Part shown: piece by piece, positions 1 through 64,000 of the stretch
Layout of the letters: each line of letters opens with the position of its first letter
Numbering within the stretch: position 1 is the first letter of the stretch
Assembly: GCF_024623725.1 (NCBI RefSeq)
Contig: NZ_JANKHG010000017.1
Location: 535,265-599,264 of the forward strand
Origin: Limnobacter parvus
Lineage (GTDB): Bacteria > Pseudomonadota > Gammaproteobacteria > Burkholderiales > Burkholderiaceae_B
Length of the DNA: 64,000 nt
Reading direction: 5' to 3'
Notes under the pieces: model-generated
The model's database searches: none
The model's input: the letters and a program-made list of their open reading frames with translations, nothing else
Told to the model about the DNA's origin: nothing
Translations under genes and position numbers: made by a program

Positions 1-1
1 G

Positions 2-49
2 CGTCCCTTTGCCAACTTGAGCGATTTGCTCAAGGGCAGCAAGAAGTAA
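2..49 (+). CDS. YceD/DUF177 family protein, C-terminal end only
   Basis: The window starts inside this gene. Only the last 15 codons are visible, reading RPFANLSDLLKGSKK and then TAA at 47-49. The RPFA-N-L tail and the position directly before rpmF match the YceD/DUF177 family, a conserved protein linked to rRNA accumulation. This is an inference from a short tail plus synteny. It is probably co-transcribed with rpmF, which starts 24 nt downstream. Confidence 0.6.
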   Translation, partial: RPFANLSDLLKGSKK

Positions 50-73
50 CACCTTTATACATGGAGCTCTAAA

Positions 74-256
74 ATGGCTGTTCAACAGAACAAAAAATCA
101 CCTTCCAAGCGTGGCATGCACCGCTCGCACCAGAACCTGACTGCACCGACCTTGTCGGCTGACTCATCTTCTGGCGAAATTCACTTGCGTCACCACATCA
201 GCCCCAATGGCATGTACCGTGGCAAGAAAGTTGTAAAAACAAAAGCTGACGAGTAA
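74..256 (+). CDS. rpmF: 50S ribosomal protein bL32
   Basis: A 60-residue basic protein of the large ribosomal subunit. The start [19 protein letters not shown] and the later [17 protein letters not shown] block are diagnostic of bL32. It is the cysteine-free type, so no zinc ribbon is expected. A GGAG ribosome-binding site at 63-66 sits 7 nt before the ATG. It lies between yceD and plsX, the usual proteobacterial order, which couples a ribosomal protein to the start of the phospholipid/fatty-acid operon. The length is normal for the family. Confidence 0.98.
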
Positions 257-322
257 TTTATTTACAGCTCAACAAGGCAACTGCAGTCATGTTGCCATGA
301 AAACCAAAAGGTCTAAGAACGG

Positions 323-1405
323 ATGGTTCGCATAGCGATTGATTGCATGGGTGGAGACCACGGATTGTCGGTCACCATCCCGGCCTGTTTGCGCTTTATC
401 AAGCTGCATCCCGATGCTCAGCTTGTGCTGGTTGGTAAGCAGGTTGAAATTGAAGCGGCTTTAACCAAGAAAAAAGCCTTGGAGCATCCCCAGATCACCA
501 TTCGTCACGCCAGTGAAGTGGTTGAAATGGACGAGCCGCCCGCTCAAGCCCTACGCAACAAAAAAGACTCGTCTATTCGAGTGTGTGCCAACCTGGTGAA
601 AGACGGGTTGGCGTCTGCGTTCGTCAGTGCGGGTAATACAGGTGCATTGATGGCCATTTCGCGCTTCGTGCTTAAAACGCTCGACAGCATTGACCGCCCA
701 GCGATTGCATCTGCTTTGCCCAATATGAAAGGCAAGGGCACACTGATGCTTGATTTGGGTGCCAATGTGGATTGCGAGCCCACTCACCTTTTTCAGTTTG
801 CCGTCATGGGCTCAGCGTTCGTGAAGGGCACTGAAGGAATTGAGCGCCCAACCGTTGGCTTGTTGAACATTGGCGAAGAAGTAATCAAAGGCAATGACGT
901 GGTGAAAAAAGCCTCGGAGTTGTTGCGTGCAAGCGATTTGAATTTTTACGGCAACGTAGAAGGCAATGACATATACAAAGGCACCACCGACGTAGTGGTG
1001 TGCGATGGTTTTGTTGGCAATGTTGCCCTGAAAACCTCTGAGGGCCTGGCTCAAATGCTGGGCGATATAATAAAGACAGAGTTCAAGAGAGGCCTGTGGC
1101 CCAAAGTGGCTGCAATATTTGCAGCGCCAGTGTTGCTTCGATTTAAAAAAAGGGTGGACCACCGCCGCTACAACGGAGCTGCATTGCTTGGGCTTAAAGG
1201 GATTGTGATAAAAAGCCATGGCTCGGCAGACGCCTATGCCTTTTCCTATGCGATCAAGCGAGCTTACGATGCAGCCAAAGGCAATCTGCTGGACGGTATC
1301 AGGCTCACGATGTCACATTACGTGCCGCTGGCCGCTCCGGCGGCCGAAAGCGCAGGAGAAGCCGCATCTGTTGTAGTCGCGGTGAAACCAGACCAAGTGA
1401 ATTAA
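323..1405 (+). CDS. plsX: Phosphate acyltransferase PlsX
   Basis: PlsX converts acyl-ACP and phosphate to acyl-phosphate, the acyl donor for PlsY at the first step of phospholipid synthesis. It is a peripheral membrane enzyme. The 360-residue product begins [14 protein letters not shown], the hallmark N-terminus, and carries the GNTGALM segment near residue 110. The C-terminal ~25 residues are alanine-rich and look like a poorly conserved tail. Its TAA stop shares an A with the fabH ATG (1-nt overlap), implying translational coupling. The ribosome-binding site before 323 is weak. Confidence 0.97.
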
Positions 1406-2382
1406 TGTCTCCTTATAGTGCAATCCTTGGCACAGGCGCAAGCCTGCCAAGGCGTGCGGTTTCAAATCAAGAATTAACTGAGTTCCTGGCCGCCAAAGGC
1501 GTAGAAACCAGTGCTGAATGGATTGAAACGCGCACTGGTATCCAACAAAGATACCTCTGTGAACCTGATGAAACCAACAGCCAAATGGCGACCAAGGCCG
1601 CTTTGCGGGCTCTGACTGCTGCCAGCTTGTTGCCAGATCAAATCGACCTCATCATTCTTGCCACTTCAACTCCTGATCAGGTGTTTCCATCCACCGCTTG
1701 CGCAGTTCAAGCGGAAATTGGCGCTAAAAACGCCATGGCTTTCGATATTCAGGCCGTGTGCAGCGGCTTCGTGTATGCGCTCACCGTGGCCGATTCAATG
1801 ATTCGCGCCGGGCAAGCCCGCAACGCATTGGTGATTGGCTCTGAGGTGTTCAGCCGTTTAATGGACTGGCATGACCGAACCACTTGCGTGTTGTTCGGAG
1901 ATGGCGCGGGTGCGGTGGTTTTACAAGCCAGTGAAGCGCCAGGAGTAATGGGTTGCAAATTGCACTCAGATGGCACTTTGAGCGGTATATTGAATGCAAA
2001 CGGTCGCATTGATGGTGGGAAAATTGTGGGCGACCCGTTTTTGCGTATGGACGGGCAGGCTGTTTTTCGCCAAGCCGTGTCTGTGCTGGGTAACAGCGCT
2101 CTGGAATTGTTCGAAAGCTTGAGTTTCAAGCTAGAAGATCTTGATTTCCTCGTGCCACATCAGGCCAACGTGCGGATTTTGCACTCCGTTGCCAAAAAAT
2201 TGAAATTGCCTGAAGAACGCGTGGTGATCACGGTGGGTATGCACGGCAACACCTCGGCAGCCTCCGTTCCGCTGGCATTGAACCACGCTGTGGAACAAAA
2301 ACAGATTAAAAAAGGCCATAACGTGCTCTTACAAGGTGTTGGAGGTGGTTTTACATGGGGCAGTGTGCTCGTTCGCATGTAA
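1405..2382 (+). CDS. fabH: 3-oxoacyl-ACP synthase III (KAS III)
   Basis: FabH starts fatty-acid synthesis by condensing acetyl-CoA with malonyl-ACP. The protein has 325 residues, normal for KAS III. The catalytic triad is visible: Cys119 in the [10 protein letters not shown] motif, His252 in VPHQANVRI and Asn282 in GNTSAAS. The [10 protein letters not shown] motif lies at the C-terminus. The gene overlaps plsX by one base and is followed after 37 nt by fabD, so it sits in the canonical plsX-fabH-fabD-fabG order. Nothing unusual is seen. Confidence 0.98.
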
Positions 2383-2419
2383 AATAGCGCAAATTGCAAA
2401 TTAGACGAACTCCTCGAAA

Positions 2420-3364
2420 ATGACAAAAAAAATCGCCTTTCTGTTTCCAGGGCAAGGCTCCCAATCAGTTGGAATGCTGAATGCATTTAAAACCAACGCT
2501 TCTACAGCCAGCTTGTACACAACAGCTGGGCTTGAGGCCCAACAGGCTTTGGGGCAGGACCTTGGCTTGTTGATTGAAAATGGTCCCGCTGAATCCCTGA
2601 ATTTGACCGCGAACACCCAACCCGCCATGTTGATGGCCGATGTGTTGGTGCTTCGCGCATGGTTGGCTGCGGGTGGTTCTGCACCAAACCTGGTTGCTGG
2701 GCATTCTTTGGGTGAATATGCAGCATTGGTTGCTGCGGGTGTTTTCAGTTTGTCCGAAGGGCTTGGCTTGGTTCGCATTCGTGCGCAAGCCATGCAGGAG
2801 GCAGTGCCTGTTGGGCAAGGCGGCATGGCTGCCATTCTGGGCCTTGCCGATGAACAAGTGAAAGAAGCGTGCCGCCAGGCCAGCGTAAATGGCGAAGTGG
2901 CTGAAGCAGTGAACTTCAATGCGCCAAGCCAGGTTGTTATTGCAGGCAGTGCGCAGGGCGTGAAAACTGCCTGCGAGGCTGCGAAAGCCTTGGGCGCCAA
3001 GCGTGCTCTGGAATTGCCAGTTTCCGCACCGTTTCATTCCAGCTTGATGAAACCCGCAGCGGTGAAGCTTGCCGCCGCCTTGGCGAACACTAAATTTGAA
3101 ACACCAGCATTGCCTGTGTACAACAACATTGATGTGGCTGTAGAATCCGACCCCGAAAGAATTCGTGATGCGTTGGTGCGGCAGGCTTATGGGCCCGTTC
3201 GGTGGGTTGAAACCATTCAGGCCATGACCGCCGCTGGAACCACGCTGTTTGTAGAATGTGGTCCAGGCAAAGTATTGGCGGGTATGGTCAAACGAATCAG
3301 CGATGTGCCAGTTGTCAATATTTTCGATCCAGACAGCATTCAAGCAGCTCTTCACGCTGAATAA
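2420..3364 (+). CDS. fabD: Malonyl-CoA:ACP transacylase
   Basis: FabD transfers malonyl from CoA to ACP, supplying the extender unit for FabF and FabH. The 314-residue product has the N-terminal LFPGQGSQ motif, the nucleophile Ser96 in GHSLGEYAAL and the catalytic His206 in SAPFHSSLM. These are all standard for malonyl transacylases. It lies 37 nt after fabH and 14 nt before fabG, in the same operon. A long minus-strand open frame covers this gene but has no family resemblance and is taken as a shadow. Confidence 0.98.
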   Translation: MTKKIAFLFPGQGSQSVGMLNAFKTNASTASLYTTAGLEAQQALGQDLGLLIENGPAESLNLTANTQPAMLMADVLVLRAWLAAGGSAPNLVAGHSLGEYAALVAAGVFSLSEGLGLVRIRAQAMQEAVPVGQGGMAAILGLADEQVKEACRQASVNGEVAEAVNFNAPSQVVIAGSAQGVKTACEAAKALGAKRALELPVSAPFHSSLMKPAAVKLAAALANTKFETPALPVYNNIDVAVESDPERIRDALVRQAYGPVRWVETIQAMTAAGTTLFVECGPGKVLAGMVKRISDVPVVNIFDPDSIQAALHAE

Positions 3365-3378
3365 ATAGGACAAGAGAC

Positions 3379-4131
3379 ATGTCATTGTTTGATTTAACAG
3401 GAAAAATTGCCTTGGTCACTGGTGCCAGCCGTGGCATTGGCCGTGAAATCGCCGTTACTTTGGGCAAAGCAGGTGCCACCGTGGTGGGTACTGCTACTTC
3501 TGAAGCCGGTGCTTCTGACATTTCCGAAGGCCTGAAGGCCGCGGGTGTGAAGGGTTTTGGCGCCGTGCTGAATGTGACTGATTCGGCCAGCCTTGAGCCC
3601 TTGTTTGTGCGGATCGCCGAGGAGTTGGGTACGCTTGCCATTTTGGTGAACAACGCAGGTATTACCCGCGACCAGCTTTCCATGCGTATGAAAGACGAGG
3701 ATTGGGATGCGGTGATTGCTACCAATCTGTCGTCGGTGTTCAAGCTGTCCAAGCTGGCCATGAAACCCATGATGAAAGCCAGGACCGGCAGAATGATCAA
3801 TATTACGTCGGTGGTGGGCACAAGCGGTAATGCCGGGCAGGCAAATTATGCTGCTGCCAAGGCAGGCGTGGCCGGAATGACAAAAGCGCTGGCACGTGAA
3901 CTGGGAAGTCGCAATATCACGGTAAACTGTGTTGCGCCCGGATTCATCCAAACTGACATGACCGATTCCCTGTCTGAAACGCAGGTGGATCAGTTGAAGC
4001 AACAAATCCCGCTCGGCCGCATGGGGCAGGTAAGCGACATTGCTGCGGCAGTGTTGTACCTGGCCAGTGATCAGGCGGGGTATGTAACTGGAACCACATT
4101 ACATGTAAATGGTGGAATGTGGATGGGCTAA
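3379..4131 (+). CDS. fabG: 3-oxoacyl-ACP reductase
   Basis: FabG is an NADPH-dependent short-chain dehydrogenase that reduces 3-oxoacyl-ACP in each elongation cycle. The 250-residue protein shows the cofactor motif TGASRGIG (residues 14-21), NNAG (91-94), and the catalytic residues Asn116, Ser144, Tyr157 and Lys161 (YAAAK). An AGGA-type ribosome-binding site precedes the ATG. The gene is followed by a long stem-loop before acpP (see 4131-4174), which may separate its expression from the much more abundant ACP. Confidence 0.98.
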
Positions 4132-4174
4132 TAGCAAGGCATTTAGAATATGATCTGTCATATCGCTTTGCTAT
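4131..4174 (+). promoter_or_regulatory. Nested stem-loop between fabG and acpP
   Basis: ATAGCAAGGC (4131-4140) pairs with GCTTTGCTAT (4165-4174), ten pairs with one G-U. A second perfect stem lies inside: ATATGA (4148-4153) with TCATAT (4158-4163) and a TCTG loop. A TTTTT run follows about 9 nt later. The structure abuts the fabG stop codon and lies 40 nt before acpP. It could be a partial terminator or processing site; the gap to the T-tract makes a classical terminator uncertain. Confidence 0.45.
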
Positions 4175-4214
4175 TCTCACTCGATTTTTATTAAAAACCC
4201 ACGGAGGCTCCGTA

Positions 4215-4454
4215 ATGGAAAACATTGAACAGCGCGTTAAGAAGATTGTGGCCGAGCAACTCGGCGTTAAAGAAGAGGAAATTAAAACTGAATCTTCTTT
4301 CGTAGATGATCTCGGCGCTGATTCCTTGGACACAGTGGAATTGGTCATGGCTTTGGAAGAAGAATTTGAAACAGAAATTCCAGACGAAGAAGCAGAAAAG
4401 ATCACCACAGTTCAACAAGCGATTGACTACGTTAAGACAAACTCTAAGTCTTAA
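4215..4454 (+). CDS. acpP: Acyl carrier protein
   Basis: ACP carries growing acyl chains on a phosphopantetheine arm. The 79-residue acidic protein has the attachment serine Ser37 in the [18 protein letters not shown] motif. The ATG at 4215 is chosen because GGAGG (4203-4207) sits 7 nt upstream and the product then begins [10 protein letters not shown], as in other ACPs. The open frame continues upstream to 4119, but that extension has no ACP resemblance. The serine is the substrate of AcpS, which is encoded later in this window at about 15.9 kb. Confidence 0.98.
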
Positions 4455-4476
4455 TGGCTGAATTTGAAGGGTCGTC

Positions 4477-4502
4477 GGGGCGGCTTTTGCTGCGCCGGCC
4501 CC
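4477..4502 (+). other. GC-rich hairpin between acpP and fabF
   Basis: GGGGC-GGC (4477-4484) pairs with GCC-G-GCCCC (4494-4502), eight G-C pairs with one bulged G and a nine-base loop. No T-tract follows, so it is probably not an intrinsic terminator. It may stabilise the 3' end of an acpP-only message or mark an RNase processing site. This is inference from the sequence alone. Confidence 0.4.
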
Positions 4503-4539
4503 TGTCAAATCAGGCAAACATTGGATAAAGGGAGGGCTT

Positions 4540-5778
4540 GTGAGCCGTAGACGTGTTGTTATTACCGGTTTGGGCATCATCAGCCCTGTGGGTAATTCTG
4601 TAAGCGAGGCTTGGACAAGCCTGACCCAGGGCAAATCTGGCATTTCAACCATTACCCGTTTTGAGACAGAGGCCCTGACCGCAAAAATTGCCGGCGAAGT
4701 CAAAGGCTTCGACGTGGCAGAATACATTCCAGGTAAAGAAGCCGCACGCATGGATACTTTTATCCATTACGGCTTGGCTGCCGGTATTCAGGCCTTCAAA
4801 GACTCTGGTCTGGAAGTGACCGAACAAAATTCTGAACGAATCGGGGTAAGCATTGGGTCGGGTATTGGTGGTTTGCCAATGATCGAAGACACACACACCG
4901 ATTTGATCAATAAAGGCTACCGTCGAATTTCCCCATTCTTCGTACCGGGCAGCATCATCAATATGATCTCGGGTCACATGTCCATTATGTATGGCTTAAA
5001 AGGCCCGAACATTGCGATGGTTACGGCTTGCACCACAGGTACGCATTCCATCGGTGAAGCGGCGCGAATCATTGAGTACGGCGACGCCGATGTAATGGTT
5101 GCGGGTGGCGCTGAATCCACAGTTTCGCCTTTGGGTATCGGTGGATTTGCCGCCATGCGGGCGCTGTCGACTCGAAACGACGACCCAACAGCCGCCAGCC
5201 GCCCTTGGGACAAAGACCGTGATGGTTTTGTGCTGGGTGAGGGTGCCGGTGTATTGGTGCTCGAAGAATACGAACATGCGAAAAAGCGCGGCGCCAAAAT
5301 TTATGGCGAGGTTGTTGGATACGGAATGAGTGCTGATGCCAGCCACATGACCGCGCCCTGTGCAGACGGTGACGGTGCGGCACGCTGCATGAAAGCCGCT
5401 TTGCGCAACGCGGGCATGAACCCTGAAGACGTGAATTACGTGAACGCTCATGGCACTTCCACGCCGCTTGGCGACGTGGCAGAAACCATGGCTGTGAAAC
5501 GTGCTTTGGGCGACCACGCCTTCAAAACCGTTGTCAATTCAACAAAAAGCATGACAGGGCATTTGCTGGGTGCAGCGGGCGGAATTGAAGCAGTGTTTAC
5601 TGCCTTGGCGGTACACAATCAGGTTTCTCCACCCACAATCAACCTGCTGGAAGCGGGTGAAGGCTGTGATCTGGACTATTGCGCCAACACTGCGCGCGAC
5701 ATGACCATTAAACTGGCCTTGTCCAACTCCTTCGGCTTTGGCGGTACCAACGGTACCTTGGCCATTGCAAGGGTGTAA
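4540..5778 (+). CDS. fabF: 3-oxoacyl-ACP synthase II (KAS II)
   Basis: FabF elongates acyl-ACP with malonyl-ACP. The 412-residue product has the KAS II triad Cys164 ([10 protein letters not shown]), His304 ([11 protein letters not shown]) and His341 ([13 protein letters not shown]). The start is a GTG at 4540, supported by GGAGGG at 4531-4536 and the N-terminus [11 protein letters not shown]. It directly follows acpP, the usual acpP-fabF pair. Length and motifs are normal. Confidence 0.98.
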
Positions 5779-5789
5779 CGGGGCGATCC

Positions 5790-6188
5790 TTGTCAAACAC
5801 TCAGTCGGGCAGCATTTTGAATGAATTCACATTCGCTGCCCGAATTGCATCTGTGCTTTCTGGATTTCGCAGGGTAGTCGTGCGGTTCAGTATGCTCGAC
5901 GAACTCGATCCGGTTGTGAAATTCGACCCTCGCTTTTATCTTGTGGAGTCTCAAGATTCAATCGAAACCGTGCGCACTTTGAAACTCTCCCGGGCTTGGT
6001 CAATGCCCCTGGGCGTATTCCTGTTCATGGCGAAGCCCAGTTCGTTCAATTTGCATACCATGTTTGTACCTGCCTCCAGTCCACAGATTGCAATGCCTCG
6101 TGCAGTTCTGAATCGCATGCAGGCACAGCAGTCCTTCGAAAAAACATCACTTTCCACTTATTTTTGGAGGATGCATGTCCTCCGATAA
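5790..6188 (+). CDS. Hypothetical protein between fabF and rpoE
   Basis: A 132-codon frame with a TTG start 11 nt after fabF that runs 14 nt into rpoE. I do not recognise the family. Codon choice resembles the neighbours, so it is probably translated. There is no clear membrane segment or cysteine pair. The C-terminal half has alternating beta-strand-like stretches, and many proteobacteria keep a small YgfX-like gene at about this place, but similarity to YgfX is only a guess. The overlap with rpoE suggests translational coupling. Confidence 0.5.
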   Translation: MSNTQSGSILNEFTFAARIASVLSGFRRVVVRFSMLDELDPVVKFDPRFYLVESQDSIETVRTLKLSRAWSMPLGVFLFMAKPSSFNLHTMFVPASSPQIAMPRAVLNRMQAQQSFEKTSLSTYFWRMHVLR

Positions 6189-6777
6189 AGACGAAGATCT
6201 GCTAATTGTTCAGCGCGTTCAAGCGGGCGACAAGTTGGCATTCAATTTACTGGTCAACAAATACCACAGGCGTGTGGGTCGTTTGTTAACGCGCATGGTC
6301 CGTAATCAGGAAGACATTGAGGACGTGGTTCAGGAAACCTTTATCAAGGCCTACCGCGCCATTGGCAACTTCCGCGGAGACAGTGCCTTCTACACCTGGA
6401 TATACCGAATCGCGATTAATACTGCCAAAAATTTGTTGGTGACTCAGGGCAGGCGACCTTCTACCTTGAAAGAACCAAATGATGGCGACAATGAAACTTT
6501 TGAAGACAATGCCGCTCTTAGTAACATTGATACGCCTGAATCGTTGTACCAAACCAAGCAGATTGGCGAGGCGGTGAACGAGGCCATGGCGGCGTTGCCT
6601 GAAGAATTGAGGTCTGCCATCGTGATGCGAGAAATCGATGGCCTGAGTTATGAAGAAATTGCAGCAGCAATGGATTGCCCAATCGGCACTGTTCGATCCC
6701 GGATCTTCCGGGCTCGTGAAGCGATCGCGGTGAGGATCAAGCCGCTGTTGGAGCCCAAGGGTAGCAAGCGTTGGTAA
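6175..6777 (+). CDS. rpoE: RNA polymerase sigma factor RpoE (ECF, envelope stress)
   Basis: A 200-residue ECF sigma factor directing the envelope-stress regulon. Region 2 spans about residues 8-95 (LIVQRVQAGDKLAFNLLVNKY, then the DIEDVVQETFIKAY block). Region 4 spans about 135-187, with ALPEELRSAI and the helix-turn-helix GLSYEEIAAAMDCPIGTVRSR. GGAGG at 6166-6170 lies 4 nt before the ATG. The following anti-sigma gene, rseB and mucD confirm the RpoE/AlgU identity. It is likely held by RseA at the membrane and released by regulated proteolysis. Confidence 0.96.
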   Translation: MSSDKDEDLLIVQRVQAGDKLAFNLLVNKYHRRVGRLLTRMVRNQEDIEDVVQETFIKAYRAIGNFRGDSAFYTWIYRIAINTAKNLLVTQGRRPSTLKEPNDGDNETFEDNAALSNIDTPESLYQTKQIGEAVNEAMAALPEELRSAIVMREIDGLSYEEIAAAMDCPIGTVRSRIFRAREAIAVRIKPLLEPKGSKRW

Positions 6778-6793
6778 ACCGGTGAGTAAAGTG

Positions 6794-7444
6794 ATGAATA
6801 GAAACGAACAAATTTCCGCGATGTTGGACGGCGAGCTTGAAGAGGCTGAGTTGAAAGCAATTTTGTCGGCGATGGCCGACGAAGAAGTGCAAACTTGGCG
6901 AGCTTTTAGTGCAGTCGGTGACTTAATTCGATCAAGCGACATGGCCGCGTTTCATTCCCCAACGCTTCTTGACCGTATTCAGGCCAGCCTGAATGAGGAA
7001 CCGACGGTGTTTGCGCCAGTATTGGCAACGGCCGTTGCCCGGCAGTCGACAATCCAAAGACTTTTCAACGCTGGGCGTTCCCGCCGCTTGATTGCATCGG
7101 TGGCCGCGGTTGGGTTTTTCAGTTTTGCCCTGAACCAGGCTATTCCTCCTTTGGACAGCCAGGTGCAAATGGTTCGCACCCAAACCATGAACAACACGAT
7201 TAGTGATGAAGAACTGGCCTTGTGGCAGGAATACTTCATGGCTCACCAGCAGAACAGCATCCGAGGCGGTTTATCTGGAGTATCGCCAATTGCTCGCGTG
7301 GAAGCTGATCGCCCAACATTGAACAACACCGAACGCGTTATTTTGAACAATGCGCAGGCGGCTGACTGGATGAATGTCTGGGAGCCATCACCGTATGGCG
7401 CTGACCCATCTGTTCAGTTTAATTATGTGTCTTCAAGCCGTTGA
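6794..7444 (+). CDS. rseA: Anti-sigma factor RseA/MucA-like
   Basis: A predicted single-pass membrane anti-sigma factor that sequesters RpoE. The N-terminus has the RseA signature (EQISAMLDGELEE). One membrane helix lies about two fifths along (RLIASVAAVGFFSFALNQAI), leaving a cytoplasmic sigma-binding part and a periplasmic part for RseB contact. An in-frame GTG at 6782 would add four residues; ATG 6794 is preferred because a GGTGAG-like site sits before it. The product is 216 residues. The periplasmic domain is divergent, as usual in this family. It starts 16 nt after rpoE. Confidence 0.9.
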   Translation: MNRNEQISAMLDGELEEAELKAILSAMADEEVQTWRAFSAVGDLIRSSDMAAFHSPTLLDRIQASLNEEPTVFAPVLATAVARQSTIQRLFNAGRSRRLIASVAAVGFFSFALNQAIPPLDSQVQMVRTQTMNNTISDEELALWQEYFMAHQQNSIRGGLSGVSPIARVEADRPTLNNTERVILNNAQAADWMNVWEPSPYGADPSVQFNYVSSSR

Positions 7445-7481
7445 TTGAAGAGTTTGTGCCAACCCCAGTGACGACCATGCC

Positions 7482-8462
7482 ATGAAGATGTACCGCCCCT
7501 TGAATTTAGCCAAACACGCGATGGCGGGCCTTGTTCTGGCGGCCTCAGCATTTTCTGTGCAAGCAGACTCTGGTTTGTGGAGTTTGGTGTGGGCCAGTCA
7601 TGACCAAGCAAAAGTCCTAAACTATTCTGGTTTGCTGATCACCGAATCAGGCAAGCACTCACAAACTAGCAAGTTACAACATCAGTCCACCAGCGGGGGC
7701 GAATTCGAGGTGCTTGAGCGACTAGACGGACAACCGGCCAAGTGGATTCGACACAACGATCAAATCCAGTGTGTAATTCCTGACAGAAAAATGATCCTAA
7801 CGGAGCGTCGGCACACCTCGATCGCCTTTCCCCGCGTGTTGGCTGGTGAGGACGGCGGTAATGGACTGGAGAAGCTTTACAACATCAGCGAGATGCCAGG
7901 TCAAAGGGTGGCAGGCAGGGCGGTTCGCGTGTTGAAGTTAACCCCAAAGGACGACATGCGTTATGAATATCGTCTGTACATTGATCGTGAAAACAATTTG
8001 TTAATGCGTTCTGAACTCCATTCACCAAAAGGCGAGGTTCTGGAGAACATTGGATTCAAGGAAATTACTTTTGAGCCCACTGTGATTGAAAACCCCGCAT
8101 TGGTGAAAGCCGGGCCCGGATGGCGTACTAGCAGCACCGAAGTAAGAAAAATGTCGCCGGAAGAGTTGACTTATGATTTGCCAGATCTGGCCTTTGGTTT
8201 CAAAAAGGCTGACACAGTTTGCCGTGTGAAAAGCAAGGATGAGCTTATTCATCAAACTGTGTATTCAGATGGATTGTCGACTCTGTCGGTGTTTATTCAG
8301 AAGCACAACGCGGGTCAGTCCATGCCACAAGTGCCGATGAGCCACGGCGCAGTCATGTCAAAATCGGAAACACAAGGGCAGCACCTGGTGACTGTCTTGG
8401 GCGAAGTGCCCGAAAAAACCTTGGGACTTTTTTTAAAGTCTGTTCGTTGGAAGTCTCAATAA
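7482..8462 (+). CDS. rseB: Periplasmic sigma-E regulator RseB/MucB
   Basis: RseB binds the periplasmic part of RseA and senses mislocalised lipoproteins or LPS, controlling RseA cleavage. The 326-residue product starts with a Sec signal peptide (basic MKMYRPLNLAKHA, hydrophobic core, likely cut after VQA near residue 28). A LolA-like N-terminal domain (about 35-220) and a smaller C-terminal domain (about 225-320) follow, the standard MucB layout. Its place between rseA and mucD supports the call. No RseC gene is seen here. Confidence 0.93.
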   Translation: MKMYRPLNLAKHAMAGLVLAASAFSVQADSGLWSLVWASHDQAKVLNYSGLLITESGKHSQTSKLQHQSTSGGEFEVLERLDGQPAKWIRHNDQIQCVIPDRKMILTERRHTSIAFPRVLAGEDGGNGLEKLYNISEMPGQRVAGRAVRVLKLTPKDDMRYEYRLYIDRENNLLMRSELHSPKGEVLENIGFKEITFEPTVIENPALVKAGPGWRTSSTEVRKMSPEELTYDLPDLAFGFKKADTVCRVKSKDELIHQTVYSDGLSTLSVFIQKHNAGQSMPQVPMSHGAVMSKSETQGQHLVTVLGEVPEKTLGLFLKSVRWKSQ

Positions 8463-8477
8463 CAAGGAAATTTTTAA

Positions 8478-9956
8478 ATGAGATCTGAAGTGTTGAATTC
8501 CGGAAAAACAATTTCAATCGCCTTTTTTTTGTTGGCGATAATTCTGACTGTGTGGGCAGTTCCTGCACCAGCGCAGACAAATACGCGGGGCTTGCCCGAT
8601 TTTTCTGATCTCGTAGATCGGGTTGGACCCGCTGTGGTGAACATTCGCACCACACAGAAGGTCAGTCAAAACCCTCAAGGTTTTCCTGGCTTTCCTGGCA
8701 TGGATCCCAATGATCCATTTTTTGAATTTTTCCGTCGATTCATGCCACCCGGCACACCCATGCCAGGCCAGCCAGGTCAAACGCCTCGTCCCGGGCAGCA
8801 GCAAGCACCTGAACGTGAAGTACCGAGCGGTGTGGGTTCAGGGTTTGTAATTGACGCCGATGGCTTTCTTTTGACGAATCACCATGTGGTAGACGGTGCC
8901 GATTCCATCATTGTGACCTTTCCGGATAATCGCGAGTTCAAGGGCAAGGTGATTGGTTCTGATCAGCGCACCGATGTTGCCTTGGTAAAGATTGAGGGGA
9001 AGAATTTTCCGTTTTTGAAAATTGGTAACGTGGCTAACACCAAAGTCGGTCAGTGGGTGGTTGCCATTGGTTCACCATTCGGCCTTGAAAACTCGGTGAC
9101 CGCAGGTATTGTCAGTGCCAAGGGCCGTGATACGGGTGAATACCTGCCGTTTATTCAAACGGATGTGGCAGTGAACCCAGGCAACTCGGGCGGACCGTTG
9201 TTAAATCTGGATGGTGAGGTTATTGGCATCAACTCACAGATTTACAGCCGTACCGGTGGCTTCATGGGCATTTCATTTGCGATCCCGATTGACGAGGCCA
9301 CGCGTGTGGCCAAGCAACTGCGCGAGAACGGCAAAGTGAGTCGAGGCCGTATTGGTGTGGGTATTGGCGAGGTGGACAAGGATGTGGCCAAAGCGCTGGG
9401 TCTTGACTCGGCGGTGGGCGCACTTGTTGGCTCGGTTGGCAAAGACAGTCCAGCTGAAAAAGCGGGCGTGATAGCTGGCGACATCATCTTGCGGTTCGAT
9501 GGAAAGAAGGTGGTGAAAGCTTCGGACCTTCCGCGGATCGTTGGAGAAACAAAGCCCGGTTCAAAGGTGAACATGGTGCTGTGGCGTAAAGGCGCCGAAA
9601 AAACAGTGGCGATTACCGTGGTTGAATTTGAAACTGAAACTGCGAAGGCGACGCCTGCACCTGTTGAAAAGCCCAAGGCTGCGGAAGCGGACAAATTCGG
9701 TTTGACTGTGGGTGAGCCAACCGCGCAGGAAAAGTCGACTTTGAATTTGACGGGCGGTGTCGTGGTGCGCAATGCAGTTGGCGTGGCAGCTGCGGCGGGC
9801 GTGGCGGCTGGTGACGTTATCCTGCGGGTTGGCCGTTCAGATGTTGGCAGCGCCAAGCAGTTCGCGGACTTAGTCAACGCGGTGCCCAAAGGGCAGGCCA
9901 CACCCATGTTGGTGCGCCGAGGTGAAAATTCATTCTTTGTGGTTCTAACGCCCTGA
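8478..9956 (+). CDS. mucD: Periplasmic serine protease MucD/DegP-like
   Basis: An HtrA-family protease/chaperone for misfolded envelope proteins. The 492-residue product has an N-terminal signal segment (cleavage likely near PAPAQT, about 32), a trypsin-like domain with triad His136 (LTNHHVVDG), Asp166 (RTDVALVKI) and Ser237 (GNSGGPLLN), then two PDZ domains (about 280-375 and 400-490). A Gly/Pro/Gln-rich loop (about 66-115) precedes the catalytic core. It ends the rpoE-rseA-rseB operon, as algU-mucABD does in pseudomonads, and is probably under RpoE control. Confidence 0.95.
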   Translation: MRSEVLNSGKTISIAFFLLAIILTVWAVPAPAQTNTRGLPDFSDLVDRVGPAVVNIRTTQKVSQNPQGFPGFPGMDPNDPFFEFFRRFMPPGTPMPGQPGQTPRPGQQQAPEREVPSGVGSGFVIDADGFLLTNHHVVDGADSIIVTFPDNREFKGKVIGSDQRTDVALVKIEGKNFPFLKIGNVANTKVGQWVVAIGSPFGLENSVTAGIVSAKGRDTGEYLPFIQTDVAVNPGNSGGPLLNLDGEVIGINSQIYSRTGGFMGISFAIPIDEATRVAKQLRENGKVSRGRIGVGIGEVDKDVAKALGLDSAVGALVGSVGKDSPAEKAGVIAGDIILRFDGKKVVKASDLPRIVGETKPGSKVNMVLWRKGAEKTVAITVVEFETETAKATPAPVEKPKAAEADKFGLTVGEPTAQEKSTLNLTGGVVVRNAVGVAAAAGVAAGDVILRVGRSDVGSAKQFADLVNAVPKGQATPMLVRRGENSFFVVLTP

Positions 9957-10007
9957 TTCATTTCGTCCCTCGGTGCATGCCTGTGATGCGTGCCACATCG
10001 AGGCTAG

Positions 10008-10040
10008 GGGCCTTGCGAAATATGCTGTAAAGCAAGGCCT
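10008..10040 (+). other. Leader hairpin upstream of lepA
   Basis: GGCCTTGC (10009-10016) pairs perfectly with GCAAGGCC (10032-10039), with a possible extra G-U pair at 10008/10040 and a loop of 15 bases. A weaker CCTCG/CGAGG pairing (9968-9972 with 9999-10003) lies just upstream. AGGGG at 10006-10010 could instead pair with CCCCT at 10089-10093 in the downstream terminator arm. The region therefore has the ingredients of an attenuation switch, by inference only. Confidence 0.45.
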
Positions 10041-10074
10041 GATCAGGTAAAATAAGACGTTACCGAAATTTCCA

Positions 10075-10097
10075 GGGGGCCAAGCAGCCCCCTTTTT
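10075..10097 (+). terminator. Intrinsic terminator at the mucD-lepA junction
   Basis: GGGGGC (10075-10080) pairs with GCCCCC (10087-10092) around a CAAGCA loop and is followed directly by TTTTT (10093-10097). This is a textbook rho-independent terminator. It ends 1 nt before the first possible lepA ATG (10099) and 10 nt before the better one (10108), leaving no room for a promoter between. It may end the rpoE operon, attenuate lepA, or both. Confidence 0.8.
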
Positions 10098-10107
10098 AAT
10101 GATGCAA

Positions 10108-11901
10108 ATGCAGCACATACGTAATTTTTCAATCATCGCCCACATTGATCACGGGAAATCCACGCTGGCGGATCGTTTGATCCAAACCTGCGGCGGGCTT
10201 AGTGACCGGGAAATGGATTCCCAAGTGCTTGACTCAATGGACATTGAACGAGAACGCGGTATTACCATCAAAGCGCAAACCGCAGCCCTTTCGTACAAAG
10301 CCAAAGACGGTAACACCTACTTGCTGAATTTGATTGACACTCCGGGGCACGTTGACTTTTCCTATGAGGTAAGTCGTTCTTTGTCGGCCTGTGAAGGCGC
10401 GCTATTGGTGGTGGATGCTTCACAGGGTGTGGAGGCCCAAACAGTGGCCAACTGTTACACCGCACTCGACCTGGGTGTAGAAGTGCTGCCTGTGTTGAAT
10501 AAAATCGATTTGCCGCAAGCCGACCCCGAAAATGCCAAATCTGAAATTGAAGACGTAATTGGTATTGACGCATCCGAGGCAATCGCCATTTCGGCCAAGA
10601 CCGGTGTTGGAATTGCCGATGTGTTGGAGTTGATTGTCAACAAGGTTCCGCCGGCACGAGGCAGCCGTGAGGCGCCACTGCAAGCCTTGATTATTGACAG
10701 CTGGTTCGACAACTATGTGGGTGTTGTCATGTTGGTTCGTGTGGTCAACGGCGTATTGAACCGAAAGGACAAAATCAAGTTGATGGCCACTGGCGACACC
10801 TATATTGCCGACGACGTGGGTGTGTTCACACCAAAATCGATTGCCCGCGATTCATTGTCAGCCGGTGAGGTGGGTTACATCAATGCAGGCATTAAAATGC
10901 TTGAAAGTGCGAAGGTGGGCGACACGGTAACCTTGGCTGGCAAGCCAGCAGACAAGCCGTTGCCCGGCTTCAAGGAAGTGCAATCCCAAGTATTTGCTGG
11001 CCTGTTCCCAGTTGAATCAAATCAATATGAGGCTTTGCGCGAGGCGCTTGACAAGCTGCGCCTAAACGATGCTGCTCTGAATTACGAACCCGAAGTGTCG
11101 CAAGCACTGGGTTTTGGCTTCCGCTGCGGTTTTCTGGGTATGCTGCACATGGACATTGTACAGGAACGTCTGGAACGCGAATTTGACATGGATTTGATCA
11201 CCACTGCGCCCACGGTGGTTTATGAAATCAGACAGCGAGATGGCACGATATTGCGTTGCGACAACCCGTCGAAAATGCCAGATCTGAGCAAGGTCGACGA
11301 AATCCGAGAACCGATCGTGATTGTTAACTTGTTGATGCCTCAGGAATATGTGGGTTCGGTAATGACCTTGTGCACCGGCAGGCGCGGTACGCAAACCAAC
11401 ATGGTTTACCACGGTCGACAAGTAAGGCTGACTTTCGAGATGCCAATGGCGGAAATCGTGCTCGATTTCTTTGACAAGTTGAAGTCGACATCGCGCGGCT
11501 ATGCATCGATGGACTATGCATTCAAAGAATACCGTCCCGCCGACATTGTGAAAGTGGACATGTTGATCAATGGCGAGAAAGTAGACGCCCTGTCGATCAT
11601 GGTTCACCGGAGTAATTCAATTTACCGAGGCCGTGCCGTGGCTGGGAAAATGCGTGAGATTATTTCAAGGCAGATGTTTGATGTGGCCATTCAGGCCGCA
11701 ATTGGTGCGAACATCATTGCCCGTGAAACCGTGAAGGCCTTGCGTAAAAACGTGCTGGCAAAATGTTATGGTGGCGACATATCCCGAAAGAAAAAACTGC
11801 TCGAAAAACAAAAAGCCGGTAAAAAACGAATGAAACAAGTGGGCAATGTGGAAATTCCCCAAGAAGCATTCTTGGCTATTCTACAAGTGGAAGACAAATA
11901 A
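10108..11901 (+). CDS. lepA: Elongation factor 4 (LepA)
   Basis: A translational GTPase (EF4) acting on the ribosome. From ATG 10108 the product is 597 residues and begins [19 protein letters not shown], aligning with typical LepA starts; in-frame ATGs at 10099 and 10102 would add three residues. GTPase motifs are AHIDHGKST (G1), DTPGH (G3) and NKIDLP (G4). The C-terminal domain ends [20 protein letters not shown]. No Shine-Dalgarno sequence is evident between the terminator hairpin and the start. lepB follows after 2 nt, the usual pair. Confidence 0.96.
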
Positions 11902-11903
11902 CA

Positions 11904-12758
11904 ATGAATTTTTCCCTGATTCTGTTTTTGCTGGTGTTGTTCACCGGCTTTTTTTATGTGCTTGATGTTTTTGTTTTCAAGCCAAAACGAAAAATGGCTG
12001 CCGAACAGGCTTTGGCTGGGACGGCGGCTGGTGGTGAGGCGGAAAGACGCATCCGCAACCAATACATGAAGCAACCAATTTGGCTTGAGTACAGTGCCAG
12101 TTTCTTCCCTGTTATTCTGTTTGTTTTTGTGTTGCGGTCTTTCGTGGTGGAGCCTTTCAAGATTCCATCGGGGTCGATGATCCCCACCTTGTTGATTGGC
12201 GACCTGATTTTGGTGAACAAATTCACCTACGGTATTCGTTTGCCAATCATCGACAAAAAAATTATTGAAGTGTCAGACCCGCAAAGGGGGGATGTCATGG
12301 TTTTTCGTTACCCGCTGGATCCTTCGCTTGATTACATCAAACGAGTGATCGGTGTGGGTGGCGATGTAGTGGAGTATCGCAACAAAAAACTGTCTTTAAA
12401 TGGCAAAACGTTGCCAGTCAAAGAGCTCGACAAGTACTACGACCCAAACAGTTTTTCTTATTCCTTGCAGTACCAAGAGGTATTGGGTGGCAAGAAACAC
12501 TTGGTGCTGAATGATGAAGATGCACCACCGTATGTCATCGGTGCACAAACTTTCAAAAATCGCGACAATTGCAAATACGATGTGAACGGGTTTCGCTGTG
12601 TGGTGCCACAGGGGCATTATTTCATGATGGGCGACAATCGAGACAATTCCAGTGACAGCCGGATTTGGGGTTTCGTGTCAGACGAGCAAGTGGTTGGCAA
12701 GGCATTTTTGGTGTGGATGAACTTCAACGACTTTTCCCGAATTGGCCTTTTCCACTAA
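11904..12758 (+). CDS. lepB: Signal peptidase I
   Basis: The membrane serine protease that removes Sec and Tat signal peptides. The 284-residue product has two N-terminal membrane helices (about 3-25 and 64-83). The catalytic Ser91 is in IPSGSMIPTL and Lys146 in DYIKRVIGVGGD. The C-terminal GDNRDNSSDSR box is also present. It follows lepA by 2 nt and precedes rnc by 20 nt, the conserved lepA-lepB-rnc-era order. Several exported proteins in this window would be its substrates. Confidence 0.97.
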   Translation: MNFSLILFLLVLFTGFFYVLDVFVFKPKRKMAAEQALAGTAAGGEAERRIRNQYMKQPIWLEYSASFFPVILFVFVLRSFVVEPFKIPSGSMIPTLLIGDLILVNKFTYGIRLPIIDKKIIEVSDPQRGDVMVFRYPLDPSLDYIKRVIGVGGDVVEYRNKKLSLNGKTLPVKELDKYYDPNSFSYSLQYQEVLGGKKHLVLNDEDAPPYVIGAQTFKNRDNCKYDVNGFRCVVPQGHYFMMGDNRDNSSDSRIWGFVSDEQVVGKAFLVWMNFNDFSRIGLFH

Positions 12759-12778
12759 GGCCAGGCAGGAGGTTTTGC

Positions 12779-13495
12779 ATGGAGCAGTCTAAATACGCCA
12801 GCCTTGAGGCTGCACTGGGGTACCAGTTCAGAGATCAGGGGTTGCTGCGGGTTGCCTTGACGCATCGAAGCTATTGCAGCCAGCACAATGAGCGTCTTGA
12901 GTTTCTGGGCGACAGTGTGCTGAATTGCGCGGCCTCAATTTTGCTGTTTGAAACGCACCCCGATATGGATGAAGGCAAAATGTCCCGGGTGCGTTCTCAC
13001 TTGGTGAAACAAGAATGCTTGGCCCTGATCGGCCGCAATTTGGCGTTGGATCAGTACCTGTTTTTGGGCGCTGGCGAGCTTCGAAGTGCTAAAACCATCA
13101 AGGAAAGCATTGTTGCCGATGCTCTGGAAGCGCTATTTGGAGCGATTTTGCTGGATGCAGGCTTTGAGGCAGCACGCGATTGCGTCATTCGCTTATTGAC
13201 CCCTGTGGTGTTGGAAACACCGATCGAGTCCATGGGCAAAGACCCCAAGACCCGTCTACAAGAGTTGCTGCAAGGCAAACGCATGAAGTTGCCTGTCTAC
13301 AATGTGCTGGTAGAGGGCGGTACATCCTCCAGCCCTGAATTCAGTGTGGAGTGTACTGTGGAGGACATTGAAATTACCCAGTTGGGCCAAGGTCATTCAA
13401 GGCGGGTGGCAGAGCAGCACGCCGCACAAGCGGTGCTTATCGAACTACTTGAGCGGGAGTATTCTGATCCCAATCAAGCCAGCAGGAGGCAATGA
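12779..13495 (+). CDS. rnc: Ribonuclease III
   Basis: A double-stranded RNA endonuclease that processes rRNA precursors and structured mRNAs. The start is ATG 12779, with a perfect AGGAGG (12767-12772) 6 nt before it. The open frame extends upstream into lepB, but that part is a shadow. The 238-residue product has the signature NERLEFLGDSVLN (about 37-49) and the second acidic patch in the KESIVADALEALFGA stretch. A C-terminal dsRNA-binding domain spans about 165-230. Its stop overlaps era by 4 nt (ATGA). Confidence 0.97.
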   Translation: MEQSKYASLEAALGYQFRDQGLLRVALTHRSYCSQHNERLEFLGDSVLNCAASILLFETHPDMDEGKMSRVRSHLVKQECLALIGRNLALDQYLFLGAGELRSAKTIKESIVADALEALFGAILLDAGFEAARDCVIRLLTPVVLETPIESMGKDPKTRLQELLQGKRMKLPVYNVLVEGGTSSSPEFSVECTVEDIEITQLGQGHSRRVAEQHAAQAVLIELLEREYSDPNQASRRQ

Positions 13496-13497
13496 AC

Positions 13498-14394
13498 ATG
13501 GCCGAATCCAAGTGCGGTGTAATTGCCGTGGTAGGGCGCCCCAATGTGGGCAAATCTACACTGATGAATGGAATGATTGGTGAACACCTGTCGATTACTT
13601 CCAGCAAACCGCAAACTACACGCCACCGTGTGTTGGGCGTAATGACTGAAACTGTGAAAGACGTGCCCACGCAGTTTATTTTCGTGGACACTCCCGGTTT
13701 TCAAACCAAGCATTCCAACGCCCTGAACAAAACCATGAACCGCGCGGTGTTAACCGCCTTGGCGGATGTGAATGTGATTTTGTGGGTGATTGAGCAGGGC
13801 AAACTAATGCCTGCTGACATGAAAGTGCTGGAGCTGTGCCCCAAGGGCGTACCATTGGTTGCCGTGGTGAACAAGGTGGACTTGCTAGAGAAGAAAAACG
13901 AAGTGCTGCCTTTTCTGCAAAAGGTGAGCGGCCAGCGTAACTTCGATGCGATCGTGCCTTTGAGCGCGCAAACCAACAAGAATCTGGACAGTCTGAAGGA
14001 AGCTGTATCTGCTTTGTTGCCCGAGCAGCCTTTCTTTTACGACGAAGACACGTTGACGGATCGGCCAGAGAAGTTCCTAGCCGCTGAACGAATTCGGGAA
14101 AAACTGTTTCGTTTGGTGGGCGATGAATTGCCTTACACCTGCACAGTGGTGATCGACAAATTTGAAATTGAGGAAGGCCGACGCGTTATTTTCGCGTCAA
14201 TTTTAGTGGATCGTTCTTCTCACAAAGCGATGATTATCGGTAAGGGTGGCGAAAAACTGAAACGCATTGGTTCCGAGGCACGCCAAGACATGGAGCGCCT
14301 TTTTGGCGGCAGTGTTCATCTTGAAACCTGGGTGAAGGTTCGCAGTGGCTGGGCGGACAATGCAACTTTGCTGCAAACCCTGGGGTATGAATAA
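13498..14394 (+). CDS. era: GTPase Era
   Basis: Era is an essential GTPase that binds the 3' end of 16S rRNA during 30S assembly. It has GRPNVGKST (G1), DTPGF (G3) and NKVDL (G4). A C-terminal KH domain includes the IIGKGGEKLKRIG loop (about residues 243-255). Two in-frame ATGs exist at 13492 and 13498. AGGAGG at 13484-13489 is only 2 nt from the first but 8 nt from the second, so 13498 is preferred (298 residues). It overlaps recO by 8 nt. Confidence 0.97.
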   Translation: MAESKCGVIAVVGRPNVGKSTLMNGMIGEHLSITSSKPQTTRHRVLGVMTETVKDVPTQFIFVDTPGFQTKHSNALNKTMNRAVLTALADVNVILWVIEQGKLMPADMKVLELCPKGVPLVAVVNKVDLLEKKNEVLPFLQKVSGQRNFDAIVPLSAQTNKNLDSLKEAVSALLPEQPFFYDEDTLTDRPEKFLAAERIREKLFRLVGDELPYTCTVVIDKFEIEEGRRVIFASILVDRSSHKAMIIGKGGEKLKRIGSEARQDMERLFGGSVHLETWVKVRSGWADNATLLQTLGYE

Positions 14395-15124
14395 CCCCCG
14401 ATCCAATTCGGATTTGGCCTATGTGCTGCACAGCGTGCCGTACAAGGAAACCAGTTTGATTGTGGAATTGTTCTGCAAAGAACATGGGCGCATGCCGGTG
14501 GTTGCCAAAGGGGCCAAGCGGCCGCACTCGGGTTTGCGTGCGGTGCTGGTCAGTTTTCAGCCCCTGTCGGTACGTTTTACAGGTAAATCGGATGTTAAAA
14601 CCCTGACCCAAGCTGAATGGATGGGTGGTTTGATGTCGCCAGATGGCAAGGCGTTGTTTGCCGCTTACTACCTGAACGAATTGCTGATGCGCGGTTTGGG
14701 TCGGGAAGACAATCACCCTGAACTGTTTGATTTGTATCAGCAAACCTTGATTGGACTGGTGGCCGGTGAAGACATGAATGTGTGTATTCGCCGTTTCGAA
14801 GTGGGTTTGCTTCAAGCACTGGGTTACGGCTTTGATTGGCAATTTGATGCACAAGGCAGGGACATTGAGTCCGATAGTGCTTATGTGTGGCAAGATCAAG
14901 TGGGCTGGACTACCTCGAACGGGTTAAATGTAGGCAATTTGCAGAACGGTCTCGTTGAACAAATGGTCCAAGGACACTGGATGGTCGAGATTCAACAGGG
15001 CCTGTGGTCGAAAGCCGCCGCGAGTGCTTTGAAGCCGATTACCCGTCGATTGCTTTTAGCCCATGTTGCGCCCAATGGTTTGATGTCTAGAGTCTGGATG
15101 GAGCATTTGTTAAGACATGATTGA
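14387..15124 (+). CDS. recO: DNA repair protein RecO
   Basis: RecO helps load RecA onto SSB-coated gaps with RecR. The start is ATG 14387 inside the end of era, giving a 245-residue product beginning [20 protein letters not shown]. The N-terminal OB-fold covers about residues 1-85 ([35 protein letters not shown]), followed by a helical domain. No zinc-ligand cysteine cluster is seen, as in several proteobacterial RecO proteins. It overlaps era by 8 nt and pdxJ by 8 nt, so the three are translationally coupled. Confidence 0.95.
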
Positions 15125-15857
15125 ACTTGGTGTAAATATTGATCACGTGGCCACCATTCGCCAAGCGCGCAGGGGGCATGAGCCCGATCCATTGCAGGCT
15201 GCATTGTTGGCTGAGGAATTCGGTGCTGACGCGATTACTGTGCATGTGCGTGAAGATCGCCGACACATGCAGGACGACGACGTGCGGCGCATTCGCCCGC
15301 AAATCAGTACGCGTCTGAATTTTGAATGTGCTGTGGTTGAGGAAATGATTCGCCTGGTTGAGGAAATCAAGCCGCAGGATGTGTGCTTTGTGCCTGAACG
15401 CCGGGAAGAGGTGACGACCGAGGGTGGCCTGGATGTCATTGGTGGATTTCACTTGATTGCACCTGCGGTGGCCCGTCTGAAGGACCAAGGAATGCGAATT
15501 TCACTGTTCATTGACCCGGATATGGATCAGATCGAGGCAGCCCTGAAATGTGGTGCTGATGCGATTGAACTGCACACCGGTAGTTATGCCCATGCCACGG
15601 GTTCACTTTTGGACCTTGAGTTAGCCAGAATTCGAAAAGCCGCCAATTTCGGGGCTGCCGAGGGTTTGCGAGTGAACGCCGGGCACGGCTTGAATTATGA
15701 CAATGTACAAGCAGTTGCCGCGATCGAAACCATTGCAGAATTGAACATTGGACACAGCATTGTGGCCAATGCGGTGTTTATGGGCTGGGAAGCTGCGATC
15801 AAGAAGATGAAAGAACTGATGATTAAAGCGAAGTTAGAAGCAATTCGACCGAGATAA
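15117..15857 (+). CDS. pdxJ: Pyridoxine 5'-phosphate synthase
   Basis: PdxJ condenses 3-amino-2-oxopropyl phosphate with deoxyxylulose 5-phosphate in the last ring-forming step of vitamin B6 synthesis. The 246-residue TIM-barrel protein begins [19 protein letters not shown] and contains [15 protein letters not shown] (about 42-56), a conserved active-site region. AGHGLNYDN and an [12 protein letters not shown] segment follow late in the barrel. The ATG lies inside the recO end. The recO-pdxJ-acpS order is standard in proteobacteria. Confidence 0.97.
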
Positions 15858-15873
15858 AGGCAAGGTGCTTGGA

Positions 15874-16284
15874 ATGATTGATGAAGTGTTGGGCCTTGGG
15901 TGCGACATTCTCGAAATCGAGAGAATTGAGAATTTGCTTCGAAAAGGGCATGAAAGTTTCATCAAGCGGGTGCTAACGCCAGAGGAAATTGCTGAATATG
16001 AGCGCCGATCAGACAAATCGGCCCCAAGAGGTATTTTGTACATCGCCACGCGTTACTGCGCAAAAGAAGCATTTTCAAAAGCCATGGGAACGGGCGTTGG
16101 CGAGCATTTTTCATTTCAGGACCTTTCGGTGCTTAATGACGAATTTGGACGCCCCCTTTTGGTCTATTCCACCCGATTGACCCAGTGGTTACAATCACGC
16201 AGGGCTTGTGCACAAGTATCAATCAGCGATGAGCAGCATTACGCAATGTCGACTGTTATTTTATATTCAAAAACAATAGGTTAG
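15874..16284 (+). CDS. acpS: Holo-ACP synthase
   Basis: AcpS attaches 4'-phosphopantetheine from CoA to the serine of ACP (Ser37 of the acpP product here). The product has the two metal-binding motifs GLGCDILEIERIE near the N-terminus and FSKAMG preceded by ATRYCAKEA. ATG 15874 is preferred (136 residues). An in-frame GTG at 15865 would add three residues but sits too close to its AAGG site. It lies 16 nt after pdxJ and 19 nt before nagZ. Confidence 0.94.
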   Translation: MIDEVLGLGCDILEIERIENLLRKGHESFIKRVLTPEEIAEYERRSDKSAPRGILYIATRYCAKEAFSKAMGTGVGEHFSFQDLSVLNDEFGRPLLVYSTRLTQWLQSRRACAQVSISDEQHYAMSTVILYSKTIG

Positions 16285-16303
16285 CTAAAGGAATTAATTC
16301 GCC

Positions 16304-17326
16304 ATGTTAGGTCCGTTCATCGTTGGTTTAACAGGTTTAACTTTGTCCCAAGAAGACATCGCGCACATCAAGAATCCGGCTGTAGGCGGTTTGATTCTAT
16401 TTTCCAGAAACTTTGAAAGTAAGGCCCAACTTATTGATTTGGTGGAATCTATTCGTAAAAACGGTGGAGAAAATAAACCGGTTTTTGTGGACCACGAGGG
16501 CGGGCGTGTACAGCGATTCCGGGAGGGGTTTACGGCCATTCCTTCCATGCGTCAAATTGGTCAGCGAGCAGAGGTGGATTTCGATGATGCGGTTTCACTG
16601 GCGCGAGAAGCTGGGTTTGTAATGGCAGCGGAACTACGCGCCTGTGGCATTGACATGAGTTTTGCCCCGGTGCTGGATCTGGATTGGGGCAACAGTGAAA
16701 TTATTGGCGACCGTTCTTTTGGTAAAGACGCGCGCATGGTATCGCGCCTTTCGTCCGCATTGATGAACGGTATGGCTTTGGCTGGCATGCAAGCCTGTGG
16801 AAAGCATTTTCCAGGTCATGGTTGGGTTCAGCTGGATAGTCATTTGGCATTGCCACATGACACGCGTTCCCTGAATGAAATTTTGAAAGTGGATGCCTTG
16901 CCTTACCAATTGAACAGCACGCTTAACATGGCCAGCATTATGCCGGCACATGTGGTGTATTCCGAGGTAGACCCGAAACCGGCTTGTTTTTCAAGTTTCT
17001 GGATTGAAGAAGTGTTGCGCGTGAAGTTCAGTTTTGATGGCGCTGTGATTAGTGACGACTTGGATATGGTGGGTGCACACGGAGTAGGGGACATTCGCGC
17101 CCGCGCCAGTGCGGCCCTGCAAGCTGGTTGTGACGCTGTTTTGGTGTGCAATAACTTTGACGACATCGAAACACTGGTGAATAATCCAGTCCCCCAAGTA
17201 AATGAGAACAAAGAGGTTCGTGATCGGCGCTTGCGTCGCCTGTTGTCGGGCAGTTCTTTGGATTGGTCTAGCTTGAGGCAGACTTACATGTATCAGGCTG
17301 CCATCGATCGCATCACGACACTTTGA
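16304..17326 (+). CDS. nagZ: Beta-N-acetylhexosaminidase NagZ
   Basis: A cytoplasmic GH3 enzyme that removes N-acetylglucosamine from anhydromuropeptides during cell-wall recycling. The 340-residue single-domain protein has the GH3 motif KHFPGHG (167-173). The NagZ catalytic loop reaches Asp178/His180 (LDSHLALP), and the nucleophile aspartate lies in ISDDLDMVGA (251/252). The substrate loop FVDHEGGRVQRF is also present. An AAGGA site precedes the ATG. A strong bidirectional terminator follows at 17348-17382, ending the 17-kb plus-strand run. Confidence 0.96.
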   Translation: MLGPFIVGLTGLTLSQEDIAHIKNPAVGGLILFSRNFESKAQLIDLVESIRKNGGENKPVFVDHEGGRVQRFREGFTAIPSMRQIGQRAEVDFDDAVSLAREAGFVMAAELRACGIDMSFAPVLDLDWGNSEIIGDRSFGKDARMVSRLSSALMNGMALAGMQACGKHFPGHGWVQLDSHLALPHDTRSLNEILKVDALPYQLNSTLNMASIMPAHVVYSEVDPKPACFSSFWIEEVLRVKFSFDGAVISDDLDMVGAHGVGDIRARASAALQAGCDAVLVCNNFDDIETLVNNPVPQVNENKEVRDRRLRRLLSGSSLDWSSLRQTYMYQAAIDRITTL

Positions 17327-17347
17327 TGAAATTGGACAGAAAATAAG

Positions 17348-17382
17348 AAAAGCCGCCGAATCGTAGGATCTGGCGGCTTTTT
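17348..17382 (+). terminator. Bidirectional intrinsic terminator
   Basis: AAAAGCCGCC (17348-17357) pairs with GGCGGCTTTT (17372-17381) around a 14-base loop, with an A-tract on one side and a T-tract on the other. It can terminate nagZ on the plus strand and the convergent parvulin gene on the minus strand. Placement between converging genes supports the call. Confidence 0.88.
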
Positions 17383-17417
17383 AATTGAGTCAACGTCAAG
17401 TGCTTGCTAAAAAGGCC

Positions 17418-18200
17418 TTACTGAACCTTGGCGTTTGACATTAACTTGCCTTGATACTCATCCCACTTGTCGTTGATCATTTTCTGTTCAAGTTGTGGGC
17501 GAATTTCTTCCAGTTTGGGTGGAGTTGCTTCTCGGGTGTCTGCCAGCAGAATGACGTGGTAACCAAACTGGCTTTTCACAGGCGTTTTTGTGTATTCGCC
17601 TTTTTTCAAACCGACCATGGCCTGCGAAAACTCGGGCACGAAGCTGTTTGGATTGGCCCAATCCAGGTCGCCGCCAGTTTGCGCCGAACCGGGGTCTTTC
17701 GATTTGGTTTTGGCCAACTCTTCAAATTTTCCACCTTTACCCAACTGGTCAATAATTGCTTTGGCTTCGGCTTCCTGTTCAACCAGAATGTGGCTGGCGC
17801 GGAACTCGCTGCCGCCCATCATCTTGGCGATTTCAGCGTAGGCGTCTTTGACCTCTTTGTCGGTCAGCTTGGTGTTCTTGTAGAAATCTTCACGCAGGGC
17901 ATTGGCCAGAATGGCCTGATTCATCATTTGAACCTGGTACTTCACTTCAGGAGCGCTGCTCAAGCCTTTTTTCACGGCTTCCTGCTTCATCACTTCCTGA
18001 TTAATAAGTTCCTGCCGAATGGTGGAACGCATTTCAGGTGAGGCGGCTTGTCCACGTTTTTCCTGCTCGGCCATGATGAAGTCGACCAAGGCGCTTGGGA
18101 TGGACTGGCCGTTCACCACGGCTGCATTTTGAGCGTGTACGGGGGTGCCCAGAACCAAAACAGCGGCCAGACAAGTTGCTTTCAATGTGGTTTTCAACAT
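17418..18200 (-). CDS. Periplasmic peptidylprolyl isomerase, parvulin type
   Basis: A 260-residue exported foldase. A Sec signal peptide (MLKTTLKATCLAAVLVLG, likely cut after PVHA near residue 23) leads to a helical N-terminal part (about 30-130). A rotamase domain follows at about 132-225, with ASHILVEQEAEAKAI, KDPGSAQTGGDLDW and QFGYHVILL. It resembles PpiC/PrsA-like proteins common in Burkholderiales. It heads a minus-strand group with bolA-like and yciB genes upstream, an arrangement often seen in betaproteobacteria. Confidence 0.92.
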   Translation of the reverse strand: MLKTTLKATCLAAVLVLGTPVHAQNAAVVNGQSIPSALVDFIMAEQEKRGQAASPEMRSTIRQELINQEVMKQEAVKKGLSSAPEVKYQVQMMNQAILANALREDFYKNTKLTDKEVKDAYAEIAKMMGGSEFRASHILVEQEAEAKAIIDQLGKGGKFEELAKTKSKDPGSAQTGGDLDWANPNSFVPEFSQAMVGLKKGEYTKTPVKSQFGYHVILLADTREATPPKLEEIRPQLEQKMINDKWDEYQGKLMSNAKVQ

Positions 18201-18253
18201 AACAAAATAACCTTGTTTTTCAGAGAGTTAATACGGGTGGTCTAAGCCGCTGC

Positions 18254-18541
18254 CTAAGACGCGTTTCTTGGGGCTTCCTCAGCGGAATCCTCAGTTGAAT
18301 CAATGGCCAAAGCGTGAATTTCTTTTTTCATCCAATCTGCCAAAGCATCATACACGAGACGATGGCGCGCTAAGGTTCTTAGCCCATTGAAGCGGGCAGA
18401 CTTCAGTTTCACGCGGTAGTGCCGCCCACCAGACTTCGCGCCCTCATGCCCAGCATGCAAGTGTGATTCGTCGATTACTTCAACTTCAGCCTCCAGGCTG
18501 GTTTCAAGTCTTTGCTTGATGTCTTCACTGGTCACAGTCAT
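18254..18541 (-). CDS. BolA family protein
   Basis: A 95-residue BolA-like protein. BolA proteins partner with monothiol glutaredoxins in iron-sulfur handling and some bind DNA. The visible core runs from IKQRLETSLEAEVEVIDES through HYRVKLKSARFNGLRTLARHRLVYDALADWM, with the RxxRHRLVYxAL helix and the conserved HALAI end. The C-terminus is a short acidic tail. It sits 2 nt downstream of yciB and 53 nt upstream of the parvulin gene. Which BolA subfamily it belongs to cannot be decided here. Confidence 0.92.
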   Translation of the reverse strand: MTVTSEDIKQRLETSLEAEVEVIDESHLHAGHEGAKSGGRHYRVKLKSARFNGLRTLARHRLVYDALADWMKKEIHALAIDSTEDSAEEAPRNAS

Positions 18542-18543
18542 TT

Positions 18544-19167
18544 TTACTTGGCCTCGCTGCTTTCTTTCATGTGCTTGGACATGTAGATCCCTTGCCCAAC
18601 CACGAACACCAAAGTGGCCCCCAATGAACCAAACAATTTGAAGTCAACCCACACCTCAGTTGAAAAGGTGTAAGCGACCACAATGTTCAAAACGGCCATG
18701 ACCACAAAAAAGCTGACCCAAGCCCACAACAAAGTAGCCCAGGCATGGGCGGGAAGGTCAACTTGGCCTTTCATCATCATTTCGATGGGGTTGCGCTTGA
18801 ATGCGTAAGCGATCAGGAAACCAGCTGCCATGGCCAGGTAAAGGACGGTTGGCTTCCACTTGATGAAAGTTTCGTTTTGCAAAATCAAGGTGGCGCCACC
18901 GAATACAGCGATCAGGGCCAGCCCAATCCACTGCATGTTTTCTACCTTCTTGCCAGTGGCTTTCTGGTAAATGATTTGCAGCACCGTGGCCAAAATGGCA
19001 ACCACCGTGGCCAGCAAAATCGGCAATTGGGCGGTTTGAATTTCAGCGCTGGAAACACTGGTCAAGAGGGGTTCGAGCAAAGATTGTGTTTGTTCTAAGT
19101 TACTGCCAGCCCATTTAAAGCTGACGAAGAACAGAACAATTGGAAGAAAGTCGAGTAGCAGTTTCAT
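18544..19167 (-). CDS. yciB: Inner membrane septation protein A (YciB/IspZ)
   Basis: A polytopic inner-membrane protein linked to septation and envelope integrity. From ATG 19167 the product is 207 residues, beginning MKLLLDFLPIVLFFVSFKWAG, with five to six hydrophobic helices and the HAWATLLWAWVSFFVVMAVLN segment typical of YciB. The open frame continues 49 codons upstream into msrB, but that part has no resemblance to YciB. The start lies 31 nt after the msrB stop. A YciB-BolA-parvulin order is common in Burkholderiales. Confidence 0.94.
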   Translation of the reverse strand: MKLLLDFLPIVLFFVSFKWAGSNLEQTQSLLEPLLTSVSSAEIQTAQLPILLATVVAILATVLQIIYQKATGKKVENMQWIGLALIAVFGGATLILQNETFIKWKPTVLYLAMAAGFLIAYAFKRNPIEMMMKGQVDLPAHAWATLLWAWVSFFVVMAVLNIVVAYTFSTEVWVDFKLFGSLGATLVFVVGQGIYMSKHMKESSEAK

Positions 19168-19198
19168 GTTGTAGTTGTGGTGTTGTTGCGCTGAAAAA

Positions 19199-19612
19199 TT
19201 ATGCCGATGAATCACTAGCAAAAGGCTCAAAAGCCAGGCTGACTGAGTTGATGCAATAGCGCAGGCCCGTTGGCGCTGGCCCGTCTTCAAACACGTGGCC
19301 CAAATGCGAATCACATATTTTACAGGTCACTTCGGTGCGAACCATGCCGTAACTGCGGTCTGAGTGTTCCTCCACGTTGTCGGGGTTCAGTGGCGCGAAG
19401 TAACTGGGCCAGCCGCAGCCAGAATCAAATTTAGTGTCAGAAGCAAACAAGGGGGTGCTGCAACAAACACAGCGGTATATGCCGGGTTCGTGGTGGTCCC
19501 AATATTCGCCGGTAAAGGCGCGCTCAGTACCTTTTTTGCGGGTTACTTCAAAGCTGGTGGGCGTTAGTTCTTCGCGCCACTGTTCTTCAGTTTTTACTAC
19601 TTTCTCAACCAT
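19199..19612 (-). CDS. msrB: Peptide-methionine (R)-S-oxide reductase
   Basis: MsrB reduces the R epimer of methionine sulfoxide in oxidised proteins. The 137-residue product has the two zinc CxxC pairs (Cys48/51 in [11 protein letters not shown] and Cys97/100 in [11 protein letters not shown]) and the catalytic Cys120 in RYCINSVSL. The SGCGWPSY stretch (about 64-71) is also typical. No signal peptide is present, so it is cytoplasmic. It is followed by yciB on the same strand. Confidence 0.96.
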
Positions 19613-19648
19613 TTCATCGTCTCCATGGTGACTTATTCATGCGCCGCT

Positions 19649-21214
19649 TCAAGACGAACAGCTTAGCACCAGTGTTTTTGCCCAGTCGGGCGGTTCGGCG
19701 GTGTATTCAGCTGGCAATTGCGCTGCACTGTAAGGATCAGACAGCGCTGCGAACAATCGGTTCACCTCGGTAAAATCGCCTTGTTGAGATTGCTCAATGG
19801 CGTTTTGCAGCAAGTGATTGCGCAATATGAAGGCCGGGTTGACCAGGTTCAACTGCGCTTGCCAGGCTGAAACTTCCACCTGCTTGTTTACCTGCAAAAG
19901 CCATTCATTCAGCCAAAGTTTCGCATTGTTCACCTGGTCTTCATCGCCCAAAGCCAAGGGAAAGAATGTACTTTTTTGCCAGGCGGCGAAGTTGTCCGCC
20001 GCGCTGGCTTGCGGATTCAATGCGGCGAGCGAACGGAAAAAGCGCGTGAAATCAAGCTTGTGTTCATGCATGAATTTCAGGGTGTTTTCAATCAGGGTGT
20101 CAGCCGACTCGCCTTGCTCTACAGACAACCCAAGCTTTCTCGCGAATAGGGCGCTGTGTTCGGTGTGAAATACATCGGCAAACCCATCGAGCAGGTTTTG
20201 CAGGTTTTCTTTGCTGTCGGGAATCAGTGGGCTAAGGGCCTGGGCCAGTGCATACAGGTTCCAGTGGGCAATGCGGGGCTGGTTGCGGTAGCTGTAGCGG
20301 CCCTGGTGGTCGGAATGGTTGCAAATGTGGTCAATATCAAACCCATCAATAAAACCATAGGGGCCGTAATCGATGGTCAGGCCCAGCAAACTCATGTTGT
20401 CGGTGTTCATCACGCCGTGGCAAAACCCCACGGCCTGCCATTGGGCCACCATGCGGGCGGTGCGTTCAACCACGATTTTCAACCAGGCCAGCAAACCTTT
20501 GTGAAAACTTTCCTCAGATTCACCCAGGTCAATTTCAGGGTGATGCTGCTCAATGTGCCAGGTCAACAGGTTGCGCAGTGCGTCGAGCTGATTGGTGTAG
20601 CAGAAAAACTCCACATGTCCGAATCGCATGAAACTTTCACTGACGCGGCACACAATGGCGGCGGTTTCCGTGGTTTCGCGAAATACGGGGTCGGCACTGG
20701 CAGTCAGGCTGAGTGCGCGGGTGGTGGGTATGCCCAGCGCATGCATGGCTTCAGACGCCAAATATTCACGAATCGAGGAACGCAGCACGGCGCGGCCGTC
20801 GGCATGGCGGGAATAGGGTGTGGGGCCAGCACCTTTCAATTGCAGCTGGCGGTATTGCTTGCCTTTGCGTATTTCAGCGATCAGCAAGGCACGGCCATCG
20901 CCCAGTTGCGGCACAAATTGGCCAAACTGGTGGCCACAATACACGCTGGCCTGGCTTTGGTAGCCGGGAAAGGGCGTGTTGCCGGAAAGCGCATCAATGC
21001 CCTGTGTGCTGCTTAATTGCTCAACATTCAAGCCAATTTCCGAAGCCAATTCGGTGTTCAGGTGCAGCAGGCTGGGGGGCGTACGAAGTGGCGTGGCCGG
21101 TACCGCGGCCAAATACGGCGCGCCCAAACTTGCGTATTCCTGAACCAAAATAGAATCGTGATTATGAAACAAAGGGTGGTCCTGCAGTATAGTTTCGGTA
21201 AACAACCCCACCAT
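19649..21214 (-). CDS. selO: Protein adenylyltransferase SelO (YdiU)
   Basis: SelO is a pseudokinase-fold enzyme that transfers AMP from ATP to serine, threonine or tyrosine of target proteins in redox homeostasis. From ATG 21214 the product is 521 residues, starting MVGLFTETILQDHPLF. The family blocks YCGHQFGQFVPQLGDGRA, LKGAGPTPYSR, SEAMHALGIPTTRAL and HGVMNTDNMSLLGLTIDYGP are all present. The open frame extends upstream through the divergent ligase start; that extension is rejected because it overlaps the ligase and has no homology-like features. Confidence 0.95.
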   Translation of the reverse strand: MVGLFTETILQDHPLFHNHDSILVQEYASLGAPYLAAVPATPLRTPPSLLHLNTELASEIGLNVEQLSSTQGIDALSGNTPFPGYQSQASVYCGHQFGQFVPQLGDGRALLIAEIRKGKQYRQLQLKGAGPTPYSRHADGRAVLRSSIREYLASEAMHALGIPTTRALSLTASADPVFRETTETAAIVCRVSESFMRFGHVEFFCYTNQLDALRNLLTWHIEQHHPEIDLGESEESFHKGLLAWLKIVVERTARMVAQWQAVGFCHGVMNTDNMSLLGLTIDYGPYGFIDGFDIDHICNHSDHQGRYSYRNQPRIAHWNLYALAQALSPLIPDSKENLQNLLDGFADVFHTEHSALFARKLGLSVEQGESADTLIENTLKFMHEHKLDFTRFFRSLAALNPQASAADNFAAWQKSTFFPLALGDEDQVNNAKLWLNEWLLQVNKQVEVSAWQAQLNLVNPAFILRNHLLQNAIEQSQQGDFTEVNRLFAALSDPYSAAQLPAEYTAEPPDWAKTLVLSCSS

Positions 21215-21267
21215 TGTAGTCGGGGAAGGCGACAGAACACACGAATGACCTGGAGGAGAGACCGCAA

Positions 21268-22905
21268 ATGCAAGGTTTGATGATGAATATGCCCCTGTTG
21301 ATTTCATCGGTGATGGAACACGCAGAACGGCATCACCCACATGCTGAAATTGTTTCACGCCGCACGGAAGGCGACATTCACCGCACCACCTACGGGCAGG
21401 TGGCCAGGCGCACCAAGCAGTTGGCCAATACATTGACCAGTTTGGGGGTGCAGCAGGGTGAGAACATTGCCACGCTGGCCTGGAACGGTTACCGCCACGT
21501 GGAAATTTACTACGCGGTATCGGGGATGGGCGCTGTGGTGCACACCCTGAATCCGCGTTTGTTTCCCGAGCAGTTGGTGTACATCATCAACCATGCGAAA
21601 GACACCATGGTGTTTTTCGACAGCACCTTTGCCCCCTTGGTGAAAGCGATTGCGCCTGCTTGCCCCACTGTAAAACGGTGGGTGCAAATGTGTGATGAAG
21701 CTGCCATGCCTCCCGAGCCTGCAGTGGCAGGTTGCCTGAATTACGAGGCTTTGATCAAAGACGCTTCTGAACACTATGTGTGGCCACAACTGGATGAAAA
21801 CGCTGCTTCAGGGCTGTGTTACACCTCAGGTACAACCGGTAACCCCAAAGGTGCGCTGTATTCACATCGCTCAACTGTGTTGCACGCCATGGCTGCCTGC
21901 ACGCCAGATGCCTTGGGTTTGAGCAGCCGAGACACGATTTTGCCTGTGGTGCCCATGTTCCATGTGAACGCTTGGGGTATTCCATACATTGCCTTGATGA
22001 CAGGCGCCAAAATGGTGATGCCCGGCGGTGCTTTGGACGGTGCTTCAATTTACGAACTGCTGGAAAGCGAGAAGGTGAATTTCTCAGCCGGTGTGCCCAC
22101 GGTGTGGTTGGGCCTGCTGAACCATGTTCAGCAAAACGGGCTGAAGTTCACGTACTTTAACCGAACTGTAATTGGTGGCTCTGCTGCGCCTGAAGCCATG
22201 ATTAAAACCCTGAACAGCCTGGGTGTGGAAGTGATCCACGCTTGGGGCATGACCGAGCTTTCACCCCTGGGCACTGTGTGCCGTTTGAAGGCTCAACACC
22301 AGGACTTGTCGCTGGAAGACAAGCAAAAAATCATGCAAAAGCAGGGTACCGCAATCTTTGGTGTGGACATGAAAATTGTCAGCGATGACGGCGAAGAATT
22401 GCCGTGGGACGGCGAGGCCTTTGGCGACTTGCTGGTGCGCGGCCACTGGGTAATCGACAGCTACTATGGCGGCGAAGGTGCCAAAGCATTCACCACCGAC
22501 AAAGATGGCAAAAAGTGGTTTGCCACTGGCGACGTGTCGAAGATCAACCACGAAGGCTTCATGCAGATTACCGACCGAAGCAAAGATGTAATTAAATCTG
22601 GCGGGGAATGGATCAGCTCCATCGACCTGGAAAACGTGGCCATGGCCCACCCGGCGGTGCATGAAGCGGCGGTAATCTCCGTGTACCACCCAAAGTGGGA
22701 CGAGCGGCCGTTGCTGGTGGTGGTTCGCAAGCCCGGTGCAGAAGTAACGCGTGAGGAATTGCTGAATTTCTACGAAGGCAAGGTGGCCAAATACTGTTTG
22801 CCCAACGATGTGACGTTTGTGGATGAACTGCCGCACACTGCGACTGGTAAACTTCAGAAGCTAAAACTGCGTGAGCAGTTTAAAGACTACAAGTTGCCCA
22901 ATTAA
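21268..22905 (+). CDS. Medium/long-chain acyl-CoA ligase, AlkK-like
   Basis: An adenylate-forming enzyme that activates fatty acids to acyl-CoA. The 545-residue product has the AMP-binding motif YTSGTTGNPKGALYSH (about 189-204), the adenylate motif HAWGMTELSP, then TGDVSKIN and DRSKDVIKSGGEWIS before a C-terminal domain ending PHTATGKLQKLKLRE. Length and the N-terminus (LMMNMPLLISSVMEHA) resemble AlkK-type medium-chain ligases; substrate range is not decidable here. GGAGG lies at 21252-21256. It is divergent from selO. Confidence 0.9.
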   Translation: MQGLMMNMPLLISSVMEHAERHHPHAEIVSRRTEGDIHRTTYGQVARRTKQLANTLTSLGVQQGENIATLAWNGYRHVEIYYAVSGMGAVVHTLNPRLFPEQLVYIINHAKDTMVFFDSTFAPLVKAIAPACPTVKRWVQMCDEAAMPPEPAVAGCLNYEALIKDASEHYVWPQLDENAASGLCYTSGTTGNPKGALYSHRSTVLHAMAACTPDALGLSSRDTILPVVPMFHVNAWGIPYIALMTGAKMVMPGGALDGASIYELLESEKVNFSAGVPTVWLGLLNHVQQNGLKFTYFNRTVIGGSAAPEAMIKTLNSLGVEVIHAWGMTELSPLGTVCRLKAQHQDLSLEDKQKIMQKQGTAIFGVDMKIVSDDGEELPWDGEAFGDLLVRGHWVIDSYYGGEGAKAFTTDKDGKKWFATGDVSKINHEGFMQITDRSKDVIKSGGEWISSIDLENVAMAHPAVHEAAVISVYHPKWDERPLLVVVRKPGAEVTREELLNFYEGKVAKYCLPNDVTFVDELPHTATGKLQKLKLREQFKDYKLPN

Positions 22906-22938
22906 GGTTACCCAACTAAGGTTGCCCAACCAAAGTTA
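22897..22938 (+). repeat. Three tandem 14-bp repeats over a stop codon
   Basis: Units 22897-22910, 22911-22924 and 22925-22938 read cccaattaaggtta, cccaactaaggttg and cccaaccaaagtta. Copy 1 contains the last codons and TAA stop of the acyl-CoA ligase; copies 2 and 3 fill the start of the intergenic gap. This looks like slippage duplication of a gene end, followed by drift. Confidence 0.75.
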
Positions 22939-22962
22939 TTCAATCAATTCTAGAGAAGTTCA

Positions 22963-23265
22963 ATGATCAAGCACATCGTATTATGGCAGTTGAAAGACGA
23001 AGCCCTTGGCAACAACAAGGCCCGCAATATGGAACTGGTGAAAGAAAAGTTAATGACCTGCGCCAATATTGTTCCGGGTATTGTGGACTTTGAAGTGGGC
23101 TTGGGCGGAACCAGCCTGGAGTGCACCTACGACGTGGTGTTGTACTCCACTTTCGAGAACAAGGCTGCTTTGGACGCTTACGCGGTTCACCCCACTCACG
23201 AAGCCATCAAAAGCTTTATCGGCGAGGTGCGCAGCGCGCGCCAGTGCATGGACTACGAAGTCTAA
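22963..23265 (+). CDS. Dabb (stress-responsive alpha/beta barrel) domain protein
   Basis: A 100-residue single-domain protein of the dimeric alpha-beta barrel type. It begins IKHIVLWQLKDEA and has the family pattern of a central VPGIVDFEVGLGG followed by YDVVLYSTFENKAALDAYAVHPTHE. The domain is known from stress-induced and polyketide-cyclising proteins, but no reaction can be assigned here. It lies 57 nt after the acyl-CoA ligase on the same strand and is likely co-transcribed with it. It faces the NRDE gene convergently. Confidence 0.88.
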   Translation: MIKHIVLWQLKDEALGNNKARNMELVKEKLMTCANIVPGIVDFEVGLGGTSLECTYDVVLYSTFENKAALDAYAVHPTHEAIKSFIGEVRSARQCMDYEV

Positions 23266-23292
23266 AAAAGCGTTAATTTAAAAAGCATTAAG

Positions 23293-24093
23293 TCAAAGCT
23301 TGGGCGGTAGGGGTATTTCAAACCTTTGCTGCCCACTTTCATTTCCGGCCGGGTTGAAGGTAATTTCGGTGAAATGAACCGTGTTGTTGTGGTCCAGTAG
23401 CACGACCGCGCTTGACCGGGTGCCATACAAAGGCGACACAATTTTCACAGCCGACAACATTTTTTCCCACTCGTAAGGCACGCCCGTGCTGGGAAGTTGA
23501 TCATCGGCGGCAAGGCTCGTGTTGGCCAACAAATCAAATAAAGCCGATTCCAATTCCTTGATGGTTATAGCTTGTGTATTCGGGGTTTCAAGCTGTGATT
23601 TCAGGCCCGCTTCTAGCTTGCGGGTTTTGGGCCAAGGTGCGCCAAAGTGTCCGTTTGAAAGGCTGTGAATGCCTTGATTAAGCGATACCGTAAATGGCAA
23701 ATCATTCTGCAGTTTCAAGCCTTGATTGCTGGTGCAACTGAAAACCAGACTGTTCAAATTGCCGTGAATCAGGTTAAAGCCCGCATATCCAAGCGCATTT
23801 TCCTTGCTGGGGCCTTTGCCTGTGGCAATGGAATTCACAACCAGCTCGCCACGCGTGGGGGCAGTTGCGGGCATGTTCAAGGCGGAATTGCGTACATTGG
23901 TTAGCAAAGCAAATTCACTATTGGTACCCACCCCCAACCAGGCACCGCCCGATTGCAAGTCCTTTCCAGCAACCATGGTGGAATTCCAAACATGCAATGG
24001 GGCAGTGGGGCGGTTGTGAAACTCATCGCGATTGGCGACACAAATGAATGGAAAATCAGGGTGCGCGTTCAGCGCCACCGCGGCCAAGCACAT
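23293..24093 (-). CDS. NRDE/TANGO2 family protein
   Basis: A 266-residue protein of the TANGO2/NRDE family. It begins MCLAAVALNAHPDFPFICVANRDE, so Cys2 would be the N-terminal residue after methionine removal, as in Ntn-hydrolase folds. The FICVANRDEF motif names the family. The GGAWLGVG and LLTNVRN segments follow. Its biochemical role is unsettled; haem handling has been proposed for eukaryotic TANGO2. Its ATG shares a base with the stop of the DUF4936 gene upstream, so the pair is coupled. Confidence 0.92.
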   Translation of the reverse strand: MCLAAVALNAHPDFPFICVANRDEFHNRPTAPLHVWNSTMVAGKDLQSGGAWLGVGTNSEFALLTNVRNSALNMPATAPTRGELVVNSIATGKGPSKENALGYAGFNLIHGNLNSLVFSCTSNQGLKLQNDLPFTVSLNQGIHSLSNGHFGAPWPKTRKLEAGLKSQLETPNTQAITIKELESALFDLLANTSLAADDQLPSTGVPYEWEKMLSAVKIVSPLYGTRSSAVVLLDHNNTVHFTEITFNPAGNESGQQRFEIPLPPKL

Positions 24094-24410
24094 TATTTAC
24101 TACCCTTAGCGCCGACAGGGCTGAATACCTCGACATGCCGACTTGGTGGGTTGGGCAGCAGTGCGAAACTGGCCGCGGCCTGTATCTGCACTTTTCGCGT
24201 GAACTCTTCGATGTGATCCGCGTGCGCCGTGGCTGGGGTAATTACTTCCATCAATGTGAAGTAGGGCTTGTCGGCTTCCTCGCGCTGAAACAGCTCACCG
24301 CTTCCCAGCCCCTGATTCTTCAATGCATCCATCAGCTGGCCCGCGCAGGTCAGACCCAAGGCAATGTCTGCCTTGGGAATTCGGTAGTAAATGAACAGTT
24401 GGCGCATCAT
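24093..24410 (-). CDS. DUF4936 family protein
   Basis: A 105-residue soluble protein without catalytic motifs I can name. It begins MRQLFIYYRIPKAD (after an extra Met) and ends with a short basic tail. Size, the FIYYRIP start and placement beside ygfZ and an NRDE gene match the small DUF4936 family found in betaproteobacteria; this is recognition by pattern, not search. It overlaps ygfZ by 4 nt and the NRDE gene by 1 nt, so all three likely form one operon. Confidence 0.75.
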   Translation of the reverse strand: MMRQLFIYYRIPKADIALGLTCAGQLMDALKNQGLGSGELFQREEADKPYFTLMEVITPATAHADHIEEFTRKVQIQAAASFALLPNPPSRHVEVFSPVGAKGSK

Positions 24411-25321
24411 GCAACTTCAAACACATTGCCTTTCTGATGCACATCGTAAGGTGGCGCATTCACCTGCAGGCTGACTTCACCCAAATCATTTTTGACTGTG
24501 AATGTGGCCCCTGCCTGTTCCGTATCACCCACGGCCAATTCAACCAACAGGTGTTGCACGCCATTGTGTGAAACAGCGGTGGCCACTTGCCCAGCGGGTT
24601 CGTTTTCTTTACCGGCCAGCCAAACATCTTGTCCGGCCAGTACAAGCACATCTGAATTGGCAGTGGCCTGAAACACGCGGCGTTTTACCTTGCCCAGGTA
24701 GTGGCTGCGTGCCACGATTTCCTGACCGGGATAACAACCTTTGCTGAAACTGACACCACCCACCAGGTCAAAATTAATGGCTTGTGGAATGAACATTTCA
24801 ACTGTGGCCTGCGACACGTAGGCGATACCCAACTGCTGCAGGGCAAATTCGAACGCATCGTCTGCTTCAGCCTGTTCTAACGCCCCAGTGGCTGCAACTA
24901 GCTGAAACCCCGGTGTAGTACCGTTTAGCTGGCGCAGGCTGGCAGTGGCATTTTTAACGTCGGCTGAGTCTTCCCACTGCACACGCATGGGTGCCACCAA
25001 GGCGGAATCTGGCAAATAGGCAAGCTTGTATTCAGCAGTGCAATCGCGCACCTTGCACTTGCTGCGCAACACAAACATGCTTAGGCGCTTCACCAGTGCG
25101 GGTATGGTTTCCTTGCGGCACATCAAAAACACTTGTTTGCCGTGACGCAGTACAAAAAAACTACCCAGCAGGCGGCCTTTGGCGGTGCACAGCCCGGCCA
25201 TGCGCAGCTGGCTTTCGGCCATGCCAGCCACATCGTTGCTCAATTGTGCTTGCAGAAATGCCACTGCATCGTCACCTTCTACGCCGATAACACCCCAACG
25301 TGATAAAAACTGTGCAGACAT
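24407..25321 (-). CDS. ygfZ: Folate-binding protein YgfZ
   Basis: A tetrahydrofolate-dependent protein that supports assembly or repair of certain iron-sulfur enzymes. From ATG 25321 it is 304 residues and begins MSAQFLSRWGVIGVEGDDA. The family signature KGCYPGQEIVARSHYLGKVK, with its conserved cysteine, lies near residue 200. The open frame extends another 142 codons upstream, across the mltG start region, and that part is rejected. The gene is divergent from mltG and heads the ygfZ-DUF4936-NRDE operon. Confidence 0.94.
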   Translation of the reverse strand: MSAQFLSRWGVIGVEGDDAVAFLQAQLSNDVAGMAESQLRMAGLCTAKGRLLGSFFVLRHGKQVFLMCRKETIPALVKRLSMFVLRSKCKVRDCTAEYKLAYLPDSALVAPMRVQWEDSADVKNATASLRQLNGTTPGFQLVAATGALEQAEADDAFEFALQQLGIAYVSQATVEMFIPQAINFDLVGGVSFSKGCYPGQEIVARSHYLGKVKRRVFQATANSDVLVLAGQDVWLAGKENEPAGQVATAVSHNGVQHLLVELAVGDTEQAGATFTVKNDLGEVSLQVNAPPYDVHQKGNVFEVA

Positions 25322-25387
25322 ACTGAAATCCTTTGTGTCGAACAAAACAAACCTGCGTTGATCACGGGCAAAAACTTTCCCGCTATC

Positions 25388-26506
25388 ATGAATACCAATC
25401 TCCACATTGTAGTGGCTTCTGGTAAGGTCTCGCCTGTTGATAACCCAAGGTATAGCAATCACGTGCGCAAAGGTCAAAAATCCAAGAAAGTGCTGAAGAA
25501 AAACACATCTGTGTGGCAATGGTTTAAGCACACTGTATTCGCGGTGGCAATTGTTGCAGTTGCAATGACTGTTGGCATTTATGGCTTGTTGAGCATGTCG
25601 ATTGAACGCAGTCAGGCGCGGGTGGATGCGCATGTGAGCAACGGCAAGGGCGCACGTGCCATTGCGGCAGAATTGAATCAGCAAGGCCTTGAAGTGAACC
25701 CCACTTTGTTTGTGCTTGCAGCGCGCTTGACCAACACGGCAGGGCAACTGAAAGCAGGGCGCTATGATTTGCCAGAAGGCATTAGCACTTTGGGCTTGGT
25801 GGATTATTTAAGCAAAGGGCAGGGCGTGCTGAGCAGTGTGGCCTTGGTTGAGGGGCAAACCGCGCGTGCCTTACTGGCTAAATTGCGCAACCAGCCTGAT
25901 TTGGTGGATGATTTGCAGGGCCTGGACCAACAGGCCATTGCCGTAAAAATGGGGTTGGAAGGTAACAGCCTGGAGGGCTGGATATACCCGGACACCTACA
26001 AATATTCACCGGGCTCGAAGTTGTCTGAATTGTTGGATCGGGCCGTTCGCTTGCAGAAGGTGGAGCTGGAAAAAGCCTGGGCAAAACGTGATCCCCAAAC
26101 CCCGTTGAAAACACCTTACGAGGCCTTGAAAATGGCATCGATTGTGGAAAAAGAAACCGGCTTGGCCAGCGACCGCGGCAAAGTGGCCAGCGTGTTTGTG
26201 AACCGCCTGCGCATTGGTATGTTGCTGCAAACCGACCCCACTGTGATTTACGGTGTGGGTGAAAAATTCGATGGCAATTTGACCCGAAAACACTTGCAAA
26301 CCGACACCCCTTACAACAGCTACACGCGTGCAGGTTTGCCGCCCACGCCCATTGCCACACCGGGTAAAGCTGCCCTGTATGCGGCCTTGAATCCCGATGA
26401 GACCCCATATTATTATTTTGTGGCCAAAGGTGACGGCGGCAGTTATTTCAGCAAGAATTTGAACGAGCACAACAACGCAGTCCGAAAATACCAACTTCGC
26501 CGGTGA
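25388..26506 (+). CDS. mltG: Endolytic murein transglycosylase MltG
   Basis: A YceG-family membrane enzyme that cleaves nascent peptidoglycan and limits strand length. From ATG 25388 the product is 372 residues, with one membrane helix (about 49-69), a LysM-like part, and the catalytic glutamate in SIVEKETG (about Glu254). The LPPTPIATPG motif lies near the C-terminus. The start is uncertain: no clear ribosome-binding site is seen, and an in-frame GTG at 25463 with AAGG upstream would give a more typical short cytoplasmic tail. tmk follows after 7 nt. Confidence 0.93.
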   Translation: MNTNLHIVVASGKVSPVDNPRYSNHVRKGQKSKKVLKKNTSVWQWFKHTVFAVAIVAVAMTVGIYGLLSMSIERSQARVDAHVSNGKGARAIAAELNQQGLEVNPTLFVLAARLTNTAGQLKAGRYDLPEGISTLGLVDYLSKGQGVLSSVALVEGQTARALLAKLRNQPDLVDDLQGLDQQAIAVKMGLEGNSLEGWIYPDTYKYSPGSKLSELLDRAVRLQKVELEKAWAKRDPQTPLKTPYEALKMASIVEKETGLASDRGKVASVFVNRLRIGMLLQTDPTVIYGVGEKFDGNLTRKHLQTDTPYNSYTRAGLPPTPIATPGKAALYAALNPDETPYYYFVAKGDGGSYFSKNLNEHNNAVRKYQLRR

Positions 26507-26513
26507 TTGCTTC

Positions 26514-27164
26514 ATGAAAAAACAGAAACAGGGTTATTTGATCAGTTTTGAAGGCGTAGACGGCGCGGGCAAATCTTCACACATTGCGCGGGTAAAAGCG
26601 CGCCTTGAAGGACAAGGTTTCGAGTGCCTGCAAACCCGTGAACCCGGCGGCACGCCCGTTGGTGAGGCCATTCGTGAATTGGTGCTTCACCACGACATGG
26701 ATGTGAACACCGAGCTGCTTTTGATGTACGCGGCCCGCCGGCAGCACATGGTGGAAACCATTCAACCTGCGCTGGACCGCGGTGTTTGGGTCATCACCGA
26801 CCGGTTTGAAGACAGCAGCTTTGCCTATCAGGCCGGTGCCGGTGGGGCAAGTTGGGAAGATTGCCAACAACTAAGCAAGTGGGCGTTGAAGGGTTTTGAG
26901 CCTGCGTTAACTTTCCTGTTCGATTTGCCCATTGCAGTGTCACAGGCGCGTATTCAAAGCAGGGCAGGCAACAGCGACAAGTTTGAGCAAAAGCCGACCA
27001 GTTACTTCGAGGCGGTGCGTGCGGGGTTTATCAAGCGTTCCCAACTGAACCCACGGCGCATTCGCTTGATTGATGCACAGCCTTCCGAACAGGAAGTGGG
27101 CGAAACCGTGCTGGCCGAGCTGGACAAATTCATGCGCACCAACCTGAACCTGGGCCTGGCATGA
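26514..27164 (+). CDS. tmk: Thymidylate kinase
   Basis: Phosphorylates dTMP to dTDP for DNA synthesis. The 216-residue product has the P-loop FEGVDGAGKSS (about 11-21) and the substrate motif TREPGGTPVGEAIREL. The DRFEDSSFAYQ segment (about 103-113) is also present. It ends in an ATGA overlap with holB. The mltG-tmk-holB-pilZ-tatD order matches that in pseudomonads and many proteobacteria, linking cell-wall, nucleotide and replication genes. Confidence 0.97.
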   Translation: MKKQKQGYLISFEGVDGAGKSSHIARVKARLEGQGFECLQTREPGGTPVGEAIRELVLHHDMDVNTELLLMYAARRQHMVETIQPALDRGVWVITDRFEDSSFAYQAGAGGASWEDCQQLSKWALKGFEPALTFLFDLPIAVSQARIQSRAGNSDKFEQKPTSYFEAVRAGFIKRSQLNPRRIRLIDAQPSEQEVGETVLAELDKFMRTNLNLGLA

Positions 27165-28168
27165 GCACAGCAAGCTGGTTGCTGCGCGCGCAGGCCCAGC
27201 TGGGCAATTTGATGCAGGCCACCACAGCGCCGGTTTTGATTCATGGCCACCAGCCCAAAGGTTTGTATGAACTGGTGAATCAGCATTTGGCTGAAGCGCT
27301 GTGCGAGTTTTCAGATGAATCAGCATCGGGCAAAAAGCCTTGCCTGCAATGCCCCGGCTGCCACATGCGCCTTGCGGGCAACCACCCTGACTTGCGTTAT
27401 TTGATGCCGCAGGCCGTGGCGCTGGAGCTTGGCTTCAATGTCGAAGTGAAAAGCGGCGTGAAACCCAGCCAAGACATTCGAATCGACGATGTACGTGATT
27501 TACAAAACTACTTCAACACGGCATCAAGCCGCGGCGCGTCCCGGTATGTGGTGGTGTATCCGTTCGATCGAATGAACGCCAACACCGCAAATGCCTTGTT
27601 AAAAACCCTGGAAGAACCCGCCAATGGCTTGCGGTTTTTGCTGGTGGGCAGCCGAATCGACAAGTTACTGCCCACCATTCGGTCGCGTTGCCAGGAACTG
27701 ACCATGCCCATGCCCGCCATTGCCGAGTGCATATGCTGGCTTGAAGGGCAGGGCGTTGCCCAGCCAGGTGTCGCGTTGGGCGTTGCCATGAATGACCCCT
27801 TTGAGGCCCTGGGCCTTGCCCAAAACGCGGCAGATCAACTTGAATTGCGCAAGAAGTTTCTGGATTGGCTAGCCAACCCCGACCAGCATGCCAACCCTCC
27901 TGCTGGGCTAGAAAAAGTGGGCTTGCCCGTGGTTCTGGAGCTGGCCATGCGCCTTTGTAGCGACTGCGTGGCCCAAGCCCATGGCTTGAAAGGCAGCAAT
28001 TTTCCTTGGCTGCAGCCTAAATTGATGTGGGTGAAATCGGTAGGGGCTGATCGATTCAGCAATTTGTATCAGAATCTGCAAAAAGAATTTCGTTTGGCAA
28101 ATCATCCAATTAACCCCCGTTTGGCGCTAGAGTATGTGGGGCAACAGTGGCAAACTTTAACCAAGTAA
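27161..28168 (+). CDS. holB: DNA polymerase III delta' subunit
   Basis: A clamp-loader subunit that contacts delta when opening the sliding clamp. The 335-residue product carries the four-cysteine zinc module Cys48, Cys61, Cys64 and Cys67 (KKPCLQCPGCHMRLAGNHPD). The sensor-like NTANALLKTLEEP segment (about 143-155) is present. The P-loop position (HGHQPKGL) lacks the GKT needed for ATP hydrolysis, as expected for delta'. It overlaps tmk by 4 nt. Confidence 0.95.
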   Translation: MSTASWLLRAQAQLGNLMQATTAPVLIHGHQPKGLYELVNQHLAEALCEFSDESASGKKPCLQCPGCHMRLAGNHPDLRYLMPQAVALELGFNVEVKSGVKPSQDIRIDDVRDLQNYFNTASSRGASRYVVVYPFDRMNANTANALLKTLEEPANGLRFLLVGSRIDKLLPTIRSRCQELTMPMPAIAECICWLEGQGVAQPGVALGVAMNDPFEALGLAQNAADQLELRKKFLDWLANPDQHANPPAGLEKVGLPVVLELAMRLCSDCVAQAHGLKGSNFPWLQPKLMWVKSVGADRFSNLYQNLQKEFRLANHPINPRLALEYVGQQWQTLTK

Positions 28169-28210
28169 GCCCTTGCAATTGACCAAGAAAACGACCGGAC
28201 ACCGTACGCC

Positions 28211-28594
28211 ATGAGCAATAACTTGATCAGCAATTCGCGCATTAATAAAGAGGCCAGCCGCCCTTGGATGTTGTCACTCACCTTAGGCGATAAAAACACC
28301 GCAGCATCAATGTATATGCCGTTTATCAAGGGCGGTGGGGTTTTCGTGGAATCTGACAAGGAATACAACCTGGGCGACCCGGTGTTTGTGCTGCTAACCG
28401 TGGGCGAAGATGCCAAAAAATTTCCCATCAACGGCAAGGTGGTGTGGGTGTGCGGTGCCAATGCGCGTGGCGACAAGACGCAGGGTATTGGTGTTCAATT
28501 CCCGAAAGACGACAGTGGTGAAGGCGCACGGGTGGCAATTGAACAAATGATAGGTAAAATGCAAAGTTCCATGAAAAAAACAGCAACCTTGTAG
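28211..28594 (+). CDS. pilZ: Type IV pilus assembly PilZ protein
   Basis: A 127-residue PilZ-domain protein. Its position between holB and tatD matches pilZ of Pseudomonas, which is needed for type IV pilus biogenesis. The PilZ beta-barrel is visible (MLSLTLGDK, FIKGGGVFVESDKEYNLGDPVFVLL, GKVVWV, QGIGVQF). The RxxxR and D/NxSxxG residues that bind cyclic di-GMP are absent; GGGVF replaces the second motif. This is typical of the founding PilZ class, which acts by protein contacts. Its TAG stop overlaps the GTG start of tatD by one base. Confidence 0.88.
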   Translation: MSNNLISNSRINKEASRPWMLSLTLGDKNTAASMYMPFIKGGGVFVESDKEYNLGDPVFVLLTVGEDAKKFPINGKVVWVCGANARGDKTQGIGVQFPKDDSGEGARVAIEQMIGKMQSSMKKTATL

Positions 28595-29379
28595 TGTTTA
28601 CTGATTCACATTGCCATCTTGATTTTCCCGGTCTGGTCGAGCAGCTCCCAGACATTCTGAACCGAATGAAAGAAGCGCAGGTTAGTCGCGTGCTTTGCAT
28701 TTCCGTACAGCTTGAGGATTTCCCCAATGTACTTGCTTTGGCCGAAAACCATGCCAATTTGTGGGCCACTGCCGGTGTTCATCCCGATTACGAAGACATC
28801 ACAGAACCCACGGTTGAAAAACTGCTAGAGCTGGCGGATCACCCCAAAGTCATTGGTATTGGTGAAACCGGGCTGGATTATTTTCGCTTGAAGGGTGACC
28901 TGGAATGGCAGCGTGAGCGCTTTCGGGTGCACCTGCGCGCGGCCAACATTTGCAAGAAGCCGGTGATTGTTCACACCCGTGCAGCAGGCGACGACACCTT
29001 GCGCATTCTTTCTGAAGAAAATGTACAAGGTTGCGGTGGCATTATTCACTGCTTCACAGAAAGCCTTGAGTTTGCGCGCCAAGCCCTTGATTTGGGAATG
29101 TATTTATCGTTCTCGGGCATTGTCAGCTTCAAGAATGCGTCCGACTTGCGGGAAGTGGCCAGGTTTGCGCCCATGGATCGAATCCTGATTGAAACTGATT
29201 CCCCCTACCTGGCGCCCGTGCCGCACCGTGGAAAAACCAACGAGCCCAGCTTTGTGCCCCATGTGGCGAAAGTGATTGCGCATGAGAAAGGCGTTGCAAT
29301 TGAAGAAGTAGGCATTCAAACATCGGCGAACTTCGACCGCCTGTTTGGCATGAAGCAACGTGAGGATGTTGCGGTTTGA
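28594..29379 (+). CDS. tatD: TatD family metal-dependent hydrolase/DNase
   Basis: A TIM-barrel metallo-hydrolase of the TatD/YcfH group, reported to act as 3'-5' exonuclease or D-aminoacyl-tRNA deacylase in relatives. The 261-residue product starts with GTG at 28594 and has the metal motif TDSHCHLDF, then GIGETGLDYF, KPVIVHTRAA, GIIHCFTES and the late ETDSPYLAPVPHRGK. These are all family signatures. It overlaps pilZ by 1 nt, and its TGA overlaps the TTG start of the next gene. Confidence 0.94.
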   Translation: MFTDSHCHLDFPGLVEQLPDILNRMKEAQVSRVLCISVQLEDFPNVLALAENHANLWATAGVHPDYEDITEPTVEKLLELADHPKVIGIGETGLDYFRLKGDLEWQRERFRVHLRAANICKKPVIVHTRAAGDDTLRILSEENVQGCGGIIHCFTESLEFARQALDLGMYLSFSGIVSFKNASDLREVARFAPMDRILIETDSPYLAPVPHRGKTNEPSFVPHVAKVIAHEKGVAIEEVGIQTSANFDRLFGMKQREDVAV

Positions 29380-30065
29380 AAAGGCGCATTTTTTTACGAA
29401 AGGCCACCTTGTGGGCAATCGCATCTACGGGGTTTTTGTTAGGGCACAAGCCCGCAAAGGCCAATGCATTTGAAGACTTCTTCCTGGCGATTGAGTTCGA
29501 CGACGAGTATCGCTTAAAGTCGCTCTTGCTGAAGGGCATGGACCCCAACACCGTGAATGAGGCAGGTTTTCCAGCCATTGTTTTCGCGATGATGAAAGAA
29601 TCGCCCATCGCGGTTCGAACTCTTTTGCTGTCAAACAAGCTTGATCCCAATTTGCCTGATCGCCGTGGCGAAACCCCCTTGATGGTGGCCTGTACACTGA
29701 ACAAACCTGAATGGGTATTGGCTTTGCTGGACAAAGGTGCGAAGCAGGGCGCCAATGGACAATGGACTGCGCTGCACAACGCCGCAGCTTCAGGTTCAAG
29801 CCAATCCATTGAATACCTGGTAAACGCAGGCGGGGCAATCGACGTACTTTCGCCCAATGACACCACACCGTTAATGATGGCTGCACGGGAAGGTAGGGAG
29901 CAAGCAGCGCGCACCCTGCTTAAACTGGGAGCGAACCCGGCATTGAAAAACCAGGCTGGGTTCAATGCAGCTGGCTATGCCCTAAAGGCCAATCGTAAAG
30001 AACTGGCTTTTGAGATCATGAGAAAAGAAAAGGCGCTTCGAAAAGCGCCTTTGAAGCCTAACTAG
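29376..30065 (+). CDS. Exported ankyrin-repeat protein with Tat-like signal
   Basis: A 229-residue protein with an apparent TTG start that overlaps the tatD stop by 4 nt. The N-terminus MKRRIFLRKATLWAIAST fits the twin-arginine consensus RRxFLK, with a likely cut after AKANA (about residue 31), predicting export of a folded protein. Four to five ankyrin repeats follow (for example GETPLMVACTLNKPEWVLALL, GQWTALHNAAASGSSQSIEYL, DTTPLMMAAREGREQAARTLL). Ankyrin repeats mediate protein contacts; no partner is evident. Confidence 0.87.
   Translation: MKRRIFLRKATLWAIASTGFLLGHKPAKANAFEDFFLAIEFDDEYRLKSLLLKGMDPNTVNEAGFPAIVFAMMKESPIAVRTLLLSNKLDPNLPDRRGETPLMVACTLNKPEWVLALLDKGAKQGANGQWTALHNAAASGSSQSIEYLVNAGGAIDVLSPNDTTPLMMAAREGREQAARTLLKLGANPALKNQAGFNAAGYALKANRKELAFEIMRKEKALRKAPLKPN
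30029..30052 (+). terminator. Hairpin inside the 3' end of the ankyrin gene, possible terminator
   Basis: AAAGGCGCTT (30029-30038) pairs perfectly with AAGCGCCTTT (30043-30052) around a CGAA loop. It lies within the last codons of the ankyrin gene and 37 nt from the end of the convergent chemoreceptor gene. Only three T residues follow, so it may be a weak terminator working in both directions. Confidence 0.5.
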
Positions 30066-30088
30066 ACAAATAACTGCTTTTGCCTGAC

Positions 30089-31804
<1,716 letters not shown>

Positions 31805-31817
31805 TCAATTTGCGCGT

Positions 31818-31952
31818 TTACATGTTCTGGTTAACCACGGTTATTTTGGATTGAAAGCCTTCGATAATGTCTTGCCCAGCTGCCATGGCTTCAATTGGCC
31901 AGTCTGGATAAACAGCGCACACCACAAGCGCGAAAAACATGAATTTGTACAT
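31818..31952 (-). CDS. Small putative exported protein, 44 residues
   Basis: I do not recognise this protein. From ATG 31952 it is 44 residues: a hydrophobic start MYKFMFFALVVCAVYP, a likely signal-peptidase site after EAMA (about residue 24), and a 20-residue remainder AGQDIIEGFQSKITVVNQNM. An AGAGG ribosome-binding site lies 7 nt before the ATG. Codon use resembles the neighbours. It lies between the chemoreceptor and the divergent secreted subtilase. It could be a chance frame. Confidence 0.45.
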   Translation of the reverse strand: MYKFMFFALVVCAVYPDWPIEAMAAGQDIIEGFQSKITVVNQNM

Positions 31953-32067
31953 GGCACTGCCTCTATGAAAAGTTGTTTGACCTATGTACTTTTTCGGCAT
32001 TTTCCCGATGCAGAGTATCGTCAATATTGGTGGGGGTCACTCGAGGTAACCCCTTTTAGCGTCTATC

Positions 32068-32084
32068 TATAATTGTCGTATAAT
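32068..32084 (+). promoter_or_regulatory. Tandem -10 boxes upstream of the S8 protease
   Basis: Two perfect TATAAT hexamers at 32068-32073 and 32079-32084 sit in the most AT-rich stretch of the 430-bp gap between the chemoreceptor and the subtilase. The -35 match is poor (TTAGCG at 32056-32061, 17 nt before the second box). A GGGGT/ACCCC hairpin followed by TTTT lies just upstream (32033-32057). The start codon is about 60 nt downstream. Apart from the 44-residue frame, I see nothing else in this gap. Confidence 0.5.
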
Positions 32085-32145
32085 TTGTATTATGTAAACT
32101 AATATAAATTGAATCTGCATTCATGCCTCGTTAAGTACTATCTAC

Positions 32146-34203
32146 ATGCACACGCATTCAGGGCCTTTCATGCAGTTTCGTTCAGTATCCACCCATGTGA
32201 TCGCTTGCCTCTTCTTCCTTGCTTCCACGTCTGCCAATGCGGCTGAGCGTTGGGTGATCGAGTTTAAGGATTCATCCGCGCAAACTCAGTTACCGGTCTC
32301 CGCAGAATCAGCCGACGTCCGCGAAGCAAGATTGCTGGAAAAGCTGGCAGTGCTTTCCACAACGCACAAAAAGAAGTTGTCATTGGTGCGACCGTTCGGT
32401 GAACGTGCTGCGGTCGTGAACACCACGCCTGGGGCTGACCCCGAGCAGTTTCGCTTACGGTTGTTGTCGGATCCAATGGTTCGGTCGGTAGCTGTGGATA
32501 GACGGGTAAAATTGCATGCCCAGTCGCCTCTTGTTGGCTTGTTGAATGCGCTTGATCTAACCCGGCAAAACAGATCTTGGTTTCATCAGGATGTTTCTGT
32601 ACAAGCCGCGTCCATCAACACAGGCGCAATGTGGGCCAATTTCCACGGCAGTGCGCCCACTGTTGTTGCAGTTCTAGACACGGGTGTACTGCCTTCCCAT
32701 CCCATGCTTCAGGGGCATTTGCTGCCGGGCTATGATTTTGTTGCGGACCCCTTGATTGGTGCTGATGGGCAGTCCACCGGTGGCAATAGTCGCGATGCTG
32801 ATCCCACTGATCCCGGCGATGGGGTTACACCTACTGATCTGGCTGCTGATTCTGCCTGCAGTGGCGTGTCGCGTTCCAGTTGGCACGGTACATTTGTGTC
32901 CGGTTTGCTGGCTGGCAACCCCATTCCAGCCGAAGGTGTATTTTCGGTGAACTGGAATGCATCTGTTTTACCTGTGCGTGTGCTGGGTAAATGTGGCGGT
33001 TTTTCGACTGATTTGGCCGACGGTATTCGGTGGGCTGCGGGTTTGAGTGTGCCTGGTGTGCCGTCCAATCCTTTCCCCGCCAAAGTCATTAATTTAAGCC
33101 TCGGTGCCGAGGGCGTTTGTGTGGCGCCTATTGAAGGTGCTGCGATTGCGGCGGCTCGGCAGGCCGGATCTTTGGTTATCGTGGCAGCCGGTAACGACGG
33201 CGGCACGGTTGATTCACCCGCAAATTGCCCAGGGGCTTTTGGCGTTGCGGCGATTGACCAGGAAGGTTTGAAGGCCAATTATAGTAATTTTGGTTCATCC
33301 ATTCAGCTGGTTGCACCCGGTGGCGATGCAGCTTTTCCAATCTGGAGCGCAAGCAACACAGGTCTGAACGCACCATTAACCAACACCTACAACACCAAAA
33401 TCGGCACCAGCTTTTCTGCCCCAATGGTAGCCGCCGCTGCCTCTTTGTATTGGTCATTGAACCCCGCCGCCAGCGTTAGCGATGTTGAAAACGCTTTAAG
33501 GTTCACTGCCCGCCCCTTCATTTCGATGAACAATCGGCCGGTTTGTAATGTATCCGCGCCAGGGGTGGAATGTAACTGCACCACTTCATTGTGTGGCGCG
33601 GGAATGTTAGATGTTGCGAATCTTGTGAATTCGGTTGCGTCGGGCGGCTTGACCAATCTTTTTTCCAATACTGGGAATGTGATTCCACCCGGTCAAAGCC
33701 GTTCTTTTTCGGCAATTGGTTCGACCAATTCGATGGGTCAGGAAGTGTCTGCGATGTCGTTTGATTTAATTAATGTCATCAAATCATCCAGTGCTGTGGC
33801 AAATCCAGTGCTTTCAGTGGCTGGCTTGCAAGCGGACATCACTGCACCAACGGGGGTATTGGGTTTCGATTTGCGTGCTCAAACTTCGAATGGACGAGCT
33901 GCAGTTGCTTCTGTGGTGGTTCAGAATCAGGGGGCTACCTCCCCTACTTTGCTGGCCAGTTTGTTGTCCCCATTAATTAACGGCGCGGCAGCAGGTGTGG
34001 GCGGCCCAGCTCTTCAATTTGGTGATTCCGTCGTGGGTGGGTCTGACTCTGATGGGAGTTCAGGCAACCTTGGCGGAACGGGTGGAACTGTTGGCACAGG
34101 TGGTGGTGGCAGTTTGAGTCTGTTCGGATTGCTGTTTTTGATGATTTTGCTGAAATACAACGTTAGAAGTACGGCTCCAATACGTGACATTGCTCAATGG
34201 TAA
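32146..34203 (+). CDS. Secreted S8 (subtilisin-like) serine protease
   Basis: A 685-residue secreted subtilase. A signal peptide ends near TSANA (about residue 32); ATG 32170 is an equally good start. A propeptide-like region spans about 35-125. The catalytic domain has Asp178 (VVAVLDTGVLPSHP), His247 (SSWHGTFVSGLLAG), the oxyanion Asn350 (VAAGNDGG) and Ser422 (GTSFSAPMVAAAAS). The C-terminus carries a Gly-rich stretch (GGTGGTVGTGGGGS), a hydrophobic helix and then a polar tail, resembling a GlyGly-CTERM sorting signal with an extension. Substrates are unknown. Confidence 0.93.
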   Translation: MHTHSGPFMQFRSVSTHVIACLFFLASTSANAAERWVIEFKDSSAQTQLPVSAESADVREARLLEKLAVLSTTHKKKLSLVRPFGERAAVVNTTPGADPEQFRLRLLSDPMVRSVAVDRRVKLHAQSPLVGLLNALDLTRQNRSWFHQDVSVQAASINTGAMWANFHGSAPTVVAVLDTGVLPSHPMLQGHLLPGYDFVADPLIGADGQSTGGNSRDADPTDPGDGVTPTDLAADSACSGVSRSSWHGTFVSGLLAGNPIPAEGVFSVNWNASVLPVRVLGKCGGFSTDLADGIRWAAGLSVPGVPSNPFPAKVINLSLGAEGVCVAPIEGAAIAAARQAGSLVIVAAGNDGGTVDSPANCPGAFGVAAIDQEGLKANYSNFGSSIQLVAPGGDAAFPIWSASNTGLNAPLTNTYNTKIGTSFSAPMVAAAASLYWSLNPAASVSDVENALRFTARPFISMNNRPVCNVSAPGVECNCTTSLCGAGMLDVANLVNSVASGGLTNLFSNTGNVIPPGQSRSFSAIGSTNSMGQEVSAMSFDLINVIKSSSAVANPVLSVAGLQADITAPTGVLGFDLRAQTSNGRAAVASVVVQNQGATSPTLLASLLSPLINGAAAGVGGPALQFGDSVVGGSDSDGSSGNLGGTGGTVGTGGGGSLSLFGLLFLMILLKYNVRSTAPIRDIAQW

Positions 34204-34261
34204 AGTTCAGTTGTTGACTCATAGGTCAGCAATTGATGCAGTAAATTTTGAGAGGTGTCGT

Positions 34262-34480
34262 ATGAAAGCTCTTCGTTCTTATCCTGGTGTTTTGGTGTTG
34301 ATGTTGATTGCAGCGGCCATGCTGGTTCATGGTTTGGTTGATTACATCAATTATGAAGTGGCTAGCCCAAGCGTTCTTGCCGCGCTAGGCTGCGTATTTT
34401 CTGCAGTCTTGTTGGTGGGTGTGTATGAATTCAAGTCGTTCAAGGCAAACCGTAAATTGGTGCGGTCTACCAAGCCGTAA
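34262..34480 (+). CDS. Small two-helix membrane protein
   Basis: A 72-residue protein starting at ATG 34262 with an AGAGG site just upstream. It has two predicted membrane helices (YPGVLVLMLIAAAMLVHGLV and VLAALGCVFSAVLLVGVYEF) and a basic C-terminus (KSFKANRKLVRSTKP), so both ends are probably cytoplasmic. I do not recognise a family. The open frame extends upstream into the protease end, but that part looks non-coding. It lies 58 nt after the subtilase and may share its message. Confidence 0.65.
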   Translation: MKALRSYPGVLVLMLIAAAMLVHGLVDYINYEVASPSVLAALGCVFSAVLLVGVYEFKSFKANRKLVRSTKP

Positions 34481-34506
34481 CTGCTCAAAATTGAGCTTTA
34501 TCAAGT

Positions 34507-35571
34507 TTATTTTCGCTTGATGTCGCTGCTCAATGTGCTGTTTTTCGCTGCGTTCTGCGCAGCGATAACAGCTTGAAGATTGCGTTGGGTGCTTAATGTG
34601 AGTGGGTCTTGACCACCCAGTGAATCATTTCTGATTACATAAGCTTTGCTCAGCGCGATTTCCGCCCGGTTCAAGTCCCCTGCCCTGTACAACACCACCC
34701 CCAAGTTATTTAAAGACTGGCTTGTTCGAATGTCGTTGGGGCCAAATGCCGCTTCTCGAACCTCATAGGCGGTTTTGTAGTTGCCAATTGCGGACTGCAG
34801 TTGATCGCCGCGCATTTGCAGAGTGCCTAGAAAAGTCAAGATTTCCGCACGAATTGGCGCTTTTTCGTATTGCGGTGAGGTATTGATGATTTCACCCAAC
34901 ACCTGAAAGTTTTCCAGCGCCTCGGCTTCTTTGCCCATGTCAAGCAAGCCTACAGCGTGGTTCATTCGTGTTTCCAGGGTTCGGGCGTTCAATTTGCCCA
35001 AGCGAATTTCATACACAATTCGCGACTGCTTGAAGGCGGTTTCAGCCTCTTCCGGTTTGTTTTGAAGCGCGTAGTAGGTGCCCATCGCGTCTTGCGCAAT
35101 GCCGGCAGGCAGAGAATAGCGTCCGATTGATTGTTCTACAGTGTTCAAGGTTTTTTTGAACTGTGCCTCTGCTTTGGTCAGTTGATCTGCTTGCGCATAG
35201 GTTTGGCCAATCAGCACCTGAAGTCGAGTCCAAGACTCAGCGGTGGCAAGGTCATTGCGATCGGGCTTGGTGTATTGGCTTGCTTCATGCCAGGTAGAAA
35301 TGGCCAAGTCGGCTTCGTTTTGAGCCAAATACGCTTTGCCCAAAGTTTCAAGAATGGCGATTCGCTTTGCTCGGGTAACTGGACCAGCAAGTTCCAGGCG
35401 ACAGGTTTCAACTGTGGTAATGACCGGGTCTTTCCCAAAGCTGGTCTCGCAACGCGTGTTTTGTTCTGCTTGAGTGCTGGAATGGGCTTGAGCAGGAAAC
35501 AAAAGCACAACAAAGGTGAAGCAAAACACTGTCCAGATTTTGCGTGAAGTCAGCGAGGTAGTTGTCATCAT
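34507..35571 (-). CDS. Exported TPR-repeat protein
   Basis: A 354-residue protein with an N-terminal signal peptide (hydrophobic KIWTVFCFTFVVLLF, likely cut after PAQA near residue 29). It is built of tetratricopeptide repeats of the kinesin-light-chain style (for example AEAQFKKTLNTVEQSIGRYSL, AETAFKQSRIVYEIRLGKLN and ALSKAYVIRNDSLGG). Such proteins are scaffolds; no enzyme motif is visible. A short GCTCAA/TTGAGC hairpin (34483-34496) lies between its stop and the convergent membrane protein. The start could be either of two adjacent ATGs. Confidence 0.85.
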   Translation of the reverse strand: MMTTTSLTSRKIWTVFCFTFVVLLFPAQAHSSTQAEQNTRCETSFGKDPVITTVETCRLELAGPVTRAKRIAILETLGKAYLAQNEADLAISTWHEASQYTKPDRNDLATAESWTRLQVLIGQTYAQADQLTKAEAQFKKTLNTVEQSIGRYSLPAGIAQDAMGTYYALQNKPEEAETAFKQSRIVYEIRLGKLNARTLETRMNHAVGLLDMGKEAEALENFQVLGEIINTSPQYEKAPIRAEILTFLGTLQMRGDQLQSAIGNYKTAYEVREAAFGPNDIRTSQSLNNLGVVLYRAGDLNRAEIALSKAYVIRNDSLGGQDPLTLSTQRNLQAVIAAQNAAKNSTLSSDIKRK

Positions 35572-35600
35572 TTCTTTTTATTTATTGAGGTGTCTCACTA

Positions 35601-35618
35601 AAACCATTTCGATGGTTT
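35601..35618. promoter_or_regulatory. Palindrome with TTCG centre in a divergent intergenic region
   Basis: AAACCAT (35601-35607), TTCG, ATGGTTT (35612-35618) form a perfect 7-bp inverted repeat. It lies in the 84-bp gap between the divergent TPR gene and the coiled-coil gene. It could be an operator for both or a stable UUCG-capped RNA hairpin in a leader. Which role applies cannot be told from sequence. Confidence 0.4.
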
Positions 35619-35655
35619 CGCAGTACAAACATTAATACCATTATTAAAAGTCATC

Positions 35656-35892
35656 ATGGGCCACCATTCAAGCGTTGAAGTGAACAGGGTAGAAAGTTTG
35701 GGAAAGAAATTTGAAACTCTCGCGCTGGTTGACAGACTCATGGAAGAGAACGAAGCTCTTAAACATGAGCTTAACCTAAAAACTACGCGATTAAGAACTC
35801 TACAAAAAGCAGTGCATGCGTTTTTGATGGGTATCGATGATCAAGACAGCAACAAAGCCGAGCTAATCAAGCACAGCAAGGAGCAGCCATGA
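35656..35892 (+). CDS. Small coiled-coil protein
   Basis: A 78-residue hydrophilic protein with a clear heptad-rich helix (about 20-60: LALVDRLMEENEALKHELN then LKTTRLRTLQKAVHAFLMG). No family is recognised. Its TGA overlaps the next ATG by 4 nt, so it is translationally coupled to the DUF3135 gene and the two products may work together. The ribosome-binding site is poor and the upstream region is AT-rich. Short length and low complexity limit any functional call. Confidence 0.65.
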   Translation: MGHHSSVEVNRVESLGKKFETLALVDRLMEENEALKHELNLKTTRLRTLQKAVHAFLMGIDDQDSNKAELIKHSKEQP

Positions 35893-36314
35893 CACATTTT
35901 GATTTCAAAGAATGGGCCGACCTTTATCAGGTGGACCCCATAGCATTTGAACAGCGGCGCGAAGCAGTGCTGGAAGGTTATGTGGCCAGCGTAGATCCTG
36001 AACGGCGACTTGCGCTTGAGCAAACCTTGTTCAAAATTCGAATGGTTCGCCAGCGCTCGAAAAGCCCACTGCAATCTGCGATGGAATCGTCGAAGTTGAT
36101 GTGGGAATCGTTTGGGAAGCTGCGTGAGCAAGTAAACAAGCTGGAGCAGGAGTTAAGCCCTGCCCCACTTCGTCAGAATGGCCTGCGTTTGATTGATTCT
36201 TCAGCCGAACAATCGCAGGCAGAAACACCGAGTGCGCCCGAGAGCGAAATTGGTGAAACTGCTAACTCTGCACGTGTTTACCGATTCACGGTTTCAAACA
36301 AACGCGCCCATTAA
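35889..36314 (+). CDS. DUF3135-like protein
   Basis: A 141-residue protein whose N-terminal half (FDFKEWADLYQVDPIAFEQRR, then IRMVRQRSKSPLQSAM) matches what I know of the DUF3135 family, small proteins of unknown role. The central part is helical and coiled-coil-like (SFGKLREQVNKLEQEL), and the C-terminus is Ser/Glu-rich. It is coupled to the upstream coiled-coil gene. Its last 29 nt overlap the convergent SIMPL gene tail to tail, an uncommon arrangement here. Confidence 0.75.
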   Translation: MTHFDFKEWADLYQVDPIAFEQRREAVLEGYVASVDPERRLALEQTLFKIRMVRQRSKSPLQSAMESSKLMWESFGKLREQVNKLEQELSPAPLRQNGLRLIDSSAEQSQAETPSAPESEIGETANSARVYRFTVSNKRAH

Positions 36315-36996
36315 CCGATACGCTTAATTTGCTTGATCCTGCAGCGGGGGCAACTTCCATGCCCTTGCTCATCATGTCTGCAGAAGCTGCATACATTCTG
36401 GGGTAACCCGGTGAACCCTGATTTTCATCATTGATGCTGATTTCACCCAAAGTGTAACCACTGCTGCCAAATCCTTTGGCGACTACGGTGGCCTTGTCCT
36501 GGAACTCCTTCATCGCGCTTTGCAACAACTTTTCACGGCTTTGCTCAATGCGGGCGTCGCTGGGAAAATACTCCAGATTGCTTAAGGTTAGCCCGTCGGC
36601 CACATTCAGGTTTTTTTGGGCTTTCAGTGCTTGCACAGGCATTTCAAATGTCAGCGAACCCACACCCTGCCAACTTTGAATTTTGCGGTCTTTTGCATAC
36701 TGCGGATACGTCTGGATATTGTTTTTTAGTTTGCTGATGTCTTTGTTTTTATTCAGGTTGTTGATCGACTTTTCCAGCACCGTGTTAATCGCATTCATTG
36801 CTTCATTGGCAGTACCAGCTTGAATTTGCACCTGCCAGTTCAAACGAACCATGTCGTTGTCTACGTCTTCACTGCTCACTGCGTTCAGGTTCGCGGCCGG
36901 TGTTTTCTCGCATAGGTCGGCATAAACCGCTGTTGGGGTGAGTAATCCTAAAACACTTCCAAACAGGGCGATGTGCAATTGCTTGTTCAATTTCAT
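36286..36996 (-). CDS. SIMPL (DUF541) domain periplasmic protein
   Basis: A 236-residue exported protein. From ATG 36996 it begins MKLNKQLHIALFGSVLGLL, with a signal peptide cut likely after VYA (about residue 26). The remainder has the SIMPL/DUF541 layout: AGTANEAMNAINTVLEKSINNL, then DGLTLSNLEYFPSDARIEQSREKLLQSAMKEF split over helices, FGSSGYTLGEISIND, and a final KLSVSVNGRVCLKP strand. Relatives include BP26 and oxidative-stress proteins of unknown mechanism. The longer frame to 37152 is not supported. Confidence 0.88.
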   Translation of the reverse strand: MKLNKQLHIALFGSVLGLLTPTAVYADLCEKTPAANLNAVSSEDVDNDMVRLNWQVQIQAGTANEAMNAINTVLEKSINNLNKNKDISKLKNNIQTYPQYAKDRKIQSWQGVGSLTFEMPVQALKAQKNLNVADGLTLSNLEYFPSDARIEQSREKLLQSAMKEFQDKATVVAKGFGSSGYTLGEISINDENQGSPGYPRMYAASADMMSKGMEVAPAAGSSKLSVSVNGRVCLKP

Positions 36997-37131
36997 GAAA
37001 GATCTCGTAGTTGGTATGAATGAGGGTGTTGGAGTAACACCGGGCTTATCGATTTGTAATTCATGCGTTGCTACAATGATTGAACCACAAACAAGACTAC
37101 AAATAACGCGTGCACTGCACCACTGGCTGAC

Positions 37132-38211
37132 ATGGCAGAACATCTGAAACAACCGAAGTCGCTGATCAGCACTTTGTTTACCGTCTTGATTTTGGTTGGC
37201 GCGGCCATAGTGCTGTCACCTTTCCTGTTGGCTATTTTGTGGGCAGGCATCATTGCCACTGCATTTTGGCCGCTGCACTGTCGTATTCGTGGGCGCTTTC
37301 CGGGCAAACCCAACGGCACAGCGTTTCTTACAACCTTGGTGGTTGCATTTTTGTTGGTAGGGCCCATGATCGGTTTGATTGTGTTCATGGTTCAAGATCT
37401 CTTGCAAATTACCACCTTCCTGCGAATGGCTGACGAGGCTGGCGTGGAAGTCCCTAACTGGCTGCCTGAAATTCCGATTGTTGGCGAGTTGCTGGTTGCA
37501 AGCTGGAAAGAGTATTTAAGTGTTCCAAAACAAATTTCAGGGCTGCTGCGCGATACGCTGACCCAGCGGCTTGGCGATGTACAGGGCACTGCATCAGCCA
37601 TATTGCTTGAACTGTTGGGACGGGTGGCCACGCTGTTTTTTGCCTTGTGGGTGCTGTTTTTCTTCTATCGAGATGGCTCATCGATCAGTATTCGAATGAA
37701 CCGCATTGGCAGCGATTGGCTAGGGCCCCGCTGGAAGCCCTATGTGTCTCACATGCCCCCTGCCCTTCGCGCGGCAGTCAACGGCTTGGTGATAGTCAGC
37801 TTCGCTGAAGCGGTTGTGCTTTCCGTGTTGTTTGCAGCCTGTGGCGTGTACGCTCCGGTGTTGTTGGGCACCGCCACTGCATTGATTGCTTTTATTCCAA
37901 TGGCCGCGCCCGGTTTACTGGCTTTGTTGGGTATGATTCTGTTTCTGAGTGGCAACGGCGCCGACGCTGTGGTGTTGGTCACTGTCGGCATGTTGGTTGT
38001 ATTGGTTGCCGATTACCTGGTGCGCCCCTTGCTGATTCAGGGCGGCACCCACTTGCCCTTCCTGGCCGTTTTGTTCGGTGTGTTTGGTGGCGTAATTACC
38101 ATGGGTATTGTGGGGCTGATTATTGGCCCGGTGCTGTTGGTGTTGCTGGTGGTGTTTTTTGATGAGGCATCGCATTCACACAATCATGATACCCATGAGC
38201 CCATTAATTAA
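37132..38211 (+). CDS. AI-2E family transporter/permease
   Basis: A 359-residue inner-membrane protein of the AI-2E transporter family (PF01594). It has N-terminal helices (TLFTVLILVGAAIVLSPFLLA, AFLTTLVVAFLLVGPMIGL), a soluble segment (about 95-155), and a C-terminal run of helices with LIAFIPMAAPGLLALLGMI and FGVFGGVITMGIVGLIIGPVLL. The family includes the proposed AI-2 exporter TqsA and Na+/H+ antiporters, so substrate is open. The ORF ends in a His-rich tail (HSHNHDTHEP). It is divergent from the SIMPL gene. Confidence 0.9.
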   Translation: MAEHLKQPKSLISTLFTVLILVGAAIVLSPFLLAILWAGIIATAFWPLHCRIRGRFPGKPNGTAFLTTLVVAFLLVGPMIGLIVFMVQDLLQITTFLRMADEAGVEVPNWLPEIPIVGELLVASWKEYLSVPKQISGLLRDTLTQRLGDVQGTASAILLELLGRVATLFFALWVLFFFYRDGSSISIRMNRIGSDWLGPRWKPYVSHMPPALRAAVNGLVIVSFAEAVVLSVLFAACGVYAPVLLGTATALIAFIPMAAPGLLALLGMILFLSGNGADAVVLVTVGMLVVLVADYLVRPLLIQGGTHLPFLAVLFGVFGGVITMGIVGLIIGPVLLVLLVVFFDEASHSHNHDTHEPIN

Positions 38212-38237
38212 TTGACTTGTATTAGCGAGCGTTTTCT

Positions 38238-39476
38238 ATGATCAAGATTCATTTTCCGACCCAATTCGGTACGCCATTGGCCACCAACGCCCTAAAGGTG
38301 ATGTTGTTGGGCAGCGGTGAGCTTGGCAAAGAAGTGATCATTGCATTTCAACGTCTGGGTGTAGAAGTAATCGCAGTGGATCGCTATGCGAACGCGCCTG
38401 GCCATCAGGTTGCTCATCGCTTTTATGTAATTGACATGACCAACCCCAATGCACTGAAAGCCTTGATTGCGCAAGAAAAACCGCACATTGTAGTGCCGGA
38501 AATTGAAGCGATTGCCACCCCTGCATTGAAAGAGCTTGAAGCCGATGGTGTGGTGCGTGTGGTGCCCACCGCCAACGCGGCTTGGCTAACCATGAACCGC
38601 GAAGGTATTCGCCGCCTTGCAGCGGAGGAATTGAAGCTGAGCTGTTCACACTATGCATTTGCAGACGACTTCGACACGTTGAAAGCGGCTGTGGAAAAAG
38701 GCATTGGTGGCAACAAGCCAGTGGGCTACCCCTGCATTATCAAGCCAGTGATGTCGTCTTCCGGCAAAGGCCAATCCAAGGTGGATGATTCCAGCGAACT
38801 GGAAGCCGCATGGAATTATGCAGGCAGTGCGGGTCGCGTGAATTCTGGCCGAGTCATTGTTGAATCTGTGGTTGAATTTGATTATGAAATTACCTTGCTG
38901 ACAGTGCGCAGCCGTTGCCCAAAAAGTGGCGCGATTGAAACCAGTTACTGTGAACCGGTGGGCCATATTCAGGTGAGCGGTGATTATGTGGAAAGTTGGC
39001 AGCCCCAGGCCATGAGCACGAAAGCGCTGGATGAAGCCAAAAAAATGTCGGATCGTGTAACCACGGCGCTGGGTGGAACGGGTTTGTTTGGCGTGGAAAT
39101 GTTCGTGAAAGGCGACGAGGTGTGGTTTTCTGAAGTTAGCCCCCGCCCGCACGACACCGGCATGGTGACGATGATTACTCAATGGCAAAACGAGTTTGAA
39201 TTGCATGCCCGCGCCATTTTGGGTTTGCCAGTGGACACCAGCCTGAAAACGCCGGGTGCCAGTGCGGTAATTTACGGTGGTATGGACAAGGAAGGCATTG
39301 CTTTTGAGGGCGTGGCCGATGCCTTGGCGGAACCGGGCACTGATGTGCGTTTGTTTGGCAAGCCTGAATCGTTTGTGAAGCGGCGCATGGGTGTGGCCTT
39401 GGCGCGCGATGCTGACGTGGATGAAGCACGAGCGAAAGCCAAGCGTGTTGCGGCGAAAGTAAAGCCGGTTGCTTGA
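38238..39476 (+). CDS. purT: Formate-dependent phosphoribosylglycinamide formyltransferase
   Basis: PurT uses ATP and formate to formylate glycinamide ribonucleotide, the folate-free alternative to PurN in purine synthesis. The 412-residue ATP-grasp enzyme has [11 protein letters not shown] (about 18-28), [15 protein letters not shown] (phosphate-binding loop), [13 protein letters not shown] and the metal-binding [15 protein letters not shown]. The C-terminus is slightly longer than in E. coli. It stands alone, followed by the gene-free structured region at 39477-39972. Confidence 0.97.
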
Positions 39477-39494
39477 ATGCGTTCGCGGAGACGC

Positions 39495-39667
39495 ATGCCA
39501 GTTTTCTATCTGGCATTTGTGAAGTCGCATCCCGCTTCATTAGTTGGCATCCGCGAAGTCGCATGCCCTCCTCCGCCTGAAAGTCTGTATTTCCCTTTTT
39601 GAAATTCACACTGACTCACATCGCTTGGCAAAACTGATGGCCAAGCAATGTGTCGGCTTGCAGCCGA
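39495..39667 (+). other. Gene-free structured region downstream of purT
   Basis: The 496-bp gap 39477-39972 has no convincing gene. Its first part holds three clean hairpins: ATGCCAG/CTGGCAT (39495-39501 with 39510-39516), GCTTGGC/GCCAAGC (39623-39629 with 39640-39646) and TCGGCT/AGCCGA with a TGC loop (39653-39667). A gaagtcgcat motif occurs at about 39521 and 39555, and gaagtcacat occurs near 55965 before the second copy of the dispersed element. The first hairpin may terminate purT. Short frames here lack family features. Confidence 0.5.
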
Positions 39668-39784
39668 ACGCGGCGTGTGAATTCAAACGGGCAGACTTTC
39701 TTGAAGGCGTAATGAGGGCAATGCGAACTTCGCGAATGCTGAAAACAGATCAGCGACTTGTTGTGTGCGCGAGAGGTTTGTGTG

Positions 39785-39953
39785 CTGCATCGCCTTGCCG
39801 AATTTAGCAAGGCTTCCCGGTTGATTCGCAGCGCGGGGCGATTGCGGAGCAATCGATGCGAAGACGCTTCTGCGTTTCGCATGCCCCAAGCCAGAACCAC
39901 TAAGCCGGAATCAGAAGACTTGCATAGGCGAGGTGATTCGGCATTCAAACCGC
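39785..39953. repeat. Dispersed two-hairpin intergenic element, copy A
   Basis: This segment aligns with 56023-56190, best in the core 39816-39898 (for example ttgattcgcagcg, tcgatgcgaagacgctt, gcgtttcgcat and gccagaa are shared). Two adjacent hairpins are seen. CGATTGC/GCAATCG with a GGA loop spans 39839-39855. ATGCGAA-g-ACGC/GCGT-TTCGCAT with a TTCT loop spans 39856-39882. It lies between purT and the convergent ybiT. It behaves like a REP-type element; I know no name for it. Confidence 0.75.
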
Positions 39954-39972
39954 CACACGCACCCCATCACCT

Positions 39973-41571
39973 TTATGCCAGACCCAAGCTCTCGCGGTAT
40001 TCTTCGTAGGTGCCCCGATAGTCCGTAATACCGTCTTCACGCATTTCAAAAATTCGCGTTGCAATGCCCGAAACAAACTGACGGTCATGCGACACCACAA
40101 ACACCGTGCCATCAAACTTTTCAATCGCGTACTGCAGCGATTCGATCGATTCCATGTCAAGGTGATTGGTGGGTTCATCCAACAGAAGCACGTTGTGGCG
40201 GCCCAGCATCAAGCGGCCAAACACCAAGCGGTTTTTTTCGCCACCGGAACACACTTTTACTTCTTTGGTAATTTCATCGTTGCTGAACAGCAAGCGCCCC
40301 AAAATGCCGCGAATAACCTGATCGTCATCGCCTTCTTGGGCAAAGCGTTCTGTCCATTCGCGCAGGCTTAGTTTGGTGTCAAATTCATCACTAACGTCTT
40401 GGGCCATGTAACCCAAGTCTGCGTTTTCTGACCACTTCACCTCGCCGTAGCTGGGCTCAAGCGCCTTGGCCAGTAGCTTAAGCAATGTGGTCTTGCCCAC
40501 GCCGTTGGCGCCCACAATGCCCACTTTGTCACCTGCTTCCACCATGATGGAAAAGTCTCGAATAACTTTGTTGTCAGCGTAGGCCAAGCTGACATTCTCA
40601 AGCTCCACCGCCAAACGGTGCATTTTCTTTTTCTGTTCAAAACGAATAAACGGATTCTGGCGTGAAGACGGCTTCAGGATCACGGTGTCTTGCTTGATTT
40701 TTTCAATCTGCTTCTGGCGTGACGTGGCTTGGCGAGCCTTTGACTTGTTCGCTGCAAATCGACGCACAAAGTCTTGCAGATCAGAAATACGTTCTTTGGC
40801 GCGGGCGTTTGAAGCCTGTGCGCGTTCGCGCGCCTGGGCCGCAGCCAACATGTAATCATCGTAATTGCCGGGTACCACTTGCAGCGTGCCGTAATCCAGG
40901 TCGGCCATGTGCGTGCACACCTCGTTCAGGAAGTGGCGGTCGTGGCTGATAATGATCATGGTGCTTTCGTACTGGTTCAGCACGTTTTCAAGCCAGGCAA
41001 TGGTGTTGATGTCGAGGTTGTTGGTGGGTTCGTCGAGCAACAACACATCGGGTTTGGAAAACAGAGCCTGTGCCAACAACACACGCAGTTTCCAGCCCGG
41101 TGCAATTTCGCTCATCAGGCCGTTGTGCTGTTCAGTCGGGATACCTGCGCCAAGCAGCAGTTCACCAGCACGTGATTCCGCCTCATAGCCACCAAATTCG
41201 GCATACACCGCTTCTAGGTCGGCGGCGCGCATGTAATCTTCATCGGTGGCTTCGGGGTTGGCGTACAGCGCATCACGTTCGGTCATTGCAGCCCACATTT
41301 CCTTGTGGCCCATCATTACCACGTCCAGCACACGGTGCTCTTCAAAAGCAAATTGGTCCTGGCTTAACTTACCCAGCCGTACATGGCGATCAATGTCAAT
41401 ATTGCCGCTGCTGGGTTCAAGGTCGCCACCCAGAATTTTCATGAATGTGGACTTGCCGCAGCCGTTCGCGCCAATCAAGCCATAGCGGTGACCGTCGCCG
41501 AATTTTGCGTTGATGTTTTCAAAAAGCGGCTTTGCGCCGAACTGCATCGTAATATTGACCGCGGTGAGCAT
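39973..41571 (-). CDS. ybiT: ABC-F family ATPase YbiT
   Basis: A 532-residue ribosome-associated ABC-F protein with two nucleotide-binding domains and no membrane part. Walker A motifs are [12 protein letters not shown] (domain 1) and [12 protein letters not shown] (domain 2). Walker B segments [11 protein letters not shown] and [14 protein letters not shown] are both present. Near-identity to YbiT over blocks such as [18 protein letters not shown] and [12 protein letters not shown] supports the symbol over EttA or Uup. The second signature reads CSGGEK where LSGGEK is usual. The family modulates translation at the E site. Confidence 0.94.
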
Positions 41572-41649
41572 AAGTATTGGAAATTTCAGTGATTTTTGAC
41601 GAAGGGGGCATTATACATGCCCAAAGTGCGGGTGGATGGGCTGCCGCTT

Positions 41650-42618
41650 CTAGGAAAGGTTCTGCGTCAGGCGTGCAGCCATTTCATTGCTTAAAGTAAG
41701 CTGCCCTGTGCCGCCCTGAAACCAGCATGCTTTTGGGGTGCAGTGTCCAAAGGGAAAGTTCATCAACAGTGGAACCCGGCCCATTTGGTTTTGAACAAAC
41801 TCCGCAGCGCTGGCAAGGTTGTAGCCGTTGTCATGAACACCAGGTTTTGGTTCACAGAAGTTACCCAGCACCACAGCGTTTTGCTGCGCAAGAACGCCAG
41901 AGTGCAGCAACTGAAGCAGCATACGCTCAATTTTGTAGGCGGGTTCGTTTACATCCTCCAGCACCAGAATTCCGCCAGGCATTGTGGGCAACCAAGGTGT
42001 GCCCACCAAGCTGCACAGCAGCGTCAAATTGCCGCCCCACACCGGGCCTTCAATGTGAAGCTCATCTATCTCGCAGTTGGCAATTTTTGCAACCCCGAAG
42101 CCTTCGGCTTGCCAGTCAATCTCAACTTGCTTACCCTTCACTGCGCTTAGAAAGTGGTTTGAAGTCAGTGGGTCTGCGCCCTGCTCCGCCCCGAAATCGA
42201 AACACGCCATGGGGCCGTGCAGCAAGGATTCAGGTTTTGCGCCTGCATGCAGCAACGCCAATTGCAGACTGGTGATGTCGCTGTGCCCACAAAGAACGTG
42301 CCTATTTGCGTTTAATTGTGTTGCAAGTTCAGTAAAGCTCAGTAGTGGCAGCAAGCGGCTCAAACCATATCCGCCACGCGTGGCCATCAGTAAGGCTGGT
42401 TCTTCGAATTCAATGGCTTGTTTAATACCGTGAATTCTTTCGGCTTCCGTGCCGGCAAACCGTTGCGCGCGTTGGCGGGCTTGCGGTATCTCTGAAATGG
42501 AAAACCCAAGGTTCTGTAATTGAACGCATGCACGGTCCAGCAACGCTTCGTCGATTAGCGCACCGCTGGGTGAAAACATCACCGCTTTGTTCAAAGGCAT
42601 GGTCTTGGTTTGGCTCAA
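41650..42618 (-). CDS. ldcA: Muramoyltetrapeptide LD-carboxypeptidase (S66 family)
   Basis: A cytoplasmic serine peptidase that trims the terminal D-Ala from recycled tetrapeptides. The 322-residue product has the nucleophile Ser113 in CGHSDITSLQL, a catalytic glutamate in LVLEDVNEPAYKIERML (about 221) and His292 in FPFGHCTPKACW. The ATRGGYGLSRLLP loop (about 79-91) is also conserved. It complements NagZ, encoded earlier in the window, in cell-wall recycling. It lies 14 nt downstream of tadA on the same strand. Confidence 0.93.
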   Translation of the reverse strand: MSQTKTMPLNKAVMFSPSGALIDEALLDRACVQLQNLGFSISEIPQARQRAQRFAGTEAERIHGIKQAIEFEEPALLMATRGGYGLSRLLPLLSFTELATQLNANRHVLCGHSDITSLQLALLHAGAKPESLLHGPMACFDFGAEQGADPLTSNHFLSAVKGKQVEIDWQAEGFGVAKIANCEIDELHIEGPVWGGNLTLLCSLVGTPWLPTMPGGILVLEDVNEPAYKIERMLLQLLHSGVLAQQNAVVLGNFCEPKPGVHDNGYNLASAAEFVQNQMGRVPLLMNFPFGHCTPKACWFQGGTGQLTLSNEMAARLTQNLS

Positions 42619-42631
42619 TGGGATCTCAAGG

Positions 42632-43390
42632 TTACAAATATTGCTTCCACGAGCGCACTGGCTCGCCTTTGAAATAATCGCACAAACTGGCCAATATCGC
42701 CGCCTGTTGCGTTGCCTGTGTGTCTTTCAATGTTCGGGCACGCAATGCCAAATCGTCTGCCACCTTTTCAAGGCCAAGCTGCAGAAAATCCTCTGGCGTG
42801 CTGTATCCCAAATGTGCAAGTTCAACAATGGTTTCCTTGTTGACATTGGGAAGGTGCATCAAACCGGCCAGTTCACGGATGGATTGTTCGCGCTGTCTGC
42901 GTCGATTCTGGAAAAAACTGGTCAACACCGTTTCGCATTCAGTATCCATGCAGCCTGTTTCGAAACTGCACGGGTGCCATGCTTGAGATTCCTCGAAGGC
43001 CTTTAAAGCGTTTCGTAGATCGCTGTTGTATCGCGATTGTGAGCAACCCACCACCACCCTGCCAATTCGTGCGTGCAATATGGCACCCAAGCACATCAGG
43101 CAAGGTTGCAAGGTCACATACATTGTGGCTTGCGCACCCAAGCGATAATTACCAACCGCTTGGCAGGCTTGTTGAATAACCTGAATTTCAGCATGCGCAC
43201 AAGCGTCATTTTTTGAGATTGGTGCATTGTGCGCGCTCGCAATTACTTTGCCACCCTGCACTACCACGGCACCAATTGGCACTTCCCCGGCAAAAGCAGC
43301 CAAATTAGCCTGTGCCAGTGCAAGTTGCATCCATTGATGGTCTTCTGCTGACCCTGGGTTGGCCTGGACTGGAAATTTGGTGTTGTGCAT
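42632..43390 (-). CDS. tadA: tRNA adenosine(34) deaminase with C-terminal helix-hairpin-helix-like extension
   Basis: TadA converts A34 to inosine in tRNA-Arg(ACG). From ATG 43390 the product is 252 residues. The deaminase domain (about 18-165) has the zinc/proton-shuttle motif His66-Ala-Glu68 (CAHAEI) and Cys97/Cys100 (QPCLMC). An extra C-terminal region of about 85 residues follows, with LAGLMHLPNVNKETIVELAH and a tail ending SWKQYL. It looks like a helix-hairpin-helix (Cdd1-like) domain. The usual TadA is 150-170 residues, so this is a fusion. A longer frame to 43582 is rejected. Confidence 0.9.
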   Translation of the reverse strand: MHNTKFPVQANPGSAEDHQWMQLALAQANLAAFAGEVPIGAVVVQGGKVIASAHNAPISKNDACAHAEIQVIQQACQAVGNYRLGAQATMYVTLQPCLMCLGAILHARIGRVVVGCSQSRYNSDLRNALKAFEESQAWHPCSFETGCMDTECETVLTSFFQNRRRQREQSIRELAGLMHLPNVNKETIVELAHLGYSTPEDFLQLGLEKVADDLALRARTLKDTQATQQAAILASLCDYFKGEPVRSWKQYL

Positions 43391-43652
43391 ATTGGGTGTT
43401 GGGCAATCAAATGCCTTTAGTTTGACATAAAAGAAACCCATTGATGGATAACGCCAAAGTCGCCCTCGGATAGAAATGCCGTGTGTGCTAACAAACAGAG
43501 ATTTTTTCCCGCCCGGCCTAAGCTTGACTAACGCGTTGTACCGGTGGTCCGACGCATTCATTACTACCACTACTGCTGTCATTCAAAAATTGTCCCGTTT
43601 CGCCTCTATTACTGAAGGCGAATGTTCCTTGAACTCATTAGGTGATCTGGCC

Positions 43653-46001
43653 ATGACCAACAATATTTCATTAGTTTCCTTAAGCAAGCATCTGGAATCA
43701 TTCGATGCCATTATCTGCTTCTCGCACCTGCGCTGGGATTTTGTATTCCAGCGCCCGCAACATTTGATGACCCGTTTTTCCAAAGCGATTCCTGTTTATT
43801 TTTTTGAGGAACCTGTGGTCAGTGACGGCGCGCACTTACCTCATCTTGAAATTCGACGAGAAGATGCGGTAACGATTGCCACACCGCAGTTACCTCCAGG
43901 TTTGTCGGAATCTGATACAGTTGACGCACAGCGCGTGCTGCTCGATTCCTTGCTTGCACAGCACAGCATTAACCGCGCGCTGTTGTGGTATTACACACCG
44001 CTTAGCTTGACATTTTCCGATCACCTTGCGCCAGCAGCTACCGTGTACGACTGCATGGATGAACTGACCGGGTTTCTGGGCGCCCCTTGCGAGCGTTTGC
44101 GCAGTTCAGAAAAACAACTGATGGCGCGTACAAAAGTAGTCTTCGCCGGTGGGCACAGCCTTTTCAAAGCCAAGAAAAAGCTGCATGAAAATACACACGC
44201 ATTCCCAAGCAGCGTTGACACAAAGCATTTTGGTGCTGCTCGCCAGAAGTTGACCGAACCTGCTGACCAAGCGGAAATTCCACACCCACGTCTTGGTTTT
44301 TATGGCGTGATCGACGAGCGCATGGACGTTGATCTGATTGCGAAACTGGCAGCACTTCGCCCGGACTGGCACATTGTTTTGGTCGGCCCAGTGGTCAAAA
44401 TTTCCCTGGAAACCCTGCCCAAGGCCGCAAATATTCATTACTTGGGCAGCAAAACTTACGGTGAGTTACCGGCTTATATATCCAGTTGGGATGTGGCGAT
44501 CATGCCGTTCGCAATCAACGATGCAACACGCTTTATCAGCCCCACGAAAACACCGGAATATCTGGCTGCTGGGCGGCCTGTTGTGTCAACGCCAATTGTT
44601 GACGTGGTCAACGATTACGGAAGAAAAGACCTTGTTGCCATTGCGGCTGATGCAGCTGGTTTTGCCAAGGAAATCAACCAAATTATCGACAGCAAGGAAA
44701 GCAATGACTGGCTAAGTCGTGTTGATTCAACGCTTGCCAAATTGTCTTGGGACACCACCTGCGAGCGAATGATGAAATGCGTAGCCGATACCCTCGACGA
44801 AGAAGCCACAGCACCTGTTCTTGCACCTGCATCAAAACTGTTTAACCTTGCGGCGAAGCCATTTGATTATTTGATTGTTGGTGCAGGTTTTGCTGGCGCG
44901 GTGCTGGCAGAGCGATTGGCAGCGGGGTCGGGAAAGCGTGTGTTACTGGTTGATCGTCGGCCGCACATTGGTGGCAACGCGTACGATTACTACAACGACG
45001 CCGGAATACTGGTGCATCGCTACGGGCCGCATATTTTCCACACCAACGCCGAGCGCATTTGGAAATACCTGTCGCGCTTTACTACCTGGCGTCCTTATGA
45101 ACATCGGGTTCTTGCCAATATCAACAGCAAGTTGTTGCCGATCCCGATCAACTTGACCACCATCAATACGCTTTACAAGCTGAACCTGTCGTCTGAGGGA
45201 ATGCAAGTCTTCCTCGCACAACGCGCTGAAGAGCCCGAAACAATTCGCACAGCCAAAGACGTGGTGCTTGCAGCGGTGGGCCGCGACCTTTACGAAAAGT
45301 TCTTTGAGGGTTACACCCGCAAGCAATGGGGGGTAGATCCTTCAAAGCTCGATAAATCAGTAACGGCGCGAATTCCAACACGCACAAACACCGACGATCG
45401 CTACTTTGGCGACACTTACCAGGCCATGCCAAAATGTGGCTACACCCGCCTATTTGAAAACATGTTGGACCACCCGAACATCAAGGTCATGGTGAACACC
45501 GATTACCGCGAAATTGTGAAAAGTTTCCGGCATGACCGGCTAATTTATACCGGCCCAGTTGATGAGTTTTTTGATTATCGCTTCGGCCGCCTGCCCTACC
45601 GTTCATTGTCATTCCGGCATGTCACTCTTGACAGGCCACAATTTCAGCCAACGGCGGTTGTGAATTATCCGTCGACTGATGTGCCCTACACCCGCATTAC
45701 AGAATACAAATACTTGACTGGTCAAACGCACGACCAAACCAGTATTTCATATGAAACGCCTTGTGACGAAGGGGACCCTTATTACCCAGTGCCCAACCCC
45801 GAGAATGCCGTTCTTTACAAAAAGTATGAAACGCTTGCCGCAAAAACTCCCGGGGTTTGGTTCGCTGGACGACTGGCCACCTACCGTTACTACAACATGG
45901 ACCAGGTTGTGGCGCAGTCCTTGGCGCTTTATAGCCAGTTAAGCGAACTCGATGGAAGCCTGGCTCAGGATGAACGCACCAAGCAATCCATTGTCGCTTG
46001 A
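43653..46001 (+). CDS. Glycosyltransferase fused to UDP-galactopyranose mutase
   Basis: A 782-residue two-domain protein. Residues 1 to about 375 form a GT-B glycosyltransferase (HLRWDFVFQRPQHLM, ISPTKTPEYLAAGRPVVSTP). Residues from about 404 form a complete Glf: the FAD motif LIVGAGFAGAVLAERLA, GGNAYD, RYGPHIFHT, GYTRKQWGVDP and AGRLATYRYYNMDQ. Glf makes UDP-galactofuranose, so the fusion may couple donor synthesis to transfer. ATG 43653 has AGGTGA about 8 nt upstream. The frame extends upstream to 43476 without support. The 262-bp gap before it holds a TTGACA at 43422 but no convincing -10 box. Confidence 0.9.
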   Translation: MTNNISLVSLSKHLESFDAIICFSHLRWDFVFQRPQHLMTRFSKAIPVYFFEEPVVSDGAHLPHLEIRREDAVTIATPQLPPGLSESDTVDAQRVLLDSLLAQHSINRALLWYYTPLSLTFSDHLAPAATVYDCMDELTGFLGAPCERLRSSEKQLMARTKVVFAGGHSLFKAKKKLHENTHAFPSSVDTKHFGAARQKLTEPADQAEIPHPRLGFYGVIDERMDVDLIAKLAALRPDWHIVLVGPVVKISLETLPKAANIHYLGSKTYGELPAYISSWDVAIMPFAINDATRFISPTKTPEYLAAGRPVVSTPIVDVVNDYGRKDLVAIAADAAGFAKEINQIIDSKESNDWLSRVDSTLAKLSWDTTCERMMKCVADTLDEEATAPVLAPASKLFNLAAKPFDYLIVGAGFAGAVLAERLAAGSGKRVLLVDRRPHIGGNAYDYYNDAGILVHRYGPHIFHTNAERIWKYLSRFTTWRPYEHRVLANINSKLLPIPINLTTINTLYKLNLSSEGMQVFLAQRAEEPETIRTAKDVVLAAVGRDLYEKFFEGYTRKQWGVDPSKLDKSVTARIPTRTNTDDRYFGDTYQAMPKCGYTRLFENMLDHPNIKVMVNTDYREIVKSFRHDRLIYTGPVDEFFDYRFGRLPYRSLSFRHVTLDRPQFQPTAVVNYPSTDVPYTRITEYKYLTGQTHDQTSISYETPCDEGDPYYPVPNPENAVLYKKYETLAAKTPGVWFAGRLATYRYYNMDQVVAQSLALYSQLSELDGSLAQDERTKQSIVA

Positions 46002-48174
46002 CCTGTGGGGCGGTGTGGAATGTACCGTCGCCCGAATTGGCGATCGCTACGTCGATCAACTTCACACCACTGGGCACCACAATCGAATTACTGATTTGGA
46101 TCTGTTTGCGGGCCTTGGGTTAAAAGCACTGCGTTACCCAGTGCTTTGGGAACGCATAGCACCCGAGCACCCAGACCTGTGCGATTGGTCATGGACAGAT
46201 GCCCGCTTGGGGCGCTTGCGTGAACTGGGAATCGAGCCGATTTTAACGTTGGTTCACCACGGAAGTGGGCCCCGTTATACCAGCCTTTCCGACGACCGGT
46301 TTGCTCAAAAGCTCGCGGATTTTGCCGGTCGCGTGGCCGAACGTTATCCATGGGCAACAGCCTACACCCCCGTGAATGAGCCGCTTACCACTGCCCGTTT
46401 CAGCGGTTTGTATGGCCATTGGTATCCGCATGGGCAAGATGCAAAACTGTTTCTGCGCATGCTGTTCAATCAGCTTGATGGAATCAGGTTGAGCATGGCT
46501 GCGATTCGCGCTGTCAACCCCGCAGCCACGCTGATTCAAACTGACGATTTGGGTTATACCTGGTCAACACCTGAACTTGCCTATCAGGCTGATTTCGAAA
46601 ACCAGCGGCGCTGGCTGTCATGGGACGTACTGTGTGGTCGAGTAAATCGCGAACACCCGCTGTGGGAATATGTTCTAGGCCACGGTATTGGGCAGCATGA
46701 ACTTGAAAGTTGGCTCGTTGCGCCCTGCTCGCCCAGTGTGATTGGTGTCAATCATTACCTGACCAGCGAGCGTTTTCTAGACGAGAACCTGCAGAAATAT
46801 CAGGACAGCTCCTGGGGGGGCAACGGCCGCCAGCGCTATGCCGATGTCGAAGCGCAACGGGTGCTTGCCGATGGTGGGTTTGGCCCCCACACACTTTTAC
46901 AGCAGGCGTGGCAACGTTACCAATTGCCGCTTGCGGTCACTGAAGTTCACAACGGTTGCACGCGCGATGAGCAAATGCGCTGGTTTGCAGAAATGTGGCG
47001 CGCAGCCTTGCGACTTCAAGCGGAAGGAGTGGACATACGTGCAATCACTGCCTGGTCGCTGCTTGGCGCAACCGACTGGAACAGCATATTGACGCGCTTG
47101 GGGGGGTATTACGAGCCCGGCATATTCGATATTCGTGCTGGACAACCGCGTGCTACTGCCATGGTTAAACTACTGCACGACCTTCATAACGGTGGATTGT
47201 GTGATCACCCTGTGCTCGACTCGCCCGGCTGGTGGCACCGCGCCGACCGGTTGAGCTATGCACCGATCAAATGCGTTGGATCAGAACCGATCGCTACATC
47301 TGTGTGCCCGATTGGCTACCCAAACAAACCGCGCGCGTTACTCATCATCGGTGCAAAAGGCACGCTTGGTCGCGCGCTTGCTCGTGCCTGCACCCAACGT
47401 GCCCTTCCACATCACTTGCTAAGCCGTGAAATTCTGGATATTTCGGACCCCAATGCAGTTGAGCGGGTGCTTGCCGATTTAAAACCCTGGGCGGTGATCA
47501 ACGCCGCCGGCTGTGTGGATGTGGACCTGGCCGAGTTTGAGATAGAACGTTGCTGGCGCGACAACTGCATTGGCCCCATGCAACTTGCAGAGACCTGCGC
47601 GCAGCTTGGCATTCCCATGCTGACATTCTCAAGCGATCTGGTATTTGATGGAACCAAGGCGGGGGCCTATCTCGAAACTGATGAAGTCGCCCCATTGAAT
47701 GTGTATGGGAAAAGTAAAGCGGGTGCAGAGCAGTTGGTTTTGGCAAGACACTCCGATGCATTGATTATTCGTACAAGTGCATTTTTTTGCGCTTTTGACC
47801 CCCATAACTTCGCAACTCAAACGCTTGCACGTTTGAGGACTGGCAAAGCGGTCGACGCAGTGGATAGCGTTGCTGTTTCGCCCACCTATATTCCTGATTT
47901 GGTCAATCACTCGATTGATCTCTTAATAGATGGCGAAAAAGGTATTTGGCATCTCTCCAATCTAGGTTCAATTAGTTGGTACGAATTCGCATTTGAACTT
48001 GCGAATGCCTGTGGTCAGCAAAAGGAGCTAGTCAGGCGTGCAGCACCCGCAGAAGCAGGCTGGATTGCTTGTAGGCCTGTAAACAGCATATTGCAGAGTT
48101 GTCGCTCTAATATTATGCCAACATTTGACTCGGCGTTTGGGCGGTTTATCGATTTTCAAAAACAAAATATTTAA
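45970..48174 (+). CDS. GH1-family glycosidase fused to RmlD-like sugar-nucleotide reductase
   Basis: A 734-residue fusion. Residues 1 to about 415 are GH1-like, with acid/base Glu137 in TPVNEPLT and nucleophile Glu325 in VTEVHNG, where the usual TENG box has two extra residues. Residues from about 455 form an RmlD-type reductase with the NAD motif LIIGAKGTLGRAL and catalytic Tyr579/Lys583 (YGKSK). RmlD makes dTDP-L-rhamnose. ATG 45970 is preferred to ATG 45952 because GGAAG lies upstream. It overlaps the glf fusion by 32 nt, so the two are coupled. Confidence 0.87.
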   Translation: MNAPSNPLSLDLWGGVECTVARIGDRYVDQLHTTGHHNRITDLDLFAGLGLKALRYPVLWERIAPEHPDLCDWSWTDARLGRLRELGIEPILTLVHHGSGPRYTSLSDDRFAQKLADFAGRVAERYPWATAYTPVNEPLTTARFSGLYGHWYPHGQDAKLFLRMLFNQLDGIRLSMAAIRAVNPAATLIQTDDLGYTWSTPELAYQADFENQRRWLSWDVLCGRVNREHPLWEYVLGHGIGQHELESWLVAPCSPSVIGVNHYLTSERFLDENLQKYQDSSWGGNGRQRYADVEAQRVLADGGFGPHTLLQQAWQRYQLPLAVTEVHNGCTRDEQMRWFAEMWRAALRLQAEGVDIRAITAWSLLGATDWNSILTRLGGYYEPGIFDIRAGQPRATAMVKLLHDLHNGGLCDHPVLDSPGWWHRADRLSYAPIKCVGSEPIATSVCPIGYPNKPRALLIIGAKGTLGRALARACTQRALPHHLLSREILDISDPNAVERVLADLKPWAVINAAGCVDVDLAEFEIERCWRDNCIGPMQLAETCAQLGIPMLTFSSDLVFDGTKAGAYLETDEVAPLNVYGKSKAGAEQLVLARHSDALIIRTSAFFCAFDPHNFATQTLARLRTGKAVDAVDSVAVSPTYIPDLVNHSIDLLIDGEKGIWHLSNLGSISWYEFAFELANACGQQKELVRRAAPAEAGWIACRPVNSILQSCRSNIMPTFDSAFGRFIDFQKQNI

Positions 48175-48216
48175 TTATAAATACAATATATTTGCAGATC
48201 ATATAACAGCATAGAA

Positions 48217-50226
48217 TCAATGTAACTGTAGTAAGATTTTCTCAATACAGCTGTCTTTGGGGTGCATGCCATCGAAAAATTCTTCTGATGTACAGCCAAC
48301 TGTTTCAGGATTATATGAACCAATAATTTTTATCCCATGATTGCTCGAGATTTTCTTAAAGATTTCCTCAATCAATAAAAATGGCTGATTCTCGTTCTTC
48401 ATCTGCTTATAAAGTATTGGATGATATGGGGTTAGTACCAATACTACCTGTTGATGAGATGCAATTTTTTTAATTAATGCATCAAGTGTAATTTTCGCCT
48501 CGTCTGAATAAATGTAATTTGACATCCCGTAATTTAAAAAACTCAATGCACCCCTTTCAACTTCTACTTGAGACTTGTTCGCGTACAGAGTGTTATAAAC
48601 CCGACTGCCATCTTTTCTTACTTTGTCTATCAATGACGGAGAATCGTCCGATGATCTAATATCACTTATGTTAATCGAATTGTATAGATTTACAATTTTC
48701 TCATTAAACAACAGCGTCTCTTTTTCCGTATCAGGCTGATTTTCAGCTTTCATATTCAAATCGACCAAAGCCTTGTTGTATTCAGACCCAAGCGTCTTCC
48801 ACCTGTCTTGCCCGGAATTGGAATTGAAAATCCACGGATCTGCACCAATAAGAAATGTAGTGGGGTTGAACTTATCCGATGACATTTCCCAAATAGCGAC
48901 TATATCTTCAATTGATGCACCACTGACCGACAAATTAAGTGTTCGACTTTTCGTAAACTCACTTCCGATCTGCATGACTCTGGATGAACCAATGACGATC
49001 GTATGCGGATTTTCTGTCTCATACTTTATTCGAGCTTTGATGAATTTTCTTTCGTCGGAATTAGAGAAAAAAATCGCCGGGCTACGCGACAGTTCTTTCG
49101 CCATAGTATCTTCTGGCCGAAAGTCAATTTTTGCGGTGAATAATCCAAATAATACAAATAATCCACCTGTTAACGAAGAAAAAATAAAGATTGATTTTCG
49201 ATCTAAGTATAATTTTGAGCGAAACAGATTTTCCACATACTTCCAACTAAAATATGATAGAAAAAATACAAATAAAATTAGAAGTAATCGGAAGATGTAA
49301 TCAACTTGTGGGTTTACATATCGCACAAAAGCAAAGACTGGTTGATGCCAAAGATATGCGCTGTAGCTGACTAATCCGATTCCCACGAATATTTTATTGC
49401 CAATCAGGTTTGCGACAATTGTTCCTTGCCGCGCAAATACAATGATTAGTAGTGTGCCAATCGTTGGAACAAGTGCATAGAATCCGGGAAATGACGTGGC
49501 TTTGTTATAAAAAAATACAGAGTAAAAAATCAGTAGCAGACCAAACGATCCAGCAATTTCATGAAAATTGTGATTGGGTGTCTTGTCATCCATATTTGAC
49601 AAGTAGAAAGCCGCAAACGCACCGATTAATAGTTCCCATCCCCGCGTAAGCAATAAAAAGAAAGCAGCCGTAGGTTTTGCATACACACCCCATTGAGCTA
49701 AAGCGAGGCTCGCAATAAAGAAGACGCCGAGCAGTGTTAGTAACCTGCGCTTTCCACGCCGCCAAAAGAACATTAGAAACAATGGAAATAGAACGTAATA
49801 TTGCTCTTCTACAGCCAAACTCCAAGTGTGCAACAGTGGCTTTAGTTCGGCTGCTGTTTCAAAATATCCTCCAGCTCCCCAAAAGAAAAAATTTGAAACA
49901 AATAGAGGCACTGCCGCAAGGCTTTTTGAGAAGTTTGTCAGCTCCGCCGCCGGCAAAATGATCCATGCAAAAGGTATGCAGACGAGCATGACAAGAAACA
50001 TGACCGGCAAAATTCGTCGTGCTCGTCGCTCATAAAAATTAACGAGCGAAAATCTATTCGCGTCAAGCTCAGTAATGATGATGGTTGTAATCAAATAACC
50101 ACTGATTACAAAAAATACGTCTACTCCGACAAAGCCCCCACTAAAGGTTTCAAAACCAGCGTGGAACAATATGACCGGGAGAACAGCAAGCGCTCTAAGT
50201 CCGTCTATCTCTCGTCTGTAGTCCAT
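48217..50226 (-). CDS. OafA/PatB-type surface-glycan acyltransferase with SGNH-like domain
   Basis: A 669-residue membrane acyltransferase (acyltransferase-3 family). The N-terminus has the motif EIDGLRALAVLPVILFHAG and FVGVDVFFVISGYLI, followed by about ten membrane helices to about residue 360. The C-terminal region is SGNH-like, with IVIGSSRVMQIG as a possible block I and a late DGMHP with Asp/His. Such proteins O-acetylate LPS O-antigen or peptidoglycan. The gene is visibly richer in A and T than its neighbours, suggesting transfer. It converges on the GH1-RmlD gene. Confidence 0.9.
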   Translation of the reverse strand: MDYRREIDGLRALAVLPVILFHAGFETFSGGFVGVDVFFVISGYLITTIIITELDANRFSLVNFYERRARRILPVMFLVMLVCIPFAWIILPAAELTNFSKSLAAVPLFVSNFFFWGAGGYFETAAELKPLLHTWSLAVEEQYYVLFPLFLMFFWRRGKRRLLTLLGVFFIASLALAQWGVYAKPTAAFFLLLTRGWELLIGAFAAFYLSNMDDKTPNHNFHEIAGSFGLLLIFYSVFFYNKATSFPGFYALVPTIGTLLIIVFARQGTIVANLIGNKIFVGIGLVSYSAYLWHQPVFAFVRYVNPQVDYIFRLLLILFVFFLSYFSWKYVENLFRSKLYLDRKSIFIFSSLTGGLFVLFGLFTAKIDFRPEDTMAKELSRSPAIFFSNSDERKFIKARIKYETENPHTIVIGSSRVMQIGSEFTKSRTLNLSVSGASIEDIVAIWEMSSDKFNPTTFLIGADPWIFNSNSGQDRWKTLGSEYNKALVDLNMKAENQPDTEKETLLFNEKIVNLYNSINISDIRSSDDSPSLIDKVRKDGSRVYNTLYANKSQVEVERGALSFLNYGMSNYIYSDEAKITLDALIKKIASHQQVVLVLTPYHPILYKQMKNENQPFLLIEEIFKKISSNHGIKIIGSYNPETVGCTSEEFFDGMHPKDSCIEKILLQLH

Positions 50227-50347
50227 GCTGTGAGTGCTTTACGCGCTATGTCAATAAACAATTCAATCTGCAGATTCGCAACGGTCCGCCAGCGTGGAAA
50301 TTGTTATGGTGATGTTTCTTCTACTTGGAGGACGCGTCCCCTATTTC

Positions 50348-51970
50348 CTACTCCCACTCTATTGTGGCCGGTGGTTTCCCAGACACGTCATACACTACCC
50401 GGTTCACGCCCCGCACTTCGTTGATAATGCGGTTGGAAACTCGCCCCAGCAATAAATACGGCAGATGCGCCCAATGCGCTGTCATGAAATCCTGGGTTTG
50501 TACGGCGCGTATAGCCACCACGTATTCATAAGTACGGCCATCGCCCATAACACCCACTGATTTCACAGGCAGGAATACTGCGAAGGCTTGACTGGTCAGG
50601 TCATACCAGGATTTACCAATTTGTTCCTCAGAGCACAATTCAGCCGCGGCGTCTTTGGACGTGGCTTTGGTATTGCGCAATTCTTCGATAAAAACGGCGT
50701 CGGCACGCTGTAAAATTTCAGCGTATTCTGCTTTCACTTCGCCTAAAATTCGAACGCCAAGGCCCGGGCCTGGGAACGGGTGGCGATACACCATTTCAGG
50801 GTCAAGTCCAAGTTCTACGCCCAGCTTGCGCACTTCGTCCTTGAACAAATCGCGCAGGGGTTCGAGCAGTTTCAGGTTTAGTGTGTCTGGAAGTCCGCCT
50901 ACATTGTGGTGGCTTTTGATGCTGGTGGCTTTGCCTGTTTTTGCACCGGCCGATTCAATTACATCGGGATAAATCGTACCTTGAGCCAGCCATTTGGCGT
51001 TGGCCCGAACTTCCGCTTCGCGCTGGAACACGTCCACAAAAGCCTTGCCAATAATTTTTCTCTTGGCTTCGGGGTCGGTCACGCCTTTCAGTTGCCCCAT
51101 GAATTCTTCGGTGGCGTTGACATGCACCACACGCACACCCAAATGCTTGGCGAAAGTCTCCATGACCTGTTCGCCCTCTTTAAAGCGCAGCAAACCATGG
51201 TCTACAAACACGCAGGTCAGTTGGTCGCCAATGGCTTTGTGAATCAGGGCTGCGGCTACAGACGAGTCCACCCCGCCAGACAATCCCAGAATTACTTCGT
51301 CGCTACCCACCTGGGCGCGAATGCGTTCCACGGCTTCGTCGACAAAGCTGGGCATGGACCAATCGCCCTTGCAGCCACAAATGTCTCGGACGAAGCGGGC
51401 CAAAATTTCTTTGCCCTTTTTGGTGTGGGTTACTTCGGGGTGAAACTGCACGGCGTAAAAATTGCGCGTCTCATCGGCCATGCCTGCAATTGGGCATGAC
51501 GTCGTTGAAGCCATCAATTTGAAGTTGGGTGGCAATTCGGTGACTTTGTCACCGTGGCTCATCCACACATTCAGCAGCCCATGGCCCTGCTCATTGGTTT
51601 CATCCTGAATGCCATCAAACAGCTTGGTGTGACCGTGGGCACGAATTTGCGCGTGGCCAAATTCGCGTACTGTACCGGCTTCTACTTTGCCACCCAGCTG
51701 CATGGCCATGGTCTGCATGCCATAGCAAATGCCCAACACCGGCACGCCCAACTCAAACACCAACTGGGGCGCTTTGTCGGTGGTTTCTTCGTAAGCAGAC
51801 TGATGGCTGCCTGAAAGAATAATGCCCGAAGCGCCATATTCCTGTATTCGCTGTGGATCAGCATCGCAAGGCAAAATTTCGCAGAAAACACCGCTTTCAC
51901 GAACTCGTCGGGCAATTAGCTGAGTAACCTGTGACCCGAAATCGAGTACCAATATTTTTTGATGATTCAT
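50348..51970 (-). CDS. guaA: GMP synthase (glutamine-hydrolysing)
   Basis: Converts XMP to GMP with glutamine and ATP. The 540-residue product has a class I glutaminase domain with Cys82 in [10 protein letters not shown] and the FHPEVTHT His/Glu motif. The ATP-pyrophosphatase motif [10 protein letters not shown] follows near residue 230. The C-terminal dimerisation domain ends with [18 protein letters not shown]. It is downstream of guaB on the same strand, with a GAF/GGDEF-like gene between. The 121-bp gap to the acyltransferase start holds nothing I can identify. Confidence 0.97.
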
Positions 51971-52027
51971 GAAAGTTTTCTTCGAATTTCTAAAAAGTTT
52001 TTGATTGTGAGAGCAGCGGCAAATTGA

Positions 52028-53020
52028 TCAATCCAGACTCAGGAGTTGATCCACAGCGGCCACGGCGGTTCGTTTCAGGCCGTCGCCGTTTAAGGTCAGA
52101 AAACGAATTTCCACGTCAACCAAGGCTTTAACACCGTGGGTTTCAAGTGTGGTTTCCGCAAAGCGCACTTTCAACTCTTCGATTAGACGAACCACCTCTG
52201 ATACTTTCATGCCGGAACAAACCGCCACAAATGCATCTGCCCCTAAAGATCCAACGCTTGATCCATTGGGCAATATATCGCGGATGATAGATGCTGTGAA
52301 CTTGCTGAAATCGACGACCCGGTCATGGCCAAAACGGCTCATGATTACGTCAAAAGAACTTAACTTGACATGGATCAGTGATAGTTCTTCGCCCAACCGT
52401 GCCGCATTCTCCATTTCCTTGTCGAGCAAGGCCTCAAACCCTCGCCTATTCCATGAGCCCACAATTGGGTCAATCAGCAGCGACCGTTGATTTTCAGATA
52501 ATTTCTGGATAAATCGAGAGACTACGGTGTCTTCAACTGGCTTTGCGACCTCGGCTTCAACCAGGCGGGCGAAGTCGCGCAGGTCACGTTTGTCCTCTGC
52601 TGAAAATGCGCGGGGCACGCTGTCTATTAGGCAAAGCGTGCCCAAGGGAATGCCAAATGCATCTTTGATCGGTTGCCCTGCGTAGAAGCGAATGCGTGGG
52701 CTGTCAACCACCAAGGGGTTGTCCATAAACCTTGGGTCCAACAATGCGTTTTCAACAATCAGCGGTTCATCAGTCAAAATGGCATGGCCGCAGAAAGACA
52801 CTTCCCTATCCGTTGAGCAGGCATTCAAGCCTTGAAGCGATTTAAACCATTGAATTTCCTTGTAAACAATGGTGACCAAAGCCGTGTCGATGTCGAAGTG
52901 CCGACACACCAAACGAGTGATTCGATCGAACCGTGCTTCCGATGGGGAGTAAATCATTCCCAGGTTTTGAATTGCGCGTGTTCGTTCTTCTTCGTTGTAA
53001 GGTATGTCGGGTTTCTGCAT
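52028..53020 (-). CDS. GAF domain protein with degenerate GGDEF domain
   Basis: A 330-residue cytoplasmic protein. A GAF domain spans about 25-160 (ALVTIVYKEIQWFKSLQGL, EVSFCGHAIL, GQPIKDAFGIPLGTLCLID). A GGDEF-like domain spans about 183-330: DPIVGSWNRRGFEALL matches the DxLTGLxNRR start, but the signature is GADAF (260-264) instead of GGDEF. Loss of the second glycine and the glutamate predicts no diguanylate cyclase activity, so it is probably a sensor or binding protein. It lies between guaB and guaA, GTP-pathway genes. Confidence 0.85.
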   Translation of the reverse strand: MQKPDIPYNEEERTRAIQNLGMIYSPSEARFDRITRLVCRHFDIDTALVTIVYKEIQWFKSLQGLNACSTDREVSFCGHAILTDEPLIVENALLDPRFMDNPLVVDSPRIRFYAGQPIKDAFGIPLGTLCLIDSVPRAFSAEDKRDLRDFARLVEAEVAKPVEDTVVSRFIQKLSENQRSLLIDPIVGSWNRRGFEALLDKEMENAARLGEELSLIHVKLSSFDVIMSRFGHDRVVDFSKFTASIIRDILPNGSSVGSLGADAFVAVCSGMKVSEVVRLIEELKVRFAETTLETHGVKALVDVEIRFLTLNGDGLKRTAVAAVDQLLSLD

Positions 53021-53043
53021 ATTGGCCTTTCGGTAGTGAATAG

Positions 53044-54948
<1,905 letters not shown>

Positions 54949-54952
<4 letters not shown>

Positions 54953-55395
54953 TGGCCTGCCCCGGAGTTGTGGAGAGTTTCAGCGCGTTGGATGAATGAG
55001 TCGACAAAGCTGTTGGCCAAACTTGTGAAAACCGGGCCAACCAATTGTTCAAGAATTTTGCTGGAAAACTCATACTCCAGTTTGAAATGAACCTTGCAGG
55101 CGTCTTGGGTCAGCTCGAGAAAGTGCCAGGTTCCTTCTAGAAGTGTGAACGGACCTTCAATCAACGTAACGTGAATTTCTTGATGTGGCAGGAGTCGATT
55201 CATGGTGCAGAAACTTTGTTTTACGCCCTTGAATGCAATTTCAACGGTGGCTTTCTCAAGATTGTTTTCTTGAGGCTCAATGCTGCCAGCACCACACCAT
55301 GGCAAAAATTTGGGGTAGTCGACCACATTGCGCACCAAATCGAACATTTGACGCGTTGAAAAATGAACAAGTACAGACTTCTCTACAATGGCCAT
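54949..55395 (-). CDS. ratA: RatA family (COQ10/START) protein
   Basis: A 148-residue START-fold protein. Starting at ATG 55395 it begins MAIVEKSVLVHFSTRQMFDLV and has DVVDYPKFLPWC-like sequence (VVDYPKFLPWCGAGS), WHFLELTQDACKVHF and a C-terminal helix with NSFVDSFIQRAE. E. coli RatA was described as inhibiting 70S assembly, while the fold matches COQ10 quinone-binding proteins, so function is open. It is divergent from smpB with about 100 nt between starts, the usual layout. Confidence 0.9.
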
Positions 55396-55497
55396 GAACG
55401 GTGCTTGGTGTGTTTCCCACTGAGGAGAAAGGATTAAACTCTCTATTTTAGCGTTTTTCACGCAGCGCCGCATCCAAAGGACATATTCGCCGAATTC

Positions 55498-55947
55498 ATG
55501 AGCATTATTGACAACAAAAAAGCAGGTTTTGATTACTTCATTGAAGAGAAGTACGAAGCAGGAATTGCATTGGAAGGCTGGGAAGTCAAATCAATTCGCG
55601 ATGGCCGCGTGCAAATCAAGGAAAGTCACATTGTGGTTCGCAATGGGGAATTGTGGCTTTTGAATTGCCACATTTCACCGTTGACCAGCGCGTCGACACA
55701 TGTGAACCCAGTGAACACCCGCACTCGCAAGTTGTTAATGCACAAAAAAGAAATCAACCGCTTGATCGGTAAGGTGGAGCAAAAGGGTTACTCGCTGGTG
55801 CCATTGAACATGCATTTCAAAAATGGCCGGGTAAAAGTCGACATGGCGCTGGCCAAGGGCAAGAAGCAACATGACAAGCGCGACACGCTGAAAGACAAAG
55901 ACTGGAAACGAGAGCAGGAACGGTTGATGAAGATTCACCGAACCTGA
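55498..55947 (+). CDS. smpB: SsrA-binding protein
   Basis: SmpB binds tmRNA and delivers it to stalled ribosomes in trans-translation. The 149-residue product begins [22 protein letters not shown] and has [18 protein letters not shown] and the basic C-terminal tail ([21 protein letters not shown], then ERLMKIHRT) that occupies the mRNA channel. Length is normal. No ssrA gene was found in this window. It is followed by the second copy of the dispersed hairpin element. Confidence 0.97.
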
Positions 55948-56022
55948 ATTTTGCTGGTGATTGCGAAGTCACATCGGGTTCAGCTTGCAAGATGCTGCAG
56001 ATTGTGGGGGTTTGCAGCAGCG

Positions 56023-56190
56023 TTGCATCATTTTGCCGATTCAGGATCAAGTCGCCCGGTTTGATTCGCAGCGAAGGGCGACCTGCAAGGTCGATGCGAA
56101 GACGCTTTGGCGTTTCGCATTCCCTGAGCCAGAATCTAAAATGGGGAATTCGACTTGATCAAGGCGAAATGATGTACGCAATGCAAAGCC
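56023..56190. repeat. Dispersed two-hairpin intergenic element, copy B
   Basis: Second copy of the element at 39785-39953. Hairpin 1 is CGACCT/AGGTCG with a GCA loop (56079-56093). Hairpin 2 is ATGCGAA-g-ACGC/GCGT-TTCGCAT with a TTTG loop (56094-56120). Hairpin 1 differs from copy A at three stem positions, but all three pairs are maintained. A further 7-bp stem, TGCTGCA/TGCAGCA (55993-55999 with 56013-56019), lies just upstream. The element fills the 280-bp gap between smpB and the convergent stomatin gene; no gene is seen there. Confidence 0.75.
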
Positions 56191-56227
56191 AATAGCAAAA
56201 CTCGCCTCTCACTTGTCAAATCTAATC

Positions 56228-57133
56228 TCATTTCCCTTGCTTCACCACCTGCATGGCTGCAGCAACCATCGATCCCATGTTCGACAAATCACCAGGCAGA
56301 ATCAGCGTATTGCCCACCTTGGCTACACCCGAGAACGCTTCAATGTACTGCTCGGCGACTTTCAGGTTAACCGCTTCCATGCCGCCTGGCTCGGCAACAG
56401 CTGCTGCAATTTTACGCAAAGCATCTGCCGTGGCTTCTGCGATTTCTTTAATCGCACCAGCTTCACCTTGTGCACGATTAATCGCGGCGATCCGGTCGCC
56501 TTCAGAACGCGCAATCGAGGATTCCCGCTCGCCATTGGCAATGTTGATTTGTTCCTGCTTGCGTCCTTCAGAGGCAGCGATCAGCGCTCGCTTTTCACGT
56601 TCGGCCGTAATTTGAGCCTGCATTGACAGTAAAATCTCACGAGGCGGAGTCAAGTCTTTGATTTCATAGCGTAATACCTTGACTCCCCAGTTCAGTGCGG
56701 CTTCATCAAGCGCTTGAACAATTGCAGCGTTGATCAGGTCGCGTTCTTCAAAGGTCTTGTCCAGTTCCATGCGGCCGATAATTGAACGCAAGGTGGTCTG
56801 GGCCAATTGGGTAATCGCGCTGATGTAGTCGCTGGACCCATAACTGGCCCTCATGGCGTCGGTCACCTGAAAATACAAAATACCATCCACTTGCAACTGA
56901 GTGTTGTCTTTGGTGATACACACCTGGCTGGGTACATCCAGCGGAATTTCCTTCAGAGAATGTTTGTATGAAACCCTTTCAATAAATGGCACCAAAAAAT
57001 TCAGGCCAGCTTGCAAGGTTCGATCGTACTTGCCCAAACGCTCAACTACCCAAGCACTTTGTTGGGGAACAATGCGCAATGCCTGACTGACAAATACGAT
57101 CGCCAGAATCAATATAACAATTGATACTTCCAT
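56228..57133 (-). CDS. SPFH/stomatin-like membrane protein (QmcA type)
   Basis: A 301-residue band-7 protein. One N-terminal membrane helix (VSIVILILAIVFVSQAL) is followed by the SPFH domain (about 20-190: VPQQSAWVVERLGKYDRTLQ, GLNFLVPFIERV, RMELDKTFEERD). A long alanine/glutamate-rich helix follows (AEREKRALIAASEGRKQEQ). Such proteins form oligomeric cages around membrane proteases or organise lipid domains. It lies 45 nt downstream of an NfeD-like gene, the classic stomatin operon partner. The QmcA assignment rests on layout. Confidence 0.93.
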   Translation of the reverse strand: MEVSIVILILAIVFVSQALRIVPQQSAWVVERLGKYDRTLQAGLNFLVPFIERVSYKHSLKEIPLDVPSQVCITKDNTQLQVDGILYFQVTDAMRASYGSSDYISAITQLAQTTLRSIIGRMELDKTFEERDLINAAIVQALDEAALNWGVKVLRYEIKDLTPPREILLSMQAQITAEREKRALIAASEGRKQEQINIANGERESSIARSEGDRIAAINRAQGEAGAIKEIAEATADALRKIAAAVAEPGGMEAVNLKVAEQYIEAFSGVAKVGNTLILPGDLSNMGSMVAAAMQVVKQGK

Positions 57134-57178
57134 GAATTTCTCCTTCGATTGGCCAGCCTTGGTAGAAGGCTGTACCGT

Positions 57179-57601
57179 TTAAGCGTGTGTGGAAATGCTT
57201 TTCACTTTCAGAACATTGCCCTGAACATCCACAATTTGATGCAAGCCAGTTACAGGCTGTGTGTCGGTGCTTTCAGCGGCCCAAGTGGCACCGCGGTATT
57301 GAACACTGGCAAGCCCGTTTGCATTCCAATGGGCAATTTCAAGTTTGTTGCCAATGTCGAGTAAATCGTTCTGCTTGTCGTTTTTGCTTCGCTTTACCGA
57401 CCGGTTGCGAAGAAGAAGGCTGCCAGCCACTGCAAATACAGCTGCCGCGCCTATTTGAATTTCAAGACCGTATCCAAGGTAGGCCATTAGCGCGCCGACA
57501 GACGCCCCCAGCGACACCATGAGCAAATAAAACGTGCCCGTGGTGATCTCGGCAATCAATAAAATTCCCGCCAATACCAGCCACAGTGAAAAATTGCTCA
57601 A
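57179..57601 (-). CDS. NfeD-like membrane protein
   Basis: A 140-residue short NfeD-type protein: two to three N-terminal helices (LWLVLAGILLIAEITTGTFYLL, GASVGALMAYLGYG, IGAAAVFAVAGSLLL), then a small OB-fold (about 75-140) with GLASVQYRGATWAAES and LHQIVDVQGNVLKVK. NfeD proteins pair with stomatin/SPFH partners, and here the SPFH gene follows on the same strand. The long serine-protease form is absent. It lies 24 nt downstream of ppsA. Confidence 0.92.
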   Translation of the reverse strand: MSNFSLWLVLAGILLIAEITTGTFYLLMVSLGASVGALMAYLGYGLEIQIGAAAVFAVAGSLLLRNRSVKRSKNDKQNDLLDIGNKLEIAHWNANGLASVQYRGATWAAESTDTQPVTGLHQIVDVQGNVLKVKSISTHA

Positions 57602-57625
57602 TGGTGTTGCTCCTTGTGCGAAGTG

Positions 57626-60034
57626 TCAGTTTTTCTTGAACTTGTCTGCCAGTTTTTGCCAGGTGTCAATTACAGTGTCGGGGTTCAAGGAAATAGATTC
57701 AATTCCTTCGCCTGCCAGCCACAATGCAAAGTCGGGGTGGTCTGATGGCCCCTGCCCGCAAATGCCCACGTACTTTCCCTTCGCTTTACAGGCCTCAATG
57801 GCTTTGCTTAACAAGGCACGCACAGCTGGGTCGCGTTCATCGAAATCAGCAGCCAATAACTCGAGACCGGAATCGCGGTCCAGCCCCAAAGTAAGTTGGG
57901 TCAAGTCGTTTGAACCGATCGAAAAACCATCAAAGTACTCAAGGAATTGATCTGCCAGCACTGCATTGGATGGCACCTCACACATCATGATGACTTTCAG
58001 TCCATTCTCACCGCGCTTCAAACCATTTCGGCCTAGCAAATCGACCACCTTGGCTGCCTGGTTTAGTGTTCTTACAAATGGAATCATAATTTGGACATTG
58101 TCTAGGCCCATTTGTTCACGAACCCGCTTCAAGGCAAGGCACTCCATTTCGAAGCATTCTGAAAACTCTTCCGAAATGTAGCGGGCTGCGCCTCGGAAGC
58201 CAAGCATTGGGTTTTCTTCTTCCGGCTCGTACCGGCTACCGCCAATCAGCTTGCGGTACTCGTTCGATTTGAAATCCGACATGCGAACAATCACAGGCTT
58301 GGGGTAAAACGCTGCTGCAATGGTTGCGACGCCTTCAGCCAACTTGTCCACGAAAAAAGCCACTGGGCTGGCATGGCCACGGGCCACGCTTTCCACCGCT
58401 TTTTTCAAATCAGCATCTACATTGGGATAATCAAGGATTGCTTTGGGGTGAATACCAATCGCATTGTTAATAATGAATTCCAGGCGTGCCAAACCTACAC
58501 CCTTGTTTGGAAGCTGGCAAAATTCAAACGCCAATTGTGGGTTACCCACGTTCATCATGATTTTCACCGGGATTTCCGGCAGCGCGCCACGTTTTACTTC
58601 GCTGATCTCGGTTTCCAGCAGGCCATCGTAAATGTAACCCGTGTCGCCTTCAGAACAGCTGACCGTGACCAGCATGCCCTCTTTCAATTTTTCAGTGGCA
58701 TCGCCACAGCCCACCACAGCCGGAATACCAAGTTCACGAGCAATAATTGCTGCATGGCATGTGCGTCCGCCCCGGTTTGTCACAATTGCGGAGGCGCGTT
58801 TCATGACCGGTTCCCAGTTGGGGTCGGTCATGTCGGTCACCAGAATGTCACCTGCCTGAACGCGGTCCATTTCAGCGGAGTCGTTGATGATACGCACCGA
58901 ACCCGCACCAATCTTTTGGCCAATTGCGCGGCCTGAACTTAAAATTGCCGAGTTGCCCTTTAGCTTGTAGCGCAACTGCACATCGTTGTCTTTCTGTGAG
59001 TTCACTGTTTCCGGGCGTGCTTGCAAAATGTACAGCTTGCCGTCGATCCCGTCTTTGCCCCACTCGATGTCCATGGCGCGGCCGTAATGCTTTTCGATGA
59101 TCATGGCGTACTTCGCCAGCTCGATTACATCTTCATCGGTCAATGAATAGCGGTTGCGCTGCTCGGCTGGCACATCAACTGTGCGCACGCTTTTGCCACT
59201 TTCCTTTTGCAAATCAAATTCCATCTTGATCAATTTGGAACCGATTTGGCGACGAATAATCGGGTACTTGCCCTGGGCCAGAGTGGGCTTGAATACATAA
59301 AACTCGTCCGGGTTTACTGCACCCTGCACGACGGTTTCACCCAAACCGTAACTCGACGTTATGAATACAACCTGATCAAATCCGCTTTCCGTGTCCATGG
59401 TGAACATAACGCCTGAAGAGGCTTTGTCAGAACGTACCATGCGTTGAATGCCCGCACTCAAAGCGACATCGGCATGGGCAAAGCCCTTGTGCACGCGGTA
59501 GGAAATGGCACGGTCGTTGTACAGCGAAGCAAATACTTCCTTGATTTTTTCCAGAACATCGTCAATGCCAGTCACGTTCAGAAAAGATTCTTGCTGGCCT
59601 GCAAAGGAGGCATCCGGCAAGTCTTCGGCGGTTGCCGACGAGCGCACCGCCACAGAAATATCGCCACCACTTTGCGCCATCATGGCGGCGTAGTACTCGC
59701 GTATCTCTTTCTCAAGGTCAGCTGGCAGTGGTGCATCAATCACCCATTGGCGAATTTCAGCTCCGGCCTGGGTCAACGCACGCACATCCTCGACGTTCAA
59801 GGCATCTAGCTTGCTATTAATACGTTCAACCAGGTTATTGGCTTTCAGGAATTCGCGAAACGCGTGCGCTGTGGTGGCAAAGCCGCCGGGCACTCGAACA
59901 CCCGTTTCAGCAAGCTGGGAAATCATCTCGCCCAAAGACGAGTTTTTGCCGCCGACTGTTTCTACATCTTCCATTCGAAGTTTTTCGAATGGTGCAACGA
60001 GAGCTGTGGGGCTAACTCCTTGATTTGTTGACAT
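57626..60034 (-). CDS. ppsA: Phosphoenolpyruvate synthase
   Basis: Makes PEP from pyruvate and ATP in gluconeogenesis. The 802-residue product has the N-terminal nucleotide-binding domain ([31 protein letters not shown]). The swivelling domain has the phospho-histidine in [20 protein letters not shown]. The C-terminal PEP barrel has [16 protein letters not shown] and the late [15 protein letters not shown]. It is divergent from ppsR, whose product controls it by phosphorylating a threonine next to the catalytic histidine; the T-C-H sequence is present. Confidence 0.97.
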
Positions 60035-60056
60035 TGGTTCACCTTGTAGTTCAAAA

Positions 60057-60102
60057 GAAATAGTGAATGCGGCGATTTGCTTGCACGCACATTCACTATT
60101 TC
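60057..60102 (-). promoter_or_regulatory. 13-bp inverted repeat in the ppsA/ppsR divergent region
   Basis: GAAATAGTGAATG (60057-60069) and CATTCACTATTTC (60090-60102) form a perfect inverted repeat with a 20-base spacer. Read on the minus strand the second arm is followed by TTTTG, so within the ppsA leader it could form a terminator-like attenuator. Alternatively it is a dyad operator between the divergent genes. No other structure is obvious in this 136-bp gap. Confidence 0.5.
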
Positions 60103-60170
60103 CCCTGATTTCTTTTTATGATTGTAACTGTTACCCGACCTTTTGCCACCGATACACACAGGATTGATCC

Positions 60171-61007
60171 ATGTCAGAAAATGCAAGCCAGGAACGCACC
60201 GTCGTTTTTGTGTCAGACGGCACAGGCATTACCGCTGAAACTCTTGGCCATTCTGTGTTGTCGCAGTTTGAAGGAATTCGGTTCAAACAAATCCGCATCC
60301 CTTTCATCGATTCCGAAGTGAAGGCAATATCTGCCAGGCAAAAAATTAATGACCTTGCAAAATACGATGGTCAGAAACCATTGGTGTTTAGCACGCTGGT
60401 AAACGCCATGATCAACGATGTCGTGAAGCAAGCCGATGGGGTATTCATGGATTTGTTTTTGACGTTTGTAGAGCCGCTTGAAAAAGAATTGAACATCAAG
60501 AGCACCCATCGAATTGGCCGGTCGCACACCATTGCAAACGATGAGCAATACAAAAACCGGATTGAGGCAATTAACTACACGCTGGCGCACGACGATGGTC
60601 AAACCCACAAAGATTTGCAGGCGGCTGACGTCATTTTGGTGGGGGTCTCACGATCTGGAAAAACACCCACCAGCCTGTACCTTGCCATGCAATATGGTGT
60701 GAAAGCTGCTAACTACCCCCTCATTCCTGAAGACTTTGAACGTGGTGAATTGCCAGCGGCCCTGCCGCCCTTCAAAGACAAAATTTTCGGGCTTTCGATT
60801 TCGCCAGAACGGTTAAGCGAAATTCGAAATGAACGCAGACCGGGCAGCAAGTACGCTTCGCTGGAAAACTGCAGGCAGGAAATCAAGGCTGCTGAATTCA
60901 TGATGCGCCGCGAGGGCATCAGTTGGTTAAGCTCAACCAGTAAATCGATTGAAGAAATTTCAACTACCATTTTGCAGCAGTTGAACTTGGGTTCACCAAT
61001 ATACTAA
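60171..61007 (+). CDS. ppsR: PEP synthase regulatory kinase/phosphorylase (DUF299)
   Basis: A bifunctional enzyme that inactivates PEP synthase by ADP-dependent threonine phosphorylation and reactivates it by phosphorolysis. The 278-residue product begins with a short tail and then [23 protein letters not shown]. The P-loop-like [19 protein letters not shown] lies near residues 155-175. [19 protein letters not shown] and [22 protein letters not shown] follow. AGGA precedes the ATG. Its pairing with divergent ppsA is the standard arrangement and supports both names. Confidence 0.95.
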
Positions 61008-61013
61008 GCCGAT

Positions 61014-62702
61014 TTAAAAAAGGCTTTGCTGTGCGTTATCTGGCGCCTCGGCTTCAACCGCGCCGTCTTTTTGCTTCACATTGCTTCGCTTGCGTTTCAG
61101 AGTTCCGTTTCGATTCGGATTTCTGGAGCCGTGTTTTTCATAAACGCGTTTGGATTCCTCAACAAATCCTTTGCGTTGTCTAAACTCGGTAATGTTGGCG
61201 CGTGCTTGTGCGATTGCAGTGTCCGGGTTCACCACGGGCCATGGGTAATCCTCGCCGATTGTGCAGCCGCATTCCTGTTGCAGTAGCAAGGGGGTGTTCC
61301 AGGGTTCGCCGATCCACTCATTCGGAATGTTCTTTAATTCAGGTATCCAGCGGCGAATAAACACGCCATCAGGATCATGATCTTTGGCCTGTTTTACCGG
61401 GTTGTAAATTCGCAAGGTATTGATGCCGGTAACACCCGACTGCATTTGAAACTGGGGGTAATGAATGCCCGGCTCATAATCCAGAAATTCTCGCGCCAGC
61501 ATGGGCGCAGTGTGCCGCCAATCCAGCCACAGCTGATAAGAAGCAAAGGCCACCAGCATGGCCCGCATGCGGAAATTCACCCAACCGGTTGCGCGAAGCA
61601 TGCGCATGCAAGCATCAACCATCGGGAAACCGGTGCGCCCTTCAATCCAGGCTTCTGCCCTGCTTTGCTCTTGCGCAGTTAGCTCACCGAAATTGCGCAT
61701 GCCGTTCAAACCACGGTGGGCAGAACGGTGTTCAAGCTCGGGCTCGCTTTCCATTTTTTGAATAAAGTGGCAATGCCAATGCAAGCGGCTTTCAAACGAT
61801 TTCAGCGATTGCCGCCACTGTGTTTGTGATTTCGCAGGCAAGTTGCTTTGCGTCAATTGCTCACGCGCTTGGCCCAGCATGTCTAGAATTTCACGAATCG
61901 ACACCACACCAAAGGCCAAATAAGGCGAGATTCGAGAACAAGCCGATTCGGCGCTTAAGGGGCTGGACATCTCGAACCGGTAGTTCATGCCGCGTTCATT
62001 CAAAAACGCTTTCAAACACGCTTCTGCCTGGGGTCTTCCACCGTGTTGACGATGCGCTTTGTCGGTGAAATGCTTGGGGTAAAAATGATCAACTTTCCCC
62101 CACGTAGGCCATGGTGAGTGGTTCAAGGGCACGCAGGGCAAGCCATTTTCCTGTAACTGGGTGTGCAGGGCTTGTGGAAAATCAAACTGCATAGCCTGCG
62201 GCAAGTCATCGAACACAGGCACAGGCAATACGGGCTTGCGCATGGTTTCAAGCCAAAGCTTGCCCCACTCATCGCGGTTTTTTAAGCGACGCACTACCGC
62301 ATTGTTTGCGAATTCATGCCATTTGACTTGCTTGTTTTTGCACCAGGCCTTTATTTCCCTGTCGCGTTGAAAACTGGCCCAATTACCAGTTTCTTCATGG
62401 CTGTAGAGCGAGAGCTGATCAACGCCTGATAGAGCCAATGTTTGAAATGCGACCAAGGCATTCGCTTTGGCGAGAAACAATGGCACATGCTCGGGAAGCT
62501 GACTCGCCAATGCTTCCAGACATTCGCGGGCAAATTCAAAATGCTGGGGGGCGCTGTCAGGCTGTTTGATCAGTTTGGGTTCAAGGCAATACAGCAAGGC
62601 CACACGACCACCTTGTGCGCGTGCGGCTTCAACGGCCATGTGCAGGGGCGCATGGTCGCTTAAACGAATGTCTTTTTTTAACCAAACAAGGTGCAGGTGC
62701 AT
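61014..62702 (-). CDS. Deoxyribodipyrimidine photolyase/cryptochrome family protein
   Basis: A 562-residue FAD-containing protein expected to repair UV pyrimidine dimers or act as a cryptochrome. The N-terminal alpha/beta antenna domain begins LHLVWLKKDIRLSDHAPLH. The FAD domain has SRISPYLAFGVVSIREIL, ESRLHWHCHFIQKME, GRTGFPMVDACMRMLRATGW and NFRMRAMLVAFASYQL. A basic C-terminal extension of about 60 residues (GSRNPNRNGTLKRKRSN) is longer than in E. coli PhrB. The exact subclass is not decidable here. It ends 6 nt from the convergent ppsR. Confidence 0.9.
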   Translation of the reverse strand: MHLHLVWLKKDIRLSDHAPLHMAVEAARAQGGRVALLYCLEPKLIKQPDSAPQHFEFARECLEALASQLPEHVPLFLAKANALVAFQTLALSGVDQLSLYSHEETGNWASFQRDREIKAWCKNKQVKWHEFANNAVVRRLKNRDEWGKLWLETMRKPVLPVPVFDDLPQAMQFDFPQALHTQLQENGLPCVPLNHSPWPTWGKVDHFYPKHFTDKAHRQHGGRPQAEACLKAFLNERGMNYRFEMSSPLSAESACSRISPYLAFGVVSIREILDMLGQAREQLTQSNLPAKSQTQWRQSLKSFESRLHWHCHFIQKMESEPELEHRSAHRGLNGMRNFGELTAQEQSRAEAWIEGRTGFPMVDACMRMLRATGWVNFRMRAMLVAFASYQLWLDWRHTAPMLAREFLDYEPGIHYPQFQMQSGVTGINTLRIYNPVKQAKDHDPDGVFIRRWIPELKNIPNEWIGEPWNTPLLLQQECGCTIGEDYPWPVVNPDTAIAQARANITEFRQRKGFVEESKRVYEKHGSRNPNRNGTLKRKRSNVKQKDGAVEAEAPDNAQQSLF

Positions 62703-62750
62703 GCAGGCAACTTCAAAATACCACTGTTTAATTGTACAGTGTATTTGATT

Positions 62751-63572
62751 TTACCGCCGTTGCCTGAATTGTTCAAACAAACACACTGCGCTGCTGCTGC
62801 CCACATTCAGGCTTTCGATTAGTGTGCTTTGCGGAATGCGAATGTGCTGCGTGGCGCGGTCCAGCCAAGGCTGGCTAACGCCCTGCCCTTCGCTGCCAAA
62901 AACCCAAACACCTGCCGGTTTCAGGTCAGCTTCAAACAGATCCACACTTTTCGGGTGCAGGCTGGTGACCCGAATTGAAATTTTGCCTTGTTGGGCTGTT
63001 AAGGCTGCAAGCAATTCACTTTCTGAAAACAGTTGCAGGCTGAACTGAGCCCCCATGCCGGCACGCAGCACCTTGTCGCTCCACACCCATGCGCTGTGAT
63101 CACTTACGGCCACTTGATAAACACCCGCTGCCACGCAGTTTCGCAGCAATGTGCCCACATTGCCGGGGTCTTGAATCCCATCAAGCAAGGCCACTTCTTT
63201 ATTTAAATCAATTGCTGCACTGGCATTCACGGGCTCAAAAAATATCATCGGCCCAGTGGGGCTTTTCAGTTTGCTCAATTTGGCATACAAGGAATCGGCC
63301 AACACCAAGCATCGCACTTCCCCATTTTCCAGCACATCGCTAAGCGCCGACATGGTCAGCCATTCAGGCTTGTTCAAAAGGCTCTGCGGTATCCAGACGG
63401 ATTCAATATTCACGCCGGGCAGGTGCAACAAGATTTCGGCCAGGTGTAAGCCTTCAGCGGCCGCCAGGCCGCTTTGCCGCAATGCATTGTTTGAAGAAAG
63501 CAGCTTGATGGCCGATTTCAGTCGCTCATTCTGGGTCGACTCAATGGTGGTGAAATTGCGCTCGTAACTCAT
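62751..63572 (-). CDS. TrmH/SpoU-family RNA 2'-O-methyltransferase
   Basis: A 273-residue SPOUT methyltransferase with an N-terminal substrate-binding part (about 1-105). The catalytic knot has three motifs: LLDGIQDPGNVGTLLRNCVAAG (motif 1, Asn and Arg conserved, about 128-149), WVFGSEGQGVS (motif 2) and IRIPQSTLIESLNVGSSSAV (motif 3). The layout suggests rRNA 2'-O-methylation as in RlmB or TsnR relatives, but the target nucleotide is unknown. It lies 8 nt downstream of rnhB, a common pairing. Confidence 0.92.
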   Translation of the reverse strand: MSYERNFTTIESTQNERLKSAIKLLSSNNALRQSGLAAAEGLHLAEILLHLPGVNIESVWIPQSLLNKPEWLTMSALSDVLENGEVRCLVLADSLYAKLSKLKSPTGPMIFFEPVNASAAIDLNKEVALLDGIQDPGNVGTLLRNCVAAGVYQVAVSDHSAWVWSDKVLRAGMGAQFSLQLFSESELLAALTAQQGKISIRVTSLHPKSVDLFEADLKPAGVWVFGSEGQGVSQPWLDRATQHIRIPQSTLIESLNVGSSSAVCLFEQFRQRR

Positions 63573-63580
63573 GGGTTCTT

Positions 63581-64000
63581 TTAAAAAGGCAGGCCTTGTT
63601 GCTCGCGTTCCAGTGCCTCGCGCACCGGTCGAAAGGACTTTCGATGTACTTGCGTTGCACCATATTGCATCAATAAGGCCATGTGGCGAGCGGTCGGGTA
63701 GCCCATGTGCACATCGAATTCATATTCCGGATATTGCTGAGCGTGGGTTTTGCACCATTCATCGCGGGCTACCTTGGCCAAAATCGATCCCGCTGAAATT
63801 GCCGGTATTTTTGTGTCGCCCTTTACCACCGCAACTGCTTTGTAGGGCCACTTGGGCAGCTTGTTGCCATCGACTGCGATCAGGCATTGCTCAGGTTTTA
63901 GCCCCGCCTGTTGAACCACCGCATCGACGGCACGCCACATGGCGAGCAAACTGGCCTGAAGAATGTTTACGCGATCAATTTCTTCAACTGTGCCATGCGC
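63581..64000 (-). CDS. rnhB: Ribonuclease HII, C-terminal part (window edge)
   Basis: The gene enters from beyond the window; the last 139 codons are visible. RNase HII cuts the RNA strand of RNA-DNA hybrids and single ribonucleotides in DNA. The visible part starts AHGTVEEIDRVNILQASLLAM and has CLIAVDGNKLP, PAISAGSILAKVARDEW and YEFDVHMGYPTARHM, all RNase HII signatures with conserved acidic residues. The N-terminal DEAGRG motif lies outside. The open frame runs past 63949 to the window end without a break. Confidence 0.94.
   Translation of the reverse strand, partial: AHGTVEEIDRVNILQASLLAMWRAVDAVVQQAGLKPEQCLIAVDGNKLPKWPYKAVAVVKGDTKIPAISAGSILAKVARDEWCKTHAQQYPEYEFDVHMGYPTARHMALLMQYGATQVHRKSFRPVREALEREQQGLPF

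Follow-up and report, generated by a model that had tools for sequence, protein, structure and literature searches.

ERIC, YPAL, REPIN and Correia elements have been known for decades, and it is still debated whether such repeats are parasites or working parts of their genomes. ERIC (IRU, RU-1) is a 127 bp element that is co-transcribed with its neighbours and has a reported effect on mRNA stability, and the 168 bp YPAL/RU-2 of Yersinia possibly influences the stability of upstream transcripts (PMC2229807). Transcripts of the Correia/NEMIS elements of Neisseria are cut by RNase III (PMC2229807, PMC10969869) and the elements themselves can invert (PMC10969869). REPINs, the REP doublets of P. 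fluorescens SBW25, occur in inverted pairs and are linked to RAYTs (PMC3116915). A survey that covered 40 genomes lists, in the excerpt considered here, 92 families of stem-loop sequences (PMC2267715). Here we describe two homologous families of Y-shaped palindromes from Limnobacter parvus. Their identity as a structured repeat superfamily is well supported; their function we infer.

The analysed window is a stretch of 64,000 nucleotides from the L. parvus genome (G000), a 3.18 Mb draft of 25 contigs. An initial annotation had aligned two intergenic stretches of this window, hereafter copy A and copy B, and they indeed share 76% identity over 115 bp (E 4e-15, alignment within the window). The limits it gave, 39785-39953 and 56023-56190, were in the right place and slightly short of the elements with their outer stems (39775-39956 and 56012-56191). 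Hairpin 1 had been read as CGATTGC/GCAATCG in copy A and CGACCT/AGGTCG in copy B, with three pairs altered on both arms and complementarity kept, and hairpin 2 as 11 pairs with a loop that goes from TTCT to TTTG; both descriptions were accurate, hairpin 2 having in addition one bulged base in either copy. The placement of both copies between convergent genes was also correct, the neighbours being purT(+)/ABC-F(-) and smpB(+)/SPFH-type(-). Genes near the elements were called with a simple hexamer-based finder, the four neighbours in the window being confirmed by NCBIfam (one at family level); the stop codon of the ABC-F ATPase gene is 16 nt from copy A. What had been overlooked beside the two hairpins is the long outer stem, as well as a second element at 39547-39739 (Table 1). 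Copies A and B fold end to end into a Y with a long outer stem, asymmetric internal loops and a three-way junction, at which hairpins 1 and 2 stand side by side. None of 200 shuffles matched the fold stability of either copy. Given these whole-element fold scores and a covariance model that finds 18 copies in the genome, both the similarity and the folding of copies A and B are far beyond chance.

Table 1. Features of the two loci in the window (R1 and R2, covariance models of modules I and II; z, fold stability score)
Feature	Position	Strand	Evidence or remark
purT, convergent neighbour of the pair with copy A	38238..39476	+	NCBIfam TIGR01142, 551.8 bits, above cut-off
Composite II-I pair, outward-facing	39547..39956	.	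Takes up the greater part of the 496 bp separating purT from the ABC-F gene
Module II partner of copy A	39547..39739	sense minus	R2 155.7 bits on minus; fold z -11.9
Module I copy A, Y-shaped palindrome	39775..39956	sense +	R1 172.9 bits; fold z -5.2
Hairpin 1 of copy A	39839..39855	+	Variable covarying stem CGATTGC/GCAATCG
Hairpin 2 of copy A	39856..39882	+	Conserved ATGCGAAGACGC..GCGTTTCGCAT, 11 pairs, loop TTCT
ABC-F ATPase, convergent neighbour of the pair with copy A	39973..41571	-	NCBIfam NF011646, 929 bits
smpB, convergent neighbour of copy B	55498..55947	+	NCBIfam NF003843, 220 bits
Module I copy B, solo	56012..56191	+	Subfamily 2 outer stem; R1 136.1 bits; fold z -8.4
Hairpin 1 of copy B	56079..56093	+	CGACCT/AGGTCG
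Hairpin 2 of copy B	56094..56120	+	11 pairs, loop TTTG
SPFH/HflK-like protein, convergent neighbour of copy B	56228..57133	-	HflK model 94 bits, below cut-off, family level

A DNA search with copy A reached about 20 places in the L. parvus genome. The covariance model of module I, built from 34 copies, was used for the scan of own and related genomes that the initial annotation had proposed, and recovered 18 copies in L. parvus, one of them internally deleted, and further copies in the genus. The many intergenic copies with compensatory changes support its suggestion of a dispersed structured family. The element immediately to the left of copy A is likewise a dispersed palindrome, folded on the minus strand and matched by its core model at 39574-39709. 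This module II has about 56 copies in the genome (58 model rows, two being opposite-strand repeats of the same places), which brings the total to about 74 modules of 140-190 bp (models of 137-182 positions). Since the module II model, built opposite to the window strand, also recognises module I, namely copy B on plus with 27.4 bits (E 4e-6) and a further copy with 40.6 bits, modules I and II form one superfamily with one shared orientation.

In a collection that represents 84,980 species by a single genome apiece, an exact pattern taken from hairpin 2 occurred at 57 loci. The records concerned all bear the name Limnobacter or are MAGs whose names go no further than Burkholderiales or Gammaproteobacteria. 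By DNA search, module I is present in ten of the 12 genus genomes searched, L. parvus included, and in none of eight genomes from other families of the order. Among 150 genomes of the order, the models of both modules matched only in two, both Limnobacter. Module II numbers 22-51 copies in five of the seven other genus members searched, is scarce in G004 (3 copies) and stands at zero in the incomplete G002. G004 is rated 100% complete and has about one module I besides its three of module II, which makes it useful for tracing a mobilising gene by subtraction. Rfam gave no match at the gathering score nor up to E=1, and plasmid or phage carriage was rejected as no module copy was found in PLSDB, INPHARED or, by exact pattern, IMG/VR. 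In the titles and abstract openings of the Limnobacter genome literature, a search that was not exhaustive, such repeats are undescribed.

We claim membership of the modules in none of YPAL, ERIC, Correia or REPIN. Like REPINs, they are dispersed extragenic palindromes, mostly in inverted pairs with a spacer and also as singlets, with hairpins predicted in ssDNA or mRNA (PMC3116915). The REP-like reading of the initial annotation holds for this inverted pairing and fails in the strict sense, on unit size and RAYT association: REPs measure about 20 bp, whereas the modules are longer (140-190 bp), Y-shaped and equipped with hypervariable covarying stems. The search for a RAYT-type transposase that it had suggested was negative, Y1/RAYT (PF01797) being absent from the L. 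parvus genome and, among 14 further Limnobacter genomes that were searched, from 13, and a RAYT-mobilised REP was rejected on the lack of a Y1 transposase in L. parvus. By eye, the GTAG/CGTC tag of the 20-40 bp REP unit was not seen at the aligned module ends. YPAL is similar in size, in being palindromic, intergenic and not A+T-rich, and in having empty and filled sites (PMC2229807), but Limnobacter has two related modules in outward pairs with a strong 3'-end and convergent location, and no target duplication was seen; YPAL is set apart by description. The same applies to ERIC, also an imperfect intergenic palindrome (PMC2229807), which has TA ends, a target duplication, a single long hairpin and other hosts; a paired arrangement is not mentioned for it in the excerpt of PMC2229807 considered. 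Correia elements are likewise palindromic mobile repeats capable of inversion, but are found mostly upstream of genes, may contain promoters, and differ in their TA ends and target duplication. The stem-loop families resemble the modules as intergenic repeats with a common predicted RNA structure, some being double hairpins, but in the excerpt of that survey the beta-proteobacteria are Bordetella and Neisseria, not Limnobacter, and outward pairing is not mentioned (PMC2267715).

Predicted pairs are retained in 95.1% of the cells of the module I alignment and in 95.2% of those of module II, with double changes in 30 of 54 and 25 of 38 pairs, respectively. Double-changed cells numbered 199 in module I (64.7 +/- 6.6 when shuffled) and 79 in module II (15.3 +/- 3.2), values that none of 500 shuffles reached in either case; these shuffles leave relatedness uncorrected. 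Controls in which partners were slid by 1-3 columns do correct for relatedness, and they brought the covariation score of module I down from 0.333 to no more than 0.075 and that of module II from 0.301 to no more than 0.094. Covariation thus exceeds both shuffled and slid controls in both modules, as for a structured RNA, the figures being somewhat flattered because the structures derive from the same alignments. At orthologous loci, compared as pairs of high-identity copies with orthology judged mainly from the flanks, 16 pairs had changed on both sides against 2 expected, and 12 of these still pair; one orthologous change swaps T.G for G.T. There, 4.4% of paired and 11.8% of unpaired sites had changed, the latter 2.7 times as often.

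Mismatches were counted upon Watson-Crick-only folding of both strands, which treats G.T and A.C alike; as copies share ancestry, the counts that follow are not independent. Module I representatives show G.T to A.C at 49:16 on the plus strand, and module II shows 16:56 on the window strand. Since A.C exceeds G.T there, the sense strand of module II is minus, the same strand on which it is homologous to module I. Split by gene context, module I has a clear bias between convergent genes (79:30) and a ratio of 8:1 when oriented like the tandem genes around it, but a weak bias of 23:16 when both genes are antisense to it. The excess of G.T over A.C points to selection at the RNA level, RNA tolerating G.U but not A.C, and the split by context agrees with selection acting on RNA transcribed from the flanking genes. 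Together with the compensatory changes at orthologous loci, the asymmetry favours the structured-RNA reading that had been proposed.

The 48 sites of the L. parvus genome consist of 26 inverted pairs and 22 singles. All 26 close pairs (14 II-II and 12 I-II, spacers of 45-204 bp) are inverted with their sense strands outward, the inverted pairing known from REP/REPIN, and module I partners elsewhere in the genus, read by eye, have the same outward orientation. Thirty-five sites are convergent, 12 tandem and one divergent. Other gaps in the module-holding loci and the window are convergent in 12 of 151 cases (Fisher p 3e-18 vs module sites) and, at lengths of at least 100 bp, in 1 of 41 (p 9e-13), the compared loci having been chosen for holding modules, so that the module share among all long convergent gaps is not derivable from them. 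In tandem gaps, paired modules have I or IIb beside the stop codon of the upstream gene (subtypes IIa and IIb being told apart by score only).

Orthologous sites show turnover. Between purT and the ABC-F gene, a II-I pair occurs in both L. parvus and G009, the I module belonging to a different subfamily in each; a solo I lies on plus in G007, and in G005 and G161 module I is inverted in place. The L. parvus and G005 loci align over 189 bp (91.5% identity) only after reversal, the flanks being collinear. Most of the element is lost in G011, the gaps of G006, G160 and G162 are empty and 12-19 bp long, and the 40-bp gap of G004 contains a GC hairpin that resembles an ordinary terminator. Seven relatives lack the element at the smpB locus, where their gaps measure 16-26 bp. 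As some orthologous convergent gene pairs thus have 12-26 bp gaps devoid of it, no single site is essential, and as copies invert in place, convergent gaps do not demand a strict orientation. The in-place inversion between species, with collinear flanks, was noted at the purT/ABC-F loci L158, L159 and L161. Some relatives carry 0.9-1.4 kb of extra sequence at the orthologous smpB locus (L169, L174, L175, L176, L177), so that this convergent slot behaves as an insertion hot spot.

Copy B and the copy at C18:104618-104797 are 92% identical exactly over the palindrome and have unrelated flanks; because identity ends exactly with the palindrome, the latter is the duplicating unit. The match between paralogues L134 and L136 spans precisely the stretch from GGTTTGCAG to GCCA, with unrelated flanks, as with the terminal inverted repeats and defined ends of a MITE. 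Matching flanks at 2-9 bp were not in excess over expectation, so a classical MITE with target duplication was rejected; old copies may have lost the duplication. In G006:C46 and G007:C1, where outward modules stand far apart, an orthologous MFS transporter gene lies between them, and in G000:C8 two small genes do; in none of the three was a transposase, and thus a candidate for an autonomous parent, seen by eye.

The modules might be purely selfish MITE- or REPIN-like elements whose complementarity is kept for mobility as DNA hairpins and which survive between convergent genes, where insertion is least harmful; we consider this possible though on balance unlikely. Duplication of a unit that ends exactly with the palindrome, REPIN-like inverted pairs, orthologous sites that are empty, filled, inverted or partly deleted, and divergent gaps nearly free of modules all agree with it, and the convergent location could reflect tolerance rather than use. 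However, compensatory changes go on at fixed orthologous loci, and the G.T bias follows the own strand of each module and is opposite within a pair, unlike a single mobilised strand; the missing Y1 transposase and target duplication also count against it. Upkeep at the DNA level, the arms being matched by template-switch (quasipalindrome) correction at the fork, or kept for a cruciform or protein binding, with no RNA role, is quite improbable. In-place inversion and arm-to-arm deletion do show that arms recombine or switch, and the outermost arms of some copies are wholly different and still complementary, but correction on two strands predicts equal G.T and A.C whereas the observed skew is opposite in I and II. 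Moreover, the orthologous T.G to G.T swap is not expected from correction, and the internal loops are conserved.

The initial annotation had also suggested terminators, and strong hairpins between convergent genes would suit ordinary bidirectional intrinsic ones. Of the convergent gene ends, 8 of 50 with a module have a T-tract hairpin before it, and 6 of 12 without a module have one, but a module shortens the stretch searched and so confounds this comparison; replacement of terminators by modules is suggestive at best. As a T-tract is found at the 3' end of only 1 of 76 copies, the modules are not ordinary intrinsic terminators; several sit behind a perfect conventional terminator, and we give this explanation a very slim chance. 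Hardly to be expected, too, are small RNA genes in their own right, with a promoter between paired modules that drives outward transcription. The sense strands do point outward from the spacer, but solo copies have no common upstream sequence in the alignment and spacers are short and variable, on which ground an sRNA gene with its own promoter was rejected.

The modules are best read as a new REPIN/YPAL-like structured repeat superfamily that is retained as folded RNA at gene 3' ends. Three observations fit such a folded 3'-end element: its place at gene ends, mismatches biased in the manner of RNA, and compensatory change at loci that are fixed. For the full sequence of events, in which Limnobacter-specific Y-shaped modules spread in a REPIN- or MITE-like manner and were then retained as folded RNA at gene 3' ends, we hold the chances to be about even. 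Transcription from a flanking gene would enter the gap, and the sense module would fold into a Y just before the opposing gene. The folded Y would mark and protect the 3' end of the transcript, probably as a barrier to 3'-5' exonucleases, and may limit harmful read-through or antisense transcription. A possible role as RNA stabiliser or gene-boundary element is the function we prefer. More doubtful is a new class of bipartite, genus-specific boundary element, in which two homologous Y-shaped RNA modules in strictly outward pairs, spread by a non-RAYT enzyme, would be retained to insulate the transcription of convergent genes. If the boundary role is true, Limnobacter would handle convergent transcription genome-wide without T-tract terminators. 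Compensatory change at fixed loci, opposite polarity within pairs and convergent crowding make the question of parasite or working part directly testable, and selection on structure and strand is measurable in this genus, which has diverged copies in sufficient number at loci both shared and not shared.

Some further sequences were noted. Between convergent genes at window positions 48175-50347 lie 2.2 kb without a called gene, to which the module models give no match. At L254 2109-3084 of L. parvus, two small genes lie between widely spaced modules, the first with a DCSGFV motif that we take to be reminiscent of NlpC/P60 amidases. Tandem 7-bp units (AAGCACC or AATCACC) follow just downstream of module I at L003, L083 and L106, and tandem 7-bp repeats were found by pattern in 4 of 76 copies. 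Short repeated units of the type GGCATnYGCGAAGTCGCATGCCC flank the II-I pair at window positions 39479-39580, with a small hairpin near 39493-39523; GCATTCGCGAAGT-like motifs also occur beside other module copies, and the short repeats at 39479-39580 are possibly a third, REP-sized repeat family.
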